Shown here: positions 1 through 64,000 of the stretch, piece after piece
How the letters are laid out: each line of letters begins with the position of its first letter
Numbering within the stretch: position 1 is the first letter of the stretch
Translations under genes and position numbers: made by a program
Assembly: GCA_944359725.1 (NCBI GenBank)
Contig: CALVSY010000001.1
Location: 1-64,000 of the forward strand
Reading direction: 5' to 3'
DNA: 64,000 nucleotides
From: an uncultured Bacilli bacterium
Lineage (GTDB): Bacteria; Bacillota_I; Bacilli_A; RF39; UBA660
The notes under the pieces: model-generated
Database searches by the model: none
Told to the model about the DNA's origin: nothing
What the model saw: only the letters and a program-made list of their open reading frames with translations

Positions 1-30
1 AACAGGTATTTTTGCACCATTTTTCATACA

Positions 31-68
31 AAAAAACGATTTTATTTTTAGAACAAAATCGCTTTTTT
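31..68. terminator. Bidirectional intrinsic terminator
   Basis: Arms CGATTTT (37-43) and AAAATCG (55-61) are flanked by an A-run on the left and a T-run on the right, so the hairpin can terminate transcripts from both directions. On the minus strand it lies downstream of the rhodanese gene. Confidence 0.6.
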
Positions 69-118
69 GCATCCTTTTCTCCCTCCAAAATATGCCAAAC
101 TCACAAATTTTATTTTTT

Positions 119-403
119 TTAATTTTTTTTATTTATTCTTTCTATTCCTCCAGTTATACTATAACAGTGATAACCTAAAGCATTTAAAATTTTCGCACAA
201 GATAAACTTACTTCACCAGTTGAACATAACAAATAATATCCCTCGTTTTTATTTAAATATTTATCTGGTTCTCTTAATAAAACAAGCTTTGGAATATTTT
301 TAAAACCAAGATTACTTTTATTAAATTCTTTAGTTATCCTAACATCAATTATGTTTGATTTGTTTTTTATATCATAATAATTAATTTGCATACCCTTCAC
401 CAT
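119..403 (-). CDS. Small single-domain rhodanese-like protein
   Basis: A protein of about 94 residues with the single-domain rhodanese pattern: an N-terminal IIDVR segment, then the active-site loop LLCSTGEVS with the persulfide-forming Cys, then a GG-containing C-terminal strand (ITGGI). Such proteins move sulfane sulfur in the cytoplasm; the partner here is unknown. The longer start at 424 lies inside the virD4 terminator hairpin, so I place the start at 403; 391 is also possible and no good SD separates them. It follows the virD4 terminator on the same strand and probably has its own promoter. It is not obviously linked to secretion. Confidence 0.7.
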   Translation of the reverse strand: MVKGMQINYYDIKNKSNIIDVRITKEFNKSNLGFKNIPKLVLLREPDKYLNKNEGYYLLCSTGEVSLSCAKILNALGYHCYSITGGIERINKKN

Positions 404-415
404 ATTAGCATATGA

Positions 416-443
416 AAAAAGCACTTTTAATTAAGTGCTTTTT
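416..443 (-). terminator. Terminator after virD4-like gene
   Basis: Perfect 11-bp arms AAAAAGCACTT (416-426) and AAGTGCTTTTT (433-443) with a 6-nt loop, followed on the minus strand by a T-run. It overlaps the virD4 stop codon and marks the end of the secretion cluster. Confidence 0.8.
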
Positions 444-2958
444 ACTCAAAGAATTCATCAAAGAAATCATCATCGTTATTATCATCTTTTTCATTCATGA
501 TTTTATTAATTTCTGATTCATTTTTATAAACCTTAGAAGAGTTATCCTCAATTTTATTATTGTTATTTTTAGGTTCTATAATAACATTGGTATTTTCATT
601 CATATTATTAGGTTTATTTTCGTTATTGCTAACATTAATCTCATCATCAAATGATAAATCTTCTACCATATCATCTAATATATCATTATCTGGTTTCTTG
701 TTATCACCAGTAGATGTACTAACTGATATGTTATCATTTTTAAATGAATCAAAATCAATCCTTCCAGGAGGCATAATAACACTTGATGAAGAAACAGAAT
801 CTTCGTTAGCGGTTTCTTTACTAATTTGTTCAACCGTTTTCTTTTCCGATGCTTTCGCTTCATTTTCCTCAGCTTGTTTTTCCTTTTCTTCTTCAGCTTC
901 TAACTCTTTTATTCTCTCATCAATCTTTTTCATCATTGCATCTATGTCTAAATCTTCATCCATATTTGCAGTACTTGGCGTATTATTACCAAAAGGATTT
1001 GGGGTATTAGACTCTTTACCAGCTCCATAAGCCGCTAACGGATTAGCATTTGGTTTATTACTTTCAAAAGAATTTACTGGATTAGAAAACGGATTTTGTC
1101 CTTGCGGAGTAAACGGGCTTCCTCCTCCAAAAGGACTGCCGGCTCCAAATGGGTTTCCAGATCCAAAAGGATTACTACCTCCAAATAACTCGTTTCTTTT
1201 CTCATCCTTTTTCTTCTTAACAAACTCTCTTATATCAAATAACTTAATTGGCTTTTGTTCATGAGTTGGTAAAGTAGCCTTTGGAATATCTGCATTATTT
1301 TTACCATGTCCAAAGTCAGTATTCCAAAAAGGTAAAAACTTAGTTCTAAGCGGCGGAAGACGGTGTTTTAAAATAAGTACTTCATCCTGTTTAAACCTTT
1401 GAAGTTCAGTAACCGTAATTAAAGGCCTTGTTTCTTCTTTTTTATCCTTACCTACTTTTACTATTTTATCTCCACATAACTTACTTATTTCCTCTAACGC
1501 TGATAACTCACCAGTTAATAAATAAAGTAAGTTACCACAGTTACCACGAATTGTCTCGGCATCCTCTTTTCCATATACTTGAACAAGTTGGGCAAAGTTC
1601 TGAATAATCATCGTCATTCTTATTTGTCTTGAACGAGCCGCTGTAATCATCGTTGTAATATCTTTAAACTTAGGCATGTTAGCAAACTCATCAAGCAAGA
1701 AATTCGTTCTAACCGGAAGTTTTCCACCGGAGTTTTGTGCAACCGCTATTAATGATTCATAGCATTGTTTAACGAAGATTGTAGCTAGTGCATGATACGT
1801 CGTTTTCTCATCTTGAATAATCATGAAAACAGCTGCTTTTTCCTTACCAATTGTTTCCATATCAAAGTCACTTCTAGATAACATTTCAGCTAGGTTTTGA
1901 GTAACTGCAAAAACCTTTATCTTCTGTTTTAATACTGATTCTATTGAGTTTTTAGTATCTTGTGGTGCATTAACCGTTCCTAATGCATTTATCGCAGCAG
2001 GACTAGATGGATCCTTCATTTTAAAATATTCTTTAGCATAGGTTGATGCACCTATTTTTTCCTCTCCAACCGTCATCATTAAGTTAACCGTTGAAATACT
2101 TATTTCATCTTCTGGCGCATCCTCAAACATACCAAGCGATAAACCAGTTAAGTAATCCGCTGCAGAATTAGTCCAGAATGGATCATCTGCTTTTTCATCA
2201 GTTGCAATGTTAATCGCCATGTCGTTTAAAAGTTCGTTTGCCTTATCTTTATTACCCTCTTTGTAATACTTATAAGGAAGCGTATATGGATTCCAACAAC
2301 TACCGTTTTTAGGATCACGGAAATTAACTACGATTACGTTATAACCAAGTTCTTTTAATAACTCACCGTTTTTTTCATATATCTCACCTTTTGGGTCAGA
2401 TATTACCATTGACTCTCCTTTTTTAGCTAAAAGATTAACAAGTGGATTTATTATCATTTGCGTTTTACCTGATCCAGTTGCACCAATAACTAAAGAGTGA
2501 GACTCACCATTATCAACGTAAACCAAGTTTTTCTTCTTATCGTAAACAAGCGGGAAACCAGCAGCGGTCGCTTCTTTTGCAGTTAACTCAACAGGCTCAA
2601 CATCCTTAAATTTTTTATACTCATCTTCCTTTGCAAACCTGCCAAAACCATCTTCTTTTTTACCCTCAACAAAACCAAAACCTTTTTCAGTTGAGAAAAA
2701 CCTATTTGATACACTTGCGGTTAATACAACTACTGCAAGCACCCAAAATAAAATAGTATATAAAAGATATGGTGGGAAAAATCCCTTTACAAAATTAAAC
2801 GTCCAACCAACTTTCTCCTCTGCACCAGTAACACTCATACCATCATTAGCTACATGATAAAAATTAACAACTAGCAAAGCAACTATTACAAGCAATAATA
2901 AACATACCCATATATAAGCAACAACATCTTTACGCTCTGCTCTAAACTTTAGCTTCAT
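442..2958 (-). CDS. VirD4/TraG-family type IV coupling protein
   Basis: An 838-residue coupling ATPase. Two N-terminal membrane segments (about residues 12-32 and 62-82) precede the motor domain, with Walker A GATGSGKT near residue 160, the DPKGEIYEKNGE strand after it, and Walker B LLDEFANMP; the later IIQNFAQL motif is also typical of VirD4/TraG. Family members bring DNA or protein substrates to the secretion channel. The start is set at the ATG preceded by GGGGAGG; an in-frame upstream codon has no SD. The C-terminal 250 residues are odd: repeats of the type NPFGSG/NPFGAG/SPFGGG, then a long acidic, Asn-rich, probably disordered tail ending DDDFFDEFFE. It is the last gene of the T4SS cluster; the Enterococcus pCF10 counterpart would be PcfC. 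Confidence 0.92.
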   Translation of the reverse strand: MKLKFRAERKDVVAYIWVCLLLLVIVALLVVNFYHVANDGMSVTGAEEKVGWTFNFVKGFFPPYLLYTILFWVLAVVVLTASVSNRFFSTEKGFGFVEGKKEDGFGRFAKEDEYKKFKDVEPVELTAKEATAAGFPLVYDKKKNLVYVDNGESHSLVIGATGSGKTQMIINPLVNLLAKKGESMVISDPKGEIYEKNGELLKELGYNVIVVNFRDPKNGSCWNPYTLPYKYYKEGNKDKANELLNDMAINIATDEKADDPFWTNSAADYLTGLSLGMFEDAPEDEISISTVNLMMTVGEEKIGASTYAKEYFKMKDPSSPAAINALGTVNAPQDTKNSIESVLKQKIKVFAVTQNLAEMLSRSDFDMETIGKEKAAVFMIIQDEKTTYHALATIFVKQCYESLIAVAQNSGGKLPVRTNFLLDEFANMPKFKDITTMITAARSRQIRMTMIIQNFAQLVQVYGKEDAETIRGNCGNLLYLLTGELSALEEISKLCGDKIVKVGKDKKEETRPLITVTELQRFKQDEVLILKHRLPPLRTKFLPFWNTDFGHGKNNADIPKATLPTHEQKPIKLFDIREFVKKKKDEKRNELFGGSNPFGSGNPFGAGSPFGGGSPFTPQGQNPFSNPVNSFESNKPNANPLAAYGAGKESNTPNPFGNNTPSTANMDEDLDIDAMMKKIDERIKELEAEEEKEKQAEENEAKASEKKTVEQISKETANEDSVSSSSVIMPPGRIDFDSFKNDNISVSTSTGDNKKPDNDILDDMVEDLSFDDEINVSNNENKPNNMNENTNVIIEPKNNNNKIEDNSSKVYKNESEINKIMNEKDDNNDDDFFDEFFE

Positions 2959-2998
2959 AAACAAAAGCCTCCCCTGTAAATACATCCATATAAAAATA

Positions 2999-3029
2999 TT
3001 ATACCAAATATTACTAATATTTGGTATAA
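2999..3029. promoter_or_regulatory. 31-bp near-perfect palindrome upstream of virD4
   Basis: Perfect 15-bp arms (TTATACCAAATATTA and its complement) around one central base. Read on the minus strand, the downstream arm contains GGTATAAT, a plausible extended -10 for virD4. It could be an operator or a terminator for the preceding lipoprotein gene; the T-run is weak. Confidence 0.5.
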
Positions 3030-3036
3030 CTTTTAT

Positions 3037-3765
3037 TTAATATTCTAATTTATTTCTTTTATGTTTTTTATATAATTTTATTAATACTAAAACTAAAACA
3101 ACTAAAATTATAATTCCAACAAATATCATGATAATCGTATTTCTTGTTTTTTTATTTTCCTCATTTTGTAGATACTCTTCATGTGCATCTTTAATATCAT
3201 CTTTACTTATTCTTAAGTAGAAACTCTTATCACTTGGTGTATTTTCATCATATTTCCATACATAAGTTGTACCATCAGTTTCATCTGCGTTTTGCTCTGC
3301 ACTAAATGGTAATACTATTTTATATTCAACATCATCAAGTGCTGGCCAATCACTACAATTAGAACAATATGTTATATAATTAGTGGCATTCTTTATTTCA
3401 TAATAATCATCAGTCTCCGTACAATCCATATATTTATATACATACTGATTAAAAGCAGAATTACCAAAATAATCACAGATATTATCATATGTTTTATATA
3501 CTCTTGCACCAGATAAATCATCACCTAAAACATAGTCATAACTATACTTTTTAAAATCAAGTACCGCTTTATGTTCTTCTACAGCAAAATCTATTAACTG
3601 TTCTTTAGAATATGCGTCCGATTCAAAAATACGATTGTTTGCTAACACAGACACACTTTCTTCTACAGTACCATCAGGATTCAAAGTAACTTCGCCTCTT
3701 ACCGTACAACCCGATAATACAAACATTGTGCAAATTATTAAAACTATAATTTTAAGTTTATTCAT
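3037..3765 (-). CDS. Membrane-anchored lipoprotein of the T4SS cluster (paralog 1)
   Basis: About 242 residues. It has a signal peptide with lipobox LSGC, an extracellular domain starting GEVTLNPDGTVEESV, and a C-terminal membrane helix followed by a basic Lys/Arg-rich tail. The overall shape recalls LppM-like lipoproteins, but I cannot assign a family securely. The start is the ATG after AGGGGTGAG; a GTG three codons upstream would sit inside that SD. It is a paralog of the gene immediately upstream (shared lipobox, NDGT-type strand, conserved Cys residues, C-terminal helix). The two lie almost end to end between the wall hydrolase and virD4, so a surface role in the secretion machine is inferred. 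Confidence 0.75.
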   Translation of the reverse strand: MNKLKIIVLIICTMFVLSGCTVRGEVTLNPDGTVEESVSVLANNRIFESDAYSKEQLIDFAVEEHKAVLDFKKYSYDYVLGDDLSGARVYKTYDNICDYFGNSAFNQYVYKYMDCTETDDYYEIKNATNYITYCSNCSDWPALDDVEYKIVLPFSAEQNADETDGTTYVWKYDENTPSDKSFYLRISKDDIKDAHEEYLQNEENKKTRNTIIMIFVGIIILVVLVLVLIKLYKKHKRNKLEY

Positions 3766-3776
3766 AAGACTCACCC

Positions 3777-4469
3777 CTAATAATCAATTCTATTACTTTT
3801 ATATTTTTTATATAATATAAATCCAATTAAAACAAATATACATACTATAACCAAACCTACTATTACCCAAGTTACTGGCGATACACTTTTTACCATACTA
3901 TTTAAAATAGGATCATTATTCTTAACAGTTAATTCTAATTTAGTGTCAGATGAAGAATCAAAATTCCAAGTGTAACTATTTTCATTTACTGTATTAGCAT
4001 TTGAACTTATTGGTTCTTTGTTTAAATCAATTATAAGCGTTGCATTATCAATAGAAGGAGGTTCCATACAATCATCACCACAAATAAAATAGCTAATATC
4101 ACCTTCTATTTCATAATTACCATCTTTATTTACGCAAGATAAATTATTTGAAGAAGTTTTAACGAATAATGAATTATTAAAATAACTACATATATCACTA
4201 AATTCCTTAGTTAATGTAACAATAATTTCAGAATCAGTTACCGAAGAAGAATATGAATATCCTTCTTCATCTAACGTATCAGAATAAACAGATAATAAAT
4301 CATTTGCTAATTCTTGGGGTGTTTGAGCTTCAAGATAAACATTACTAATATACTCACTTATTTCAACAGTCTCTAAAACAGTTCCATCATTATTTACTGA
4401 GTTTGTCATAGATGCATTACAACCTGTTAATAATAACAAACAAATAATAAGCAAAAAACATTTTTTCAT
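3777..4469 (-). CDS. Membrane-anchored lipoprotein of the T4SS cluster (paralog 2)
   Basis: 230 residues. Signal peptide with lipobox LTGC, then an extracellular domain with VNNDGTVLETVEI near its start, several Cys residues (ICGDDC) and a C-terminal membrane segment with a basic tail. SD GGGAGG lies 5-6 nt from the ATG. It is clearly related to the next gene downstream, so the pair arose by duplication. No enzymatic motif is visible. Position between the hydrolase and the coupling protein suggests an accessory extracellular component of the channel; this is inference only. Confidence 0.75.
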   Translation of the reverse strand: MKKCFLLIICLLLLTGCNASMTNSVNNDGTVLETVEISEYISNVYLEAQTPQELANDLLSVYSDTLDEEGYSYSSSVTDSEIIVTLTKEFSDICSYFNNSLFVKTSSNNLSCVNKDGNYEIEGDISYFICGDDCMEPPSIDNATLIIDLNKEPISSNANTVNENSYTWNFDSSSDTKLELTVKNNDPILNSMVKSVSPVTWVIVGLVIVCIFVLIGFILYKKYKSNRIDY

Positions 4470-4481
4470 CTCATCCTCCCA

Positions 4482-7400
4482 TCACTGACCTACATATGAT
4501 TTATTCTGACCAATATATTCACAAGGATTAAGTGTATTGGTATGACTATTGTTTTTTCTTAATTCAATATGCAAATGAGGACCTGTTGATTTTCCAGTTG
4601 ATCCAAGTTTTCCTATTATCTGACCCTTAGAAACCGTGTCTCCTTCATTAACGGTTATAGAGCCTTTTTGCATATGAGCATACAAAGTCGTATATCCATT
4701 ACCATGATCTATTATAACATGACTACCATATGAATAATTAAGGTTTTTAACAGTTTTTACGGTACCACCATCTGCTGCTAAAATATTCATACCAGAACTT
4801 GCTCCAACACTTCTATTTATATCAGTTCCTCCATGATAATTTCCATTAGCATAATAAGGATAATCTGATGCATCACAACCAGTAACACCTTCTACTGGAT
4901 ATCCTAAGGTTCCTGTTGCAACACCATCTCCGGCCGTGTATTTATATTGTTCAGACTTAGGACCATATATTGCAAACCAAGAATGCGTTACACCCTCTTC
5001 ATCTACAAGCCAATTTTTTTCGATAAATTCATTTATATCATAAACCTTTGTTTTAGATATGGTCTCACTATTTGGATCAGCCACTTTTACACCACCGTCT
5101 GATGTTAATCCTCTTATTACAATCCAGTGTCCACCTTGAGTAAACGGACTTGGCTTTTGAACATTTGCAACAACTACGCCACCGTTTTGTAAAACAGATA
5201 AAACCTCGTTAGCGCCTTCTTTGGTTACCGGTAACTGTTCAACCGTAAATCCGGAATGATTATTACCAATATTAGTAAATAAGCCATTAGAAGTTCCTGT
5301 TACACCGCACGAACCAGATGATGTAGCTTCATTGTTAGCCGCAATAGGATCAAAATTACCTTCTGTATCTGATAATGTTGCTATTACCATTGCGTAAGAC
5401 GTAACACCACAACCAGATGTACATATCGTATTTTCTCCGCCTTCATCTTTACATCCAGCAACTGAATCCAAACCGCAGAAAGGAGTATCTGGATAATCCG
5501 TTTGATAATAGAACTTAAATTCACTATCAGGAATACCACCGGATACATCATCACCACAAAGCTCAGTAGTTGATCCAATCTCGCCTGATATAAATCCGCC
5601 TTCTATTGTCAATATAGCTGGTGAAGCATTTGAGAATTGATCAATAAGAATATCATCAAATTTTTCGGTTGGGTATCCATTTTTTACTTCTTCTTGAAAT
5701 AAACAAGATCCATCTGAACATGAACAAGCTTCTGCATAAGACTGATTTTGACAAACAGATCCCATTAGCCTAATATCTTCGCCTTCTGATTTTTTTGAAA
5801 GATAATTATATTTACTTTCTTCCCATGCTTTTTCTAAATTAGCAACTGCTGTTTCAGAAGGATTTTTATTTCCCGAACTGCAGCTTTCACCAGTTTCGTA
5901 ATCACAATAATCTTGATCTCTTGTACTATCTATAATACCTATAACATATGTATTATCATCAACTTTCGAAACATTTCCTCTTGAAAAGGCTCTATTAATT
6001 GCAAAACTTTTTTCTGCAACCATGTTTGCTTTGATATGCTCAACATTATCTAAATCATTACCAACTTCTTGAAGAGTAACTCCAATGATATATTTGCCCA
6101 AAGGAATAGGATTATCATATAAACTTTCACATTCTGTTAATTTTCCAGTTGCAGTACAACCTTCTTTCTTAACATCTACATAAATATTTTTAGTTAATAA
6201 ATCTTGTAAAGAAATACCATCATCATTTTCATAATTAATTGTTACTTGTCCTAATGATTCAAAACTAGTATTAGTAACACATATTTCAAAGAAATATCCT
6301 TGAAAGTCATCTTTTAAATTATATAAATCTTTTATTATTGCGTCTGCTAGTGCTTCTTCATCCGCACCATCAAACATTGCCTTATAACCTTTATCACTCT
6401 TAAAATAAGTATTTTTTAAATAATTATTATATTCTTCTTCTCCATCAACCGTCTTTTTTAATAATTTTTTAAATTTAAAAGTTCTAAAACTCCAGCCTCT
6501 TAATAGCTCTAAATAAGGATCATCCTCAGTTAAATCATCCTCGTTATCCACAGTATCCTCACTATCTTCATCAGAGACTAAAGTTTCATCTTCTTCATCT
6601 TCACTATCTTCATATTCATCTGTATCATTATTTGATTTTAATGCGTTTACATTTCCACCATGTAACTCTTCCATATATGGATATATTGCTGTTACCATGG
6701 CAAGAGCTGGATCACCATTAGGATAATCTTCTGATATGTTTTTTAACTTTTCTATGGTTTTTTGGTCTACTTCTGAGTATTTACTTAAGTTATCTTCGTC
6801 TTCTACTTCTCCACCTACTAATGGTGAACCTGAAACAAAGAATGACACAGCAAAAATAAGCATTCCAAAAACAAGTATTGCAAGTAAAATAGCTAAAAAT
6901 ACTTTTGAAGTTAATAATATTTTAATGGTTGTTGCTACTTTTTTTGCTTCTTTTACTTTTTTAGCAGCCTGTTTTGCTTTTTGAGCTGCTTGTTTTGCTT
7001 TTTGAGCCGCGTTTTTAGCTCTGTTAACCGCTTGGCCTGCTTTGCTATTATTAAAAGCGTTTTTAGCGCCATTTTTAATACCATTACCCGCTCTATTTGC
7101 AAAGTCTTTAGGTGTTTTAGGTCTGTTATTCCATTTATCCTTTAACTCATCTCTTTTTTTATCTAAGCCGTTTTTAGGAGAACTTTTTTTATCAGAACCA
7201 GTGTTATTATTTTTATTATCATTACCTTTATTATTCTGATTATTCTTGTTATCTTTATTTTGATTTTTATCTTGATTATTTTGATTCGTCCCATTATTTC
7301 TATCATTTTGATTATCATTTAAGTTATTTCTTTGATTATTAGAATCATTTTTTGCTCTATTGTCTTTATTTTGTTTATTTTGTAAATCTTTTTGATTTTT

Positions 7401-7847
7401 ATCTTCTTGCTTTCTTGCTTTTTCAGCTTCTTGTTGTGATCCACTATTATCACCATTTTGATTATTTGCGTTATCAACTGGCGCCTCGGATGGTGAACTA
7501 GAAGGCTCACTAGATGATTCGTTTGCCGTATTATCTCCTGATGTGCTTTCTGGTGCTGAAGAAGCAGTAGGCGCACTAGCATCAGAATTAGCTTCTTGAG
7601 CTGGTGTAGATGAATCACTTGATGCACCAGTTGTGCTTGCAGCACCTTCAGAAGCAGAAGCATCACTTACCGAGCTTGCAGGATTAACACTTACATCTCC
7701 CGCTGGTTTAACAGAATCTATTTTTAAATCAACTTTACCATCATCAAGCGTTAAATCTTCTAATTCTATATCAATACTATCATCATCAAAATTTAAGTTT
7801 TCAACATCATCTTTTGGATTAATATTGTTATTTTTATTATCTGGCAT
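4482..7847 (-). CDS. PrgK/VirB1-like bifunctional wall hydrolase (C39-like peptidase + M23)
   Basis: About 1121 residues. The N-terminal 300 are cytoplasmic and low-complexity: acidic, then Ser/Ala-rich, then Asn/Gln/Lys-rich, then Ala/Lys repeats (AAQKAKQAAQKAKQAAKK). One membrane helix follows (about 311-339), then an acidic linker and a large extracellular part. Near 790-960 there is a C39-like cysteine peptidase signature: GCGVTSYAM with the nucleophile, GGHWIVIRG, and ADPNSE. The last 150 residues are an M23/LytM domain with HGGTDI and PHLHIEL zinc ligands. It would open peptidoglycan for the secretion channel, as PrgK or CwlT do. SD GGTGGTGAT fixes the start; six upstream in-frame codons are unlikely to be used. 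Usual Gram-positive versions pair SLT or CHAP domains, so this combination is uncommon. Confidence 0.85.
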   Translation of the reverse strand: MPDNKNNNINPKDDVENLNFDDDSIDIELEDLTLDDGKVDLKIDSVKPAGDVSVNPASSVSDASASEGAASTTGASSDSSTPAQEANSDASAPTASSAPESTSGDNTANESSSEPSSSPSEAPVDNANNQNGDNSGSQQEAEKARKQEDKNQKDLQNKQNKDNRAKNDSNNQRNNLNDNQNDRNNGTNQNNQDKNQNKDNKNNQNNKGNDNKNNNTGSDKKSSPKNGLDKKRDELKDKWNNRPKTPKDFANRAGNGIKNGAKNAFNNSKAGQAVNRAKNAAQKAKQAAQKAKQAAKKVKEAKKVATTIKILLTSKVFLAILLAILVFGMLIFAVSFFVSGSPLVGGEVEDEDNLSKYSEVDQKTIEKLKNISEDYPNGDPALAMVTAIYPYMEELHGGNVNALKSNNDTDEYEDSEDEEDETLVSDEDSEDTVDNEDDLTEDDPYLELLRGWSFRTFKFKKLLKKTVDGEEEYNNYLKNTYFKSDKGYKAMFDGADEEALADAIIKDLYNLKDDFQGYFFEICVTNTSFESLGQVTINYENDDGISLQDLLTKNIYVDVKKEGCTATGKLTECESLYDNPIPLGKYIIGVTLQEVGNDLDNVEHIKANMVAEKSFAINRAFSRGNVSKVDDNTYVIGIIDSTRDQDYCDYETGESCSSGNKNPSETAVANLEKAWEESKYNYLSKKSEGEDIRLMGSVCQNQSYAEACSCSDGSCLFQEEVKNGYPTEKFDDILIDQFSNASPAILTIEGGFISGEIGSTTELCGDDVSGGIPDSEFKFYYQTDYPDTPFCGLDSVAGCKDEGGENTICTSGCGVTSYAMVIATLSDTEGNFDPIAANNEATSSGSCGVTGTSNGLFTNIGNNHSGFTVEQLPVTKEGANEVLSVLQNGGVVVANVQKPSPFTQGGHWIVIRGLTSDGGVKVADPNSETISKTKVYDINEFIEKNWLVDEEGVTHSWFAIYGPKSEQYKYTAGDGVATGTLGYPVEGVTGCDASDYPYYANGNYHGGTDINRSVGASSGMNILAADGGTVKTVKNLNYSYGSHVIIDHGNGYTTLYAHMQKGSITVNEGDTVSKGQIIGKLGSTGKSTGPHLHIELRKNNSHTNTLNPCEYIGQNKSYVGQ

Positions 7848-7888
7848 AAAATCACCACCAACCAATCAGTACTGTTTAATATATACCG

Positions 7889-7894
7889 ATTATA
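7889..7894 (-). promoter_or_regulatory. -10 element for the wall-hydrolase gene
   Basis: TATAAT on the minus strand, about 40 nt upstream of the start codon and just after the virB4 terminator. A matching -35 is weak (AT-rich, near 7911-7916). It suggests that the hydrolase, lipoprotein and virD4 genes form a second transcription unit. Confidence 0.4.
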
Positions 7895-7910
7895 ACATAA
7901 GAAATCAAAA

Positions 7911-7937
7911 AATAAAAGAACGCAATTACGTTCTTTT
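7911..7937 (-). terminator. Terminator after virB4-like gene
   Basis: Arms AAAAGAACG (914-922 of the 7-kb line) and CGTTCTTTT (929-937) with loop CAATTA, followed on the minus strand by TATTTTTT. It overlaps the end of the virB4 gene and divides the T4SS cluster into two units. Confidence 0.75.
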
Positions 7938-9732
7938 ATAGTCCAGAGTTATCTCCAAATGAATCAAGTTCTGCTTCTGTTACATATACATCTATACGCA
8001 TTCTTCTGCTACCGCATACGAATAAAGCCTCACCTTGACCATATCTTTTTATACTTTCTTTTTCTTGATCATTTAAATCAATTAACATGCTTAAATCTTC
8101 AACCGCCTGCTTCTTTAATCCCATAACTAAATAATATGATGCGTTATCAAATATAGCTTTACCTTGAGTTATTACCGCAGGATCCGCAAAATCACTAGGC
8201 TGCTGCGTAATTATAACGGTTCCACTGTTATATTTTCTAGCACGTCTTTGAATTTGAGCTAAGAAATCCGCTCCTATATTATTCTTACTATTTAAAAGCA
8301 TGTGTGCTTCATCTACCATCATAATGGTATTAATAGAACTATCAAGGCAGTGACTCCATGCATATTTTAGTATGTTAAAGAAAAGTGCGTTTCTAATATT
8401 TTCATCAGCGTTCATTAAATCTCTTATGTTAAACACAATAAACTTAGACTGTGGATGAATTGTTGTATGTCCATCAAAATAGAACTTTAATTCTTTAACC
8501 AAAGGTCTTATCTTAAGCTCTAGTTTCTCTAAGATATCCCTTTCATGAGTCATCTGATCTCCATAAGCCTCTAATCTTCTAACTAACGTTTCATAAAGAT
8601 CAGAAAACGTTGGATACTGCTGTGATGATAAATGTGAGAAATCAGATTGAAATGATATACCAAATCTTTGATAAGTAAGCTGAGCCATCTCAGAAAACAT
8701 CGTTAATACATCTTCGGTAATAGTTGGATCATAATACTTCATAAAAGCCTTTAAAAACTGAAGTGTTTTAGTTAATACGGTATACCCTAAACCTTCTTTT
8801 AATTCTTCTTCATCAGCTTCTAAGATTACCTCTAACGGATTAATCATTCCGAATTCTCCGCCTTTACCAAGATCGATAAAGTCTCCGCGCATACGTGATG
8901 CCATTTCTTCTAGCTCACCTTCAGGATCTATACAAACAACTTTATACTCATTTCTAACATATGTTCTTAAAAGAAGTTTAGCAGCGGTTGATTTACCCGA
9001 ACCAGACGTACCTAAAATAATCATGTTAGCATTATTTCTATTAAACTCATTTCTAGTTTGAAACAAAAACTGATTAAACAAAACAACACCACCAGAAAAG
9101 TCCGTTCCAAGTAAGCATGATGGTCCTGGATCTTTTAAACTATCAAAAATAAATGGATACATAGCCGCAATTGTAGGAGTCGTTATTGGAGTTCCTATTT
9201 GATCTTCAATATCCTGCTTAGGGAATATAGGAAGTATTGATTTTAATACTTTCTTTTGCTCAAACATTAAAGGAATTGCTCTTAATTCCATAGAATCCAA
9301 ATAGTTCTTTACTTGAACTTTTTTAGTATCTAACTCTTCTTTAGTATTTGCAGTTACCACAATGTGCATTTGAAAATCAAAAATCTTAGACTGATTAGTT
9401 ACAATCATCTGAATAAAATCATTTAAAGAATCATAATCTTGTCTTAATTGCTCTTGAGAAGTCTTATCTCTTTCCTTTTCATAGTTATCCTTTAACTCTG
9501 CTAATTGTTTATTAAGCATCTTAGACATAACACTAAAAGGAAGAGGAATGTGTTTTATTACTACTTTAATACCACCGTTAGTAGATAAATCAGATAAGAA
9601 ACCTGGTGAAATCCATCTTGGATAAGACACAACAGTTAATATCGTGCACCATTTATCACTTATAATAAAATCAGATGGATTAAATTTTGCTCCTTTAGGT
9701 GCTAACTCTTTTTTTATATTAATATTTGCCAT
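7936..9732 (-). CDS. VirB4/PrgJ-family T4SS ATPase, main part
   Basis: 598 residues. About 235 residues of the VirB4 N-terminal region precede Walker A GTSGSGKST (241-249). The rest is the AAA+ motor with CIDPEGELEEM, Walker B IMMVDEAHML and the VIITQQPSDF motif. VirB4 proteins energise assembly and substrate transfer. It is shorter than the usual 780-820 residues because the start of the family is encoded by the gene just upstream: the TAA of that gene overlaps this ATG as TAATG, and SD GGTGAT lies 6 nt away. The two products together give about 778 residues, so this is a split VirB4 made by coupled translation. Membrane-associated at the inner face, with the PrgI-like and VirB6-like partners encoded next to it. 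Confidence 0.9.
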   Translation of the reverse strand: MANINIKKELAPKGAKFNPSDFIISDKWCTILTVVSYPRWISPGFLSDLSTNGGIKVVIKHIPLPFSVMSKMLNKQLAELKDNYEKERDKTSQEQLRQDYDSLNDFIQMIVTNQSKIFDFQMHIVVTANTKEELDTKKVQVKNYLDSMELRAIPLMFEQKKVLKSILPIFPKQDIEDQIGTPITTPTIAAMYPFIFDSLKDPGPSCLLGTDFSGGVVLFNQFLFQTRNEFNRNNANMIILGTSGSGKSTAAKLLLRTYVRNEYKVVCIDPEGELEEMASRMRGDFIDLGKGGEFGMINPLEVILEADEEELKEGLGYTVLTKTLQFLKAFMKYYDPTITEDVLTMFSEMAQLTYQRFGISFQSDFSHLSSQQYPTFSDLYETLVRRLEAYGDQMTHERDILEKLELKIRPLVKELKFYFDGHTTIHPQSKFIVFNIRDLMNADENIRNALFFNILKYAWSHCLDSSINTIMMVDEAHMLLNSKNNIGADFLAQIQRRARKYNSGTVIITQQPSDFADPAVITQGKAIFDNASYYLVMGLKKQAVEDLSMLIDLNDQEKESIKRYGQGEALFVCGSRRMRIDVYVTEAELDSFGDNSGL

Positions 9733-10271
9733 TATGCCATCACCGTCCCAAACTTATAAGATTTTCCGCCATTTAAGAAATTATCTAATATACTTCTTAA
9801 ATCATCGTTTGTAGCTTGACTAGACGTTAAACCTGCATTAGCAAGCCCATTTATAATAAGCCTTATCTTCTTTTGAATTATTTCTATGTTTTTTTCTTTA
9901 AACAAGAAATAAAACTCAACATCAGTTACATTATCATTAAACTCATTTGCTTTATTTAAATCCTCATTAATTAATTTTCTAATAACAGGATCCTTAGCTT
10001 CATTATACTGCATTTGTAACTGTGCAATATAAACAGAAATATCAACTGGTCTATCCGCTATTACAAGCCAAAACTCAAAATCCAAAGTATTGTAAAAATC
10101 CTTTAATCTATCAATGGTATTAAACTGCTCATTCTCATCCATTATAAAGATATTTTTAGGAGAAATCTTAACACCTGCAACCTTATAACCAGAATCAAGC
10201 TCTATCATGTTATTAATTATGGTTTTAACAGGTACAAAAATCTCCGTTGTTCCACTAGTCTTTGAACTCAT
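9732..10271 (-). CDS. VirB4 N-terminal domain encoded as a separate protein
   Basis: About 180 residues matching the N-terminal domain of VirB4/TraE-type ATPases: a strand-rich start (TEIFVPVKTIINNMIEL), KISPKNIFIMDE, then DRLKDFYNTLDFEFWLVIADRP and a helical segment. There is no nucleotide-binding motif. It joins the ATPase gene through a 1-nt stop/start overlap. The start at 10271 (ATGAGTTCA) is preferred because it overlaps the PrgI-like gene by only 17 nt; upstream in-frame codons would lie well inside that gene. It probably assembles with the downstream ATPase as a two-chain VirB4. A sequencing frameshift is less likely because the downstream ATG has its own SD. Confidence 0.75.
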   Translation of the reverse strand: MSSKTSGTTEIFVPVKTIINNMIELDSGYKVAGVKISPKNIFIMDENEQFNTIDRLKDFYNTLDFEFWLVIADRPVDISVYIAQLQMQYNEAKDPVIRKLINEDLNKANEFNDNVTDVEFYFLFKEKNIEIIQKKIRLIINGLANAGLTSSQATNDDLRSILDNFLNGGKSYKFGTVMA

Positions 10272-10569
10272 CTTTACAACACCATCCTCTCCATTCAAAC
10301 TCTTGCCTTTCAACAAAGTAATACCTATATACATTTTGTAAGACACATAACATATTGTGATAATTAGGGATAGGTATTACCAAAAACGCACAAGTTAATA
10401 TAGGAAGTAATACTATTATTGTTAACCAAAGACTATCAGGTCTAAATATTAAGAATAATATTACAGTAACAGCAGTACCTCCAATTGCAAGCCATAGATC
10501 AAATGGCCTAAATATATTAAAGATTAACTGGCCTCTTTTAGAGTTAGCCGCAATTAAATATTGATTCAT
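10255..10569 (-). CDS. PrgI/VirB3-like inner-membrane T4SS protein
   Basis: 104 residues with two closely spaced membrane helices (about 29-42 and 47-67), a short N-terminus containing a FRPFDLW motif and a C-terminal cytoplasmic part rich in aromatic residues. Size, topology and position directly before VirB4 match the PrgI/VirB3 family, which anchors VirB4 at the membrane. SD AAGGGGAT precedes the ATG. The last codons overlap the start of the VirB4 N-terminal gene, implying coupled translation. Confidence 0.75.
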   Translation of the reverse strand: MNQYLIAANSKRGQLIFNIFRPFDLWLAIGGTAVTVILFLIFRPDSLWLTIIVLLPILTCAFLVIPIPNYHNMLCVLQNVYRYYFVERQEFEWRGWCCKDEFKD

Positions 10570-10588
10570 AAACTATCCTATCCCCTTT

Positions 10589-13429
10589 CTATTTATCGTC
10601 CTTTTTGCTTGTTGACTCCAATTTTTTTAATTCTTCGGTTAATTTTTCATCCGCCTTTTTAGATGCTTTACTTGATTTTATTTGTAATGCATTAATAATT
10701 TCATCAATTCTTGTAAAGTTATCCTTTGGTGAATATTCTGTACCATTTATCTTTACTTTATATGGATTAACTGTAACTACATTTCCACTACTATCTTTCT
10801 TAGGTGTACCATCATCATTATAATCTATAACACTGGTATTTTCAAAACGGTTTTCAGCATCTGTAACATACTTACTATACTCTTGTATTGCTCTTCTTGA
10901 ATTTTCAATATTTTCTCTCATTTCAGAAACTCCATATTGCTTTTCAAAATTTGCAACTATTCCCTGAGCATCAGAATAATCTTTAGATATTTTTCTTAAT
11001 TCTGTCTGTCCACTATTATATTCATCCAAAGTTTGCTTATAATCATTATTAATCTGAATATATCTAGATTGTTCGGATTCAGATAAATCATTAAAGTTTC
11101 TTCCAGCTAATAATTTATCCATTTTTTCTTGTAATGATTGAGCCTCTTCATGCTTGCTTGTAATTAAAGCCTGCTGGTTTGCATACTTTTCCATTACGTT
11201 ATATGCCTCAACAATTTGAGGATTACCTTGTGCTTGTTCCCTCATTGATTTAATTGTATCATTTAACATTTGAATACCAGATGCATAATCCTGTTGACTT
11301 TTAGCAAGTTGTTCTTTGTCAGCTTTATAATCTGATACTTCTTTCTGAAGATTTTTAGCCACCATATCTTTAACTGCCAACTGACCAGTAAATGAAAGAT
11401 TCTTAATACCTAATTCAGACATAGAAGAAGCAATAACCTTTCCATTTGAATCTATTACTTTTCCAGTTGAATCAGTAGTATAACCTTTTGCTAAAGCAAG
11501 ATTTCGTCCAAGCGCATCATATGCCCCATCCTCACTTGTAGCATAATTAATGGCAGAATTAAGTTCTCTATCTCCTTGCGGATTAACAAAAACCTTTTCT
11601 CCATTTGATGGTGAAGTAACTTGCAATCTCTTACCATCACTATCTTTCACTATTTCCCCACTAGTAAGTACTTTTGCTTTTTTGGTTTCATTTTTAATTT
11701 TTCCTAATTCATCAAGCATCTGTTCTGATTTAATGACTCCACTTTCTCTAGCTTTATCAAGTTTTCCTTCAAGTTTAGCTGATAATTTATCGATTTTTGC
11801 TTCTTGACTATTTTTATAGTTTGGATTTACTGCTAAAACTCCACGATCATATGCATTTCTAACTTTATCGAACATTCTAGGAGTTGCTTGAGCTTGTTCA
11901 ACTCGCATACCAGCTCTTGCAGCTGCACTTGCTTGACGTGCTTCTTTTAATCTTTGAGAATACTTTTTACCAGAACCCTTGGATTTTTTCATTGCAGTAT
12001 GATGTGCCCCTAATCCAGAAGCAATATTTAAACCTGCGTTAGAAAGCTTTCTACCAATAGACTTTCCAGCCGCTCCGACTGCTTTATTTCTTAATTTCTT
12101 ACCAGCATCCAATCCTTTTGACACTAATCCACCGGCTAAAGCCATTCCGCCAAGTTTTTTACCAATACCAAGTCCACCTAAACCTTCATCTTTAATTCCA
12201 AGAATTCCATTAATCCATTTAGGCGCTTTCTTAGCAAATATCAAAAGACCTATTACAAGGAAGATTCTTGCCAAGCTAGTTAATTCTAAATCATTAGTAA
12301 GAGTAAATTCACCTACAATCATGAGAAAGAAAGTAAATAATGCAATTATAGCAAGTTTAATATATAAAGATACATAACTTTTTCCAACTGCGGAAAGCCA
12401 ATTTTTAAACGGCCCATTTTGAGCAGAATTAGGATCAACAAATGTTGCTATAAATAATGGAGATAATATCTCTAAAACTATAAGTTCAAACATCCTAACA
12501 GCAATATCAATTGCAAATGAAATGATCATATATGTAAGAAATATACCAGCAGCTGTAGTAACAAGTACCATGTAACTATAAACATAAACGTTTTCTTCTT
12601 CCCCGGTATCTTCATTTTCAAGTTCTTCGCTAACGTTAACATACTGAGTTAGTTTTGTAGGACTCATATCCTCTTTACGATACATATTATTGTAAAGCGT
12701 AACTGCATTCTTACATTTTTGTGAATCACATTTATCATTATAATAATAACCACCATACATAGTACAACTATTTTCATCATCAGGTACACACTTTAACGGA
12801 ACATATCCGCATTCATCATGACCATTTGTTCCAAGGTCTTGTGCAGTAAAACCAGTATCTTTACCATCTTCATCAAAAACTTTTCCATCATCATGAATTT
12901 GACAAGTTGCACCATTTTTAGTTAAATATGATTTATCAACAGTAATCAAAGAAGATAAAACTATGTTTTGCAATGCTTTTCCAGCGTTATACTCACCATT
13001 TTCATAACCACCCATAGCCATTTTATCTCCTAAAAACACCTGAAAAATTACGTTCTTATTAGCATCTGAGCTAACTAATTTTCCAGTAATATCATATGAC
13101 ATTTGGAATAAAAAAGGCGTTACTGCAAGCAATACTATCATACCTACAACCCTAAAAAATATATTACTTAATCCTTTACCTTTTTCATTTAATTTTTCCG
13201 GATCTATTATAGAGTTAACTAATACTAATGCCAATCTAAAAAATGCTACTAATCCAACTAATACGTAAAGACTCAAGGTAATATCATAAATTTTTTGGTG
13301 ATTTAATAATTCTGCCGAAGATAATTCTATAAGAATGTTATATGCGTTATCCAAAAAACTATAAGCAACACCATCTAAAAATATAAATATAGTTCTTAAA
13401 GGGTCTAACCAGCTAAATAATATTGACAT
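10589..13429 (-). CDS. VirB6/PrgH-like polytopic T4SS channel protein
   Basis: 946 residues. The first half has repeated hydrophobic segments: about 45-70 and 86-108, a large extracellular loop with paired Cys (about 160-270), then further helices near 285-420. This is typical of VirB6/TrbL/PrgH. The second half is soluble: a Gly/Lys/Arg-rich linker (GKKLGGMALAGG) and long Lys/Glu-rich coiled-coil stretches ending in a Lys-rich tail. It would form the inner-membrane pore of the secretion system. SD AAGGAGGG lies 6 nt before ATG. It sits 20 nt upstream of the PrgI-like gene, in the same operon. Confidence 0.8.
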   Translation of the reverse strand: MSILFSWLDPLRTIFIFLDGVAYSFLDNAYNILIELSSAELLNHQKIYDITLSLYVLVGLVAFFRLALVLVNSIIDPEKLNEKGKGLSNIFFRVVGMIVLLAVTPFLFQMSYDITGKLVSSDANKNVIFQVFLGDKMAMGGYENGEYNAGKALQNIVLSSLITVDKSYLTKNGATCQIHDDGKVFDEDGKDTGFTAQDLGTNGHDECGYVPLKCVPDDENSCTMYGGYYYNDKCDSQKCKNAVTLYNNMYRKEDMSPTKLTQYVNVSEELENEDTGEEENVYVYSYMVLVTTAAGIFLTYMIISFAIDIAVRMFELIVLEILSPLFIATFVDPNSAQNGPFKNWLSAVGKSYVSLYIKLAIIALFTFFLMIVGEFTLTNDLELTSLARIFLVIGLLIFAKKAPKWINGILGIKDEGLGGLGIGKKLGGMALAGGLVSKGLDAGKKLRNKAVGAAGKSIGRKLSNAGLNIASGLGAHHTAMKKSKGSGKKYSQRLKEARQASAAARAGMRVEQAQATPRMFDKVRNAYDRGVLAVNPNYKNSQEAKIDKLSAKLEGKLDKARESGVIKSEQMLDELGKIKNETKKAKVLTSGEIVKDSDGKRLQVTSPSNGEKVFVNPQGDRELNSAINYATSEDGAYDALGRNLALAKGYTTDSTGKVIDSNGKVIASSMSELGIKNLSFTGQLAVKDMVAKNLQKEVSDYKADKEQLAKSQQDYASGIQMLNDTIKSMREQAQGNPQIVEAYNVMEKYANQQALITSKHEEAQSLQEKMDKLLAGRNFNDLSESEQSRYIQINNDYKQTLDEYNSGQTELRKISKDYSDAQGIVANFEKQYGVSEMRENIENSRRAIQEYSKYVTDAENRFENTSVIDYNDDGTPKKDSSGNVVTVNPYKVKINGTEYSPKDNFTRIDEIINALQIKSSKASKKADEKLTEELKKLESTSKKDDK

Positions 13430-13441
13430 CTAAAGCCCTCC

Positions 13442-14377
13442 TTATAAGCAAATTTCAATTCCAAATAAATCAAATACAATTCTAACTAAGTTTGGAAGCG
13501 CAAGTAAAACAACTGCTGCAATAGTTCTTTTTACAGTATTAGTACCAGATTTTCTTAGTGCATCAGCATCACCAGATGCCATTGCTTTGAAAAAATCAAT
13601 AGTTATCATAACAATTAATAAAATTGGCGTTATAACCATAACAATTGGCCAGTACTCATCAAATAAAGCAGTTATAGAAGTACATGCAGCCTTAACATCC
13701 GTTGCACCACCACCACTACTAGTACTCGTTTTTTTTACAACTTCACTTTCTATCGCATCTTCATCCGCTGATTCTATACTTGTTGTAGTACTAGAACCAT
13801 CACCCTCATGATTAATTCCTGATCCATCTGTCTTCTTATATACATTTACTCTTTCTATAGCATTTGAGCCATTATAAGATTTTTCAACAGACCCATTATT
13901 ATATTTCCCTTCAAATTCTATATATGAAACATGTTTTTTATTAAATTTAAATTTCCATCCAACTAACTCATATTTATTGCTTTTCAATTGTTCTTTATCA
14001 AACTCTATATAACATTGCGCTGTTCCAGTATCATCATAAAAAGTCGCTTTTGCCTCTGTAACATAATCACCATCCGCTAAAGCATCGGCTGCAAATGCAT
14101 AGCCAAAGCTCACTTCTCCCTCATGCCATGAAGTACTATCTCCTTTTAAAACAGTCATATTATAATTTAATACTCTTGCAACGTTTTGACCATACAAAAT
14201 ACAACCAGGCTTTTTATCTTTTATACCACATGTTTCAATATCATAAGCAGTAACTGGTTGAAAACTACCATAATTTCTGTCTATATCACACATAGGCAAT
14301 GCCTTTATTTCACTTACTCCAAGCAAAAAACTCAAAGCAATTACAAACATTAATATAATTGATTTTATTTTCTTCAT
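13442..14377 (-). CDS. Secreted/membrane T4SS protein with VirB2-like C-terminal domain
   Basis: About 311 residues. An N-terminal signal peptide ends near SEIKALP. A Cys-containing extracellular domain of roughly 200 residues and a Ser/Thr-rich linker (STSSGGGATD) follow. The last 75 residues have two membrane helices separated by a short polar loop (FFKAMASGDADALRKSG). That C-terminal part closely resembles the whole of the next upstream gene (LFKAVTAGKDDDIKKKQ between two helices), a layout like VirB2-type pilin or pore subunits. The start uses SD GAGGTG; 17 in-frame upstream codons lack an SD. Fusion of an ectodomain to a pilin-like module is inferred, not established. Confidence 0.65.
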   Translation of the reverse strand: MKKIKSIILMFVIALSFLLGVSEIKALPMCDIDRNYGSFQPVTAYDIETCGIKDKKPGCILYGQNVARVLNYNMTVLKGDSTSWHEGEVSFGYAFAADALADGDYVTEAKATFYDDTGTAQCYIEFDKEQLKSNKYELVGWKFKFNKKHVSYIEFEGKYNNGSVEKSYNGSNAIERVNVYKKTDGSGINHEGDGSSTTTSIESADEDAIESEVVKKTSTSSGGGATDVKAACTSITALFDEYWPIVMVITPILLIVMITIDFFKAMASGDADALRKSGTNTVKRTIAAVVLLALPNLVRIVFDLFGIEICL

Positions 14378-14456
14378 AGTACACCTCATTTTTATATACA
14401 CTCTATCATCATAAATACATAATACCATTTTTTAAAGAAAAATAAAATACTAAAAT

Positions 14457-14486
14457 AAAAAAAGATAACATAAGTCATCTTTTTTT
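14457..14486 (-). terminator. Terminator after small VirB2-like gene
   Basis: Arms AAAGATAAC and GTCATCTTT (one mismatch) around a 4-nt loop, with A-run and T-run flanks. It lies directly downstream of the 14488-14886 gene and may let that gene be expressed more strongly than the rest of the cluster. Confidence 0.6.
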
Positions 14487-14487
14487 A

Positions 14488-14886
14488 CTAACCTGTTAAA
14501 TTTTCTGACACATTAACATTTCCATTAAACAAATCTTTAAAGTTTGCAGTTCTAGCGTTATTCCAACAATCCGCCCAATTGCCGCCTGCTCCTAATAAAC
14601 TCATTAATAAACTTACAATAGTTGGAACTAAGAAAACTAAAACACCTGCTATAATTCTTTTAATTAGTGTTTGTTGTTTTTTCTTTATATCATCATCTTT
14701 TCCAGCGGTAACAGCCTTAAACAAATCTATAGTTCCTAAAACTATCATAACTATTGGAACTGCTATACATATTACGTTCATTACAAGTCTTACTATTGCC
14801 AGAGCTTTAACTAATGGAGATCCTTGTGCACAATTAACATCAGTAGATGCTAAAACATACATTGCATTGTTTAATACATTACTCAT
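14488..14886 (-). CDS. Small VirB2/pilin-like T4SS membrane protein
   Basis: 132 residues. After a short N-terminus come two or three hydrophobic helices, with the loop LFKAVTAGKDDDIKKKQ between the main pair, then a polar C-terminus with one Cys. Its size and topology and its place at the head of the cluster suggest a VirB2-like subunit. It is homologous to the C-terminal domain of the following gene. SD AGGAGG. Having its own terminator fits a protein needed in many copies; this is inference. Confidence 0.6.
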   Translation of the reverse strand: MSNVLNNAMYVLASTDVNCAQGSPLVKALAIVRLVMNVICIAVPIVMIVLGTIDLFKAVTAGKDDDIKKKQQTLIKRIIAGVLVFLVPTIVSLLMSLLGAGGNWADCWNNARTANFKDLFNGNVNVSENLTG

Positions 14887-14954
14887 ATTATTCCTCCTAT
14901 ATTCTATAAATAGATACTACACTATTTTAATTCTTTTGTCAATTGGTTTTAAAT

Positions 14955-16043
14955 TTATTTTATAATATATGGTTTTTCTAAAGTTCCATTACCATCAGAA
15001 ACAATCGATTTAGAAGTTATAAATATAACAGGATTTATATTTATATAATTACTTGCTCCGGTAATTGTTATCTCACCGTGCAAATAAAAGCCTTCATATG
15101 TATTTCTTGAAGATGTATTTAAAAGCCAGGTGGTTATTGCATTAGAAGATAAATAATTATAGTTACTACATTCTTGACTTTCAAGCTTTGTACATCCAGA
15201 GTCTAAGCTGGCATTTTTATAGTCGCTTGCATTAAGTAGTCCTATTTTTTCATCTTCTTTTTTTATAGAGCATTCTTTTTCTACACTGTACTCATCTGAT
15301 TCATCAGTATATTTTCCAACGCATATATCTTTAGATACTATTTTTGCTTTACTGTCTGTTGAAAAGTTATCTTTATAATAATTATCTAATACTTTTCTGA
15401 TGTTTGTATTTAAATAATTAGATGTTATTCCAGATTCATATTCAGCTTCAGAGTTATATGCTTCATCATATGCATATGATTCATTAGTAAGCTGTGCCAA
15501 AACAAGCTTTATATCGCCTTCACTATCTACTTTTACGATTCTCCATAATTGGTTATTAAATGATACATAGTTATTTACATCTTCCCCGCGGTATACTAAC
15601 TCATCTCCCATTTTATATACACCATTACCATATTCATCTGTTTTAACGTCTTTTATTATATCTGTTAAATACTTAGGTTCATAATTACCTTTACAAGTTA
15701 AAAATGGTGTATAAGAGTAATCATCTCCTACCTTAGTTACTTCAACATGTCCTGAACACGTTTGACTACTATCACTAGGATCGGTTATCTCATCAATTAA
15801 TTCAGCATCAATTAAAGTTCCTATAGATACTTCAACCGTGCTATCATCTTCCTTTGGAAGTCTATTTTTTCTTGCAGAATAATACTCTTTTGCAGCTTCA
15901 ACCATATCCTTTTCAATATCTTCATAATCGTTTCCAGAGCCATTAGAACATGCATTTACAATTACAAGAATAATTATAATTAAAACGGTCGCTGCTAATA
16001 TATAATATATTTTATCTTTTAAATAATCAATTATGTTTTTCAT
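14955..16043 (-). CDS. Membrane-anchored extracellular protein, unknown function
   Basis: 362 residues. A short basic N-terminus and one membrane helix (about 13-31) lead to an extracellular domain. The region around YVSFNNQLWRIVKVDSEG, the many Tyr/Asn/Ser residues and the C-terminal INPVIFITSKS resemble the C-terminal half of pilin-like proteins in such genomes (compare 48093-49064), but no enzymatic motif is seen. Several Cys residues could form disulfides. SD CGAGGTGAA. It is divergently transcribed from the thioredoxin lipoprotein, so the two may act together outside the cell; this is only a contextual guess. Confidence 0.6.
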   Translation of the reverse strand: MKNIIDYLKDKIYYILAATVLIIIILVIVNACSNGSGNDYEDIEKDMVEAAKEYYSARKNRLPKEDDSTVEVSIGTLIDAELIDEITDPSDSSQTCSGHVEVTKVGDDYSYTPFLTCKGNYEPKYLTDIIKDVKTDEYGNGVYKMGDELVYRGEDVNNYVSFNNQLWRIVKVDSEGDIKLVLAQLTNESYAYDEAYNSEAEYESGITSNYLNTNIRKVLDNYYKDNFSTDSKAKIVSKDICVGKYTDESDEYSVEKECSIKKEDEKIGLLNASDYKNASLDSGCTKLESQECSNYNYLSSNAITTWLLNTSSRNTYEGFYLHGEITITGASNYININPVIFITSKSIVSDGNGTLEKPYIIK

Positions 16044-16155
16044 TTAGTTTCACCTCGTTTTAATTATAAACTATTTTTACATAAAATGTAAATATTTGTT
16101 AATAAAGTATTTGTATAAAATAAAAATAAGTGATAAAATTATTTTGGTGATTTAT

Positions 16156-16575
16156 GTGAAAAGATTATTAAAATGTTTAGTGTTAGTTTTTGCTTGTGTT
16201 ATACTTTTATCCGGTTGTTCTAATAAGGATAGTCATATGGTAGATATAAGTTTAGATGAATTTAAAGAAAAAATGGCTAATAAAGAAACGTTTGCCTTAT
16301 ACGTTGAAAATGAAGGATGCACACACTGCGTGGCTTACTTACCTACTTTAGAAAGCGTTTTAGATGAATATGATATAACTATTTATCATTTAGATAATAG
16401 CAAATTATCGGATAAGGAATATGCTGAATTTAAGACTTATGTAAATATATCTGGAACACCTACGGTTGCTTTTATAACTGATGGTGAGGAAGAATCAACA
16501 CTAAATAGAATTGTTGGAGAACAGTCTAAAGAAGACACTATAGAAAGATTTAAAACTAATGGTTATATAGATTAA
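16156..16575 (+). CDS. Thioredoxin-like lipoprotein
   Basis: 139 residues starting at a GTG; SD GGTGA lies 5 nt upstream. The ATG two bases earlier reads straight into TGA. The lipoprotein signal peptide ends in LLSGC. The thioredoxin-like fold carries a CTHC redox motif in ENEGCTHCVAYLP, followed later by the cis-Pro segment SGTPTVAF. It is likely an extracytoplasmic thiol-disulfide protein. It sits next to the divergent Cys-rich surface protein and is followed by its own terminator. Confidence 0.8.
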   Translation: MKRLLKCLVLVFACVILLSGCSNKDSHMVDISLDEFKEKMANKETFALYVENEGCTHCVAYLPTLESVLDEYDITIYHLDNSKLSDKEYAEFKTYVNISGTPTVAFITDGEEESTLNRIVGEQSKEDTIERFKTNGYID

Positions 16576-16597
16576 GAAGGTAACACTTCTTTTTTTA
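16574..16597 (+). terminator. Terminator after thioredoxin lipoprotein
   Basis: AAGAAG / CTTCTT stem with a 6-nt loop and a T7 run immediately after the stop codon. Confidence 0.7.
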
Positions 16598-16657
16598 TTT
16601 TGAATTTAATGATATTATAATAATAGTAGTAGTAAATATAGTTTGAAGGAGCACTAT

Positions 16658-17290
16658 ATGAATATTAATGAAATAAATGAAAAAATAGAAAACCAAGAAT
16701 CATTAACAGAAAATGAAGTAAATTACTATTTAGAAACTTTAAATGAAATTGTTAAAGAAAAGTTTGATTTGGATAATGACATAATGAAGTGTCAAGAAAT
16801 AAGTCAGTTTATTTATTTGGATTATGCAAGGCATTTTTATGGAGATAATTTTGCTTGTGAACCTTTTTATAATAAAGATATTGGAATAGATGATTTAACT
16901 CATTTTTCAACGTTTTTAAATTTTAAAACGACAGATGGTGATAAATGGTATATATTTGATCCAACCGCAGTTCAATTTAAAACAAGCAAATATCCACTTA
17001 ATGGTAAAAAAATGGATTTTCAAAGTAGCTTAAATGAAAGACAAATAAAATTATTAAATGAATTTCAAAGTAAAGGATTTGTAGAAGTAAATGCCGGCTC
17101 TTTAATCGATTACACAAATATTTTTGTAAACGTTTTAAATAATAATGGTTATAATATTAGTAAATTAAAAACTAATAAGTTATTAGAAAATTTTTGTACT
17201 AATAAAAATATTACTTTAGGAAATAATTCTAAGTCAATTAATTCTAAAACTAATAATACTAAATCAAATAATAATGGTAAATCAAAGTAA
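16658..17290 (+). CDS. Unknown protein with transglutaminase-like Cys-His-Asp order
   Basis: 210 residues, no signal peptide or membrane helix. C45 (MKCQEIS), H82 (DLTHFSTFL) and D101 (YIFDPTAVQF) appear in the order and local context of papain-like or transglutaminase-like enzymes (Cys, His with a following hydrophobic strand, then Asp-Pro). The last 45 residues are an Asn/Lys/Ser-rich tail with SKTNNTKSNN-type repeats. The start is chosen at the ATG with SD AAGGAG 6 nt upstream. I do not recognise a named family, so function is open. Confidence 0.6.
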   Translation: MNINEINEKIENQESLTENEVNYYLETLNEIVKEKFDLDNDIMKCQEISQFIYLDYARHFYGDNFACEPFYNKDIGIDDLTHFSTFLNFKTTDGDKWYIFDPTAVQFKTSKYPLNGKKMDFQSSLNERQIKLLNEFQSKGFVEVNAGSLIDYTNIFVNVLNNNGYNISKLKTNKLLENFCTNKNITLGNNSKSINSKTNNTKSNNNGKSK

Positions 17291-17294
17291 TATT

Positions 17295-17344
17295 AATTAT
17301 AATAGGCATGTGTGGTTACCCATGCCTATTATAATTATTTTTTT
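17295..17344. terminator. Strong bidirectional terminator
   Basis: Perfect 16-bp arms (17295-17310 and 17321-17336) with a 10-nt loop, followed by T8 on the plus strand. It separates the plus-strand gene from the convergent DUF1016 gene. Confidence 0.85.
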
Positions 17345-18233
17345 ACACTAACTCATATTCTCTATCTACTACGTTGTCATTTGGAACATATTCAAAAACA
17401 AATTTATTGTCTTTCTTACATAAGATAATGCCTAATGTTGGATTTTGATGGGATGTTTTTACATTTTTATCAATGTAGTTCATGTACGTTTTAATCTGTC
17501 CAAAGTGTTCTTTTTTTAGTTCTGCATTTTTTAATTCTAAAACAACATATCTATTATCTTTTATGTTGTATAAAAGAAAATCAATGTAGTAATACCTATC
17601 TCCTATTTTAATCTTATATTCATTTTCTATAAAACTAAAACCAACTCCTAATTCTTCTAAAAAAGCCGGCAGTTGTTCTAGTATTAGCTGTGCTAACATT
17701 TTTTCAGTTATATTGTTGGTATCATACATATTCTTAATAAGTATTGGATTCTTTATTAAATCTTCTGTTTTAGGTTCTTCCTTTTTTATTAACATCACTT
17801 TTGTTTTATCATCTAATCTTTCATATTCATTACTTTTTATCCTTTGTCTTAGTTCTCTTACTGATAAATTATTTTCTCCAGTGATTTTTATATAGTAATT
17901 AATCTTATTCATATTTTTCAAAGCAAGTAACTCTCTAAAGTGAGTCCAAGTCAATTGTGTCCCCACTGGGGACACTTTTTCATCTTTAAACGTTAAATAA
18001 AATTGTCTCATTCTAAACAAAGTTCTTTTGTTATATTTTTTACCAATTTCCATTTCCAATTTATCAGCATATTTCTTTATTATTCCTTCGCCATAATTTT
18101 TACCTGCTTCACTAAGTAATTTACCAACATTATAATAAGTCATTAAATCACTTCTATTTTTAGATATATCTTTTGCTTTTTTATATACTTCGTTATTTAT
18201 TAGTTCTTGTTTTATCTCATTATAATAGTTCAT
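17343..18233 (-). CDS. DUF1016/YhcG-type PD-(D/E)XK nuclease-like protein (copy A)
   Basis: 296 residues. The N-terminal DUF1016 domain contains a helical region with RMRQFYLTF and QLTWTHFRELL. The C-terminal half has a PD-(D/E)XK core: D218 in YYYIDFLLY and E233-x-K235 in VVLELKN, followed by QIKTYMNYID. The biological role of the family is poorly defined; members have been discussed as nucleases linked to mobile elements and defence. SD AAAGGA precedes ATG. Codons 87-92 contain a perfect 8-3-8 inverted repeat. The gene is the first of two tandem copies and close to a third, more distant paralog. Confidence 0.85.
   Translation of the reverse strand: MNYYNEIKQELINNEVYKKAKDISKNRSDLMTYYNVGKLLSEAGKNYGEGIIKKYADKLEMEIGKKYNKRTLFRMRQFYLTFKDEKVSPVGTQLTWTHFRELLALKNMNKINYYIKITGENNLSVRELRQRIKSNEYERLDDKTKVMLIKKEEPKTEDLIKNPILIKNMYDTNNITEKMLAQLILEQLPAFLEELGVGFSFIENEYKIKIGDRYYYIDFLLYNIKDNRYVVLELKNAELKKEHFGQIKTYMNYIDKNVKTSHQNPTLGIILCKKDNKFVFEYVPNDNVVDREYELV
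17957..17975. repeat. Inverted repeat inside DUF1016 copy A
   Basis: GTGTCCCCACTGGGGACAC: perfect 8-nt arms around ACT. It lies between the RMRQFYL and QLTWTH motifs, where the other DUF1016 genes carry a different inverted repeat of the same geometry. Confidence 0.85.
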
Positions 18234-18294
18234 ATAATAGTTCCTTTCGTTTTTTTAGTTTTTTATTATATGAACTATTTTTAAATAAATTGTC
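18225..18294 (-). promoter_or_regulatory. Promoter of DUF1016 copy A with -10/start-codon inverted repeat
   Basis: On the minus strand GACAAT (18289-18294), an 18-nt spacer, then TATAAT (18265-18270). A perfect 15-bp inverted repeat joins the -10 region (18264-18278) to the start-codon region (18225-18239), with the SD in the 24-nt loop. Because the upstream arm covers the -10, it is probably not transcribed, so the dyad is more likely read as DNA than as an mRNA hairpin. Confidence 0.65.
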
Positions 18295-18320
18295 GTATTA
18301 AGGTATTATAAACATATTTT

Positions 18321-19205
18321 TTACACTAACTCATATTCTCTATCTACTACGTTGTCATTTGGAACATATTCAAAAACAAATTTATTGTCTTTCTTACATA
18401 AGATAATGCCTAATGTTGGATTTTGATGGGATGTTTTTACGTTTTTATCGATGTAGTTCATGTACGTTTTAATCTGCCCAAAGTGCTCTTTTTTTAGTTC
18501 AGCATTTTTTAATTCTAAAACAACATATCTATTATCTTTTATGTTGTATAAAAGAAAATCAATATAATAATACCTATTTCCTATTTTTATCTTATATTCA
18601 TTTTTTATGAAGCAAAAACCAACTCCTAATTCTTCTAAAAAAGATGGTAATTGTTCTAATATTAATTGCCCTAACATTTTCTCGGTTATATTGCTGGTAT
18701 CATATATATTTTTAATAATAATTGGATTTTTTATTAAATCTTCTGTTTTTGGTTCTTCTTTTTTTATTAACATTGCTTTTGTTTTATCATCAAGTCTTTC
18801 ATATTCATTGTTTTTTATTTTTAATCTTAGTTCTCTATATGATATATTTTGATGTTCACAAATAAATATATAATAGTTTATTTCATTAATATTTTTTAAA
18901 GGTAAAAGTGCATTTATATGTGTCCAGCTTAATTGGTGTGGCATAGCTACACCTTTTTGTATTAACAAATAAAACTGTCTCATTCTTTTCAAATTCGACG
19001 TACTATAACCTTTTCCTAACTCTTCCGTCAACCTAACTGAATACTTTTTTATTATTCCTTCACCATAGTTTTTGCCTGCTTCACTAAGTAATTTACCAAC
19101 GTTGTAATAAGTCTTTAAATCACTTCTATTTTTAGAATAATCTTTTACTTTTTTATATACTTCGTTATTTATTAGTTCTTGTTTTATTTCGTTATAATAG
19201 TTCAT
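18321..19205 (-). CDS. DUF1016/YhcG-type PD-(D/E)XK nuclease-like protein (copy B)
   Basis: 294 residues. Nearly identical to copy A at residues 1-55 and from about 135 to the end, including the nuclease core (YYYIDFLLY, VVLELKN). The central segment differs (SVRLTEELGKGYSTSNLKRM, QKGVAMPHQLSWTH instead of the copy A sequence) and looks closer to the third paralog there. This points to a variable central recognition module between conserved ends. Codons 85-90 carry an 8-3-8 inverted repeat with one mismatch. SD AAAGGA; promoter as in copy A. Confidence 0.85.
   Translation of the reverse strand: MNYYNEIKQELINNEVYKKVKDYSKNRSDLKTYYNVGKLLSEAGKNYGEGIIKKYSVRLTEELGKGYSTSNLKRMRQFYLLIQKGVAMPHQLSWTHINALLPLKNINEINYYIFICEHQNISYRELRLKIKNNEYERLDDKTKAMLIKKEEPKTEDLIKNPIIIKNIYDTSNITEKMLGQLILEQLPSFLEELGVGFCFIKNEYKIKIGNRYYYIDFLLYNIKDNRYVVLELKNAELKKEHFGQIKTYMNYIDKNVKTSHQNPTLGIILCKKDNKFVFEYVPNDNVVDREYELV
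18935..18953. repeat. Inverted repeat inside DUF1016 copy B
   Basis: GGTGTGGC ATA GCTACACC: 7 of 8 arm positions pair (the exception is G-U on one strand). Same alignment position as in copies A and C, different sequence. Confidence 0.75.
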
Positions 19206-19266
19206 ATAATAGTTCCTTTCGTTTTTTTAGTTTTCTATTATATAAACTATTTTTGAAAAGTTTGTC
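19197..19266 (-). promoter_or_regulatory. Promoter of DUF1016 copy B with -10/start-codon inverted repeat
   Basis: GACAAA (19261-19266), 18-nt spacer, TATAAT (19237-19242). Arms 19236-19250 and 19197-19211 are inverted copies over 15 bp with one mismatch. Layout is the same as for copies A and C. Confidence 0.6.
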
Positions 19267-19287
19267 GAAATATAATTTAATTTAAAA

Positions 19288-19311
19288 AAAGACAGTTTAA
19301 TAACTATCTTT
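19288..19311 (-). terminator. Terminator after the 19320-19799 gene
   Basis: AAAGACAGTT / AACTATCTTT, one G-U pair, loop TAAT, followed on the minus strand by T7. Confidence 0.7.
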
Positions 19312-19319
19312 AGCATTTT

Positions 19320-19799
19320 TTACTTTAATTTTGGTCTTAATTTAATATGATTTTTGCTTTTAAGTGAATCACCGTCAACATAATTATTACTTTGTTGGTT
19401 TTCTAATCGTAATCTTTTACATATTAGGCTATATTTTTCTTGGGCTGTTTTATCACTTAATGAATATGCAATCATTCTTTCATCAAACTGATGCAAATTG
19501 CTTTCTTGAGAATCTTTATCTCTTGCAATATTAACTAAACACTGGGCAATAACATCACTTTTAGATTCATTTATAAGTTTTGCATCCGTTAAATAATAAT
19601 CACTATTTAGAAAATCCAAATCCACTAGTATTTCTCTAAATTGTGATAATCTTTTTAATGGATAAACGTTAAGGTTTAAAAAATTAGCTCGTTGCTTTTC
19701 ATTTAGCGAACTAAACCAAGTACTCACATCTTTAACGTAATCTTCTAACTGATAATTTTTTAATTGATAAATAACTTCTTGTAATTCTTCTTTTTTCAT
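19320..19799 (-). CDS. Unknown helical protein in the DUF1016/BRO island
   Basis: 159 residues, no signal peptide or membrane segment, mostly helical (KKEELQEVIYQLKNYQLEDY, then LNEKQRANFLNL). It is polar and ends in a basic KLRPKLK-type tail. I do not recognise a family. The start is the ATG with SD AAGGAG 7 nt upstream; the nine upstream in-frame codons overlap that SD. It lies between DUF1016 copies B and C with its own terminator and may be cargo of the island. It carries no embedded inverted repeat that I can see. Confidence 0.6.
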   Translation of the reverse strand: MKKEELQEVIYQLKNYQLEDYVKDVSTWFSSLNEKQRANFLNLNVYPLKRLSQFREILVDLDFLNSDYYLTDAKLINESKSDVIAQCLVNIARDKDSQESNLHQFDERMIAYSLSDKTAQEKYSLICKRLRLENQQSNNYVDGDSLKSKNHIKLRPKLK

Positions 19800-19886
19800 A
19801 CTTCTTCTCCTTACTTGTTTTACCATTATAACGCTTTTTAAAGCTAATTTAAACAGTTATTTTAGTTTTTAGTACAATTTTACAAT

Positions 19887-20816
19887 TCAAATTATACATG
19901 CCCGTTTATTATCTACTTCATAACTAACCATATAAATACCTTCATCATTTACATACTGTAAAATAAATTTATCATTTTTCTTTGATATTATAAGACCTAT
20001 TGTTTTGCTATGATGCTTTTTCTTTAACGTCTTATCTACTAGGCTCATGTATAACCTTATTTGTGAGATATCTTTATAATTTGTTTTATTTAGTTTTAGT
20101 TCTACTGGTATGTAACAATTTAAATTTATGTTAAATAAAAGCATGTCTATGTAAAAGTTTTTATCTAAATAACTTATCTTATATTCACTTCCTGCATATA
20201 AAAAGCCTGATCCTAACTGTAAAAAGATATCTCTTAACTCTTCTATAATATATTTTTTTAGCATCTTTTCACTTAACTTTTCTTTATTTGGTGCTTTTAT
20301 TATGATTGGATCAAGTAACATATCTTTCAAACTATAATTAGGTTCGTCTTTATTATCTATTAGTTTTACGTTTTCTTTATCTGCATATGATAATCTATCA
20401 AAAGCTTTTTCTTTTATTAGTTTTATTAACTCTCTTTTAGATAAGTTATTTAATATACACTGGTTTATATAATAGTTTCTTTCGTTTTCATTTTTGATTG
20501 GTAGTAATATAGTCCAGTGTGTCCATGTTAATTGGTCCACCACTGGTGCACCTTTTTGTATAATATAGAATTGCCTCATTCTTTTTAAATTAGTAGTTGA
20601 ATATCCTTTTCCGTATATCTCCATTAGTTTTTTAGACCAATTCTTAATTAACATATCACCATATTTTGATTTATTTTCTCCACCTTGTGCTTCTACTAGT
20701 AGTCTTCCTATTTCATAGTATGCACTTAAAGTATCTTTATTTGACTGTAGTCTTCTTACTCCTTCATTCACTTCTTTTTTTTCTATTACGTCTTTTATTT
20801 TATTGTAATAATCCAT
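19887..20816 (-). CDS. DUF1016/YhcG-type PD-(D/E)XK nuclease-like protein (copy C)
   Basis: 309 residues, a diverged paralog of copies A and B. N-terminal DUF1016 region with LKRMRQFYII and QLTWTHWTILL. C-terminal nuclease core YIDMLLF ... IPVELKLNK with the Asp and Glu-x-Lys of the PD-(D/E)XK fold, then QIRLYMSLVDK. SD AAAGGAG. Codons 89-94 (GAPVVD) carry an inverted repeat with the same 8-3-8 geometry as in A and B, although the bases differ. The BRO-N gene starts 68 bp from its promoter side on the same strand. Confidence 0.85.
   Translation of the reverse strand: MDYYNKIKDVIEKKEVNEGVRRLQSNKDTLSAYYEIGRLLVEAQGGENKSKYGDMLIKNWSKKLMEIYGKGYSTTNLKRMRQFYIIQKGAPVVDQLTWTHWTILLPIKNENERNYYINQCILNNLSKRELIKLIKEKAFDRLSYADKENVKLIDNKDEPNYSLKDMLLDPIIIKAPNKEKLSEKMLKKYIIEELRDIFLQLGSGFLYAGSEYKISYLDKNFYIDMLLFNINLNCYIPVELKLNKTNYKDISQIRLYMSLVDKTLKKKHHSKTIGLIISKKNDKFILQYVNDEGIYMVSYEVDNKRACII
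20534..20552. repeat. Inverted repeat inside DUF1016 copy C
   Basis: GGTCCACC ACT GGTGCACC: 7 of 8 arm positions complementary, loop ACT as in copy A. It lies just before QLTWTH in the protein. Confidence 0.75.
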
Positions 20817-20871
20817 ATTATGCTCCTTTCGGGTTAGTTATTATATGGATTTTTTTTAAGAAATTAGTCGA
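20810..20871 (-). promoter_or_regulatory. Promoter of DUF1016 copy C with -10/start-codon inverted repeat
   Basis: TATAAT at 20840-20845, with a GACTAA-like -35 18 nt upstream inside TTCGACTAA. AATCCATAT over the -10 edge (20843-20851, minus strand) is the inverse of ATATGGATT over the start codon (20810-20818). In copies A and B both arms are different (GTTCATAT / ATATGAAC), so the arms have changed together. Confidence 0.6.
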
Positions 20872-20884
20872 AGTTTGTAAAATA

Positions 20885-21709
20885 TTAATTTAATCTATTT
20901 TTGTTAGTTAAATCAAGATGATTTTCACTAGTAACAACCGGTCTTTTAATTTTATCTTCAAGTTCATCTTTAGCCTTTTTCATAACTTTACCCGCATCAT
21001 TAGCATCCTTTTTTAAATCATTCATACAGGCACTTTCATTACTCTTATGTATTTCTACTGCTGATGCTTCTGCAAGATTAGTTAAAGCGAGTTCTATATT
21101 AGTCATTGAATCTCTTAAATTTTTGCTTTCATGTATTTTTTTTATTTTTTTATACTCTTTAGCAGTTAGTCCAAAACCAGATTTATATATTTCGTTGGTA
21201 AGGATTGCATAATCAAGTGAGTTGCTAGCACCTCTTTCCTTCCATTCGTCCACTAAATTATGTCTTGTTGTTATACCACGTTCCCTTTGCTCTATCCAGG
21301 CTTTTGAATATCCTTTTTGTTCATACAATCTCTTCATTCTATCCATTGCAAGTTCAGGATTATTTATCTCATCAATTCGTTCTTTCCCAACTTTTGCAAG
21401 CCACCTTTTAAACGGTTCCGCTTTTTTAGATGGAATTGACTGAATTATTCTAAGAATACCTTCGGTATCGGCCATTTGAACCAATCTTTTTTTACCATCT
21501 TTTGCAATTGCTTTAACCTGGGTACAAATTGTACCCCAGTTGATTTTCAATTCATCATCACGAACTTTAATTTTCTTTATATACTGCTTAGGATCTTTGG
21601 AATCAGTAAGAGCATATACTATATCCTCTATACTAAAATACCATTTCTCATCCCGCCAAGTTCTTCTTATTTGTTTTTCTTCAAATAATGCTATTTTATT
21701 TTCATGCAT
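20885..21709 (-). CDS. BRO-N domain protein (phage antirepressor-like)
   Basis: 274 residues. The BRO-N domain spans about residues 1-105 (IALFEEKQIRRTWRDEKWYF, then ADTEGILRIIQSIPSKKAEP and FKRWLAKVG). A conserved C-terminal helical region follows (RLYEQKGYSKAWIEQRERG, LTNEIYKSGFGLTAKEYK). BRO-N domains bind DNA; cellular copies without prophage genes nearby have no settled role. SD AGGAGG is 7 nt from ATG; the upstream in-frame ATG at 21739 lacks a good SD. Codons 59-64 carry an inverted repeat. A second BRO-N gene lies at 62643-63500. Confidence 0.85.
   Translation of the reverse strand: MHENKIALFEEKQIRRTWRDEKWYFSIEDIVYALTDSKDPKQYIKKIKVRDDELKINWGTICTQVKAIAKDGKKRLVQMADTEGILRIIQSIPSKKAEPFKRWLAKVGKERIDEINNPELAMDRMKRLYEQKGYSKAWIEQRERGITTRHNLVDEWKERGASNSLDYAILTNEIYKSGFGLTAKEYKKIKKIHESKNLRDSMTNIELALTNLAEASAVEIHKSNESACMNDLKKDANDAGKVMKKAKDELEDKIKRPVVTSENHLDLTNKNRLN
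21520..21536. repeat. Inverted repeat inside BRO-N gene 1
   Basis: GGGTACAA A TTGTACCC: perfect 8-nt arms with a 1-nt loop, extended by CT/AG around one bulged base. It lies in the variable segment NWGTICTQVKA between two conserved BRO-N blocks. Confidence 0.85.
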
Positions 21710-21765
21710 TATGTCACCTCCTAACTTATATTTCTCCATAAATTTTAAAATTCCCCTAATTTTTT

Positions 21766-21794
21766 TAAAAAAAAGATAGATTTTTTTCTATCTT
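21766..21794 (-). terminator. Terminator after the decayed gene
   Basis: AAGATAG / CTATCTT with an 8-nt loop; T-run on the minus strand. Confidence 0.7.
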
Positions 21795-21810
21795 ATATAA
21801 ATATTAATAT

Positions 21811-22587
21811 TTATTTTTTTCTTTTTCTGCGAAATATTTTCATAATTCCTTTTGAACTCTTTGAGTTTTTTTCAACTTGAGGCTTATAACCATCCACATT
21901 ATTAATTTCATGTGCTATTCTTATGAGTGATTCATCACTTATTTTATTTATAGGTGCATATGGTTGTTTTTGATTATTATCTTTATCAGAATAAACTTCT
22001 TTATCAGGATCAGTTTCTCTAATATTACCAAAACTAATGTATTTTTCTATAACATTTCCTTTGTCCATTTCTTCATCAATGTATTTTTCAAAATCACTTA
22101 CTAAATCGTCTTTAAGTGAGTCAAAAGAAACCTGCTTTACCTTCAATAACTTTTCGGCTGTATCATCAACCCATTTATCTTTGGCTTTCCGAAAAGTTTC
22201 ATCTATATTTCCAAAGTGTTTATTCCAAATAATATTTCTTCTAATAAAAGTTTCTAAAAATTTTTTCCTTACTTCTAAGACTTGCTTATCTACCATATTC
22301 TCAGCTGTATCATAAAGTTGGTTATAAGCATCAAATGCATAAACAATATTACTTGGCTAATTTCCTTTTAAAAAAAATTCATAACAATTTACTATTGCTA
22401 CTTTAATATCTTTAGCATAACATTTATTAAACTTAGGATCATTACAAGTTTTTAAAAGCTCGTTTGCAGACGCTAGCCAACCATAATCAGATTCTTTACT
22501 TTATTTTATTATTAAATTTCTAAGTTCTTTATCAGTCATTAAATGTTCTTCTTCATCCCAATCTTTAATCTTAAATAAACCAATCAT
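21811..22587 (-). pseudogene. Decayed gene with two in-frame stops
   Basis: A 259-codon frame starts at ATG 22587 with a good SD (GGAGG) and runs without any frameshift to the stop at 21811, but is interrupted by TAA after codon 28 (LRNLIIK-stop-SKESDYGW) and TAG about 50 codons later (FFLKGN-stop-PSNIVYAF). The last 161 codons are open. The product would be a soluble, charged helical protein with a basic tail (MKIFRRKRKK). I do not recognise the family. Residual coding character on both sides of each stop argues for recent inactivation. It lies between the BRO-N gene and recG, at the edge of the island. Confidence 0.75.
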
Positions 22588-22618
22588 ATCCAAAACCTCC
22601 ATCTTTTAATTACCTTTA

Positions 22619-24556
22619 TTATACACTAAAATCTTTATTTTTCATATACTCATTCACATCATCTCTTACCTTAACTAAAAGATCATAATCACGTCTTACG
22701 TCTGATAACTTAAATGTTAAAGCACCACTTTGTCTTGATCCGAACAAATCACCTTGTCCTCTTAACTTAAAGTCAGACTCACTTATTTTATATCCGTCAT
22801 TTTCTTCTTCCATTATCTTAAGTCTTTTTGTATCTTTATCGCTTACTAAATAGCAGTATGATTGAAGGTCATTTCTTCCTACTCTTCCCCTTAGCTGATG
22901 AAGCTGAGAAAGGCCAAATCTATCAGCATCAAATATAACCATAACGGTTGCATTTGAAACATCTACTCCTACTTCTATAACGGTTGTTGAAATAAGGATG
23001 TTTATTTTTCCTTCCTTAAATTCTTGCATAACCTTTTCTTTTTCTTCGTCATCCATTTTGCCATGAAGCATACCTACTTTATAATTTTTAAAGGCAAGTT
23101 CAAACTTATGTTTTAAATCATTAACGTTTGTGTAATCAGCACTTTCATTTTCTTCTATCATAGGAGATATTACGTATGCTTGATTATTATTTTTTAAAGC
23201 AGCATAAACTCCTTGTAAAACGTCTTTTACTTCATCTGTTTTCTTTACGTATGTAATAACCTTTTTTCTTCCTTTTGGCATGGATTTAATACTTGATACA
23301 TCAGTATCTCCATAAATAGTTAAGGCATAAGTTCTTGGAATTGGTGTTGCACTCATCATTAAAACGTCAGGACTTACGGCTTTATTCTTTAACTTAAGTC
23401 TTTGATTAACCCCAAACCGGTGCTGTTCATCAGTTATTACAAGTCCTAAGTTATTAAAATAAGTTCCATCACTAATTAGTGCATGAGTACCTATTAATAA
23501 ATCTATTTTATTTTCTTTTAATTCGTTATAAATCTCTTTTTTTTCTTTTTGTTTCATTTTACCCGTTAATAACGAAACTTTTAAATCAGTATTTTTAAAT
23601 AAGTCTAAAGCGTTTTTATAATGTTGTTTTGCAAGTACTTCAGTTGGTGCCATCATGGCTGTTTGGTAACCTGCTGTATAGCATGCATATGCTAAAATAA
23701 ACGAAACAACCGTTTTACCTGATCCAACATCACCTTGCAATAGTCTATTCATCTTGGTATCGCTTTTTAAATCATCAATCATTTCATACGTTACCTTTTC
23801 TTGATCCTTAGTTAGTTCAAAAGGAAGGCTTTTAATAAAATCATTTACTTTTTTATCGTCTATGTTTTTAATAAAACTTTTGTTATGCTCTTCGTTTTTC
23901 TTTTTTAGCATTCTAACTCTTAACATATAGGTAAATAACTCTTCATACTTAAGCGTTTTTAACGCCACTTTTAAAGTTTTTTCATCTAATGGATTATGAA
24001 CTATTTTAAGTGCATCCTCTTCATTTATAAAATCATATTTTTTAATTAACTCATCCGGCACATTATTTTTAACATCATAATGTTTTAATCCTTCGTTTAT
24101 AAAACCTCTTAGCTGTTTTGATGTTACTCCCTTACATAAATGATAAACTGGTATTATTTCTTTTGTTTTTAAAGCCTTTAAAATTATGTTACTAGCAGTT
24201 AAAGTTTCCGTTTTAGGATTATACTTCCCTATTATGGTGATTACTTTACCTGGAGTAATGTTATTTTTTAAAAAAGCTCTATTAAATATTATTACTTTAA
24301 CTAATTTATTTTGAATGTTACATCTAAACGTAAGACGGTTCATTTTTCCTTTGAAAAAGCTAACGACTGGAATAGAATAAACAACCCCATCACTTACGAA
24401 GTTATCAAAATAGCGCTTATCTGCTATACTTCTTTTTGCAAGCACGTCAAAACGATATGGATAATCTCTTACTAAATCATCCATATTATATATATTAATA
24501 CTATTTAAATGTTCAATCATTTTAGGTCCAATTCCAGATATTTCATTAAGCTCCAT
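22619..24556 (-). CDS. recG: ATP-dependent DNA helicase RecG
   Basis: 645 residues. The order is an N-terminal wedge/OB region (ISGIGPKMIEHL, YPYRFDV), Walker A LLQGDVGSGKT, APTEVLAKQHY, DEQHRFGVNQR with the DEQH box, MSATPIPRT, and the C-terminal helicase motifs ISTTVIEVGVDV and HQLRGRVGR. It remodels stalled forks and branched recombination intermediates. It is slightly shorter than the 680-700 residues common in Firmicutes. The promoter carries a LexA-like palindrome (see 24584-24612). No operon partners. Confidence 0.97.
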   Translation of the reverse strand: MELNEISGIGPKMIEHLNSINIYNMDDLVRDYPYRFDVLAKRSIADKRYFDNFVSDGVVYSIPVVSFFKGKMNRLTFRCNIQNKLVKVIIFNRAFLKNNITPGKVITIIGKYNPKTETLTASNIILKALKTKEIIPVYHLCKGVTSKQLRGFINEGLKHYDVKNNVPDELIKKYDFINEEDALKIVHNPLDEKTLKVALKTLKYEELFTYMLRVRMLKKKNEEHNKSFIKNIDDKKVNDFIKSLPFELTKDQEKVTYEMIDDLKSDTKMNRLLQGDVGSGKTVVSFILAYACYTAGYQTAMMAPTEVLAKQHYKNALDLFKNTDLKVSLLTGKMKQKEKKEIYNELKENKIDLLIGTHALISDGTYFNNLGLVITDEQHRFGVNQRLKLKNKAVSPDVLMMSATPIPRTYALTIYGDTDVSSIKSMPKGRKKVITYVKKTDEVKDVLQGVYAALKNNNQAYVISPMIEENESADYTNVNDLKHKFELAFKNYKVGMLHGKMDDEEKEKVMQEFKEGKINILISTTVIEVGVDVSNATVMVIFDADRFGLSQLHQLRGRVGRNDLQSYCYLVSDKDTKRLKIMEEENDGYKISESDFKLRGQGDLFGSRQSGALTFKLSDVRRDYDLLVKVRDDVNEYMKNKDFSV

Positions 24557-24583
24557 TTTATACCTTCTTTACGTTACAAACCA

Positions 24584-24612
24584 ATTATAACAAACGAATG
24601 TTTGTAAATCAA
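24584..24612 (-). promoter_or_regulatory. recG promoter with LexA-like palindrome in the spacer
   Basis: On the minus strand TTGATT (24607-24612), a 17-nt spacer, TATAAT (24584-24589). The spacer is filled by ACAAACGAATGTTTGT (24590-24605), a perfect 6-4-6 inverted repeat. It resembles, but does not exactly match, the Firmicutes LexA/DinR box (GAAC-N4-GTTC). Confidence 0.55.
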
Positions 24613-24652
24613 TTAAGGTATGAAACTTTTTTAAAAAATTGATAAAAAAAGG

Positions 24653-24681
24653 TTGACTTTTAGGCCATTTTTGATTAGTAT
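24653..24681 (+). promoter_or_regulatory. Promoter of the small RNA upstream of the ger operon
   Basis: TTGACT (24653-24658), 17 nt, TAGTAT (24676-24681). It points to a start near 24688, just before the first stem-loop. Confidence 0.5.
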
Positions 24682-24687
24682 AAATGA

Positions 24688-24791
24688 CACCAGCTGAAGG
24701 AAAGCTTTAGCTGGTGCTAGTATCACAACTAGCCAACCCCTTTTTATTCTTTTTGAGATTGCATGGGAAACCGTGTAATCTCCTTTTTTTT
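24688..24791 (+). ncRNA. Candidate structured RNA (about 105 nt) with terminator
   Basis: Three stem-loops in a row: CACCAGCTGAAG paired with CTTTAGCTGGTG (12 bp, one G-U, pentaloop); GCTAGT paired with ACTAGC; and a terminator at 24755-24782 with a 12-bp stem, GAAA tetraloop and T8 run. No open frame fits. I do not recognise the class. It may be an independent sRNA or an attenuating leader of the ger operon that begins 50 nt later. In the longer version, GGTTGACT (24651-24658) could pair with AGCCAACC to close a three-way junction, but that overlaps the proposed promoter. Confidence 0.55.
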
Positions 24792-24841
24792 GGAATTTTT
24801 TCCCTGTTTATGGTTAATACTATTTAAAAAAGAGGGATAAT

Positions 24842-26254
24842 ATGACTATAAAAAAAATAACTGATGAACTAAAGAAAAAAACTAATAACGCACCTGATAT
24901 CAAATATAAAGATTTTATCATAAATAAACAAAAAGTTACGTTTGTATACTCGATGAGTGTTGCATCATCAACTTCGATAAATGATTTTATCTTAAGACGT
25001 TTAGACGAAGAAAAAGGAAAAATAAAAGACGATGATATTTACGAGTACATCAAAAACTTTATTCCAAATAATAACATTATTCCCTTTAATAAAAAAGAAG
25101 ATATATTATACTACGTAAACAGTGGTTTTACCGTTGCAATTTTTGAAAATGATAAGTACCTAGCGTTTGAAAACCGTGCTAATATTTTTAGTTCAATAAA
25201 TAGAAGTGAAAACGAGCGAAGTCTAAAAGGTCCTAGCGATGCTTTTTCTGAAAACTATCAGTTCAACACCGGAATGATAAGAAGAAGGCTAAAGACTGAA
25301 AAGCTTTGGATTGATGAAAAAACAATTGGAGAAGAAAGTAAAACAAAAGTAGCCATGTTCTACATAAAAGGTCTTGCCGATGATGATGTCGTTAAAACAA
25401 TTGATCAAAAACTTGATGAAATAAAAATTCCATACGTTGGTAACACCAATTACATACTAGATAAAATGAGTAATTCAAACCGAAGCATTTTCCCTACTAA
25501 CTTGGTAACAGAAAGATCTGATTTAGCATGTCAAATGCTTCTTAAAGGAAGGGTTATACTAATCACCGAAAACTCAAACGAAGCGATAATCTTACCATGC
25601 ACCTTCATGGACTTCTTAAAAAATCCAGATGATTACTATGAAAAAAGTCTAAACGTTGTAGCTAGCAGAATTATAAGAGTAATAGCATTTATACTTGCTT
25701 TACTTACTCCGGCCGTATACATATCTTTAATGGCTTACAACTTAGAGGCAATACCAAGTGGTCTTTTAATTAATTTCTCCGTCCAAAGAGATGGCGTTCC
25801 TTTTTCTACCGTATTTGAAATACTGGTAATGATGATAATGTTTCAAATATTAAGAGAAAGTGATTTAAGATTTCCAGGTAAAGGAGGAAGCTCCATATCA
25901 ATCGTTGGTGCACTAGTATTAGGACAGGCCGCTGTTGAAGCTGGAATAGTATCTCCTATTACCATCATAATAGTTGGTATTTCATCAGTATCCTCCCTTG
26001 CCTTTTCATCAATTGAACTAATAAACTCGCTTAGGTGGTGGCAACTTATTTTAATTGTTTTAGCGTCAATCTTCGGAATTTTTGGAGTAATGATAGGATG
26101 CATAATAATATTAGCACTTCTTGCATCCGAAAAATCCTGTGGAAAATCTTATTTATTTCCTTTTGAACCATTTAATAAAAACGCCCAAAAAGATGCCATT
26201 ATAATAACTAATGGTGCAAAATATAACATGAGTAAGGATGATAAAGATGAATAA
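24842..26254 (+). CDS. Spore germination protein, GerA/GerKA family
   Basis: 470 residues. A long N-terminal cytoplasmic domain (to about 275) contains the family blocks VYSMSVASSTSINDF and EVLITENSNEA-like strands. About five membrane helices follow, including the conserved RESDLRFPGKGGSSISIVGALVLG region. GerA-type A subunits are part of inner-membrane nutrient receptors that start spore germination. SD GAGGG. It forms an operon with the C- and B-type subunits in the order A-C-B, as in gerK. The upstream AATACTA (near 24827) vaguely resembles a forespore sigma-G -10, but this is weak. Confidence 0.92.
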   Translation: MTIKKITDELKKKTNNAPDIKYKDFIINKQKVTFVYSMSVASSTSINDFILRRLDEEKGKIKDDDIYEYIKNFIPNNNIIPFNKKEDILYYVNSGFTVAIFENDKYLAFENRANIFSSINRSENERSLKGPSDAFSENYQFNTGMIRRRLKTEKLWIDEKTIGEESKTKVAMFYIKGLADDDVVKTIDQKLDEIKIPYVGNTNYILDKMSNSNRSIFPTNLVTERSDLACQMLLKGRVILITENSNEAIILPCTFMDFLKNPDDYYEKSLNVVASRIIRVIAFILALLTPAVYISLMAYNLEAIPSGLLINFSVQRDGVPFSTVFEILVMMIMFQILRESDLRFPGKGGSSISIVGALVLGQAAVEAGIVSPITIIIVGISSVSSLAFSSIELINSLRWWQLILIVLASIFGIFGVMIGCIIILALLASEKSCGKSYLFPFEPFNKNAQKDAIIITNGAKYNMSKDDKDE

Positions 26255-27431
26255 AATAATTAAATTAATCACGTTTTTAATAATCATATTATTATCTTCT
26301 GGATGTTATAACTATAAGGAAATAAATGAGTACGCAATAGTATCAGGAATATCAATTGATAAAGATGATGATAAATATAAAGTCGGCATCCAAATAATGA
26401 ATGCAAAAAAAGATGAGGAGTCTCAAAACAGTTTGATTACCTTTTATGGTGCAAATGGAAACACCATATACGAAGCACTAGAAAAAATAATGATGGATTC
26501 TCCTAAGGAATTATACCTAGGTCATAACGAAGTAATCGTAATAAATGAAGAATTATTAAAAGAAAAAGACCCACTTAATTATTTAGATTTTTTCATGCGT
26601 GATGCAAGAATTGAAAAAGACTCATTAGTTATGATTGCAAAAGACGAAAAAGCATACAACGTCTTAAAGATAATAACCCCACTAGAAACCATTCCATCTA
26701 GAAATTTAAAAGCAACTTTAGGTGTTGCAGATAATTATAGTGGTGCCTTAACCGTTGTTACGATTGATGAGTTTATATCAGCATTAAGAAATGATGGCGT
26801 TGATGCTATTTTACCTGCTGTTACGATAACCGGAAAAACACAGGAAGGAAAAAAAATGGAAAACATTGAAGAAAGTGATCCCGAAACTAAATTAGAATTC
26901 GTAACCCTTGGATATTTTGTTAATAATAAACTAAAAGGATATTTATCAACCGATGATGCCGCTGGATATAATTTTTTAGCAAACACACCACAAAGGACTT
27001 ATATAAACGTTTTGTGTGATGATAATGATAATTATGCAACGGTTAGAGTATCAAATTCAAATGCAAAACAAAGTATCTATTTTAAAAATAACAAACCATA
27101 CGTAAGTGAATCAATTACGGTTGAGGCGGACTTACTTGAATATAACTGTAAAGCGGACTTTATTGAAAGTGAAAAATACATAAACGATTTAGAAAAAAAA
27201 GTTTCAAATAAAGTTAAAAAACTAGTAACTAGTGCAACAAATAAGTTATACAAAGAAGAAAAATCAGACGTTTTAGAATATGGATCTTTATTTTATAAGA
27301 AAAAGTATAACGATATGAAAAAATTAAGTTATACGAAAAAAAACATAATAAACGATTTAAGTTTTAAGTTTAACGTGGATGTATCAATTAGTTCTACCGA
27401 ACTATCAATAAAATCAGTTAAAGGAGAATAA
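26247..27431 (+). CDS. Spore germination lipoprotein, GerAC/GerKC family
   Basis: 394 residues. Lipoprotein signal peptide with lipobox LLSSGC; then the family's opening block YKEINEYAIVSGISIDKDDD and the later LYLGHNEVIVINEELL, FFMRDARIEKDSLV and IPSRNLKATLGVADN. It is the C subunit of a GerA-type receptor, attached outside the spore inner membrane. The ATG at 26247 is preferred (SD AAGGA 8 nt upstream). The gene overlaps the end of the A-subunit gene, so translation is probably coupled. Confidence 0.92.
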   Translation: MNKIIKLITFLIIILLSSGCYNYKEINEYAIVSGISIDKDDDKYKVGIQIMNAKKDEESQNSLITFYGANGNTIYEALEKIMMDSPKELYLGHNEVIVINEELLKEKDPLNYLDFFMRDARIEKDSLVMIAKDEKAYNVLKIITPLETIPSRNLKATLGVADNYSGALTVVTIDEFISALRNDGVDAILPAVTITGKTQEGKKMENIEESDPETKLEFVTLGYFVNNKLKGYLSTDDAAGYNFLANTPQRTYINVLCDDNDNYATVRVSNSNAKQSIYFKNNKPYVSESITVEADLLEYNCKADFIESEKYINDLEKKVSNKVKKLVTSATNKLYKEEKSDVLEYGSLFYKKKYNDMKKLSYTKKNIINDLSFKFNVDVSISSTELSIKSVKGE

Positions 27432-27434
27432 ATA

Positions 27435-28529
27435 ATGAATAATAAAGTATCTAAAATACAAATCGGAATGTTTTTAGTACTTATAATGTGTAGTTTATAC
27501 CTTGGTCTAAGTGATATTATTTTACTTAGAAAATCTAGTAACGAAGTACTTATTTCCATGATAGTAGGATCATTAATAGGTATAATTCCGGTTTTAATGT
27601 ATCTAAAAATAAACTCACATTTAAAAACTTTAAACATATATGAAAAAAACAAAGTTATGTTCGGTAAAGTAATTGGAAATATTATAAACGTGTTAATGAT
27701 AACAATATACATTACCATGCTTATAATATCACTTCGTGCAATCGCTGTTTTCGTAACTAGCAAATACCTTCAAAACACTCCTTTTTATCTTATTACAACA
27801 CTCATTGTAATAACCTGTTTAATAATATCATTTAAGGGTTTAGAGACACTTTCTAGAGTATCACAAATATGCTTTATTCTAAGTCTTATATTTATGATTA
27901 TAATAGAAACATTTTTGTTTCAATATATAGAAGTAGATAATATCCTTCCTATTTTTACTAATAATTACTTAACAAATATTTTAAATGGTGCCATATATCA
28001 TGCTGCATCAACTTCACTTCTTACGATGCTTCTTTTAACAATTAGTAAATCACAAATAAAAGATCCAAAAAAATACAATAAAACAATCATAATATTTTAC
28101 GTAATAGCATCCCTAACCCTTTTAATCGTCATGTTTTTTGTTATATCATGTCTTGGTTATGACATGGCTAAGTTATTTAGATATCCTGAGTACGTTCTAC
28201 TTAAAAAAATAGGTATTTCAAGTTCAGAATTACACTTAGAAAACCTACTTGCTTTTAGATGGATATTTTACATGCTAGCACTTGCAAACATATCAGCTTA
28301 TGGTATAACGTGCGGAGTTAAAAGCATGCTTAAAAACGAAAAACTAAATAAAATCATCATAATTATAATATGCTTAGTTTCAATGTTCATTGGTAAAATG
28401 GCCTTCGGTGACATACCACACTCGATAATAATAATTAAAAAATATTTCGTACCTTTTATAGCACTACCTATGTTTGTCTTACTTACCATCATGTTTTTAA
28501 GGGTAATAACAAGAAAAAAGGAATCTTAA
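27435..28529 (+). CDS. Spore germination permease, GerAB/GerKB family
   Basis: 364 residues with about ten membrane helices, the amino-acid permease-like fold of GerAB proteins (opening KVSKIQIGMFLVLIMCSLYL; NISAYGITCGVKSML near the end). It is the germinant-binding membrane subunit. It starts 3 nt after the C-subunit stop with SD AAAGGAG. It ends the operon at a terminator shared with the convergent SOD gene. Confidence 0.92.
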   Translation: MNNKVSKIQIGMFLVLIMCSLYLGLSDIILLRKSSNEVLISMIVGSLIGIIPVLMYLKINSHLKTLNIYEKNKVMFGKVIGNIINVLMITIYITMLIISLRAIAVFVTSKYLQNTPFYLITTLIVITCLIISFKGLETLSRVSQICFILSLIFMIIIETFLFQYIEVDNILPIFTNNYLTNILNGAIYHAASTSLLTMLLLTISKSQIKDPKKYNKTIIIFYVIASLTLLIVMFFVISCLGYDMAKLFRYPEYVLLKKIGISSSELHLENLLAFRWIFYMLALANISAYGITCGVKSMLKNEKLNKIIIIIICLVSMFIGKMAFGDIPHSIIIIKKYFVPFIALPMFVLLTIMFLRVITRKKES

Positions 28530-28543
28530 ATAGGTTCCTTTTT
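28515..28543. terminator. Terminator between ger operon and SOD gene
   Basis: AAAAAGGAA / TTCCTTTTT stem with A- and T-run flanks; it can serve both converging genes. Confidence 0.7.
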
Positions 28544-28989
28544 CATATCTTGTACTTTTTAATAACACCGCAGCCTATTTTTCTTCCAAACGTTTTTGCG
28601 TTTTCATCAGTTACCGCTTCATGAATAATAACTAATTTACCTTCTACTTCATACGCTTTAAACCTGGTTGTATAAAACTTCATGTATGCATAACCATTAT
28701 TAGAAAATAAAACCGGCATGTCTCCCGCATGATAAGGATGCTCTTCATCGGTTGGATTATAATGACCTAATACATTTTCAAACATGCCTTCTTTAGACAA
28801 ACTGCAATCCTTACCATCATGAACGTGAATTGGGAAAAGTGCGTAGTTTTTATAACCAGGAAGTCCTGATACCTCAACTTCCACCATTGTTCCATCCTTA
28901 AATGGTTTAAAATATGCTATTCCTTTTAAATTAGGAGAAGAAATATCACCAGTTATGTTTGCAATAGAAAAAACACTATCTTCTACCAA
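28543..28989 (-). CDS. Cu/Zn-type superoxide dismutase family protein
   Basis: 148 residues. The metal-ligand pattern is nearly complete: HVH (H55, H57), GHYNP (H76), H84 and H87 in EHPYHAGD with D90, and H123 (VIIHEAVTD). C62 (KDCS) and C140 (GCGV) match the conserved disulfide pair. No signal peptide is visible, which is unusual because bacterial SodC is normally exported. The start is a TTG with SD AGGTGAT; no nearby ATG fits. It shares a terminator with the converging ger operon. Confidence 0.85.
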   Translation of the reverse strand: MVEDSVFSIANITGDISSPNLKGIAYFKPFKDGTMVEVEVSGLPGYKNYALFPIHVHDGKDCSLSKEGMFENVLGHYNPTDEEHPYHAGDMPVLFSNNGYAYMKFYTTRFKAYEVEGKLVIIHEAVTDENAKTFGRKIGCGVIKKYKI

Positions 28990-29035
28990 TATTAATCACC
29001 TAATTTATTATATGAAAAAAGATATTTAAATTACT

Positions 29036-29935
29036 TTATTTAAAAGTGTTTTTAAATACCTTTCTAAATCTTTCTAAGTCAAAGTCAGTTGATACCATAA
29101 CGTTACTTTTATCCGCTAAAGTAATGTGGCACTCCCCTTTATCTTCTCCCCTTGATACGATATCCACGTTACAATAAGAAAACTTAATCATTAAAGGATC
29201 TATTATTGATGCTATGGTTGTTGGATCAGGCGTTCCAAGACCAATCGTGCCATAATGGTCATAACTAAACTCCATGTATTTTTCAGATATTAAACCAACG
29301 AATCTTGATACTAAATCATTAGACTCCCTCAAATTCAAAACATAGTCTTTTTCAACAAATGATTTAACTCCTATTTCATGAGTAACCACTTTTATATCTT
29401 CAAAAGGAGTTTTAAAAACAACTCTTGCAGATTCTGGATCTACGTTTACGTTAAACTCTAAATAAGGTTCTTTTTCTTCTGGATTATAAGTTGTTCCCAT
29501 GACAAGTACGTGTTTTAATCTTTTAACCAAATTCTTGTCTTTTTTAATAGCACGTGCAAGATTAGTTAATGGTCCAAAGCAAATCATCGTTAAATCATCT
29601 TTATATTTTTTAGATGCTTTAATTATGAAGTCCTCAGCACTCATCTTTTGAAACTTTTTCTTGCTAAAATCTGGAAACACAGCATAACCTAAACCATCTT
29701 TTCCATGAGCATACTCAGCCGTTTCGTGATTACACTTATTTTCTTTTTGGCCCTTATACATTTTTATGTTACTTCCTAAAAACTCTTGAATGATTTTTAA
29801 GTTTTTCTCTGATTTTTCCACTGGAATATTTCCACTTGCCAAGGTAAAGCCTATTATGTCTAAATTGTTTTTAACACCCATCATGATCGCTATTGCATCA
29901 TCTATTCCAGGATCAGTATCAATTATGTATTTCAT
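29036..29935 (-). CDS. Inosine-uridine-type nucleoside hydrolase
   Basis: 299 residues. The N-terminal calcium-binding motif DTDPGIDDA (residues 6-14) defines the IU-nucleoside hydrolase family. Further conserved parts are CFGPLTNLARAI, LVMGTTYNPEEKEPYLEFNVNVDPESA and the late GLGTPDPTTIASIIDP. It hydrolyses the N-glycosidic bond of nucleosides for salvage of base and ribose, presumably in the cytoplasm. SD GGGGTGAT. It is monocistronic. Confidence 0.93.
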   Translation of the reverse strand: MKYIIDTDPGIDDAIAIMMGVKNNLDIIGFTLASGNIPVEKSEKNLKIIQEFLGSNIKMYKGQKENKCNHETAEYAHGKDGLGYAVFPDFSKKKFQKMSAEDFIIKASKKYKDDLTMICFGPLTNLARAIKKDKNLVKRLKHVLVMGTTYNPEEKEPYLEFNVNVDPESARVVFKTPFEDIKVVTHEIGVKSFVEKDYVLNLRESNDLVSRFVGLISEKYMEFSYDHYGTIGLGTPDPTTIASIIDPLMIKFSYCNVDIVSRGEDKGECHITLADKSNVMVSTDFDLERFRKVFKNTFK

Positions 29936-30079
29936 TTTATCACCCCATATAATTTTATTATAATATTAATTATGCTAATTTTAAATTATTATTTATTTTT
30001 TTTAAATAAAAATGTAAAATATTTACAAAAATATCGTTATAATATATAATGAGAGTGATGTTTAAAGAGGTGGCAAGTT

Positions 30080-30514
30080 ATGGTAAGAAAAAGAAGTAAA
30101 GAAAAAGAATTCTTAAAAAAAGCTAGCAAGTTTTTGAAAATGATCGCTGTAATAACAGGAGTTATATTAACGATTATATATTTAGCAAACGGCGGCATGT
30201 ACTCACTACTTTTTGACTTAAGAGAGTCAAAGACAGTAATAATTTATAGTATTGTAATAATAGCCTTATTAGTTATATTAATTTTACTAAACGTAAAAGA
30301 TGAACCAAGTGACATAAGTAAAAAGAAAAAAGATTTAAACAGCTATCTTACCGTTGGAACAATTATTCTAATAATACTTTTTGCTTTACTTTTAATAATT
30401 ACCTTAATAGATGTATTACTACCAATAATAGTACTTATAGTAATATTAATAGTAGCATATTTCTTAGTATATAAACTAATTAAAACTTTAATAGATAAGT
30501 ACGGAATAAAATAG
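30080..30514 (+). CDS. Small four-helix membrane protein, unknown
   Basis: 144 residues. A basic N-terminus (VRKRSKEKEFLKKASKF) precedes about four hydrophobic helices, with a short charged loop in the middle (DEPSDISKKKKD). No family motif is seen. SD AGAGGTGG 6 nt from ATG. It precedes the tRNA operon promoter and is not obviously linked to it. Confidence 0.65.
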   Translation: MVRKRSKEKEFLKKASKFLKMIAVITGVILTIIYLANGGMYSLLFDLRESKTVIIYSIVIIALLVILILLNVKDEPSDISKKKKDLNSYLTVGTIILIILFALLLIITLIDVLLPIIVLIVILIVAYFLVYKLIKTLIDKYGIK

Positions 30515-30570
30515 TACTTATCTTTTTATTCAAATTATATCTTAAAATACATAAAATATAAGTATAAGAC

Positions 30571-30600
30571 TTGATATTTATAAGCAAGTTATGTTATAAT
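30571..30600 (+). promoter_or_regulatory. Promoter of the tRNA-Cys/tRNA-Gly operon
   Basis: TTGATA (30571-30576), 18-nt spacer, TATAAT (30595-30600), 21 bp before the first tRNA. Confidence 0.7.
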
Positions 30601-30621
30601 TTTGTTACGCGAGGCAAATTT

Positions 30622-30696
30622 GGGGCTATAGCCAAGCTGGTAAGGCATGGGACTGCAACTCCCCGATCGCCGGTTCAAATCCGGCTGGCCCCTCCA
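30622..30696 (+). tRNA. tRNA-Cys (GCA)
   Basis: Seven-bp acceptor stem GGGGCTA/TGGCCCC, anticodon loop CTGCAAC with anticodon GCA, TTCAAAT T-loop and an encoded CCA end. Confidence 0.95.
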
Positions 30697-30709
30697 ATAA
30701 TTTAATTAT

Positions 30710-30784
30710 GCAGGTGTAGTACAACGGTTAGTACGCGGCCTTGCCAAGGCTGAGACGGGAGTTCGATTCTCCTCACTTGCTCCA
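30710..30784 (+). tRNA. tRNA-Gly (GCC)
   Basis: Acceptor GCAGGTG/CACTTGC, anticodon stem-loop GGCCTTGCCAAGGCT with anticodon GCC, TTCGATT T-loop, encoded CCA. Confidence 0.95.
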
Positions 30785-30827
30785 GTGACGAATCTGTTCG
30801 AACTTTTATAATTTGAACTTAACATAT

Positions 30828-30858
30828 AATCAATCCGTTTCGGATTGATTTTTTTTGT
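30828..30858 (+). terminator. Terminator of the tRNA operon
   Basis: AATCAATCCG / CGGATTGATT, 10-bp perfect stem, loop TTT, T8 tail. The rest of the gap to 31003 shows only AT-rich sequence with no further feature I can support. Confidence 0.85.
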
Positions 30859-31003
30859 TACAAATGAATTATCAACTATTTAATTACTCTACTAATATTT
30901 ATGTAGACTATCTTAATAAAAAGATTAAATTGGTAAAACTAGAAAAATACATGATATAATTATATTAAGCATTAGAAATTTAAAATGTATAAAGGAGAAA
31001 ACT

Positions 31004-31786
31004 ATGTATAATGAATATTTAGATTTTGCAAAGAATATTGCTTTATATGCAGGTAAAACAATGTTAGAATTTTATAATGATAAAATTGACTTAAATTATA
31101 AAGAAGATAAAACAGTTGTTACCCTTGTTGATAAGAAAATAAATAACTATTTAATTGAAAAAGTAAAAGAAAAATACAAAAATCATTCTGTGAATGGTGA
31201 AGAAAAAAGTTATAATGCCTGTTCGAATTATGTATGGGTATGTGATCCTTTAGATGGTACGGGTATGTTTGTAAATCATATTCCAGTTTTCGTTTTTTCT
31301 TTAGCATTAGTTCATAATGGCAAACCAATTGTGGGTGTGGTGTACAATGCAATTGAAGATAAAATGTATTCTGCTGTAAAAGGACAAGGTGCTTATTGTA
31401 ATGATGAAAAGATTAGCGTAAACAATAAAAATTTAGGAGATTTAGGATATAAAACTAACGTTGAGATATTTAATAATAATATAATAGATGAAGTAGCTTT
31501 AATTAAAGAATTAAAAGTTTCATCAAAAATTTCATCAATAGGTAGTGTCGCTAGAAGCTGTATGGCTATTGCAACTGGAGATTTTTCTTGTGATATATTT
31601 CCAGGGACTGAACATGGTAATTGCGATATAGCTGCGTCTTACATAATTGTTACAGAGGCCGGTGGTAAAGTAACAAATATTTATGGCGAAGAGCAAAGAT
31701 ATGATACTGATATAAAAGGTGCAATAATTTCTAATGGAATATCTCATGCTAAAATATTAAAGAAAGTTAAAAAGTACATAATATAA
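31004..31786 (+). CDS. Inositol monophosphatase-family phosphatase
   Basis: 260 residues with the lithium-sensitive phosphatase motifs: GEE (66-67), DPLDGT (81-86) with metal-binding Asp residues, and the late NCDIAAS motif with the third Asp (a variation of the usual WD-x-AA). Substrate could be inositol phosphate, PAP (CysQ-like) or a sugar phosphate; the sequence does not decide. SD AAAGGAG. Monocistronic. The 170 bp after it hold only the terminator at 31904-31950. Confidence 0.88.
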   Translation: MYNEYLDFAKNIALYAGKTMLEFYNDKIDLNYKEDKTVVTLVDKKINNYLIEKVKEKYKNHSVNGEEKSYNACSNYVWVCDPLDGTGMFVNHIPVFVFSLALVHNGKPIVGVVYNAIEDKMYSAVKGQGAYCNDEKISVNNKNLGDLGYKTNVEIFNNNIIDEVALIKELKVSSKISSIGSVARSCMAIATGDFSCDIFPGTEHGNCDIAASYIIVTEAGGKVTNIYGEEQRYDTDIKGAIISNGISHAKILKKVKKYII

Positions 31787-31903
31787 AACATGCTATTATT
31801 AGGTGTGCAAAATAATACAATATATTATTACTAGCAATGGAAGATTATATGTACCCTTTTGTTATTGAAAGAAAGTTATAGATATCCACTTCAATCGCTA
31901 AAT

Positions 31904-31950
31904 AAAAAAAATAACTTACGGACTATAAAATGTTCGTAAGTTATTTTTTT
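31904..31950. terminator. Bidirectional terminator
   Basis: A long stem (AAAAAATAACTTACG and its complement, 31905-31920 with 31935-31950) around a 14-nt loop. It serves the IMPase gene and the convergent 31958-33085 gene. Confidence 0.85.
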
Positions 31951-31957
31951 ATTATAA

Positions 31958-33085
31958 CTAATTACTTTCTAAATTCCAAGTTACCCCACTATCATTACTA
32001 ATAAATATTAATTCTTTACTTTCATATTCTCCTTTGTTTGAATTATGTTGATATACCGAACATTTTATTTTTAAAGTATTTTCATCATAATAAGGCACAT
32101 CTTCTATGCTTATGTATTCTACGTTTTTATTTTCGTATTTAAAATTAGATGCGCTAAACGTTTTCCCACTATCATTAGTAACATATAAACCTGGTTTACT
32201 ATTATCTAAATAAATTTTACCTGTTGGAATAGCAAATCCTAAATTTTCATTTAAGAAAACAAATTTTGCCTCATTACTAACCACAATAGGTTCATCTGAC
32301 ATAGTATAATAATTCTTTCCATTATCTTTACTTCTTATAACATTAACCATCACATTTTGACCTAATCCATTATCCAATTTTGCAAATCTTAGTATTGTTT
32401 TACCAAACTTTTTTTCATATAAAACCTCTTCGTCTTCAGGTAATACATAATCATTATTTTTATTATTCACATCAGATGAATTAACATTTTCCTCATAAAC
32501 ATTTTTATCTATTATCTTACCATTACTATCTTTAATAAAAGTTTCATTTCTTATAAATTTTGCTTCTCCATTTTTATCATAATACGTATACTCTGCAAAA
32601 TTAGCCGTATCTGGTTCTTTAAAAGGGTCAAAATCACCTTCTCCAAAATAACCATGTACCTTAATCTTCGTTCCCATTAATAACGGGCCATAATAATTAT
32701 AATAATCTACATCGACAAATGGAAAAGAATTAACAACCGCAACATATTTTTTATCATCTAAACTTACTGTATGTTCAGGATGATAACTAAAAATAGATAT
32801 AAAACTTATAAATGGCATAAAAATAGTAATAAGTATTAACATAGATACAATACATAATACCGATGTTATTATAATAGTTTTTTTATATTTAGAAGACTTA
32901 AATATATTTTGAATTATGCCAATTATAAAACCGATTATAGATATTAATATTATAAGAATGATAACCCAAAATCTAAATCTTATATTAATTAAATATAAAA
33001 TAAAATTAATTAATATATTAATACCAATAAATATTAAATCACATATAAGTATTTCATTTTTAATCATATTAAATACGTTTTTCAT
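31958..33085 (-). CDS. Membrane protein with extracellular Asp-box (BNR-like) repeats
   Basis: 375 residues. Three N-terminal membrane helices are followed by an extracellular domain. At least three Asp-box motifs are visible (SKDNGKNYYT, TNDSGKTFSA, SNDSGVTWNL), as in beta-propeller sialidase-like and sortilin-like proteins. Their number is too small for a full propeller, so the fold is uncertain. The start is the ATG after SD AAGGTGA. The gene starts 11 nt after the membrane-bound XRE regulator and is probably co-transcribed with it. Confidence 0.7.
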   Translation of the reverse strand: MKNVFNMIKNEILICDLIFIGINILINFILYLINIRFRFWVIILIILISIIGFIIGIIQNIFKSSKYKKTIIITSVLCIVSMLILITIFMPFISFISIFSYHPEHTVSLDDKKYVAVVNSFPFVDVDYYNYYGPLLMGTKIKVHGYFGEGDFDPFKEPDTANFAEYTYYDKNGEAKFIRNETFIKDSNGKIIDKNVYEENVNSSDVNNKNNDYVLPEDEEVLYEKKFGKTILRFAKLDNGLGQNVMVNVIRSKDNGKNYYTMSDEPIVVSNEAKFVFLNENLGFAIPTGKIYLDNSKPGLYVTNDSGKTFSASNFKYENKNVEYISIEDVPYYDENTLKIKCSVYQHNSNKGEYESKELIFISNDSGVTWNLESN

Positions 33086-33095
33086 ATCATTCACC

Positions 33096-34112
33096 TTAAT
33101 TTAAAATAATCTCTTTTTCATAACTTTCTAAATAATTATCCTCAAGTATCAATTTTTGATCTTTTATAATAAATTTTGAAACACTAGGAATATCTATATC
33201 TTTACTTTGATCTAATATTTTAGTTCTATAATAAGTTAATTCATTATCTTTTATTTCAAATGTACCTTGTGACATCTCTATTATTTTGCTTTTATTTTCA
33301 TCAGTATAATAAACATACATGTTAGCAGTCCAACTATTTTCTTTAGCATCTTTTTCGTATTTTGGTAAGAATCTAACAATTAAAGAAGAATCATCAGCAT
33401 ATAAAGTTTTAAATCTATTAATTATACCCAGTTTTTCATTATAATCACTAACCTCAACAGTATTACAATAATTTCCATTTCTAATATTATAAGAAATAGT
33501 ATTATATATTAAATTACCCTTAACAGAATAATCTATAATTGTAACATCAGCGTAATTATCATAATAATAAACAGTATCATTACATGAAATATGTTCTAAA
33601 GTATTTAAATAATTTTTTATTTCACTTTTTAAAATATTTTTTCCTCTTAAGCTTTTAATTGAATAACTATTTTCTTTACTTTTCATTAAAAACGAGAATT
33701 TAGGAATTCCTAGGTCAATTATTTTATTATCATTATGATTATATCTAACATGAATAACATCATAACCAAAAGGTATTAGCTTAAACAAAATAATACAAAT
33801 AACAATTATAATTGGAATCATTATCAAAGCAATTTTCTTAGTAATTTGTTTTTTTATTTTTTTTCTTTCATCATATAATATTTTTTCAATATCTATATTT
33901 TTTTTCTTTTCTATTTGAAGAATACTATAAATATCGGTATCTAACGCATCTGCTAATTTTTCAAGGATTGGAATATCTGGAAGACTTAAGCCGCGTTCCC
34001 ATTTTGAAACCGCTTTATCAGTTACAAATAGTTTATCGCCAAGTTCTTTTTGAGTTAATTTTCGTTCTTTTCTTAAAGAAGCGATGAATTTGCCTATTTT
34101 ATTATTATCCAT
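33096..34112 (-). CDS. Membrane-bound XRE-family transcriptional regulator
   Basis: 338 residues. The N-terminal HTH_XRE domain (about 6-60: LRKERKLTQKELGDKLFVTD, AVSKWERGLSLPDIP) is followed by a single membrane helix (about 98-117) and an extracellular domain of some 215 residues with no family I recognise. This one-component layout would let an outside signal control DNA binding. SD GAGGTGAGA. The next gene (membrane protein with Asp-boxes) starts 11 nt downstream and is a likely partner or target. Confidence 0.85.
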   Translation of the reverse strand: MDNNKIGKFIASLRKERKLTQKELGDKLFVTDKAVSKWERGLSLPDIPILEKLADALDTDIYSILQIEKKKNIDIEKILYDERKKIKKQITKKIALIMIPIIIVICIILFKLIPFGYDVIHVRYNHNDNKIIDLGIPKFSFLMKSKENSYSIKSLRGKNILKSEIKNYLNTLEHISCNDTVYYYDNYADVTIIDYSVKGNLIYNTISYNIRNGNYCNTVEVSDYNEKLGIINRFKTLYADDSSLIVRFLPKYEKDAKENSWTANMYVYYTDENKSKIIEMSQGTFEIKDNELTYYRTKILDQSKDIDIPSVSKFIIKDQKLILEDNYLESYEKEIILN

Positions 34113-34176
34113 AACATCTCACCTCAAAAATATTATACTATATAAAATCAAATGTGAACTCGACCGCTGGTTTATA

Positions 34177-35358
34177 TTAATATGTACAAAAATTCCATCC
34201 ATTAATTTCTTTACATTGATGATTTCTTAAGTCATAAAGTAAGGTAGTACCTAAAAAATATGTAAAATCATTATCAACGTAATATTTCCCAAACTTATCA
34301 TAATCATCATTATTTGGAGTGGTTTCATATTTATCTTCCTCATTATCAACTTTATTATCATCAAATTTTACCAATAATTCCTCATCACTTTTATAAAAAT
34401 ACACTTCAATATCATCAGTTAAACTTTTTAAATAGTTAAATTTTGAAATCAAATCACTTATCAAATCTTCTTTAATGACCGTATCTTTTACATAAAATAT
34501 AAGTTGAAAATCTTCTTTTTTCAATGCAATATCAATAAATTTATTTATATTTTCATGAGTAATTTTTTTATTAAAATCATATTCTAAAACACTGTTAACA
34601 GTATATTCGCCCAAATCAGCAAATTCTATATTAATACCAGTAATAGAAGTAAAATAATCACCAATAATATAATGTATATCTTTAAGCTGTCTATTATCTG
34701 ATATAAATCCTTTTCTATCTATTACGGTAATTGTTTCATTATTTTGTTTAAACACAGCGATATACGGAATATTATAAGTAATAGGAAAAAAGCCCCTAGT
34801 ACTATAATCTTTCTCTACGTAATCAACACAATTTTTTTCTTTAAAATTAATGTCATATTTATCATTAATAAAACTTACCATTTTTTTAATTTCTTCTTTT
34901 TTAATTTCATTATATTTTTTTATTTCCTGTTGTTCTTTATATTTATAATAAGCGTAATCTACCGAACATAAGGATATTAATACAAATATTATTAATAAAA
35001 ACGGAAAAACAGTAAGTTTTAACCTTGTTTTAATATCTATTTCATCTCTTATAATGCCATTTTTCTTAAAACGCATAATTTCTAATATCTTTATTATTAT
35101 GCTTATAAATAAAATACCAAAATTAGCAATAAACAAAAATACAATTACAAAAAAGTTTCCCAAAATTTCAGATAAAGCTTCTTGATTGGAAAAAGTTTCC
35201 CAATAATTTGCTAGTAAGAAAAGACTTATTATTGAAGAAAAAATTAAAGTAAATAAAATAAGCCAATTCCTATTGTTTTTCGTTTTAACTGACTTTTTCA
35301 AATAAGATGTTTCTAATGCAAATAATATAATTAATAAAATTAATATAATACCTATCAT
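34177..35358 (-). CDS. Multi-pass membrane protein with soluble C-terminal domain, unknown
   Basis: 393 residues. About four membrane helices in the first 140 residues are followed by a charged helix (KEQQEIKKYNEIKKEEIKKM) and a soluble, beta-rich C-terminal domain with a few Cys. No motif recognised. SD AAAGGAG. It lies upstream of the XRE regulator pair on the same strand, 64 bp away, and may belong to the same signalling group. Confidence 0.65.
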   Translation of the reverse strand: MIGIILILLIILFALETSYLKKSVKTKNNRNWLILFTLIFSSIISLFLLANYWETFSNQEALSEILGNFFVIVFLFIANFGILFISIIIKILEIMRFKKNGIIRDEIDIKTRLKLTVFPFLLIIFVLISLCSVDYAYYKYKEQQEIKKYNEIKKEEIKKMVSFINDKYDINFKEKNCVDYVEKDYSTRGFFPITYNIPYIAVFKQNNETITVIDRKGFISDNRQLKDIHYIIGDYFTSITGINIEFADLGEYTVNSVLEYDFNKKITHENINKFIDIALKKEDFQLIFYVKDTVIKEDLISDLISKFNYLKSLTDDIEVYFYKSDEELLVKFDDNKVDNEEDKYETTPNNDDYDKFGKYYVDNDFTYFLGTTLLYDLRNHQCKEINGWNFCTY

Positions 35359-35499
35359 TAATACAGACTCCTTTATTATTTAATTATAACCTAATATAAT
35401 TTTATCACAAAGTTTAAAAAATACATATAACATACTAATTCAAAAATTAATAGGTCAAAAATAATTTAAAATTATATACCTTTCTCAATTATTTTTCTA

Positions 35500-35562
35500 T
35501 TAAATGTTAAGTTTATATTCATAATCGTAAATATACTTATTTAGCGGCTTATAAAAACTAAC
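35500..35562 (-). pseudogene. Remnant of a GNAT-like C-terminus
   Basis: Twenty-one codons ending in TAA encode SFYKPLNKYIYDYEYKLNI. Sixteen of these 19 residues equal the last residues of the Ogt-GNAT fusion 230 bp away (SFYKPLNKYINDYEYGLDI), and the DNA is also nearly identical. A stop lies one codon upstream. It is therefore a leftover of a duplicated or rearranged gene end. Confidence 0.75.
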
Positions 35563-35584
35563 TTAATAGCAACTTAAAAAAATA

Positions 35585-35612
35585 TTGACTTAAGTATTAA
35601 AAATGATATAAT
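35585..35612 (+). promoter_or_regulatory. Strong promoter without a protein gene
   Basis: TTGACT (35585-35590), 16-nt spacer, TATAAT (35607-35612). It drives the short unit 35620-35697. Confidence 0.6.
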
Positions 35613-35619
35613 AAAATTA

Positions 35620-35697
35620 CTTTAGATTGTTGCAGGTGTATAATACACTTGGTAGAAGTATTTCAAAAGGAAGATTTTAAATCTTCCTTTTGCTTTT
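35620..35697 (+). ncRNA. Short orphan transcript with tRNA-Gly-like start
   Basis: From a consensus promoter to a strong terminator there are only about 75 nt. The segment GCAGGTGTATAATACACTTG (35631-35650) followed by GGTAGAA resembles the 5' half of a Gly tRNA (compare 30710), but no anticodon arm, T-loop or CCA follows. It may be a truncated tRNA gene or a new small RNA. Confidence 0.45.
35664..35697 (+). terminator. Terminator of the orphan unit
   Basis: CAAAAGGAAGATTT (35664-35677) and its exact complement (35679-35692), followed by CTTTTT. The remaining parts of the 35359-35730 gap hold no further gene. Confidence 0.85.
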
Positions 35698-35730
35698 TAT
35701 CAATTATATCTGCCGAAGATTTTTTATCTA

Positions 35731-36756
35731 TTATATATCAAGGCCATATTCATAATCATTGATATACTTATTTAGTGGCTTATAAAAACTAGGCTCTTTT
35801 TTAATGTATTTAAACCCAAGCTTTTCTAATACTCTAATAGATTTTGTGTTTCCTTCAAAAACATGAGCAATAATTTTTTTATAACCTAATTTTTTTAGAT
35901 ATTTAACTATTTCTAAAGTTGCTTCCACAATATACCCATTACCCCAATACTTAGGATTAGTATTATAAGATATTTCTAATACATCATCTTCTTTTTCTTC
36001 TAATATAACGTTTGAGGTGCATGTATTATCACTTTTTAAAAACACGTACCAGTCAAACATTTTATTTTTCTTGCACTCCTCATAATACTTTATGGGATCA
36101 TTACCAACAAAATCTTTAGGCTCATTAAACTTAACTAATTTATTTACCCCACCGATATTAGTACATTTAGTTAAATCATATTCATAAACACTTTTAGAAG
36201 ATTTACTATTTCCTTTATCTATTATTAATCTTTTAGATTCTAACATTACCGTTTCATATTTATTTTTCTTTTCCAAATCAAGCAAATACTTCTTTCTTTT
36301 TAATCCCGCTGCATATCCCTTTAAAGTACCATTTTTTCCTATTACTCTATGACAAGGTATTAATATTAAAATAGGATTATGTGAAATAGCACTTGCAACA
36401 GCTCTTACTGATGATTTTTTATTTAACTTTTTTTCTATCTTCTTTAAAACATCAGTATATGTCCAAGTCTTACCATATGGTACTTTTAAAAGTACGTTCC
36501 ATACCGTTTTTTGAAAATCTGTACCTTTTGGTTTTAGCTGGATATTTTTAAAGTCTTTAAATTTACCATTAAAATAATCATCAAGCCATTTTTTAACTTT
36601 TATAAAAACATCCAAATCATCTCTTTCTTTAAGTTCTTCTTTTATATTATACATATAATATTTTTGATCTAAAAACCAAAGTCCAACCAAACTTTTACCA
36701 TCTGATGCTAAAAGAATTTTACCTATCTTACTTTCATAAAAAGTTTTATAAAGCAT
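35731..36756 (-). CDS. Fusion of Ogt-type DNA methyltransferase and GNAT acetyltransferase
   Basis: 341 residues. Residues 1-165 are O6-alkylguanine-DNA alkyltransferase: TDFQKTVWNVLLKVPYGKTW and the active-site IPCHRVIGKNG with acceptor Cys. Residues about 170-341 are a GNAT N-acetyltransferase (RimJ-like): YNTNPKYWGNGYIVEATLEI for acetyl-CoA binding and NTKSIRVLEKLGFKY. The first half repairs alkylated DNA directly; the target of the second half is unknown. The fusion is unusual and both halves look intact. SD TAGGTGAT. A copy of its last 19 codons lies at 35500-35562. Confidence 0.9.
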   Translation of the reverse strand: MLYKTFYESKIGKILLASDGKSLVGLWFLDQKYYMYNIKEELKERDDLDVFIKVKKWLDDYFNGKFKDFKNIQLKPKGTDFQKTVWNVLLKVPYGKTWTYTDVLKKIEKKLNKKSSVRAVASAISHNPILILIPCHRVIGKNGTLKGYAAGLKRKKYLLDLEKKNKYETVMLESKRLIIDKGNSKSSKSVYEYDLTKCTNIGGVNKLVKFNEPKDFVGNDPIKYYEECKKNKMFDWYVFLKSDNTCTSNVILEEKEDDVLEISYNTNPKYWGNGYIVEATLEIVKYLKKLGYKKIIAHVFEGNTKSIRVLEKLGFKYIKKEPSFYKPLNKYINDYEYGLDI

Positions 36757-36788
36757 GTTATCACCTATTTAATATTAACACATAAAAG

Positions 36789-36817
36789 CAAATAAAAAAA
36801 GCAGAACCTTAAGTTCC
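36789..36817 (-). terminator. Terminator after the PH-like gene
   Basis: GAACTTAAGGTTC self-pairs (36803-36817 region), followed on the minus strand by T7. Confidence 0.5.
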
Positions 36818-36822
36818 ACTTC

Positions 36823-37269
36823 TTACTTACTAGCATTATTTTTCATGTATTTTAATTTTTCATTTACCATGTATTTTGATAATGCATCTTCAATAGATGG
36901 TAAACTCTTTTTATCCAAACATCCTATGTAAAAATGCTCTTTTACAGTATCTATTTCAACTACACCATATAAGATGTTAGTTTTAATTTCAAAGTCATTT
37001 AACATATCTGGAGTTATAGAAGTATAATAATACCTACCTAAGTATCTTTTTCTACCTAAAAGCATTCTTTTGTTAGTAAAAACTACTACAGTCGTGAAAA
37101 AAGGTTGCATAAAATTAGAGTTTTTTTGACCTGCAAAACTATATAAAACAACTTCATCATCATTTAAGTGCTCTTCAACAACACTAGAATGCTTTTTTAC
37201 TCTCCAGGCAATGGTTGCTGGATACTTCCTTAAAAAATCTTTAACACTATTATAAACAACGCCTTTCAT
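36823..37269 (-). CDS. Bacterial PH-domain-like protein
   Basis: 148 residues with a compact beta-rich domain (VVLYSFAGQKN, TTVVVFTNKRMLLGRKR, YYTSITPDMLNDFEIK, GVVEIDTVKEHFYIG) and a C-terminal helix, the pattern of small bacterial PH-like (YokE/bPH) proteins. TNKRMLLG is the typical strand. No catalytic site. SD TAGGTGAA. It starts 2 nt after the thioredoxin-like gene and is co-transcribed with it. Confidence 0.7.
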   Translation of the reverse strand: MKGVVYNSVKDFLRKYPATIAWRVKKHSSVVEEHLNDDEVVLYSFAGQKNSNFMQPFFTTVVVFTNKRMLLGRKRYLGRYYYTSITPDMLNDFEIKTNILYGVVEIDTVKEHFYIGCLDKKSLPSIEDALSKYMVNEKLKYMKNNASK

Positions 37270-37271
37270 AA

Positions 37272-37865
37272 CTATTCACCTAGTCCGTTATCAGTAAAGA
37301 ACGTTTTAATAGCATCTAATTCAACATAACCATTATTTGCATCAACAACCTTACCATTTTGAACTATTAACGTAAGCGGTGTTCCCCATTCATTTTCACT
37401 TAGATAATCAAGTGATTCGTTAAACGTAGTCCAATCATCAGATGAGAATTTATCAGTATCAATATAGTTAATAGTAAGTCCTAAATCATCTTTAGCTTCA
37501 CTTAATATTGGAGCGAAAGCCTCACAATAAGAACATGTTGGTCTTGCAACTAAAATAATACTTTTTTCATCTTTTTTTATCAAGTCTAAATACTCATCTA
37601 AAGTAACTTCCTTAAAACCAGCATCTTCTAATGCAACGGTTTCATTTGAATTATTACTTTTACTATCATCTTTCTTAATATTTGATACACCAAATGCAAG
37701 AGCTATAACTAAAATAACTATTATTGCAATTGATGATATACCTAAAGCCTTCTTAACTAAAGGTTGTTCATGTTCATCTTTTACTTCAATTATAGTAGTA
37801 ATTATTGAACATATCATGGTTACTAATACCATAATTAAAATTACTATTAATAAAAATATTTCCAT
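37272..37865 (-). CDS. Membrane-anchored thioredoxin-like protein
   Basis: 197 residues. Two N-terminal membrane helices (about 3-25 and 45-64) and a Ser/Asn-rich linker precede a thioredoxin-like domain with CSYC in ARPTCSYCEAFAP and the cis-Pro segment WGTPLTLIV. A membrane-bound thiol-disulfide or glutaredoxin-like role is likely; the side of the membrane depends on topology. It is similar in build to the thioredoxin lipoprotein at 16156-16575. SD AGGAGGAAT. Confidence 0.8.
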   Translation of the reverse strand: MEIFLLIVILIMVLVTMICSIITTIIEVKDEHEQPLVKKALGISSIAIIVILVIALAFGVSNIKKDDSKSNNSNETVALEDAGFKEVTLDEYLDLIKKDEKSIILVARPTCSYCEAFAPILSEAKDDLGLTINYIDTDKFSSDDWTTFNESLDYLSENEWGTPLTLIVQNGKVVDANNGYVELDAIKTFFTDNGLGE

Positions 37866-37897
37866 ACAAATTCCTCCTATAAATTTAATTATACTAC

Positions 37898-37927
37898 AAA
37901 AAAAGAAGAATTCAAAATATTAATTCT
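37898..37927 (-). terminator. Terminator after prs
   Basis: AGAATT / AATTCT stem extended by CTT/AAG pairs, T-run on the minus strand; overlaps the prs stop. Confidence 0.6.
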
Positions 37928-39027
37928 CCTTTCTTCTTTTTATCTAACATATTAAGTATTTTTTGCTTTCCATTTTTAAGTTCTGAAATAGATCCACTTG
38001 TATTTAACGTATATATTATATCTGATGCATAAGGTGCACAATCAACCTTTTTATACCATGGCATTTTTTCAAGTTCTGGATCAACATAAGTTAAGTTTGT
38101 TGAATATAAACTATCAAATAAACCTTGTTTATACGCATCATTAAATTTTTCTAATCCTTCTGTAAACATAGAAAACGTTGCTATTAAATATACTTTATTT
38201 GCCCCTCTTTGTTTAATATCATTTGCAACATCAAGCATACTACCACCGGATGCAATCATGTCATCTACTACAATTGCAGTTTTATCTTTTAAACTTTTTC
38301 CTAAATACTCATGTGCAACAATAGGATTTTTTCCGTTTTCAACAACGCTTAAATCTCTTCTTTTATGAAATAAACCAACGTCGGATTGAAACATGTTAGC
38401 ATAATATCTTGCTCTATCCATTGCTCCAGTATCTGGGCTTATAAATATTACGTCATTTGCATCAAAATCTTCATTTTTAATAAATTGTTTTAAAATTGTA
38501 TTAGTAGGATAAAAATTTTCAAATGACATACTAGTTGGAATGGAATTTTGTATGTTTGGATCATGTACGTCAAAAGTCACAATGGTTTTAACGCCTAAAT
38601 TTTGTAATTCTTGCAAAGCTAAAGCACAATCAAGTGACTCTCTTCCTTTTCTTCTATGTTGTCTTGATTCATAAAGAAGTGGCATAACAACTGTCATTCT
38701 CTCGGCTTGTCCTCTTACTGCCGATATGACTCTTTTAATATCTTGAAAATGATCATCTGGACTTTTATGATTATAATATCCATACATTTTATAAGTTTCA
38801 CTATGATTCCCTATATCTGATATTATGTATAAATCCTTATCTCTTACACTACTATTAAGCATAGCCTTTCCTTCACCATTACTAAACCTTACTTCATCAA
38901 CCGGAATTATAAAAGACCTATGTTCTTGTTTTCTTCTTTCTTTTATTCTTTCTTCAATTTCCTTTCCAAATTCCTTTGCATTATTCATTACGATAAGACC
39001 TAATTCATCTTCATATTTATTACTCAT
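37912..39027 (-). CDS. prs: Ribose-phosphate pyrophosphokinase
   Basis: 371 residues, somewhat longer than the usual 315. Conserved parts are VMPLLYESRQHRRKGRESLD, FDVHDPNIQN, ISPDTGAMDRARYYAN and the PRPP-binding loop VVDDMIASGGSM. It makes PRPP from ribose 5-phosphate and ATP for nucleotide, His and NAD synthesis. SD GGAGGG is right next to the terminator-like hairpin at 39046-39075. A leader ORF and promoter precede that hairpin, so expression may be attenuated. Confidence 0.95.
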   Translation of the reverse strand: MSNKYEDELGLIVMNNAKEFGKEIEERIKERRKQEHRSFIIPVDEVRFSNGEGKAMLNSSVRDKDLYIISDIGNHSETYKMYGYYNHKSPDDHFQDIKRVISAVRGQAERMTVVMPLLYESRQHRRKGRESLDCALALQELQNLGVKTIVTFDVHDPNIQNSIPTSMSFENFYPTNTILKQFIKNEDFDANDVIFISPDTGAMDRARYYANMFQSDVGLFHKRRDLSVVENGKNPIVAHEYLGKSLKDKTAIVVDDMIASGGSMLDVANDIKQRGANKVYLIATFSMFTEGLEKFNDAYKQGLFDSLYSTNLTYVDPELEKMPWYKKVDCAPYASDIIYTLNTSGSISELKNGKQKILNMLDKKKKGELIF

Positions 39028-39045
39028 AAACCCTCCATAAAATAT

Positions 39046-39075
39046 AAAAAACTAGCACAAAAAAGTGTTAGTTTT
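39046..39075 (-). terminator. Hairpin with T-run between leader ORF and prs
   Basis: AAAACTAGCAC / GTGTTAGTTTT (one mismatch), followed on the minus strand by TTTTTTATATTTT. It sits between the leader peptide stop and the prs SD. Confidence 0.6.
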
Positions 39076-39153
39076 CTAAACAAAATTATATAAAGAAGCA
39101 AAAAATACTAATAAACAATTATATGAATTTTTAATCAATACTTTATTTATCAT
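39076..39153 (-). CDS. 25-residue leader peptide or small protein upstream of prs
   Basis: ATG at 39153 with SD AGAGGT 6 nt upstream. It encodes MINKVLIKNSYNCLLVFFAS followed by LYNFV and a TAG. It begins about 15 nt after a good promoter and ends directly at the terminator-like hairpin. The peptide is hydrophobic and could be a real small membrane protein. The order promoter - short ORF - terminator - prs SD also fits transcription attenuation. No run of regulatory codons is obvious. Confidence 0.5.
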   Translation of the reverse strand: MINKVLIKNSYNCLLVFFASLYNFV

Positions 39154-39174
39154 ACTTATACCTCTTACACTTTA

Positions 39175-39203
39175 ATTATAGCAGATAATTTAAAAGTTGT
39201 TAA
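39175..39203 (-). promoter_or_regulatory. Promoter for the leader ORF and prs
   Basis: TTAACA (39198-39203), exactly 17 nt, TATAAT (39175-39180) on the minus strand. The -35 overlaps the queH stop codon. Confidence 0.7.
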
Positions 39204-39772
39204 CCTAAATTCCATTTTTTATTAATTTCTTTATTTTTATTTATTAATTTTTCATATCTTTCTTCCTCACTAAATACGCATCCGCAGTATTTTTGCATGT
39301 ATAAACCAAGGCATCTTGCTTTATTTTGTCCTTCTCTAAAACCAGGTCTAAAATCCCTATATAAAAACTTAATACCATATTTTTTAGATAACATATCACC
39401 TGTTTTTTTTAAAAGCTCATGATTTTGATACGGGCTTATTAAAAGGGTTGTTGAAAACGCATCAAAGCCATGCTCTTTAGCGTACTTTGCAGCTTTCTCT
39501 AACCTACATAAATAACAGTACCCACATCTATTATCTAATTTATCTACCACGTTTTTACAAAAGTCTTTTAAACCGTAATAATCATCTATAACTAAAGGAA
39601 TACCAATGGATTCATCATACTTTTTTAAGCATTCTAATCTTGCTTCATATTCCTTATAAGGATGTATGTTAGGATTATACCAAAAGCTTGTTATATCAAT
39701 ATTTTCTTTTTTTAATTCATCAACACAGTACACACTACATGGCGCACAACACGTATGTAATAATAACTTCAT
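39200..39772 (-). CDS. queH: Epoxyqueuosine reductase QueH
   Basis: 190 residues. N-terminal HTCCAPCSVY, then FWYNPNIHPYKEYEARLEC, CGYCYLCRLEKAA and FSTTLLISPYQNHELL, all typical of QueH (DUF208), which catalyses the last step of queuosine formation in tRNA. The Cys pairs CC, CxxC and the later CGC bind the metal centres. It directly follows fic with no gap, and its end contains the prs promoter. Confidence 0.95.
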   Translation of the reverse strand: MKLLLHTCCAPCSVYCVDELKKENIDITSFWYNPNIHPYKEYEARLECLKKYDESIGIPLVIDDYYGLKDFCKNVVDKLDNRCGYCYLCRLEKAAKYAKEHGFDAFSTTLLISPYQNHELLKKTGDMLSKKYGIKFLYRDFRPGFREGQNKARCLGLYMQKYCGCVFSEEERYEKLINKNKEINKKWNLG

Positions 39773-40507
39773 TTATATTCCCCTTATCCTTTTATACTCT
39801 TCTTCTTGCTCTTTAGTCATTTTATTGCTTTCTATTAAACCTTCATCATCCATCTTACGATATAAAGCCACCATTGTTTCAAGCTCTTGTTTAGATAGCG
39901 CTTCAAATAATTTTGCTAATCCCTTATAATCAAAGTTTTCAATATAATCACAATATTCTTTTTTTCTTTCTTTAGTAATTACACAAGGCGCTAAATTATG
40001 CTTACACATATTATACGCAAGAATTATTCTAGCCGTTCTACCGTTTGCATCTTCAAAGGGATGAATATGTAATAATCTAATATGAAATAATGCTTCTATT
40101 TCGAATAATGAATATTCATTATTACAATTATCTATTTGATAATTGTAATCGTCAATCAAATACCATAAGTCGTTTCTTATCATTTGAGGTTTTGTTCTTT
40201 CAACTTTAGATCCTTTAACCATTGCATCTGTCGTTCTAAAATTATTTATTTCTCCACCACTTACTAATTCTGCTATCTTGCAAAGTAAGTTAGTAAACTC
40301 AAAATGACTTAATTTATCACTATGTTTAGTTTCAAAAATATAGTTAATTGCATTTAGCTGATTAAATATTTTAATAGACTGCGTAGGACTTGCTAAATCA
40401 CCATTCATTTCCCCTTCTAATTCTAGGCTACCATATGCCAGTCTATATTTTAGCATCTCAAAATAATTCTGTTTAAAAGTACTATTTGTACCTAGTTCTA
40501 AAAACAT
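39773..40507 (-). CDS. Fic-family protein
   Basis: About 244 residues. The Fic core motif HPFEDANGRTAR is intact (HPFx(D/E)xNGRxxR), so AMP-transfer activity is possible. The N-terminal half (DLASPTQSIKIFNQLNAINY) resembles Fic/DOC proteins with an N-terminal helical domain. No clear inhibitory (S/T)xxxE(G/N) helix is identified with confidence. The start is at the ATG after SD AGAGGTGAT; 11 upstream in-frame codons lack an SD. It is immediately followed by queH. Target unknown. Confidence 0.88.
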   Translation of the reverse strand: MFLELGTNSTFKQNYFEMLKYRLAYGSLELEGEMNGDLASPTQSIKIFNQLNAINYIFETKHSDKLSHFEFTNLLCKIAELVSGGEINNFRTTDAMVKGSKVERTKPQMIRNDLWYLIDDYNYQIDNCNNEYSLFEIEALFHIRLLHIHPFEDANGRTARIILAYNMCKHNLAPCVITKERKKEYCDYIENFDYKGLAKLFEALSKQELETMVALYRKMDDEGLIESNKMTKEQEEEYKRIRGI

Positions 40508-40561
40508 TTTAGCATCACCTCTTTTGAGATATGCTATCATTTTTTTGCTATTTAGTCAAAT

Positions 40562-43174
40562 CTACACACTTCTTTTCTTACCATACTTCTTACACATTAT
40601 CTTTCTTATTATATCAACTGGTACTACGGTTATAGAAAATAAAATCATTATCATAAACTCTTTTAAGGTAAGTGGTACCGTTCTAAACATCTGTCCTCCA
40701 TAATACATCAAGATAACTTGCACTATTACAATAAATATCATTATTATAATAAACATTTTATTTTTTAAAACGTGCGCAAGTATATTTATCCTACTTGTAT
40801 GTGCGTTAAACGAGTTAAATAAACCAGCGAATATGAAAAGTCCAAAAAACGCCGTCATAAAAGCTTCGTTTGATGAAAACAAGTTTTTAACAAAAGGAAC
40901 CTTTAAAAAGAAAACAAAAAGAATTGTTGTATAAAAACCGGTTATTAATATTTCACTTATCATGTATGAGTTCATTATTTTTTCATTTTTCTTTTTTGGT
41001 TTTTCATACATGTATTCTTTAAGCGGAGGCTCAAAAGCAAATGCAAGGGCCGCAAGCGTATCCATAACCATGTTTATCCAAAGCATTTGAATTACCGTAA
41101 CCGGAGTATCAACCCCAATAAAAGGTCCTATAATAGAAATGCTAAGGGCACACAAATTAACCGTAAGCTGGAAAATAATAAATTTTCTTATGCTTTTAAA
41201 TATCGTTCTACCAAAAAGTACGGCTTTACTTATTGATAAAAAGTTGTTATCAAGGATAACTATGTCTGATGCTTCTTTTGCAACTTCACTACCGGAACCC
41301 ATGGCAAAAGAGGCATCTGATCTTTTTAGGGCTGGTGCATCATTTACTCCATCACCAGTCATTCCGGTAACTAAGTTCATTTCTTTAGCAACACGAACTA
41401 ACCTACTTTTATCTTGCGGAAGACTTCTTGCTACAACCTTTAAATTAGGAAGTGTTTTTTTAAGTTCACCATCAGACATTTCATTTAATTCATCTGATGT
41501 AATTACAACGTCCTTACTTTCCTTTATAAGTCCAACTTCACTTGCAATAGAATATGCCGTATCTTTATTATCACCGGTTATCATAACCGTTTGTATGCCT
41601 GCTTTTTGGGTTAATTCAATCGCTTTTCTAGCCTCTTTTCTAACTGGATCTTTAATAAATATAGCACCTACAAAAACAAGATCTTTAAAGAGTGTTTCTA
41701 AAGCGGTATTAGAAGTTGCAAGAACGATTACCCTTATTCCTTTTTTAGTTTCTTCTTTTATTATTCTTTCAAGTCTATTTTTATTTAGAAACAAACTTTT
41801 TTTACCTGTTTTATCAAAATAATATTTACAATTAGGAAGGATTTTTTCTGGTGCTCCTTTTATTAAGTTTTTTATTTTTAAATCATCTATTACCGTTATC
41901 ATGTATTTGTTTTTGCTATCAAAAGGTACTTGTTTAATTTTTTTAGCACCACTTACTTTAAATGGTTTAAAAAATGAAAGAAGGGCCCTATCGGTTGAAT
42001 TACCAGCGATTACTTTATCATTATCATACATTGATTGATTGTTTACCACCATTGATGTTTTAAGTATTTTAGAGTAATTATCATCTTTTAAATCACTTTC
42101 TTTTTTATATTCGTTTAAAGAACCATCAATTATTTTATTGCAAACTAATTTCCCAGTTGTTATGGTGCCTGTTTTATCACTAAATAAGATATTTATGTTT
42201 CCGGCCGTTTCAATACCAACCATCTTTCTTACTAAAACGTTATTTTTAAGCATACGCCTCATGTTTGATGATAAAACTAAGGTAATCATCATCGGAAGTC
42301 CTTCTGGTACTGACACTATTATAATGGTAACAGCAAGCGTCATTGCGTATATTAAATAATCCATCATCAAACGAAAATTACTTACCGTATCAATTATTCT
42401 ATCTAAAGAAAAACCATTATCTACCACTATTACCGAAAAAAGGTATGACGTGCTTGCTAAAAATGCTCCTACGTAACCAAACGTACTAATTAGTTTAGCT
42501 AAATCTCTTAATCTTTTTCTTAATGGGGACTCACCAGGCTTTTCTTTAAGTTCATCTGCAATTTTTCCATAAAAAGTATCAGCACCAACTTTTAAAGTGA
42601 GCATAACGCAAGTTCCAGTATAAATGGTTGTTCCTTTATATAATTTGTTTTTCTCTTCGACATTACTTTTTTTTATACTTTCTTTATGTGCTTCTTTAGA
42701 CTCACCGTTAATGGTTGATTCATCTACGCTTACCTCACCTTTTATGATAATACCATCAGCGGGCACTTTATCTCCAGATTCTAAATATATAATATCGTCT
42801 TTAACTACTTCATCAACACCAATTAAGGTTATTTTTCCATCTCTTTTTGCCTTACATTTTAGTTTTGATGTTTCTTCTTGCAACTTGTTAAAAGCTTTTT
42901 CACTACCATACTCTGATATGGTAGATATAAATGATGCTAAAAAAATCGCAATTAAAATTCCAAGCGTTTCAAACCAGTCGAAATCTTTGAATAAAAAAAC
43001 TAATTTTATCGCAAGTGCAATTAAAAGTATTTTTATTATTGGATCTCCAAGTGATTCTATTAAAAGTGATAAAAAAGTGTTTGTCTTAGTTTTTTTTATT
43101 TCATTCGAGCCATATAATTTTCTGTTTTCTTCTGCCTTTTTAGTAGTTAAGCCATTTAAGTTATATTTATTCAT
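40562..43174 (-). CDS. Calcium-type P-type ATPase (PMCA/SERCA-like)
   Basis: 870 residues. Motifs in order: DGIIIKGEVSVDESTINGES (actuator), PEGLPMMITL in a membrane helix, DKTGTITTGK with the phosphorylated Asp, KGAPEKILP, TGDNKDTAYSIA, TGDGVNDAPALKRSD, and a C-terminal group of six helices. This is the type II family that exports Ca2+. SD AAGGAGG is partly inside a short hairpin (43183-43201). It converges with nothing; fic lies downstream. Confidence 0.93.
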   Translation of the reverse strand: MNKYNLNGLTTKKAEENRKLYGSNEIKKTKTNTFLSLLIESLGDPIIKILLIALAIKLVFLFKDFDWFETLGILIAIFLASFISTISEYGSEKAFNKLQEETSKLKCKAKRDGKITLIGVDEVVKDDIIYLESGDKVPADGIIIKGEVSVDESTINGESKEAHKESIKKSNVEEKNKLYKGTTIYTGTCVMLTLKVGADTFYGKIADELKEKPGESPLRKRLRDLAKLISTFGYVGAFLASTSYLFSVIVVDNGFSLDRIIDTVSNFRLMMDYLIYAMTLAVTIIIVSVPEGLPMMITLVLSSNMRRMLKNNVLVRKMVGIETAGNINILFSDKTGTITTGKLVCNKIIDGSLNEYKKESDLKDDNYSKILKTSMVVNNQSMYDNDKVIAGNSTDRALLSFFKPFKVSGAKKIKQVPFDSKNKYMITVIDDLKIKNLIKGAPEKILPNCKYYFDKTGKKSLFLNKNRLERIIKEETKKGIRVIVLATSNTALETLFKDLVFVGAIFIKDPVRKEARKAIELTQKAGIQTVMITGDNKDTAYSIASEVGLIKESKDVVITSDELNEMSDGELKKTLPNLKVVARSLPQDKSRLVRVAKEMNLVTGMTGDGVNDAPALKRSDASFAMGSGSEVAKEASDIVILDNNFLSISKAVLFGRTIFKSIRKFIIFQLTVNLCALSISIIGPFIGVDTPVTVIQMLWINMVMDTLAALAFAFEPPLKEYMYEKPKKKNEKIMNSYMISEILITGFYTTILFVFFLKVPFVKNLFSSNEAFMTAFFGLFIFAGLFNSFNAHTSRINILAHVLKNKMFIIIMIFIVIVQVILMYYGGQMFRTVPLTLKEFMIMILFSITVVPVDIIRKIMCKKYGKKRSV

Positions 43175-43182
43175 GATTCCTC

Positions 43183-43201
43183 CTTAGTAAATACTACTAA
43201 G
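43183..43201 (-). promoter_or_regulatory. Hairpin touching the SD of the P-type ATPase gene
   Basis: CTTAGTA / TACTAAG, perfect 7-bp stem with a 5-nt loop. Its 3' arm supplies the first bases of AAGGAGG, so folding would partly hide the SD. Confidence 0.45.
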
Positions 43202-43296
43202 CAAAATAAATATTTATTAGTAATTTCATGCGACAAAATCATTTACTTTTTTTATTTATTATGTATAATAGTAACCTAAAAAGGAATTGATGAAAA

Positions 43297-43980
43297 ATGA
43301 ATGATGAAACATATCATCTTGCAAAAAGCATAATAGATATAAAAACTAAAGAAGTAATATATACTCCAAAAGAAGTTTCGTTTCAAGATATTTTAGAAAA
43401 AACAAGTTATTTCTACAAAAGTTTTTTTAATGAAAAAAGAAATAATGAAATAAATTTCCTAGACAATAAAATAGCATACTTACGAAAAAATAGTTTAAAT
43501 GGATTTAACGCAAGAGCATATATTACAGATGAAAGAAGTATAATAAAATTACCTACTTCTAATAACATAAAAACCGCTAGTGCTTTAGTTCATGAAAAAG
43601 CCCATACCTACCAAAGTATAAAAGATATAAATGAATGTATTCCTTCGTTTTTTGAATTATTATTTTCATTTAAAGAAGATAAATCAAATAATGGTCTTTT
43701 AGAAAGTAACATAAACTATAAAATTAAAGAAGCTAAAAAAGTGGCAGAATACTATGTTTATTGTAAAAGAACAAACAAGCGTGATTTAACGAGTTCTAAA
43801 AGGTACTTAAACGATTTTTATGATTTTATAAGATTATTTAACACGTACTTTAAAAATAAAGAATTAGTAACTAAAACGCTTGAGGACATATTATTTGAAA
43901 ACGAAAAACTAGAAAGTTTAAAAAAAGTAATTTATCAAGATGGTGATTTAAAAAATAACTGTTATAACATTTCTTTATGA
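43297..43980 (+). CDS. Putative HExxH metallopeptidase-like protein
   Basis: 227 residues, no signal peptide. ALVHEKAHTYQS contains an HExxH zinc motif, and ECIPSFFELLFSF about 16 residues later supplies Glu residues that could be the third ligand. This pattern recalls gluzincins related to oligoendopeptidase F, but the protein is much shorter. The rest is helical and charged. SD AAAGGA about 11 nt upstream. It lies divergent to the Ca2+ ATPase and upstream of feoAB, with no clear functional link. Confidence 0.6.
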   Translation: MNDETYHLAKSIIDIKTKEVIYTPKEVSFQDILEKTSYFYKSFFNEKRNNEINFLDNKIAYLRKNSLNGFNARAYITDERSIIKLPTSNNIKTASALVHEKAHTYQSIKDINECIPSFFELLFSFKEDKSNNGLLESNINYKIKEAKKVAEYYVYCKRTNKRDLTSSKRYLNDFYDFIRLFNTYFKNKELVTKTLEDILFENEKLESLKKVIYQDGDLKNNCYNISL

Positions 43981-44013
43981 AATGTTTTTTTGTTGCCTAA
44001 ATACCCATGTTTC

Positions 44014-44039
44014 ATAAACTAATAATAGATAAAGTTTAT
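44014..44039. promoter_or_regulatory. Inverted repeat upstream of feoA
   Basis: ATAAACT / AGTTTAT separated by 12 bp, 19 bp before the feoA start. It could be an operator for an iron regulator but does not match a classical Fur box. Confidence 0.25.
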
Positions 44040-44057
44040 AGAAAGTGAAGTGTAACT

Positions 44058-44303
44058 TTGAAAACTACTTTAAATAATGTTCCAATTGGTAAAAGTGCGC
44101 TAGTTGGCGAACTTCATTCAAATAAAGATGTAAAACGAAGATTAAGAGACCTTGGTTTAATTAAAAACACGCTTATAAAGCCCCTATACAAAAGTCCTTT
44201 AAATGATCCTACCGCTTATTTAGTAAGAGGAAGTGTAATTGCAATAAGAAATGATGATGCTAAAAAAATAATCGTAGATACCAAACGGGAAGAAAATAAA
44301 TAA
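44058..44303 (+). CDS. feoA: Ferrous iron transport protein A
   Basis: 81 residues with the SH3-like FeoA fold: VPIGKSALVGEL, KRRLRDLGLIKNTLIKPLYK and a final VIAIRNDDAKKIIV strand. It modulates the FeoB iron channel at the cytoplasmic face. The start is TTG with only a weak SD (GAAGTG). It is 4 nt upstream of feoB in the same operon. Confidence 0.9.
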   Translation: MKTTLNNVPIGKSALVGELHSNKDVKRRLRDLGLIKNTLIKPLYKSPLNDPTAYLVRGSVIAIRNDDAKKIIVDTKREENK

Positions 44304-44307
44304 CATC

Positions 44308-46362
44308 ATGAAAAATAATGAAAAAATAATTACCCTTATAGGAAATCCAAACGTAGGTAAATCAACCATTTTTAATGCTCTTACCGGTCTTAATCAGCAC
44401 ACCGGAAACTGGCCTGGTAAAACCGTTGAAGTAGCCGAAGGAAGTTATACTTATAATAAAAATAAGTATAACATAATAGATTTACCAGGAACCTACTCTT
44501 TATTCGCATCATCTAAAGAGGAGGAAGTTGCAAGTGATTTTATATGCTTTAACAAAACCGATTTAATCATACTTGTTTTAGATGCAACAATATTAGAGCG
44601 AAACTTAAACCTTGCAACACAAATATTAGAAGCTGGTAAAAACACCCTTATATGCTTAAATTTATGTGATGAAGCAAAGAAGAAAAACATCAAAATTGAT
44701 GAAAAAGCGTTATCTAAAAAACTTAAAGTACCAGTTATAAAAACAGCCGCTAACGATAAAAAAAGCATAAAAAAACTACTTTATAAAATAGAAGAATGTA
44801 CAAATAAAGAAGTAAATATAAATAACAATATAATAACTTATGATGAAAAAATAGAAGACGTAATAAAAAAAATGAATATGACTTTAAAAAAGTATTCTAA
44901 AAAAGAAATAAATAACTTTCGGTTTTACTCAATTAAAGTATTAGAAAAAAACAAAAACTTTAACGAAAAAATATATAAATATTTAAAAATAGATAAAAGT
45001 AATTATCAAAAAATAGAAAACATAATAGATAACTGTCTAAGTTACTTAAAAGAAAATAACATAAATGACTACCAAGAGAAAATAACTTCTTTAATCGTTC
45101 AAAATAATAATAATTTATATAAATGTGTGGTTAAACAAAACGATTATAAAACGCCTAAAATAGATAAAGTTTTAACATCTAAGATGTTTGGTATACCAAT
45201 AATGATTTTGTTTTTAGCACTTATACTGTGGATAACTATTAAAGGTGCTAATTATCCGTCTGAGGCACTATCTAAACTTTTATTTAGTATAAATGATTTA
45301 ATATCTGATCTTTTAATTAAAATAAACACGCCAAACGTAATTCATGATATTTTAATAAACGGCGTTTTAAAAACTCTTTTTTGGGTAGTATCGGTAATGC
45401 TACCTCCAATGGCTATTTTCTTTCCTTTATTTACCCTACTTGAAGATGCTGGTTTTTTACCTAGAATTGCATTTAACTTAGATAAATTATTTAATAAAGC
45501 AAAATGTCATGGAAAACAAGCACTTACAATGTGCATGGGACTTGGTTGTAATGCTTGCGGCGTTACCGGGGCAAGAATAATAGATTCCCCAAGGGAAAGA
45601 TTAATCGCTATTTTAACAAACGTATTTACTCCATGTAACGGTAGGTTTCCTTCTTTAATCGCAATTATAACCATGTTTTTTGTAAGTGGATCATTTAGTA
45701 GTATAAAATCAAGTATTATTTTAACATTAATACTTATATTATCAGTTTTTATAACTTTACTAACATCAAAGTTTCTTTCTAAAACAATATTAAAAGGAAT
45801 GCCATCTAACTTTGTTTTAGAAATGCCACCGTATAGAAAACCAAACATAAAAAAAGTTATCATAAGGTCAGTTATTGATAGAGTATTATTCGTTCTTTTA
45901 AGAGCGATATCAGTTGCAGCACCAGCGGGTTTAATAATATGGCTTTTATCTAACATTCATATAAGTGGATCTTCTTTATTTAGCATATTAACCAACTTTT
46001 TAGACCCGATAGCATATGTATTCGGTCTTGACGGCACAATATTAATGGCCTTTATCTTAGGATTCCCCGCTAATGAAATAGTAATTCCAATAATAATTAT
46101 GGGATACTTAAATGGCACCTCAATAACGGATTATAGTAGTCTTTTAGAGCTTAAAAGCCTTTTAGTTGCAAACGGATGGACGATTAAAACAGCAATATGC
46201 ACCCTTATTTTTACACTATTTCATTTTCCTTGCTCAACAACACTTTTAACCATTAAAAAAGAAACAAAAAGCACCCTTTGGACCATAGTAGCATTCGTAT
46301 TACCAACAATAATAGGACTTATGTTATGCTTTATCATTAATTTAATATTTAACTTATTTTAA
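44308..46362 (+). CDS. feoB: Ferrous iron transporter B
   Basis: 684 residues. The N-terminal GTPase has GNPNVGKSTIFNALTG (G1), NWPGKTVEVAEG (switch), DLPGTYSLFA (G3), and NLCDEA in place of the usual NxxD motif (G4). A helical spacer is followed by the membrane Gate domains with GCNACGVTGARI and a late AFILGFPANEIVIP. It imports Fe2+ across the membrane. Feo in this setting fits an anaerobic life. Confidence 0.96.
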   Translation: MKNNEKIITLIGNPNVGKSTIFNALTGLNQHTGNWPGKTVEVAEGSYTYNKNKYNIIDLPGTYSLFASSKEEEVASDFICFNKTDLIILVLDATILERNLNLATQILEAGKNTLICLNLCDEAKKKNIKIDEKALSKKLKVPVIKTAANDKKSIKKLLYKIEECTNKEVNINNNIITYDEKIEDVIKKMNMTLKKYSKKEINNFRFYSIKVLEKNKNFNEKIYKYLKIDKSNYQKIENIIDNCLSYLKENNINDYQEKITSLIVQNNNNLYKCVVKQNDYKTPKIDKVLTSKMFGIPIMILFLALILWITIKGANYPSEALSKLLFSINDLISDLLIKINTPNVIHDILINGVLKTLFWVVSVMLPPMAIFFPLFTLLEDAGFLPRIAFNLDKLFNKAKCHGKQALTMCMGLGCNACGVTGARIIDSPRERLIAILTNVFTPCNGRFPSLIAIITMFFVSGSFSSIKSSIILTLILILSVFITLLTSKFLSKTILKGMPSNFVLEMPPYRKPNIKKVIIRSVIDRVLFVLLRAISVAAPAGLIIWLLSNIHISGSSLFSILTNFLDPIAYVFGLDGTILMAFILGFPANEIVIPIIIMGYLNGTSITDYSSLLELKSLLVANGWTIKTAICTLIFTLFHFPCSTTLLTIKKETKSTLWTIVAFVLPTIIGLMLCFIINLIFNLF

Positions 46363-46391
46363 GATAATGTTAATTTAGCATTATCTTTTAT
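46361..46391 (+). terminator. Terminator after feoB
   Basis: AAGATAATG / CATTATCTT stem with T-run on the plus strand; overlaps the end of the convergent helicase gene. Confidence 0.7.
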
Positions 46392-47719
46392 TTTCTTTTT
46401 AATACGTTTTTATATTTTGATATTTCTTTTACAAAACAAGAAGGATTATCTTCTGGTGCAAATAAATATACTTTCTTTTTACACCTGGTTAAGGCAACAT
46501 AAAAAAGTCTACGTTCTTCTTCATACGGAAAATATTCTTTATAATTATTAACAAATCTTAGTATTTTGTGATCCTTGTATTTATTTGGAAAACCACAAGG
46601 TTTATCATTTAAATCAAGTACGAAAACATAATCGCTTTCTAGTCCTTTTGATTTATGAACGGTAAGTTTTTTATAATTTATGTTATCTATTTTTATATCA
46701 TCTAAAGTCTTGTTATTTCTAGATAGTATAAATAAGTTATCTATTTTATCCTCTTTTATAACACTTTTTATTTTACTATTTAAATCACTATAATAAACGA
46801 TTTCAATAACGTTTTTACTTAAAATGTTTGATCTTAACTTCTTTTTTATTTGATACGGATTTCGCATGATAAACTTACCTGCTATTTTAATTAAACTATC
46901 AGGATTTCTATAGGTGTTTTTTAATTTTATTATTTTTGGAAATAAGAAAGTTTTCTTAAAGTCCGTTATAACTTTTAGATATGCCCCGGTAAAACGGTAA
47001 ATAGACTGAAAATCATCTCCCACTGCAAAAAAGTAAGCATTAGAAAGTTTAATTAGTTTCTTAATTAATTTAAATTTAGTAAAAGAAGTATCTTGGTATT
47101 CATCTATTATGATGTATTTATACCTAACACTTGATTTATCTAGCGCATCATATGCTTCATTTATCATATCATTAAAGTCTATTATGTTTTCTTTTTTTAA
47201 ATACGCCTCATAACATATAAAACACTTCATTATCTCTTTTAATAATTTCTTTTCTTTAAAGTCGGCCTTTTTAATAAACGTATAAAAATCATCCAATTTT
47301 TTACCACTTGATTTAAACATGTTAATAAATGTTTCTATTAAATTAATCATATCATTTTTTGGCATGTTAAATAAACTTAATAAGGTATAATCTGAAAAAG
47401 AATCCATTACTATATCTTTTAACATATCTTCAGATAAAACTTCTTTTTTACGTCCAATTATTTTTAATCCAAGCTTATGAAAAGTCATTATGTTAACGTC
47501 TACATCCGATAAGTCCTTTTTTAATTTATTAACCGAGTCATTGGTAAAAGAAATGCATAAAATGTCTTTTGGATTTACTTTTTTATCATTTACTAAATAC
47601 CTTATTCTTTTTTCAATAACAAGTGTTTTACCAGATCCTGCACCTGCTAAAACAAGCACTTTTTTTCTATTAGTTTTAACCGCTTTTAACTGATATTTAT
47701 CAAGTATAATATTATTCAT
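46388..47719 (-). CDS. Compact UvrD/Rep-family (SF1) helicase
   Basis: 443 residues. All core SF1A motifs are present: AGAGSGKT, SFTNDSVNKL, FHKLGLKIIG, IIDEYQDTS, GDDFQSIYRF, NTYRNP, TVHKSKGLESDYVF and RRLFYVALTR. It is much shorter than UvrD or PcrA (about 720), resembling helicase IV-like small members with reduced 1B and 2B domains. Probably a DNA repair helicase. SD AAAAGGAA. Monocistronic. Confidence 0.9.
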   Translation of the reverse strand: MNNIILDKYQLKAVKTNRKKVLVLAGAGSGKTLVIEKRIRYLVNDKKVNPKDILCISFTNDSVNKLKKDLSDVDVNIMTFHKLGLKIIGRKKEVLSEDMLKDIVMDSFSDYTLLSLFNMPKNDMINLIETFINMFKSSGKKLDDFYTFIKKADFKEKKLLKEIMKCFICYEAYLKKENIIDFNDMINEAYDALDKSSVRYKYIIIDEYQDTSFTKFKLIKKLIKLSNAYFFAVGDDFQSIYRFTGAYLKVITDFKKTFLFPKIIKLKNTYRNPDSLIKIAGKFIMRNPYQIKKKLRSNILSKNVIEIVYYSDLNSKIKSVIKEDKIDNLFILSRNNKTLDDIKIDNINYKKLTVHKSKGLESDYVFVLDLNDKPCGFPNKYKDHKILRFVNNYKEYFPYEEERRLFYVALTRCKKKVYLFAPEDNPSCFVKEISKYKNVLKRK

Positions 47720-47742
47720 TTATCATTTTCCTTTTTTATATA

Positions 47743-47771
47743 TTGATAACTAAAGTTTTATTGTGTATAAT
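47743..47771 (+). promoter_or_regulatory. Promoter of antisense/small RNA
   Basis: TTGATA (47743-47748), 17 nt, TATAAT (47766-47771). No protein gene follows on the plus strand. Confidence 0.6.
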
Positions 47772-47777
47772 ATAAAT

Positions 47778-47868
47778 ATAAGGAAGCAGCTTACTAGTTG
47801 TTTTCCAAATAATTCTTTGTATTATATGAAGAACAGAGCAAAGTAAATACTAACTCTGTTCTTCTTAC
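47778..47868 (+). ncRNA. Candidate antisense RNA converging on a small hydrophobic peptide gene
   Basis: From the promoter above the transcript would form a first stem (GGAAGCAGC with GTTGT and TTCC, one bulge) and end near a strong 11-bp hairpin (47828-47838 with 47854-47864). That hairpin is also in the 3' region of the minus-strand peptide gene 47870-48019. The layout resembles type I antitoxin RNAs that share a bidirectional terminator with their toxin mRNA. There is no long U-run, so the exact end is uncertain. Confidence 0.4.
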
Positions 47869-47869
47869 T

Positions 47870-48019
47870 TTATATAACAATCAATATGACTACTATTATA
47901 AGTAATATGATGATTAATTTTGGAGTAAATTTTATTACAAATCTAAACCTCATAAGCATCACCCGCTTTCTATTCTTATTCGTAATAAAAAACGCAAAAA
48001 CAAAGCTAGTATTTTTCAC
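47870..48019 (-). CDS. 49-residue hydrophobic peptide (possible type I toxin)
   Basis: Starts at GTG 48019 with SD AAGGAG 4 nt upstream. The product begins KNTSFVFAFFITNKNRKR after the start residue, has a basic middle (MRFRFVIKFTPK) and ends in one membrane helix, LIIILLIIVVILIVI. A shorter start at the ATG of MRFRF (SD GGGTGATG) would give 27 residues. Size, single helix and positive charge resemble Fst/TxpA-type toxins, and a plus-strand promoter points at its 3' end. No sequence match to a known toxin family is claimed. The rest of the 47720-48092 gap holds nothing else I can support. Confidence 0.5.
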   Translation of the reverse strand: MKNTSFVFAFFITNKNRKRVMLMRFRFVIKFTPKLIIILLIIVVILIVI

Positions 48020-48092
48020 TTGACTCCTTATATTAATTATTAGCCATAATTTTTAAAATTCCCCTAAAAGCTAATAAAAAGATGAAATAGTT

Positions 48093-49064
48093 TTATCTAA
48101 ATTCTATTCCATCTCTTTTTATTTCTATTAAAGGACGAATTCCAAATCCTCCTGATGTATCTGAAGCACCCGTACTACCTCTAGGATATGTAGAAAGATT
48201 CATATTACTTCCAACTACATAGACATAATAATATTCCCCATTATACAAATAATCAGATAACGTTCCTGTCCAAAAACCTCCATATTGCCCTCTACCTGTT
48301 AAAAAAGGATAATCTTTACATGATCCTTTATCGGCGGCTGCTGAACCGTTTGTTCCTTCTTTAACAGGCGTACACCCTAAAGCTAAAAGCTCTTCGTATT
48401 TAACTAAACGTGCATCAATTATGTCCTTTCCTAAATCATTTTCTAAATGAGCTTTATACTGCTGTACATAATTGTAAATATCAGAATTAGAATCGTATAT
48501 ATATGCAGGAGGATCACCATAATTTTTATTCATACCATTTGAAGCACTAGAATCTTGCCAATATAAAGAACTTGAAAATTTAGTTGCAATAAATGAGCTT
48601 GCAGCTTGCCTAGATGAACGGTTTAAATTATATTCAGTAAGAGCAAGTAAAGTTTTACTACTATAACCAATTGTATAAAAACAATCTGAATCTCCATTAA
48701 GACAAAAATGCTTTCCAGCGTTACCAATATAATATACTGTTGATTTACCATCTTCTTGCATTTCTATCATATATTTCTTATCCAATTTTTGTGGATCCTC
48801 CTCATTAGTGAAAGGATCTTCAAAATCATCTAAATATCCATTAGTATTTAAGCTACTTACGGTATCACACTTATTTTCGTCATTTTCTTGTGACATGCAT
48901 AATAAAACTGCATCTTCAATCATCTCTAAATTAACATCATTAGAATCTTCTCTTGCTTTTTGAATAGTTCTATTTATACTAATTGTTGCTATTACCATTA
49001 TAATTGCTAGTACCACTATTACCGCCAAAAGTTCTATTAGAGTAAACCCACTTTTGTTTTTCAT
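48093..49064 (-). CDS. Type IV pilin-like protein with surface C-terminal domain
   Basis: 323 residues. The N-terminus has the prepilin signature KSGFTLIELLAVIVVLAII with the conserved Glu at +5, then a polar extracellular domain rich in Tyr, Ser and Asn with several Cys. The last part (GTLSDYLYNGEYYYVYVVGS, FGIRPLIEIK) resembles DUF-type repeats found on other surface proteins of such genomes. No prepilin peptidase or pilus ATPase lies nearby, so its export route must be encoded elsewhere. SD AAAAGGAG. Confidence 0.8.
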   Translation of the reverse strand: MKNKSGFTLIELLAVIVVLAIIMVIATISINRTIQKAREDSNDVNLEMIEDAVLLCMSQENDENKCDTVSSLNTNGYLDDFEDPFTNEEDPQKLDKKYMIEMQEDGKSTVYYIGNAGKHFCLNGDSDCFYTIGYSSKTLLALTEYNLNRSSRQAASSFIATKFSSSLYWQDSSASNGMNKNYGDPPAYIYDSNSDIYNYVQQYKAHLENDLGKDIIDARLVKYEELLALGCTPVKEGTNGSAAADKGSCKDYPFLTGRGQYGGFWTGTLSDYLYNGEYYYVYVVGSNMNLSTYPRGSTGASDTSGGFGIRPLIEIKRDGIEFR

Positions 49065-49158
49065 ACTTAACTCCTTTTTATTTTTATATTCTATTTTAAT
49101 AATAACATTGATATAAGTTTAAAGCAATATTTATTTTGCAAAAATAAAATTAGATATA

Positions 49159-49190
49159 AAAAGAATTAGAAGTTTTTTTCTAATTCTTTT
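49159..49190 (-). terminator. Terminator after gltX
   Basis: AAAAGAATTAGA / TCTAATTCTTTT, 12-bp perfect stem with T-run on the minus strand. Confidence 0.8.
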
Positions 49191-50827
49191 ATTCTTTTTA
49201 TTATTCTATCTTTTTTAAGTAGTTTAATTATGTCATATAAATTAGGAGTCATACTCTTAGTTGTTAAGGCAACCCTTATTACCATTGAAACGTCTCCCAC
49301 ATGTCCTTTATAATTATCAGGATTTTCCTTATATTCTTTTACTTCTCTTGCATATCCAAACTCTTCTGATAAACACTTTATCTTTTCAAACCAAGTTTGC
49401 TGATCATCAGCCTCATCATAATATTTTTCTATGTAAGCATTCATTAACCTTAAAATTTCTTCTTTATCATTTATCTCTTTAAACTCATATGCTTTTTCAT
49501 GTTTTTCAAATAACTCATCATACATGTACCAAACAAGTTCTTTAACCTCACTAAATGATGCATAGTCTTTTCTTGGCTTTTTTTGCTCTCTTTCAATGTT
49601 TAAAAGACCAATTGTAAAATCTTTGTACTTAACAATTAACTCATAAAATTCTTTATCATACTCTTTTGCATACTCTACTAACATATCATAAAACTCGGTT
49701 GCCTTTATTCTTGATAAATAATTTTTAGATATGTTCATTAATTTTTCTACATCAAAAAGTCCGCCGGATTTACTTATTTTACTAAAACTAAACTTAAAAT
49801 CATCAATCGTTTTATCCTTATTTGCATCCCACCATTGTTCAAAGTTAGTGTTTGCAAGCGTCATTAAATAAAGTTTAACTGCCTCTGTTGGAATTCCCTT
49901 TTCATGGTAATAACTCATTGCAGCCTCAGGATCTTTTCTTTTAGAAAGCTTTCTTTTAACACCATTATCTTCTTTCATAATAGGAGATATATGCGCATAT
50001 TTTAAAGGTTTAACACCAAGCATACTAAATAACTGAACATGAACAGGAAGTGATGATACCCACTCATCTCCTCTTATAATATGAGTTGTACGCATTAGAT
50101 AATCATCAACTAAATGTGCAAAGTGATAAGTTGGAAGTCCATCTTTTTTCATGATAACTATATCCATATCATTTTCTGGAAAAGAGATGTTTCCCTTAAC
50201 TAAATCTTTAACTACTATTTTCTTTTCAAAATCACCAGGTGACTTTAATCTAATAATATATTCTTCGCCATTTTTAATTCTTTGATATGCATCATTAAGT
50301 GGTATTTTTCTGCACTTTGCATATCTTCCGTAATATCCAATTCTATCTTTTCTTCTTTCTTGTGCACTTCTTATATCATCTAGTTCTTCTTTAGAACAAA
50401 AACAAGGATATGCCATACCTTTTTCTATAAAATACTTAATAAAAGTGTGATATATTTCTTTTCTTTTACTTTGAATGTATGGACCATAACTTCCTTTTTC
50501 CTCAGTTTCACTTATAGCACCTTCATCTATTGTTATACCAAAGTTTTTTAAATCAGTAGTTATTCCTTCTATTCCGTTTTCAACCTTTCTTTCTTGATCA
50601 GTATCTTCTATTCTTAAGTAAAAAACACCGTTAGTATCAAATGCTACTTTCTTTTCAATAAAAGCTGCTAAAAGTGATCCCATATGTACAAATCCAGTTG
50701 GACTTGGTGCAAAACGAGTTACTACAGCATCATCGGGTAAATCTCTTTTAGGATACATTTTTTCGTAATCTTCTATGGTTTTCGTAATATTTGGAAATAT
50801 TAAATCTGCTAAATCTTTATTCGTCAT
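49166..50827 (-). CDS. gltX: Glutamate--tRNA ligase
   Basis: 553 residues, longer than the usual 485. Class I signature HMGSLLAAF (HIGH) after TRFAPSPTGF, the RIEDTDQER block, HIIRGDEWVSSLPVH, and the KMSKS-like KRKLSKRKDPEA. The C-terminal anticodon-binding region is extended. It charges tRNA-Glu and, in most Firmicutes, tRNA-Gln as well; tRNA genes for both lie 0.8 kb away. SD AAAGGA. Confidence 0.95.
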   Translation of the reverse strand: MTNKDLADLIFPNITKTIEDYEKMYPKRDLPDDAVVTRFAPSPTGFVHMGSLLAAFIEKKVAFDTNGVFYLRIEDTDQERKVENGIEGITTDLKNFGITIDEGAISETEEKGSYGPYIQSKRKEIYHTFIKYFIEKGMAYPCFCSKEELDDIRSAQERRKDRIGYYGRYAKCRKIPLNDAYQRIKNGEEYIIRLKSPGDFEKKIVVKDLVKGNISFPENDMDIVIMKKDGLPTYHFAHLVDDYLMRTTHIIRGDEWVSSLPVHVQLFSMLGVKPLKYAHISPIMKEDNGVKRKLSKRKDPEAAMSYYHEKGIPTEAVKLYLMTLANTNFEQWWDANKDKTIDDFKFSFSKISKSGGLFDVEKLMNISKNYLSRIKATEFYDMLVEYAKEYDKEFYELIVKYKDFTIGLLNIEREQKKPRKDYASFSEVKELVWYMYDELFEKHEKAYEFKEINDKEEILRLMNAYIEKYYDEADDQQTWFEKIKCLSEEFGYAREVKEYKENPDNYKGHVGDVSMVIRVALTTKSMTPNLYDIIKLLKKDRIIKRIKELEKNF

Positions 50828-50893
50828 GTAATACAGTCCTTTCTAAGTAATTAAATTATAACACGTATTTTTAGTAAATAAAAGAATCTATTT

Positions 50894-51184
50894 CTACTTT
50901 TGAAATAGATCACTATGACTGCCGGTAGAAACTAATATTAAAACTAGTTTTTCATGAACATATTTATAAATTAATAACCAATTAGGTTCTATATGGCATT
51001 CTTTACAATTCTTAAAATATTTATCATTTATAAGATTATGATTTCTATACTTTGCATCTAAAACTTCCCTATTTACAAGTTTATCTACAACATCTAATAG
51101 TTTATCAATGTCTTTACCTTGTTTAATCATTCTTTTTAAACTTTTTTTAAAGTTATTAGAAAACTGCACTTTGTATTTACTCAT
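50894..51184 (-). CDS. YafQ/RelE-family mRNA interferase toxin
   Basis: 96 residues. The fold and key residues fit YafQ: FSNNFKKSLKRMIKQGKD at the start, ECHIEPNWLLIYK with catalytic His, and the terminal GSHSDLF motif. It would cut mRNA on the ribosome. Its start overlaps the antitoxin gene by 8 nt. Regulated as part of the operon from 51487-51515. Confidence 0.9.
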   Translation of the reverse strand: MSKYKVQFSNNFKKSLKRMIKQGKDIDKLLDVVDKLVNREVLDAKYRNHNLINDKYFKNCKECHIEPNWLLIYKYVHEKLVLILVSTGSHSDLFQK

Positions 51185-51464
51185 CTTGTAATAAAGCTTT
51201 TTTTAACTCATCTCTACTAGCATAAGTATCTACTTTCTTTATTCCTTTTTCAATCTCATAGGTTTCTTTTAAGGCCTCTAATAACTCGTTTGTTGGTTTT
51301 TTATTTACAACTGGAAAAGGTAAGCCATCTGTTTTAATCACTTGTTTTAAAAATATATTAATTGCAGCACTCATGCTAAGCCCAAGATCATTAAGCACGT
51401 TTATGGCGGCATTTTTTGTCTCTGTATCAACTTGTACGTTTATCGCGCTAGTTAAATTTGCCAT
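51177..51464 (-). CDS. RelB/DinJ-family antitoxin
   Basis: About 95 residues. N-terminal ribbon-helix-helix domain (NVQVDTETKNAAINVLNDLG, LSMSAAINIFLKQVI) and a C-terminal toxin-neutralising part. The start is the ATG with SD AAAGGA; upstream codons overlap the promoter. It neutralises the YafQ-like toxin encoded next and probably represses the operon. Confidence 0.9.
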   Translation of the reverse strand: MANLTSAINVQVDTETKNAAINVLNDLGLSMSAAINIFLKQVIKTDGLPFPVVNKKPTNELLEALKETYEIEKGIKKVDTYASRDELKKALLQDE

Positions 51465-51486
51465 TGCAATCATTCCTTTCAACAAT

Positions 51487-51515
51487 ATTCTATACAATTT
51501 ATATAAATATGTCAA
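51487..51515 (-). promoter_or_regulatory. Promoter and repeats of the DinJ-YafQ operon
   Basis: TTGACA (51510-51515), 17 nt, TAGAAT (51487-51492). Direct repeats ATATTGTTGA (51479-51488 and 51512-51521 on the minus strand) lie 33 bp apart, about three helical turns, on both sides of the promoter and are good operator candidates. Confidence 0.65.
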
Positions 51516-51626
51516 CAATATTTATATAATTTTTATACATATATTATACATTTTAATATGTACAAAGTGATTAAAAATATACAAAAAAAAAGCAAAATCT
51601 ATTTCAATTTTGCTTAATTTTAATAT

Positions 51627-51703
51627 TGGTGACCCGTACGAGATTTGAACTCGTGAATGTCGCCTTGAGAGGGCGATGTGTTAAACCCCTTCACCAACGG
51701 GCC
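51627..51703 (-). tRNA. tRNA-Glu (CTC)
   Basis: Acceptor GGCCCGT/ACGGGTC, anticodon stem TCGCC/GGCGA around CTCTCAA, so the anticodon is CTC. Encoded CCA. The sequence otherwise fits Bacilli tRNA-Glu. Confidence 0.93.
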
Positions 51704-51711
51704 ATATATAT

Positions 51712-51786
51712 TGGTTGCCCTGACTGGATTCGAACCAGTGCATGTCTGATTCAGAGTCAGATGCCTTACCACTTGGCTACAGGGCA
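51712..51786 (-). tRNA. tRNA-Gln (CTG)
   Basis: Acceptor TGCCCTG/CAGGGCA, anticodon stem TCTGA/TCAGA around CTCTGAA, anticodon CTG. Encoded CCA. It is 8 nt from tRNA-Glu in the same unit. Confidence 0.93.
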
Positions 51787-51919
51787 GTAACAAAGATATT
51801 ATAATATATTTTTTAAAATTAAACAACCTTATTTATAAAAATAATAGGCCAAAATAAAGTCATTTATTACTTAAACAAATAAAATACAAAGACAAAATAT
51901 AAATAAGGAAGCATTAATT

Positions 51920-52576
51920 ATGAATAAAAATATAAAAGAAACCTATTTAATTCCGTTTATTTTAATATTTATATCAATTATAATTAGCACATTTACAAAT
52001 AACTTCATATTTAGTTTTATAACCATTTCATCTGGCGTTTTAAACGGTTGGTATGCTGCGGTAGGTAAATGGTATAATTATCTATTTGGAATTATATTTA
52101 ATTTTTTAAATGCCTATGTTTGTTTTAAATCGGGACTATATGGAATTTTTATTTTCTCATGCATATTATACATACCTCTTCAAATTACGGGGCTTTTTAG
52201 TTGGTATAAAAAGACGGGATCAAACAATAAAATAAAGGTACGTGGTTTTAATACTAAAACATCACTTTTAATAACAATAATTTGTTTTTCCGGTAGTATA
52301 TCATTAGGATATATCTTATCAAAAGTACCTTCTCAGAACCTAGCCTTTTTGGATGCAACATCAAACATTATAAACGTATGTGCATTTATTCTTATGAACT
52401 TAAGGTTTAAAGAGGCATGGCGAGTTATGCTTGGAAATAACATAGTTGATCTTACAATTTGGATACTAAATTTTTATTTAAAAACACCAAATTCTTTTAT
52501 AATGCTTTTGGTTTCTGTATCATACTTAATACTAAACGTAATAGGGCTTATTAAATGGGAAAGAAAAAAAAGATAA
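51920..52576 (+). CDS. pnuC: PnuC-like nicotinamide mononucleotide/riboside transporter
   Basis: 218 residues with about seven membrane helices. The family blocks are visible: GWYAAVGKWYNYLFGIIFN, LYGIFIFSCILYIPLQITG and FSWYKK, then late DLTIWILNFYLK. It is a facilitator for NAD precursors. SD AAGGAAG. It is followed 1 nt later by the convergent 52578-53321 gene. Confidence 0.85.
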   Translation: MNKNIKETYLIPFILIFISIIISTFTNNFIFSFITISSGVLNGWYAAVGKWYNYLFGIIFNFLNAYVCFKSGLYGIFIFSCILYIPLQITGLFSWYKKTGSNNKIKVRGFNTKTSLLITIICFSGSISLGYILSKVPSQNLAFLDATSNIINVCAFILMNLRFKEAWRVMLGNNIVDLTIWILNFYLKTPNSFIMLLVSVSYLILNVIGLIKWERKKR

Positions 52577-52577
52577 T

Positions 52578-53321
52578 TTAATTATTATCTTTTTGCTTGG
52601 TTATCATTAATTTATCTAACCAACCTTTTTTATATTTTAATGATATATAACCTATTATACTAATTACTAATGCCCCAATGGAATCAACGATTAAATCCTT
52701 CATAGTATCCATAAGAGCCATTCTACCAACTAAATTAGTACCGTTTTCAAGGGCGAATTTTTGCATGTTAAGGCCAAGTAATCCGTCAAAGGTAAATTCA
52801 TATATCTCCCAAAAGGCACCAAGCGTAACGGCGAAGCAAAAGGAAAATAGTGCAACAAAAAACGGTGATAAATTAATGTGCACTTTATCTTGATTATTAA
52901 GCAGGCTAACTACCGAAAAGCCTAAAGATGCTATTGCACCACCGCTAAAAGTGTGAAGTATGCTATCCCAGTGCGGCACTCTGTAATAAAAGTCTCTTAC
53001 CTCACCTAAGAATATGGCAGCGTATAAAAATATTACGTATACAATGTACATTGCATTAGGTATTGTAATTTTTCTTTTTTTAGATATTATGTTTGGAATA
53101 AAAAGTGCTACTATACCTAAAACGCACTGAATAAACATAAGCACATAATCACTTTTTACCTTAATGTTTGCAACGTGTAAATCATTACTTACTGGTGCAG
53201 TAATAATTCTATAAATTATAAAACCAAGCGGAATAACAAAAGAAGCAAGTACTAAATTAGTTATTACTTGCTTGATTTTCATCCTTTTCATTGTCTTTGT
53301 TTTTACTTCTTTGTTTTTCAT
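52578..53321 (-). CDS. Membrane protein, YjdF/DUF2238-like
   Basis: 247 residues with about six membrane helices. The conserved WEIYEFTFDGLLGLNMQKF and MDTMKDLIVDSIGALVISII blocks fit the YjdF/DUF2238 family of unknown function. The start at 53321 has SD GGAG 10 nt upstream and overlaps the DUF5305-like gene by 65 nt; internal ATGs at codons 11 and 14 are possible. It is the last gene of the SipW/TasA cluster. Confidence 0.75.
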   Translation of the reverse strand: MKNKEVKTKTMKRMKIKQVITNLVLASFVIPLGFIIYRIITAPVSNDLHVANIKVKSDYVLMFIQCVLGIVALFIPNIISKKRKITIPNAMYIVYVIFLYAAIFLGEVRDFYYRVPHWDSILHTFSGGAIASLGFSVVSLLNNQDKVHINLSPFFVALFSFCFAVTLGAFWEIYEFTFDGLLGLNMQKFALENGTNLVGRMALMDTMKDLIVDSIGALVISIIGYISLKYKKGWLDKLMITKQKDNN

Positions 53322-54438
53322 ATTTTTTCTTCTCCAGTTTATCTAAAGAAACAACGTATCTGTATAAAATATCATCTTTTATTACGTAAAACCAAGTTTC
53401 TTTTCCCTTTATTACTTCATAATTCATTATTGGTAAAAGAAGTTCCCTAGATAAATTTAAAATTTCTTTAAACTCTTCTATCTCAATCAATTTATATTTA
53501 TTAACTTCTAATATGGTTGTTGTATTAACTATTATGTCATCATAATCTTTAAGAATTTTATTAAGCGTTCTTTCATACTCGTTTTTATTTGTAAACATAA
53601 ATAATTTTCTTAATAATAAACATATTATTATAAAAGTAATTATATTCGCAATAACAACATATGCCATAACGGTTTTATTAGTTTTTAATAGATCGCCTTC
53701 ATATATATCCTCTGTTTTATCATCTGCTTTTGGATTTTCTATTTGAACTACAGAATTACTTAATGGTATGGTTAAAGTAGTCTCATAATCACCATTATAT
53801 GATGCTCCACCGACACTACCAGACAAATCTTCTACTAACGCTATTTCTAAATAACCATCAACTGATATTTTAACCCTGCTTTGAAATTCTTCTAAAGTTT
53901 GTATATAGTCATCTAAATATAAGTCATAGGTGTTTACTGAATTATATTTATCATCATTAAAAGTTATTACTTTTTCACTTAATGTATCTTCTTTTGTCAT
54001 AACTTCTGGATTTTCATTTTTATCAGTTGATTCTTTATAATAAACCTTTAGTCTTGCAACTAATTTATCCGTTCCGGTTACTTTTGTTTTCGTTGTAGAA
54101 TTAAAATTATATAAAGAAGATATTTGGATATGATCAATCAAATCTAAGATATATGCCTCATCTGATTCTAAATATTCATTATTTATAAATTCATTTGGTT
54201 TAAGATATACCCGATAATCAAAATTACCAGACTGAGTATAACTCATAATAACGTTTTCTTTATTTTTATCTGATTCAGGCATAATTGCTTTAAACAAGTA
54301 ACTTAAAAAAGAAAACTGTATAACTAATGCTATTACTAGGAAAAAAGCTATAATTATCTTTTTTACATTATCTTTTTTAAAATCTATATTTTTAAAATTA
54401 ATTTTTTTTAAATCTAAGTTTTTAAAAAAGTTTTTCAT
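53257..54438 (-). CDS. DUF5305-like membrane protein of the SipW/TasA cluster
   Basis: 393 residues. A short KN-rich start (FFKNLDLKKINFKNIDFKK), one membrane helix, an extracellular beta-rich domain (NYRVYLKPN-type, YETTLTIPLSNSVVQIENPK), a second helix (about 260-282) and a cytoplasmic tail ending in Lys/Glu-rich sequence. This two-helix layout with ectodomain matches DUF5305, often seen near SipW-type peptidases. SD AGGAGG. Function unknown; probably helps surface-protein export or assembly. Confidence 0.7.
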   Translation of the reverse strand: MKNFFKNLDLKKINFKNIDFKKDNVKKIIIAFFLVIALVIQFSFLSYLFKAIMPESDKNKENVIMSYTQSGNFDYRVYLKPNEFINNEYLESDEAYILDLIDHIQISSLYNFNSTTKTKVTGTDKLVARLKVYYKESTDKNENPEVMTKEDTLSEKVITFNDDKYNSVNTYDLYLDDYIQTLEEFQSRVKISVDGYLEIALVEDLSGSVGGASYNGDYETTLTIPLSNSVVQIENPKADDKTEDIYEGDLLKTNKTVMAYVVIANIITFIIICLLLRKLFMFTNKNEYERTLNKILKDYDDIIVNTTTILEVNKYKLIEIEEFKEILNLSRELLLPIMNYEVIKGKETWFYVIKDDILYRYVVSLDKLEKKKYEKQRSKNKDNEKDENQASNN

Positions 54439-54449
54439 GGCATTACCTC

Positions 54450-54944
54450 CTATACTTGTACATAATTAAATTTAAGCATAAACTCTAACAGTTCATAATC
54501 TTTACTTGTATCGCCTTCCCATGATACTTTAACGTTAAACGAAGTTGTATCACCTGGATTTAATACCTCGTTTGTTACACCAATTCCATCATAAGATACT
54601 TTAATCGCACCTTCTTTATTGGTTCCATATTCATAAATTGATTCTAATTTTGCCGGAATACTTCCAGTGTTTTTAATTGTTATAGGAAACATAGCATAAG
54701 CACCTTTAAAGGTAAGTTTTGGAGCATTTATTACAATTCTTTTTTTATCAGACATTATCTTAGCAGTAGCACCAACACTTCCTTCTTCAGTTATTTCTCC
54801 AACCTCATAGAAAACCACGTCTAAATCTTTAACTATCGCAGATTTACCAACAACATCAACACTACTTCTAAATATAGCATATCCGATAGATAATGTTAAG
54901 ATAATCAAAATAATGCATACCAAAAAAACGCTTTGTCTTTTCAT
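54450..54944 (-). CDS. TasA/camelysin-like SipW-dependent surface protein 1
   Basis: About 164 residues. N-terminal helix ending in LSIGYAIFRSSVDVVGKSA, a SipW-type signal pattern, then an immunoglobulin-like beta domain (KGAYAMFPITIKNTGSIPAKL, DTTSFNVKVSWEG). Such proteins (M73 group) form surface fibres or fimbriae after cleavage by SipW. The start uses SD AGGAG; the eleven upstream codons lack one. It sits just downstream of sipW and upstream of the DUF5305 gene. Confidence 0.8.
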   Translation of the reverse strand: MKRQSVFLVCIILIILTLSIGYAIFRSSVDVVGKSAIVKDLDVVFYEVGEITEEGSVGATAKIMSDKKRIVINAPKLTFKGAYAMFPITIKNTGSIPAKLESIYEYGTNKEGAIKVSYDGIGVTNEVLNPGDTTSFNVKVSWEGDTSKDYELLEFMLKFNYVQV

Positions 54945-55052
54945 ACCATATTCTCCTATCTTAGAATAAGATACCATATTTAAATATACATTGCAACCCT
55001 AGCAAAATAAATTTAGGGTTTCTTTAAACTTTAATTATACATAAATTTTACA

Positions 55053-56249
55053 TTAATTTACCCTACCAGTATCAACTTTTACCTCATCGTTTACATTTGT
55101 ATCTAAAAGTTCATTTAAAAGTAAAGTAGGATACCCAAAGTATGGAATATTAAGTTTAACAACACCATCTACTTGTGATTCTTTAACTGGATAAAGATCT
55201 ATTGTATCATTATTATCACCCTTGGTTATAAATTCTAAGTTACCTTCTTCATCTTTGGTTATTAATTCTACCCTATGAACAACATAATAATTATCAAGTC
55301 TATATCTTATTATGTCTCCTTCTTTTATATCATTTACGTTTGTTTCTTTTATTATTACTAAATCACCTTTTTTAATTTTAGGATACATACTATTACTTGC
55401 AATAACTAATGGTTCAATAGGAAATACACCAAGACCAAATAAAATCATTAGAACAACAAATAAAAGCATTCCAATCCAGCCTTTTATTCCAACCGTTTTA
55501 TTATCCCTACGATTAATGGTCTTATCCATCTTATTTATTAAATAATTTACGTATACATAAGTAAAGAACGGAATTACCGAACTGATTATAGAACTAGTTG
55601 CCCAATCAACATCAGGAAGAATTGGTAGAATATACATTGCAACCTGCGGGATCAGTGCATATATTATGGTAGCTTTATAACCAGCAAAATAAGAGATATA
55701 AGTTAAAAATAAATTTGTTATCAAAGATGGCATAAAAGTTTGCATGAAAAACTCAAGTGTTGAAACATCATTTTCAAAATATGAATTAAACTTATTTAAA
55801 TTTAAATCAACCAAAACATACAAAAGTGAGATCAAAAAAGCCCACAAAAATATTTTTTTCTTGTTACAATTATTTATCATGTAAAATCTAGTATACTCTT
55901 TTACTACTATTACTGGTATAAATGTCCATAAGTTAAGTAATATACCATTTATACTTGAATCATATGGGTTATGTGCAAAACCTTTTATATATCCTAAACT
56001 AAAATAAATAGCAAAATAAACAAGAGTAGCAACAACTACGCAAAAAGTAACTTCTCTTCTATACTTTAAATTAGCAAGTGCACCTTTTCTAAAAAAGAAA
56101 AACGCAATTACACCGATAAAAATCCATATCAATGGTTTTACCACGTAGGCATATGATGTTCCCATTGAAGAAGAAAGACCAGTTATTTCAAAAAATAAAG
56201 ATAGTAAAATAATAATTGAAAGAATAAATATCTTTAAACTTTTTTTCAT
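55053..56249 (-). CDS. sipW: SipW-type signal peptidase fused to a polytopic membrane domain
   Basis: 398 residues. The N-terminal 250 residues hold about eight or nine membrane helices. The C-terminal 140 are a signal peptidase I domain: VIASNSMYPKIKKGDLVII with the catalytic Ser, EGDIIRYRLDNYYVVHRV with His in place of the bacterial Lys (ER-type Ser-His), and FITKGDNNDTIDLYPV. SipW normally has about 190 residues, so the membrane part is an added domain. It would process the TasA-like proteins encoded on both sides. SD GAGGAGG. Confidence 0.88.
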   Translation of the reverse strand: MKKSLKIFILSIIILLSLFFEITGLSSSMGTSYAYVVKPLIWIFIGVIAFFFFRKGALANLKYRREVTFCVVVATLVYFAIYFSLGYIKGFAHNPYDSSINGILLNLWTFIPVIVVKEYTRFYMINNCNKKKIFLWAFLISLLYVLVDLNLNKFNSYFENDVSTLEFFMQTFMPSLITNLFLTYISYFAGYKATIIYALIPQVAMYILPILPDVDWATSSIISSVIPFFTYVYVNYLINKMDKTINRRDNKTVGIKGWIGMLLFVVLMILFGLGVFPIEPLVIASNSMYPKIKKGDLVIIKETNVNDIKEGDIIRYRLDNYYVVHRVELITKDEEGNLEFITKGDNNDTIDLYPVKESQVDGVVKLNIPYFGYPTLLLNELLDTNVNDEVKVDTGRVN

Positions 56250-56267
56250 AACAAATACCTCCTCATA

Positions 56268-56843
56268 TTACGTATATCTAAGTACAAAATAAAAATACCT
56301 TGTTTTTCCTTGTAAATCAAAAGATACTGTTGCTTTTACTTCTTGTGTTCCAAGAGCCGCACAAAAACTAAATGTTAAATCGATGTATATTTCTATTGCT
56401 TCACCTGGCTTTAAAGATGTCTTGTTCATACTAGCCCTTGGCGTTCCTATATAATTCATGCCATTTTGTATTGTTTCAGCAGAAATAGTACCGTTTGTAT
56501 ACTCAAGCTCAGTTGGGTTAGAAAAACTAATGGTATATCTTACATTATGTATTTGTGCACAAGTAACACCCGCTTTTTTATCATATATCAAAGTAAACGT
56601 ATCTCCATTCCAGCTTTCAGACTCAAAATTAACATTATCCACTCCTTCACTTCTTGTGTGATACCTATCATTCCATGGATCAAATTTTATAGGCTCGGTT
56701 GGAAGTGCATCTCCAGAATAAAAATCCACCGTTGTTGCAACACCATTAATTGATAATGAATCAGAAAAAAAAGCATAACCAATAGATAATATTACAATAA
56801 ATATGGCAATTAGCATAATAAAAACAAAATTAATTTTTTTCAT
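56268..56843 (-). CDS. TasA-like SipW-dependent surface protein 2
   Basis: About 191 residues. The signal helix ends in LSIGYAFFSDSLSINGVATT, a clear SipW-type substrate pattern. The beta domain follows (NVRYTISFSNPTELEYTNGT, KPGEAIEIYIDLTFSFCAAL) with a Cys pair. SD GAGGTG; the start is the ATG 12 nt inside the longest frame. It is closely related to the pseudogene just upstream and lies 18 bp before sipW. Confidence 0.8.
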   Translation of the reverse strand: MKKINFVFIMLIAIFIVILSIGYAFFSDSLSINGVATTVDFYSGDALPTEPIKFDPWNDRYHTRSEGVDNVNFESESWNGDTFTLIYDKKAGVTCAQIHNVRYTISFSNPTELEYTNGTISAETIQNGMNYIGTPRASMNKTSLKPGEAIEIYIDLTFSFCAALGTQEVKATVSFDLQGKTRYFYFVLRYT

Positions 56844-56907
56844 TTTACACCTCACATAAAATATAATTTATAAACAATTTAGAGCATTCTAATAATATTT
56901 AAAATAC

Positions 56908-57497
56908 TTATGATATAAATCTAATAATATAGTAAAAATACCTTGTTTTCCCTTGTAAATCAAAAGACACTGTTGCTCTTACTTGTGTTCTCCCAAAGCT
57001 GCACAAAAACCAGATCTAATAGAAAAAACTATATCAACAGACTCACCAGGTTTTAACGTTGTGGTACTTAATGTTGCATTAGCACTTTTTAAATATGACA
57101 TTCAATTTTCAGTTATTTCAGAATATATTTGTCCATTTGTGTATTCAAGTTCAGTTGGGTTGGAAAATCTAATTGTATAATTAACGGTGTGTTGTGTAGC
57201 ACAAGTTATTCCAGCGTTTTTATCATAAATTAATATATATGTATCATCTACCCAAGACTCTGATGAAAACGCTAAACCAACTAATCCAACATCTCTTCCA
57301 AAATATCTATCATTAGACGTATCTACTTTTATTGGATTTGTTGGAAGTGCATTACCTGAGTAAAAATTAACCGTTGATGCAACACCATTAACTGATAAAG
57401 AATCAGAAAAAAAAGCATAACCAACCGATAAAACAATGATAAACAAGGCAATACCGATACTAAATATATGAGTTGATTTTTCTTTGTTGTTTTTCAT
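56908..57497 (-). pseudogene. TasA-like surface protein with a nonsense and a frameshift lesion
   Basis: Intact to residue 131, then TGA (57102-57104) in place of the Gly codon seen in its paralog (ITEN-stop-MSYLKS against IQNGMNYIGT). Reading through, the paralog-like sequence goes on (TLKPGESVDIVF, GFCAALG) until a net one-base shift near 56990-56998 ends it at TAA. In the other frame the tail (RTQVRATVSFDLQGKTRYFY) is still recognisable to a stop at 56908. Two independent lesions show that the gene is decayed; a truncated secreted product of 131 residues may still be made. Confidence 0.85.
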
Positions 57498-57541
57498 TTT
57501 TCATCACATATCATGTAGATATTACCACAAAATGTATAATG

Positions 57542-57570
57542 AAAACAAGTCTATTTTATAAACTTGTTTT
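57542..57570 (-). terminator. Terminator after TasA-like gene 3
   Basis: AAAACAAGT / ACTTGTTTT stem with an 11-nt loop and T-run on the minus strand. Confidence 0.7.
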
Positions 57571-58091
57571 TATTGTGCTTCTATTTGTTTATAATTTAAC
57601 TTTATACTAAACTGTACTTCTGACGAACTTTGTTCAGAATCTTGATCCCACTCAACTTTTACTTTAAAATTTTGTGTTCCATTTTGAGCAACTTGTTGGT
57701 TTTTTAACTCATTCAATCCAGTATATGATACTTTAACAGATGGATCCGTAGTTAAACCAGTTTCTTCTATAGTAGTTAAAATTGCTGGAATAGATCCTAC
57801 GTTTGTTACAGTAACTGGTATTTCAACGTATGCTCCTGGATACTCTAACTTATTAACAGTTATGTTTAAAGTGTTTTTGTCTTCTGATATTTGTGTTAAC
57901 GTGTTAGCATCACAAGTTTGTGAAAAACCAACACAAGTAGGTGTTCCAACAGAGGTAAACTGAACGTCAAAATTACCTTCTGCCGTTGCAGTACCAGAAA
58001 TCGTTAACGTTTCACTAAATATTGCGTAACCTACAGCCACCGCTAAAACAAAAGCAACAACACCAATTATAATAATGTTTTGTTTCTTCAT
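57570..58091 (-). CDS. TasA-like SipW-dependent surface protein 3
   Basis: 173 residues. Signal helix ending AVGYAIFSETLTISGTATAE, then a beta domain with NKLEYPGAYVEIPVTVTNVG and TQNFKVKVEWDQD. Two Cys (TCVGFSQTC) could form a disulfide. It is a close paralog of the next upstream gene. SD GAAGGAG. Separate terminators after this gene and its paralog suggest that each is transcribed on its own. Confidence 0.82.
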   Translation of the reverse strand: MKKQNIIIIGVVAFVLAVAVGYAIFSETLTISGTATAEGNFDVQFTSVGTPTCVGFSQTCDANTLTQISEDKNTLNITVNKLEYPGAYVEIPVTVTNVGSIPAILTTIEETGLTTDPSVKVSYTGLNELKNQQVAQNGTQNFKVKVEWDQDSEQSSSEVQFSIKLNYKQIEAQ

Positions 58092-58199
58092 TTTTTACTC
58101 CTTCCTTTATTATCTAAGAATATCATACCACGAAATTAAAATTATAATCAATAGTAAATATATTTTTTTACAATTTCTTTAAATTTTATGTAAAGTTTT

Positions 58200-58224
58200 T
58201 AAAAAAAACAAAGTTAAAACTTTG
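58200..58224 (-). terminator. Terminator after TasA-like gene 4
   Basis: CAAAGTT / AACTTTG stem with A8/T8 flank on the minus strand. Confidence 0.75.
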
Positions 58225-58229
58225 CTCTT

Positions 58230-58745
58230 TTATTGTACCTGCTCATAATCAAGTGTTATTGTAAATTGAGCTTTTTCAGCAGTTGTATTAACACTTTCTA
58301 ACCATTCTACTCTGATGGTCATGTTTTGAGTTTCATTTTGGTTAATAGGTGTTTCAGTAGCTGCTATACCTGAATAAGTTACCTTAATAGGTCCAGCGTC
58401 TGTATCTAATCCAGTTTGATTAATTTGTTTTAATACTGCTGGAACTGATCCTTTATTAGTTATTGTAACTGGTATTTCAACGTATGCACCTGGATAATCT
58501 AATTTATCAACTGTAATGGTTAACTCATTATTTCCTGGTTCTATTACAGCTAGCTCTTCTGAGTCTGGTTGTTTTGTATAACCAGAACTATTTACATCCC
58601 CAACTGATGTAAACTCAACATCAAAATCACCAGATGCTGATGCGGTACCAGAAATTGTTAGTGTTTCACTAAATAATGCGTATCCTATTGCTACGGCTAA
58701 AATAAACACCACTATACCAATTATTGCAATGTTTTGTTTTTTCAT
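58230..58745 (-). CDS. TasA-like SipW-dependent surface protein 4
   Basis: 171 residues. Signal helix ending AIGYALFSETLTISGTASAS and a beta domain (NELTITVDKLDYPGAYVEI, TQNMTIRVEWLES) very like its downstream neighbour. No Cys. SD AAAGGAG. It is the first of the SipW-dependent group in transcription order. Confidence 0.82.
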   Translation of the reverse strand: MKKQNIAIIGIVVFILAVAIGYALFSETLTISGTASASGDFDVEFTSVGDVNSSGYTKQPDSEELAVIEPGNNELTITVDKLDYPGAYVEIPVTITNKGSVPAVLKQINQTGLDTDAGPIKVTYSGIAATETPINQNETQNMTIRVEWLESVNTTAEKAQFTITLDYEQVQ

Positions 58746-58812
58746 TTTATCCTCTCCTTTATTATCTATTTATAGGATAACATTTATTTTAGTTTTTAGT
58801 CAATAGAATTTT

Positions 58813-58845
58813 AAAAGGTTAACACTTTCTTGTGTTAACCCTTTT
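58813..58845 (-). terminator. Terminator after the lysozyme gene
   Basis: GGTTAACAC / GTGTTAACC, 9-bp perfect stem, 6-nt loop, short T-run. Confidence 0.7.
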
Positions 58846-58858
58846 TACTCTAACTAAT

Positions 58859-59827
58859 TTACAAGGTTAATATTTGACCTGGATATATTTTATCAGGATT
58901 GCTTCCTATTACTGATTTGTTTTTCTCATATAGTTTTTGCCAGGTTGTTCCATATTTACTAGCAATACCACTTAACGTATCTCCTTTTTTTACTACGTAA
59001 GTTGTAGGATTTATACTAGAAGAACCAGGAATTTTAATAATTTGACCCGTGTATATTTTATTAGGATCAGAAATATTATTATAGCTTGCTAATTTTTGAT
59101 AAGTGGTGTTATATTTAGATGCTATTTCACTTAAAGTATCACCTTTTTTTACTACGTAATTTATATATTCTGAATCATTTTCATTTGACGTATCATCATT
59201 ATTAGATTCACTTTCTTTATAATTATTTAAATTATTCGCTTTTATTATAGAAGGATAATCTTTATAAGCAATATCTAAATCAACGTTACCATTAATTCCT
59301 GGCACGCTTCCTTTAGATGAATACTGCCACATACCAAATGGTTTTGAATAAGTTGGAGCACTAGTCCACTGGGCAAGCCATTTATCATAATCATCTAACT
59401 CTGAACTATTTAATTTACCATTTAAATAACTTAAGTTCGCGTAAATTGATACGTAATAACCCGCATCTTCTAACATTTGACAAAAAGTTTTTACTATATC
59501 CACTAAATCATCCGCTCTTACATCTTCTGTTACGCTAGATGTCTCAACATCAATTGCAACAGGATATAAAGGCTTATAATTTTTAATTATGTTTATAAAG
59601 CCGTTTGCTTCTTCTTTTGCTTCTTGAGTAGTAGTTGCATATGAAAAATGATAAAAACCATAAGGGATACCAGCACTTTCTAATCCCTTTACATACTCTT
59701 TATACTTACTATCTTCAGTAAAATGTCCGTAACTAGTTCTAACCATTGCAAAGTCTATGTTACCTTTTAGTTTGCTAAAATCAATATTACCTTGGTGATA
59801 ACTTATGTCAATTCCTCTTTTTTTCAT
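58859..59827 (-). CDS. GH25 lysozyme with two LysM repeats
   Basis: 322 residues. The GH25 domain (about 1-195) has RGIDISYHQGNIDF with the catalytic-region Asp, MVRTSYGHFTED, PVAIDVETS with the paired acidic residues and FGMWQYSSKGSVPG. A Ser/Asn-rich linker and two LysM repeats (YVVKKGDTLSEIASKY; YVVKKGDTLSGIASKY) follow. It cuts peptidoglycan between MurNAc and GlcNAc. There is no signal peptide after the ATG with SD GGAGGAG, so export is unexplained, as with phage endolysins or spore-associated enzymes released by mother-cell lysis. Confidence 0.92.
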   Translation of the reverse strand: MKKRGIDISYHQGNIDFSKLKGNIDFAMVRTSYGHFTEDSKYKEYVKGLESAGIPYGFYHFSYATTTQEAKEEANGFINIIKNYKPLYPVAIDVETSSVTEDVRADDLVDIVKTFCQMLEDAGYYVSIYANLSYLNGKLNSSELDDYDKWLAQWTSAPTYSKPFGMWQYSSKGSVPGINGNVDLDIAYKDYPSIIKANNLNNYKESESNNDDTSNENDSEYINYVVKKGDTLSEIASKYNTTYQKLASYNNISDPNKIYTGQIIKIPGSSSINPTTYVVKKGDTLSGIASKYGTTWQKLYEKNKSVIGSNPDKIYPGQILTL

Positions 59828-59896
59828 TAAATCTCCTCCGATCATTATTATTAAATGACGAAAGAAGATTTATGAATAATTAGTATGCATACGTTT

Positions 59897-61309
59897 TTAA
59901 TTATTTATGTTATGATGAACTTCTTTTGTATCCATCGTAATAGGTGCAAAGGTATAACCATTAGTAAGTCCATAATGTATTATTCTCTCAATAGCATCCA
60001 CCGTATACGGCTTTATATCATGCATTAAAACCATGTTTTCCTTATTTTCTTTTATGGCGTTTGTTACGTTTGAAACAATCACGTTAGGATCTGTTGTTTC
60101 ACCAGCATCACCTGATAAAATATTCCAATCATAATATTTATATCCCATTTCATTTAGTTTATTTGTAAGTTCACTCATTATGCCATGAGAATATTTTTTA
60201 CTTACCGTATTACTACTTCCTCCTGGAAATCTTACTATTTTAGATTCAAAACCAGTGTATCTTTTTACTTTATCTTGGATTTTTAGTAAATCATTTAAAT
60301 AGTTATCAACGCTTGAATATATTAATCCATAATTATGAGAAAAACTATGAAGTCCTATCGTGTGGCCTTTCTCATATTCTTTTTTTAAAACATCGTTATA
60401 GCGATCATCATATCCAGTTACGAAAAAGGTTGCTTTAACATTATATCTATCTAAAATATCAAGAAGTTTTTCAGTATAAGGACCAGGTCCATCATCAAAT
60501 GTTAAATAAATTACTTTGTCATACGTTTTTCCTTCTTCATAATTGTTTTTAGGAATAACTATTATTTCTCTTTTAACAGTATTTTTATTTCCAGAAGAAT
60601 CAGTTACTTCATAATTAATGTAGTAAGTACCCTCTTTTTTAATATCTAAATTAGAAGTTACGATAACTTCTTCTGTTATGTTACCATCACAGTCATCTAT
60701 TGCAACGTAACCCGGTTCTTTATATTTTTCGTTTTTCGCTAAATAAATAGGGTTATCCCCGTTTAAAATAATAGTAGGTTTTTCATTATCCATAATAATA
60801 ACATCAAACTCTTTTCTTGTGGTGTTACCAGATGAATCTGATACCTTATATATTATTTTATTATCACTTACTTTATACTCAATCTTGTCTGTTATATCTC
60901 CATCATAATTATCGCTTGCTCTTACTTTAACGTCTTTTACCTTTCCGTTTGGACATACGTTTGTAAAAGCACCTTCTATAACAAGTTTAGGACTTTTGTT
61001 ATCTACTACCTTAACTTCTTTTTCAATTTTAAAATGCTTGCCTTTGTAATTAGCCTCATAAGTAACAAAATAGGTACCAACTTTTTTAGTATCTACCTTT
61101 CCCTTTATTTTATAATTTATGTTTTTACAAGTATGTTTTGTTCCGTAACATAGATTTATTCTTTCATTTACGTAATTACTATTTACCATTACTTCATCAT
61201 AATTATCAAAATCTAATACGTATAAATCTTCATAATAATAATTAACATAAAAACTTGCTAAAATAAATAAAAATGACATTATTAAAACTATCGTAAACGC
61301 TTTTTTCAT
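59897..61309 (-). CDS. Polysaccharide deacetylase with Ig-like domains
   Basis: 470 residues. N-terminal membrane anchor, then three Ig-like modules of the HYR/DUF5011 type (KVDTKKVGTYFVTYEANYKG, DNEKPTIILNGDNPIYLAKN, KKEGTYYINYEVTDSSGNKN). The last 200 residues are a NodB deacetylase: YLTFDDGPGPYTEKLLDIL (Asp pair), HSFSHNYG (zinc His residues), RFPGGSSN and VLMHDIK. It removes acetyl groups from cell-wall or surface glycans outside the cell. SD AAGGTGAG. Confidence 0.92.
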   Translation of the reverse strand: MKKAFTIVLIMSFLFILASFYVNYYYEDLYVLDFDNYDEVMVNSNYVNERINLCYGTKHTCKNINYKIKGKVDTKKVGTYFVTYEANYKGKHFKIEKEVKVVDNKSPKLVIEGAFTNVCPNGKVKDVKVRASDNYDGDITDKIEYKVSDNKIIYKVSDSSGNTTRKEFDVIIMDNEKPTIILNGDNPIYLAKNEKYKEPGYVAIDDCDGNITEEVIVTSNLDIKKEGTYYINYEVTDSSGNKNTVKREIIVIPKNNYEEGKTYDKVIYLTFDDGPGPYTEKLLDILDRYNVKATFFVTGYDDRYNDVLKKEYEKGHTIGLHSFSHNYGLIYSSVDNYLNDLLKIQDKVKRYTGFESKIVRFPGGSSNTVSKKYSHGIMSELTNKLNEMGYKYYDWNILSGDAGETTDPNVIVSNVTNAIKENKENMVLMHDIKPYTVDAIERIIHYGLTNGYTFAPITMDTKEVHHNINN

Positions 61310-61377
61310 AATTACTACTCACCTTAATATTTATTATAACACCTAAAATAAGAAAGTATAAAAAAATAGTGAATTTT

Positions 61378-62631
61378 TTAATCACTATTAATTAAATTTG
61401 AAACAGCTTTCATAACTGCTATTTTACCATATGAGTAAGTAAGACTTCCTTGCTGATATGCTATATAAGGCTTTCTTACTGGTCCGTCACAAGAAAGTTC
61501 GATTGATGAACCTTGAGTAAACGAACCTGATGCCATAACTATTTTATCGGTATATCCTGGCATGTCCCAAGGAATTGGTTTTGATGCTGAATCAACTGGG
61601 GATGCACTTTGTATTCCACCGCAGTAATTAACTAAGTCTTTTTCATTTCCAAAAACTATGTTTTGAACGATGTCCGCTCTTTTTTCATTATACTTTGGCT
61701 CTACTTCGTACCCCAATTTTTCTAAAACCTTGCTTGTTAAAACGGCTGTTTTTAAACTGGATGCAACAACTAAGGGTGCAAAAAACAAACCTTGTAAAAT
61801 TGATTTATTAATGCCAAGTGTTGGTCCAACTTCCCTTCCCTCACCTGGAAGCGTTAGTCTTTCACCCGCTAAATCAACAAGCTTTTTTTTACCTGCTATA
61901 TATGCTCCGTTAGGTGCGATACCACCGCCTAAATTTTTAATTAAAGAGCCTACTATTATGTCCGCACCGACTTCTAGTGGTGTTTTGCCTTCCACAAACT
62001 CACAGTAACAATTATCAACCATTATGATAACTTCTTTATCAACACTTCTTATTTCTTTAATTACTTTTTCTACTTTGTCTACCTGAATACTTTTTCTTAT
62101 TGAGTATCCTTTACTTCTTTGTATTTCAATTAGTTTTACCTTATTGTTTTTTAAATACTTTTTTATTTTGTCATAATCAAAGTCATTATCTTTTAAATCT
62201 ATCTCATCATACTTAACACCAAATGATTTTAAAGAACTTTTATTTTCTTTTATTCCAATTACTTCATGAAGTGTATCATAAGGAGTACCAGTAATACTAA
62301 GCATTACATCTTTTGGTCTTAGGTATGCAAATAAAGCAACACAAAGTGCGTGAGAGCCCGATATGAACTGAGACCTAACCAAAGCATCTTCTGCTCCTAA
62401 AACATCCGCAAAAACACGTTCTATAGCATCACGACCCATATCATCATAACCATAACCCGTTGTTGAGTTAAAATGTGCCTCCGTTATGTTATTTTTATTA
62501 AAAGCATTAAGCACTTTTAAACTATTTATATCACATAATTCATCTATCTTTTTAAACTCTTCTTTTAAGTTTTCTTCTTCCTTTAAAACTAACTCTTTAG
62601 CTTTATTACTTATTCCAAATTCATTATACAT
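61378..62631 (-). CDS. Methionine gamma-lyase/aluminium-resistance family PLP enzyme
   Basis: 417 residues. The family (YnbB-like) is clear: FNSTTGYGYDDMGRDAIERV, SQFISGSHALCVALFAYLRP, the PLP-binding region IVGSLIKNLGGGIAPNGAYI with the Schiff-base Lys, and LPGEGREVGPTLG. The physiological reaction is uncertain despite the name. SD ATAGGAAGTGAT. The BRO-N gene lies 11 bp upstream on the same strand. Confidence 0.93.
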   Translation of the reverse strand: MYNEFGISNKAKELVLKEEENLKEEFKKIDELCDINSLKVLNAFNKNNITEAHFNSTTGYGYDDMGRDAIERVFADVLGAEDALVRSQFISGSHALCVALFAYLRPKDVMLSITGTPYDTLHEVIGIKENKSSLKSFGVKYDEIDLKDNDFDYDKIKKYLKNNKVKLIEIQRSKGYSIRKSIQVDKVEKVIKEIRSVDKEVIIMVDNCYCEFVEGKTPLEVGADIIVGSLIKNLGGGIAPNGAYIAGKKKLVDLAGERLTLPGEGREVGPTLGINKSILQGLFFAPLVVASSLKTAVLTSKVLEKLGYEVEPKYNEKRADIVQNIVFGNEKDLVNYCGGIQSASPVDSASKPIPWDMPGYTDKIVMASGSFTQGSSIELSCDGPVRKPYIAYQQGSLTYSYGKIAVMKAVSNLINSD

Positions 62632-62642
62632 AACATCACTTC

Positions 62643-63500
62643 CTATTTGTTTTCTATTTTTTCTTGTTCTTCTAAATATTTATAACTTAAGTTATTATTA
62701 CTATTAATAATTTTCTTCCCTAACTTTTTTTCTATATCTTTTTTAGTATTACTAGCTATTTCTCCTCCTTGTTTAGCCACCACTTTATTAGCTTCTAATC
62801 CAAATGGTTTATGCTCTTTTGCAAGTTCTCTTGTTGTTACTTCTCCTATATCAGTAAGTAATAACTCTAAATCACTCATGTTATCCCTTAGTGATTCTTT
62901 TCTTATTCCTTTAAACTTTTTGTATTCTGATGCTTTCATACCAGACCAAGCCTTGTATATTTCATTTGTTAAAATACCATACTCATAATCTTTTTTAATG
63001 CCATTCTCTTTCCATACTTTAGTCAATTTATTTCTATTTAAGATCGCTTTTAGTCTTCGTTCTATCCATTCATCAGAATATCCTTTATTACGATAATAAT
63101 TAACTGCTCTATTAACCGCTTTTTCCGGATCAAATACTTCATCTATCCTCTCGCTGCCTAAAGATGCTAACCAAAGTTTAAAAGGTTCTGCTTTAGGGCT
63201 CGGCACCGACTCTATAAGTCTAAATATACCTTTTGTATCTAAAACATCGGTTAAATAATTTTTACCATCTTTTTGAGATTTCATTTTGAGTTGTCCGATT
63301 TTCTCGGACAACTGACTTCCCTCTTTTTTTAATTTTAATTTCAAATCATTCCAATACTTTCTTGGCCTTTCACTATTTGTTAATACAGTTATTACATCTA
63401 TAACACTAAAATAATAGTCCTCTTTACTACTGTCCCATACACTTCTTATTTCGTTTCCTTCAAATAAATTTGTTATTGTCCTTAGTTTGTTTTCATTCAT
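62643..63500 (-). CDS. BRO-N domain protein 2
   Basis: 285 residues, paralog of 20885-21709. The BRO-N block is at 1-110 (NLFEGNEIRSVWDSSKEDYY, LDTKGIFRLIESVPSPKAEP, FKLWLASLG). The same C-terminal helices follow (YYRNKGYSDEWIERRLK, LTNEIYKAWSGMKASEYK). SD GGAGG. Promoter: TTGACT near 63535-63541 with a weak -10. An inverted repeat lies inside codons 63-71. It is isolated from the first island, next to a PLP enzyme and an SDR gene. Confidence 0.88.
   Translation of the reverse strand: MNENKLRTITNLFEGNEIRSVWDSSKEDYYFSVIDVITVLTNSERPRKYWNDLKLKLKKEGSQLSEKIGQLKMKSQKDGKNYLTDVLDTKGIFRLIESVPSPKAEPFKLWLASLGSERIDEVFDPEKAVNRAVNYYRNKGYSDEWIERRLKAILNRNKLTKVWKENGIKKDYEYGILTNEIYKAWSGMKASEYKKFKGIRKESLRDNMSDLELLLTDIGEVTTRELAKEHKPFGLEANKVVAKQGGEIASNTKKDIEKKLGKKIINSNNNLSYKYLEEQEKIENK
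63289..63313. repeat. Inverted repeat inside BRO-N gene 2
   Basis: AGTTGTCCGA (63289-63298), loop TTTTC, TCGGACAACT (63304-63313): perfect 10-nt arms. It occupies the same inter-block segment as the repeat in BRO-N gene 1 but has an unrelated sequence. Confidence 0.9.
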
Positions 63501-63569
63501 ATACTTTCCTCCTTTTTTATTTATTTAAGGTAAAAAAGTCAAATACTGCAAACTAATTTACTCTTAAGT

Positions 63570-64000
63570 TTATTGGTGATTACATCCACCATCTACTCTT
63601 AAAACTTCGTTATTTATGTAACTTGCATCATCACTTGCTAAAAAGTATATAGCTTTCGCTACTTCTTCTGGTTCTGCAAATCTTCTTAAATAAATTTTTT
63701 CACATTCTTCTTTTACATAATCAGAATCTAATTCTTTATTCATTTCAGTGTTTGCCCAACCAGGTGCAACTGCATTAACTCTTATATAAGGTGCAAAATA
63801 TTCTGACAAATTATGAGTCAAGTTAATCAACCCAGCCTTAGTAGTATCATAATCTAAACTATATTCATAATATGTATCTAATCCATTTGTAGATGAAACA
63901 TTTACAATAACACCACTTTTTTGTTCAAGCATGTATTTACCAACTTCTCTTGAAACTATAAATGGTCCAATTAAGTTAACATCTAATATTTTTCTAAAAT
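63570..64000 (-). CDS. Short-chain dehydrogenase/reductase (partial, runs off the window)
   Basis: The last 143 codons of an SDR, continuing past the right edge. Conserved parts: DVNLIGPFIVSREV, VIVNVSSTNG with the catalytic Ser region, YDTTKAGLINLTHNLS with the YxxxK pair, INRVNAVAPGW-type RVNAVAPGWANTEM and the terminal VDGG. FabG-like dehydrogenases reduce ketones with NAD(P)H; substrate unknown. The cofactor-binding start of the protein is outside the window. Confidence 0.9.
   Translation of the reverse strand, partial: FRKILDVNLIGPFIVSREVGKYMLEQKSGVIVNVSSTNGLDTYYEYSLDYDTTKAGLINLTHNLSEYFAPYIRVNAVAPGWANTEMNKELDSDYVKEECEKIYLRRFAEPEEVAKAIYFLASDDASYINNEVLRVDGGCNHQ

What the first reader, a model, noticed from the sequence alone, without database searches (positions are those of the whole stretch)
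18225..20871. -10 box and start codon joined by a covarying inverted repeat in three DUF1016 promoters
In copy A a perfect 15-bp inverted repeat links the -10 (18264-18278) with the ATG (18225-18239). Copy B keeps it with one mismatch. Copy C keeps a 9-bp version of different sequence (AATCCATAT / ATATGGATT). Both arms changed between A/B and C, so pairing was preserved. The upstream arm covers TATAAT and is probably not transcribed, favouring a two-site operator read on DNA.
Basis: partly seen in the sequence, partly recalled or inferred. Interest (0 to 1): 0.7.

Follow-up and report, generated by a model that had tools for sequence, protein, structure and literature searches.

The report
Start-codon lock on mobile nuclease genes
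Many copies of a bacterial nuclease gene (DUF1016/YhcG) share a conserved pairing between their promoter and their start codon, which most likely acts as an RNA lock that silences the gene when neighbouring genes are read through into it but leaves its own transcript free; this resembles a known trick of phage homing-nuclease genes, in a gene family where I found no report of it.

Summary
The inverted repeat is real and conserved. Among 45 promoter-bearing DUF1016 (YhcG) genes of the window's genus (Candidatus Aphodocola-like, 18 genomes), the -10 box and start-codon regions pair in one fixed register, in both protein subfamilies. Own arms pair better than swapped arms (0 of 20,000 permutations). 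Codon 2, including its synonymous third base, covaries with the promoter base it faces; no phylogenetically independent pair goes the opposite way. Copies inside operons lack both promoter and arm; about 346 other genes show nothing comparable.

The -10-to-ATG distance takes every value from 26 to 37 bp, and the base facing AUG's G is C or U (22 each of 45), as RNA pairing allows.

Best explanation: an RNA lock against read-through, as in T4 homing endonuclease genes. Transcripts entering from upstream include the upstream arm and hide the AUG; transcripts from the gene's own -10 start past it and do not. Opening the start region costs 8.4 kcal/mol more in read-through RNA, against 2.2 for other genes (p=1e-15). 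No transcript has been mapped.

In passing, and more striking: nearly every DUF1016 gene examined, E. coli yhcG included, carries a perfect, gene-specific coding palindrome at one site.

The parts
17343..18233 (-). DUF1016/YhcG nuclease gene, copy A
   Evidence: Pfam YhcG_C 4e-34 and DUF1016_N 4e-27
18224..18279 (-). copy A, whole hairpin unit
   Evidence: covariance-model match E 1.5e-10
18225..18239 (-). copy A, downstream arm of the hairpin: last bases of the 5' leader, ATG, codons 2-3
   Evidence: perfect 15-bp inverted repeat
18242..18248 (-). copy A, ribosome-binding site GAAAGGA, in the hairpin loop
   Evidence: read from the sequence
18264..18278 (-). copy A, upstream arm of the hairpin; contains the -10 TATAAT (18270-18265)
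   Evidence: -10 nearly invariant in promoter-bearing relatives
18291..18296 (-). copy A, -35-like element ACGACA, 20-bp spacer to TATAAT
   Evidence: conserved TCGACA-like element at 20 bp in 29 of 45 genes
18321..19205 (-). DUF1016/YhcG nuclease gene, copy B, directly upstream of A, same strand, no terminator found between them
   Evidence: Pfam; terminator check
19196..19251 (-). copy B, whole hairpin unit (arm with TATAAT 19242-19237, loop with RBS, arm with ATG 19205-19203)
   Evidence: covariance-model match E 2.0e-10
19887..20816 (-). DUF1016/YhcG nuclease gene, copy C (second subfamily)
   Evidence: Pfam DUF1016_N 6e-31, YhcG_C 1e-28
20807..20854 (-). copy C, whole hairpin unit (AATCCATAT 20843-20851 with ATATGGATT 20810-20818)
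   Evidence: covariance-model match E 1.6e-10

Best explanation
It is an RNA lock against read-through. Each DUF1016 gene has its own promoter, and the sequence of its -10 region is complementary to the start codon and its flanks. RNA polymerase arriving from the upstream gene (usually a co-directional housekeeping gene, or the preceding DUF1016 copy) makes an mRNA that holds both arms; it folds, buries the AUG and the bases around it, and the nuclease is not translated. RNA made from the gene's own -10 starts a few bases past the upstream arm, lacks it, and leaves the start site open. The nuclease is therefore made only under its own promoter, wherever the gene lands. Shown here: conservation, covariation, predicted folds, genomic context. 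Inferred: the transcription start, read-through in cells, block of translation, and benefit to a gene that moves.
For: Fixed register of -10 and ATG in 45 promoter-bearing genes of two subfamilies about 40% identical. Own arms beat swapped arms: 6.64 Watson-Crick pairs versus 6.21 +/- 0.10, 0 of 20,000. Codon-2 third base with promoter base: 20 G-C and 13 A-T, against 4 A.C and 2 G.T (Fisher 3e-5); codon-2 first base p=0.003. Independent pairs on the protein tree: same direction about 4 of 6 and 2.6 of 5, never opposite. 82.9% of cells pair, against at most 47.1% in slid registers. RNAalifold finds the helix in each subfamily alone, and single-sequence folds keep the AUG pair in 39 of 44. AUG buried (unpaired probability at most 0.1) in 38 of 45 read-through RNAs; extra opening cost 8.4 versus 2.2 kcal/mol, p=1e-15. 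Twelve promoterless DUF1016 copies, nearly all with the same kind of coding start, show background stems. Extended -10 (TGn) occurs in 47 of 112 ordinary TATAAT promoters but 0 of 45 here, where that base faces AUG's G (p=4e-9). Upstream gene co-directional in 32 of 42 classifiable cases. -10-to-ATG distance 26-37.
Against: No RNA data: neither the start site nor read-through is shown. Ten of 42 classifiable copies have a divergent upstream gene yet mostly keep the hairpin; their lock is weaker (6.5 versus 9.0 kcal/mol) but not significantly (p=0.07). The -35-like element sits 20 bp from the -10, where ordinary promoters of this genome peak at 17, so the promoter is unusual. RNAalifold on all 44 rows together, including those without the dyad, predicts no pairs. 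Covariation is confined to codon 2, because ATG and TATAAT cannot vary; codon 3's third base (TAT/TAC) does not covary. Sign tests on the tree are small. Comparing G.U with A.C changes at sites free on both sides is inconclusive.
Confidence: 0.62

Rival explanations
1. DNA operator: a dimeric regulator, perhaps the DUF1016 protein itself, binds two inverted half-sites over the -10 and over the start codon and represses the promoter (the reader's view; I-TevI autorepression at its own promoter is a precedent).
For: The arms cover the two natural repression points. I-TevI binds an operator overlapping its late promoter (PMC2988022). The A-type arms are nearly identical between copies.
Against: Every spacing from 26 to 37 bp occurs. 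Half of the genes have T where a symmetric half-site needs C. A synonymous codon base tracks the promoter base among paralogs, which fits base pairing better than a new protein specificity. The arms have no common consensus beyond what coding and the -10 impose.
Confidence: 0.12
2. Riboregulation of the main mRNA: transcription starts upstream of the -10 arm, so the hairpin is always present and is opened by a ligand, an sRNA, temperature or a translating ribosome.
For: The TCGACA-N20-TATAAT spacing is abnormal, so the real start is open. Copies with a divergent upstream gene keep the hairpin.
Against: TATAATA is essentially invariant and lies at the distance from ATG usual for promoters here; copies without it are mostly those joined to an upstream gene. 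No other conserved promoter was seen upstream. No Rfam family matches the site.
Confidence: 0.13
3. No function: relatedness plus template-switch repair of an imperfect inverted repeat keeps the arms matched in recently duplicated genes.
For: Copies are related and often near-identical around the start. The start region also contains short direct repeats, and one copy has lost its ATG, apparently by deletion between them (L009). Control (a) does not correct for relatedness.
Against: Independent pairs on the tree never go the wrong way. Promoterless copies lack the arm. The non-TATAAT part of the arm is kept mainly where it pairs. G.U-containing stems are not what template switching yields.
Confidence: 0.13

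Closest known systems
RNA hairpins of T-even phage homing endonuclease genes (I-TevI, I-TevII, I-TevIII, segB, mobE)
   Same: A hairpin on long transcripts from upstream promoters blocks translation of a nuclease gene; a promoter placed inside or next to the hairpin makes a transcript too short to form it (PMC2988022).
   Different: There the ribosome-binding site is in the stem and the promoter is a phage late or middle promoter. Here the AUG is in the stem, the RBS is in the loop, the -10 box itself is the 5' arm, and the genes are bacterial DUF1016 nucleases. No experiment has been done here.
Insertion-sequence transposase genes protected from outside transcription (IS10, IS50)
   Same: Read-through RNA hides the translation start while the element's own transcript does not (own knowledge, not tested here).
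   Different: Not transposases; no terminal inverted repeats were sought or found; how the DUF1016 cassettes move is unknown.
Autorepression operator of I-TevI
   Different: Needs a defined binding site; spacing and base pattern here fit RNA pairing better.

Membership tests
DUF1016/YhcG PDDEXK nuclease family (PADLOC candidate PDC-S02) | DUF1016_N plus YhcG_C domains in one protein | tested here: met
   All three copies above Pfam cut-offs; PDC-S02 E 4e-65 to 2e-63
Read-through-locked nuclease genes (I-TevI type) | Conserved hairpin that hides the translation start on long transcripts | tested here: met
   Predicted in 38 of 45 genes, with covariation
Read-through-locked nuclease genes (I-TevI type) | Own promoter placed so that its transcript lacks the 5' arm | tested here: inconclusive
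   The -10 lies inside the 5' arm in all 45; the start is not mapped and the spacer is 20 bp
Read-through-locked nuclease genes (I-TevI type) | Ribosome-binding site itself paired in the stem | tested here: not met
   GAAAGGA lies in the loop; the AUG and its flanks are in the stem
Read-through-locked nuclease genes (I-TevI type) | Upstream transcription enters the gene | tested here: inconclusive
   32 of 42 upstream genes are co-directional, often with a terminator between; no terminator found between B and A
Read-through-locked nuclease genes (I-TevI type) | Translation shown to be repressed on long transcripts | not testable with these tools
   Needs RNA or reporter experiments
Two-site DNA operator | Constant or helically phased spacing of the half-sites | tested here: not met
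   26 to 37 bp, every value occurs
Two-site DNA operator | A protein that binds both half-sites | not testable with these tools
   No binding data

The most novel reading that the evidence does not exclude
DUF1016/YhcG genes are a widespread kind of solitary mobile nuclease gene: promoter-plus-ORF cassettes that settle behind core genes, insulated (in this genus) from read-through by a start-codon lock, and carrying inside the ORF a gene-specific perfect palindrome that encodes part of the nuclease and may also be the DNA or RNA site the protein recognises, so that each gene carries its own specificity mark.
Probability: 0.25. Interest if true: 0.9.

Novelty: new variant of a known kind. Interest (0 to 1): 0.6.

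Why it matters
DUF1016/YhcG proteins are common, are listed as candidate phage-defence proteins, and I found almost no functional work on them. A lock that restricts their translation to their own promoter would say they are costly when expressed at the wrong time and that they behave like mobile genes that must survive in any transcriptional setting. It gives a simple reporter test, and with the coding palindrome a handle on what these nucleases recognise.

Tried and rejected
Chance pairing of two AT-rich sites: rejected by other genes and by promoterless DUF1016 copies. By-product of the coding sequence MNYY: rejected, since copies with the same codons but no promoter lack the arm. Antisense promoter in the second arm: not conserved (L013, L018). 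A general RNA element on other genes: strong covariance-model hits in the genus are DUF1016 genes or their remnants; weaker family-wide hits are other genes that happen to begin MNYY or similar, such as small Tyr/Gly-rich proteins. Known RNA family: no credible Rfam match. Wobble asymmetry as proof of RNA: inconclusive where both sides are free to vary. RNAalifold on all 44 rows: no structure, explained by rows lacking the dyad.

Full report
OBSERVATION. The minus strand of the window holds three DUF1016/YhcG nuclease genes, A (18233-17343), B (19205-18321) and C (20816-19887), each with both Pfam domains. The inverted repeat between -10 and ATG is exactly as described for A, present with one G.U position in B, and 9 bp in C. 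In about 346 other genes from 464 kb of the same genome no Watson-Crick stem between upstream region and start region reaches 12 bp and two reach 9 or 10; the outliers in the raw list turned out to be further DUF1016 copies.

RELATIVES. The window's genome has about eight DUF1016 places and the genus about 110, many of them broken. Named relatives include Candidatus Aphodocola excrementigallinarum. I compiled 63 start regions from the 18 genomes of the genus. Forty-five non-redundant ones have TATAAT (two TATAGT) 26-37 bp upstream of ATG; those without it are mostly joined to an upstream gene.

PAIRING AND COVARIATION. In a register fixed by TATAAT and ATG, the arms pair in both subfamilies. 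Own arms pair better than arms swapped between genes. The signal sits in codon 2. Its third base (AAC/AAT, GAC/GAT, synonymous) tracks G/A in the promoter arm (33 matched against 6), and its first base (Asn/Asp) tracks T/C. On a protein tree built without the first 12 residues, phylogenetically independent pairs always change in the matching direction or not at all. Slid registers pair at most 47% of cells against 82.9%. The base facing AUG's G is C 22, U 22, A 1. Ordinary TATAAT promoters of this genome often have the TGn extension (47 of 112); these have none (0 of 45), as expected if that base must face AUG's G. Numbers of genes are not numbers of events, since the copies are related.

RNA OR DNA. 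Spacing takes every value from 26 to 37, which argues against a rigid two-site operator. Folding predicts that a read-through RNA buries AUG in 38 of 45 genes, while the RNA starting after TATAAT leaves it largely open; the difference in opening energy is 8.4 against 2.2 kcal/mol in 77 other TATAAT genes. RNAalifold recovers the helix in the A-type and the C-type set separately, though not in the full set that includes rows without the dyad.

CONTEXT. Upstream genes are co-directional in 32 of 42 classifiable cases, commonly core genes. For two upstream genes the family was checked with NCBIfam: the mtaB-type methylthiotransferase C-terminus of G000:C18 and recG of the window; mnmE, yneF and pflA were recognised from their sequences only. 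Many carry a terminator that ends right at the DUF1016 promoter. At mtaB-recD2 some genomes have the two genes adjacent (G002, G003), one has what looks like a promoter remnant (G011), and others carry one or two DUF1016 genes, some broken, between them. Homology between copies at different sites starts near the -35-like element and ends near the stop codon, judged by eye. This looks like a cassette that settles behind transcribed genes, where a lock against read-through would pay. B precedes A with no terminator found between them. The lock tends to be stronger behind co-directional genes (9.0 versus 6.5 kcal/mol) but p is 0.07.

SPECIFICITY. A covariance model of the unit finds, with strong scores in the genus, only DUF1016 genes and their remnants. 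DUF1016 relatives from other genera that I inspected by eye lack it.

KNOWN COUNTERPART. The same logic is described for T-even homing endonucleases (PMC2988022): structure on long transcripts blocks translation, and a nearby promoter makes a short, open transcript. Here the AUG rather than the RBS is in the stem, and the -10 box is the arm. IS10 and IS50 are further precedents from my own knowledge. I found no paper linking DUF1016 to either feature in the open library; subscription papers and preprints are not in it.

WHAT IS OPEN. The transcription start, actual read-through, translation block, mode of movement, and the role of the odd 20-bp spacer.

A SECOND FEATURE. While checking terminators I found that DUF1016 ORFs carry at one site, just before L-[ST]-[WY]-[ST]-H, a perfect palindrome with arms of 7-15 bp, often centred on CANTG, whose sequence differs between genes. 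It is present in most genus copies, in 55 of 65 copies from other loci of the genome collection with none elsewhere in the same genes and none in codon shuffles (a few of those 65 belong to the genus), and in 7 of 8 distant genes including E. coli K-12 yhcG (AAAGATTTGGCAGACGCTGTCTGCCAAATCTTT) and copies from Fusobacterium, Phocaeicola, Nostoc, Collinsella, Hymenobacter and Rhodococcus. Two exact types searched through the 18 genomes occur only inside DUF1016 genes. I report it as noticed in passing because it lies outside the finding, but it may be the more important clue to what these nucleases recognise.

Noticed in passing
17957-17975 (A), 18935-18953 (B, one mismatch), 20534-20552 (C, imperfect); L349 yhcG nt 378-410 of the ORF; many loci L051-L116, L350-L355: Gene-specific, mostly perfect palindrome (arms 7-15 bp) at one fixed site inside DUF1016/YhcG ORFs across many bacterial phyla: 55 of 65 genes from the genome collection, none elsewhere in those genes, none in codon shuffles. 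Function unknown; possibly the protein's own recognition site or a specificity mark.
   Followed up: partly
mtaB-recD2 intergenic regions, L320-L338 and L005, L009, L012, L018, L021: DUF1016 genes are present, broken, doubled or absent between the same two core genes in different genomes of the genus; G011 keeps what looks like only a promoter remnant.
   Followed up: partly
promoters of A, B, C and relatives: Conserved TCGACA-like element 20 bp upstream of TATAAT, where ordinary promoters of this genome peak at 17 bp; a few unrelated genes share the 20-bp arrangement.
   Followed up: partly
L009 (G005:C30) around 1465-1505: A DUF1016 ORF otherwise without stops has lost its ATG, apparently by deletion between the direct repeats AACTATTATA that flank the start codon.
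   Followed up: no
19320-19799: Small unknown ORF with a sequence relative placed together with a DUF1016 gene downstream of mtaB in G007: perhaps another cassette gene of the same sites.
   Followed up: no
17343-19205: Copies A and B are 96% and 89% identical at DNA level at their two ends but diverged in the middle, as if the N-terminal specificity part is exchanged or under diversification.
   Followed up: no
20885-21739: Bro-N/DinD-like gene (PADLOC PDC-S13, E 1e-104) beside the DUF1016 cluster and downstream of recG: a small island of candidate defence genes.
   Followed up: no
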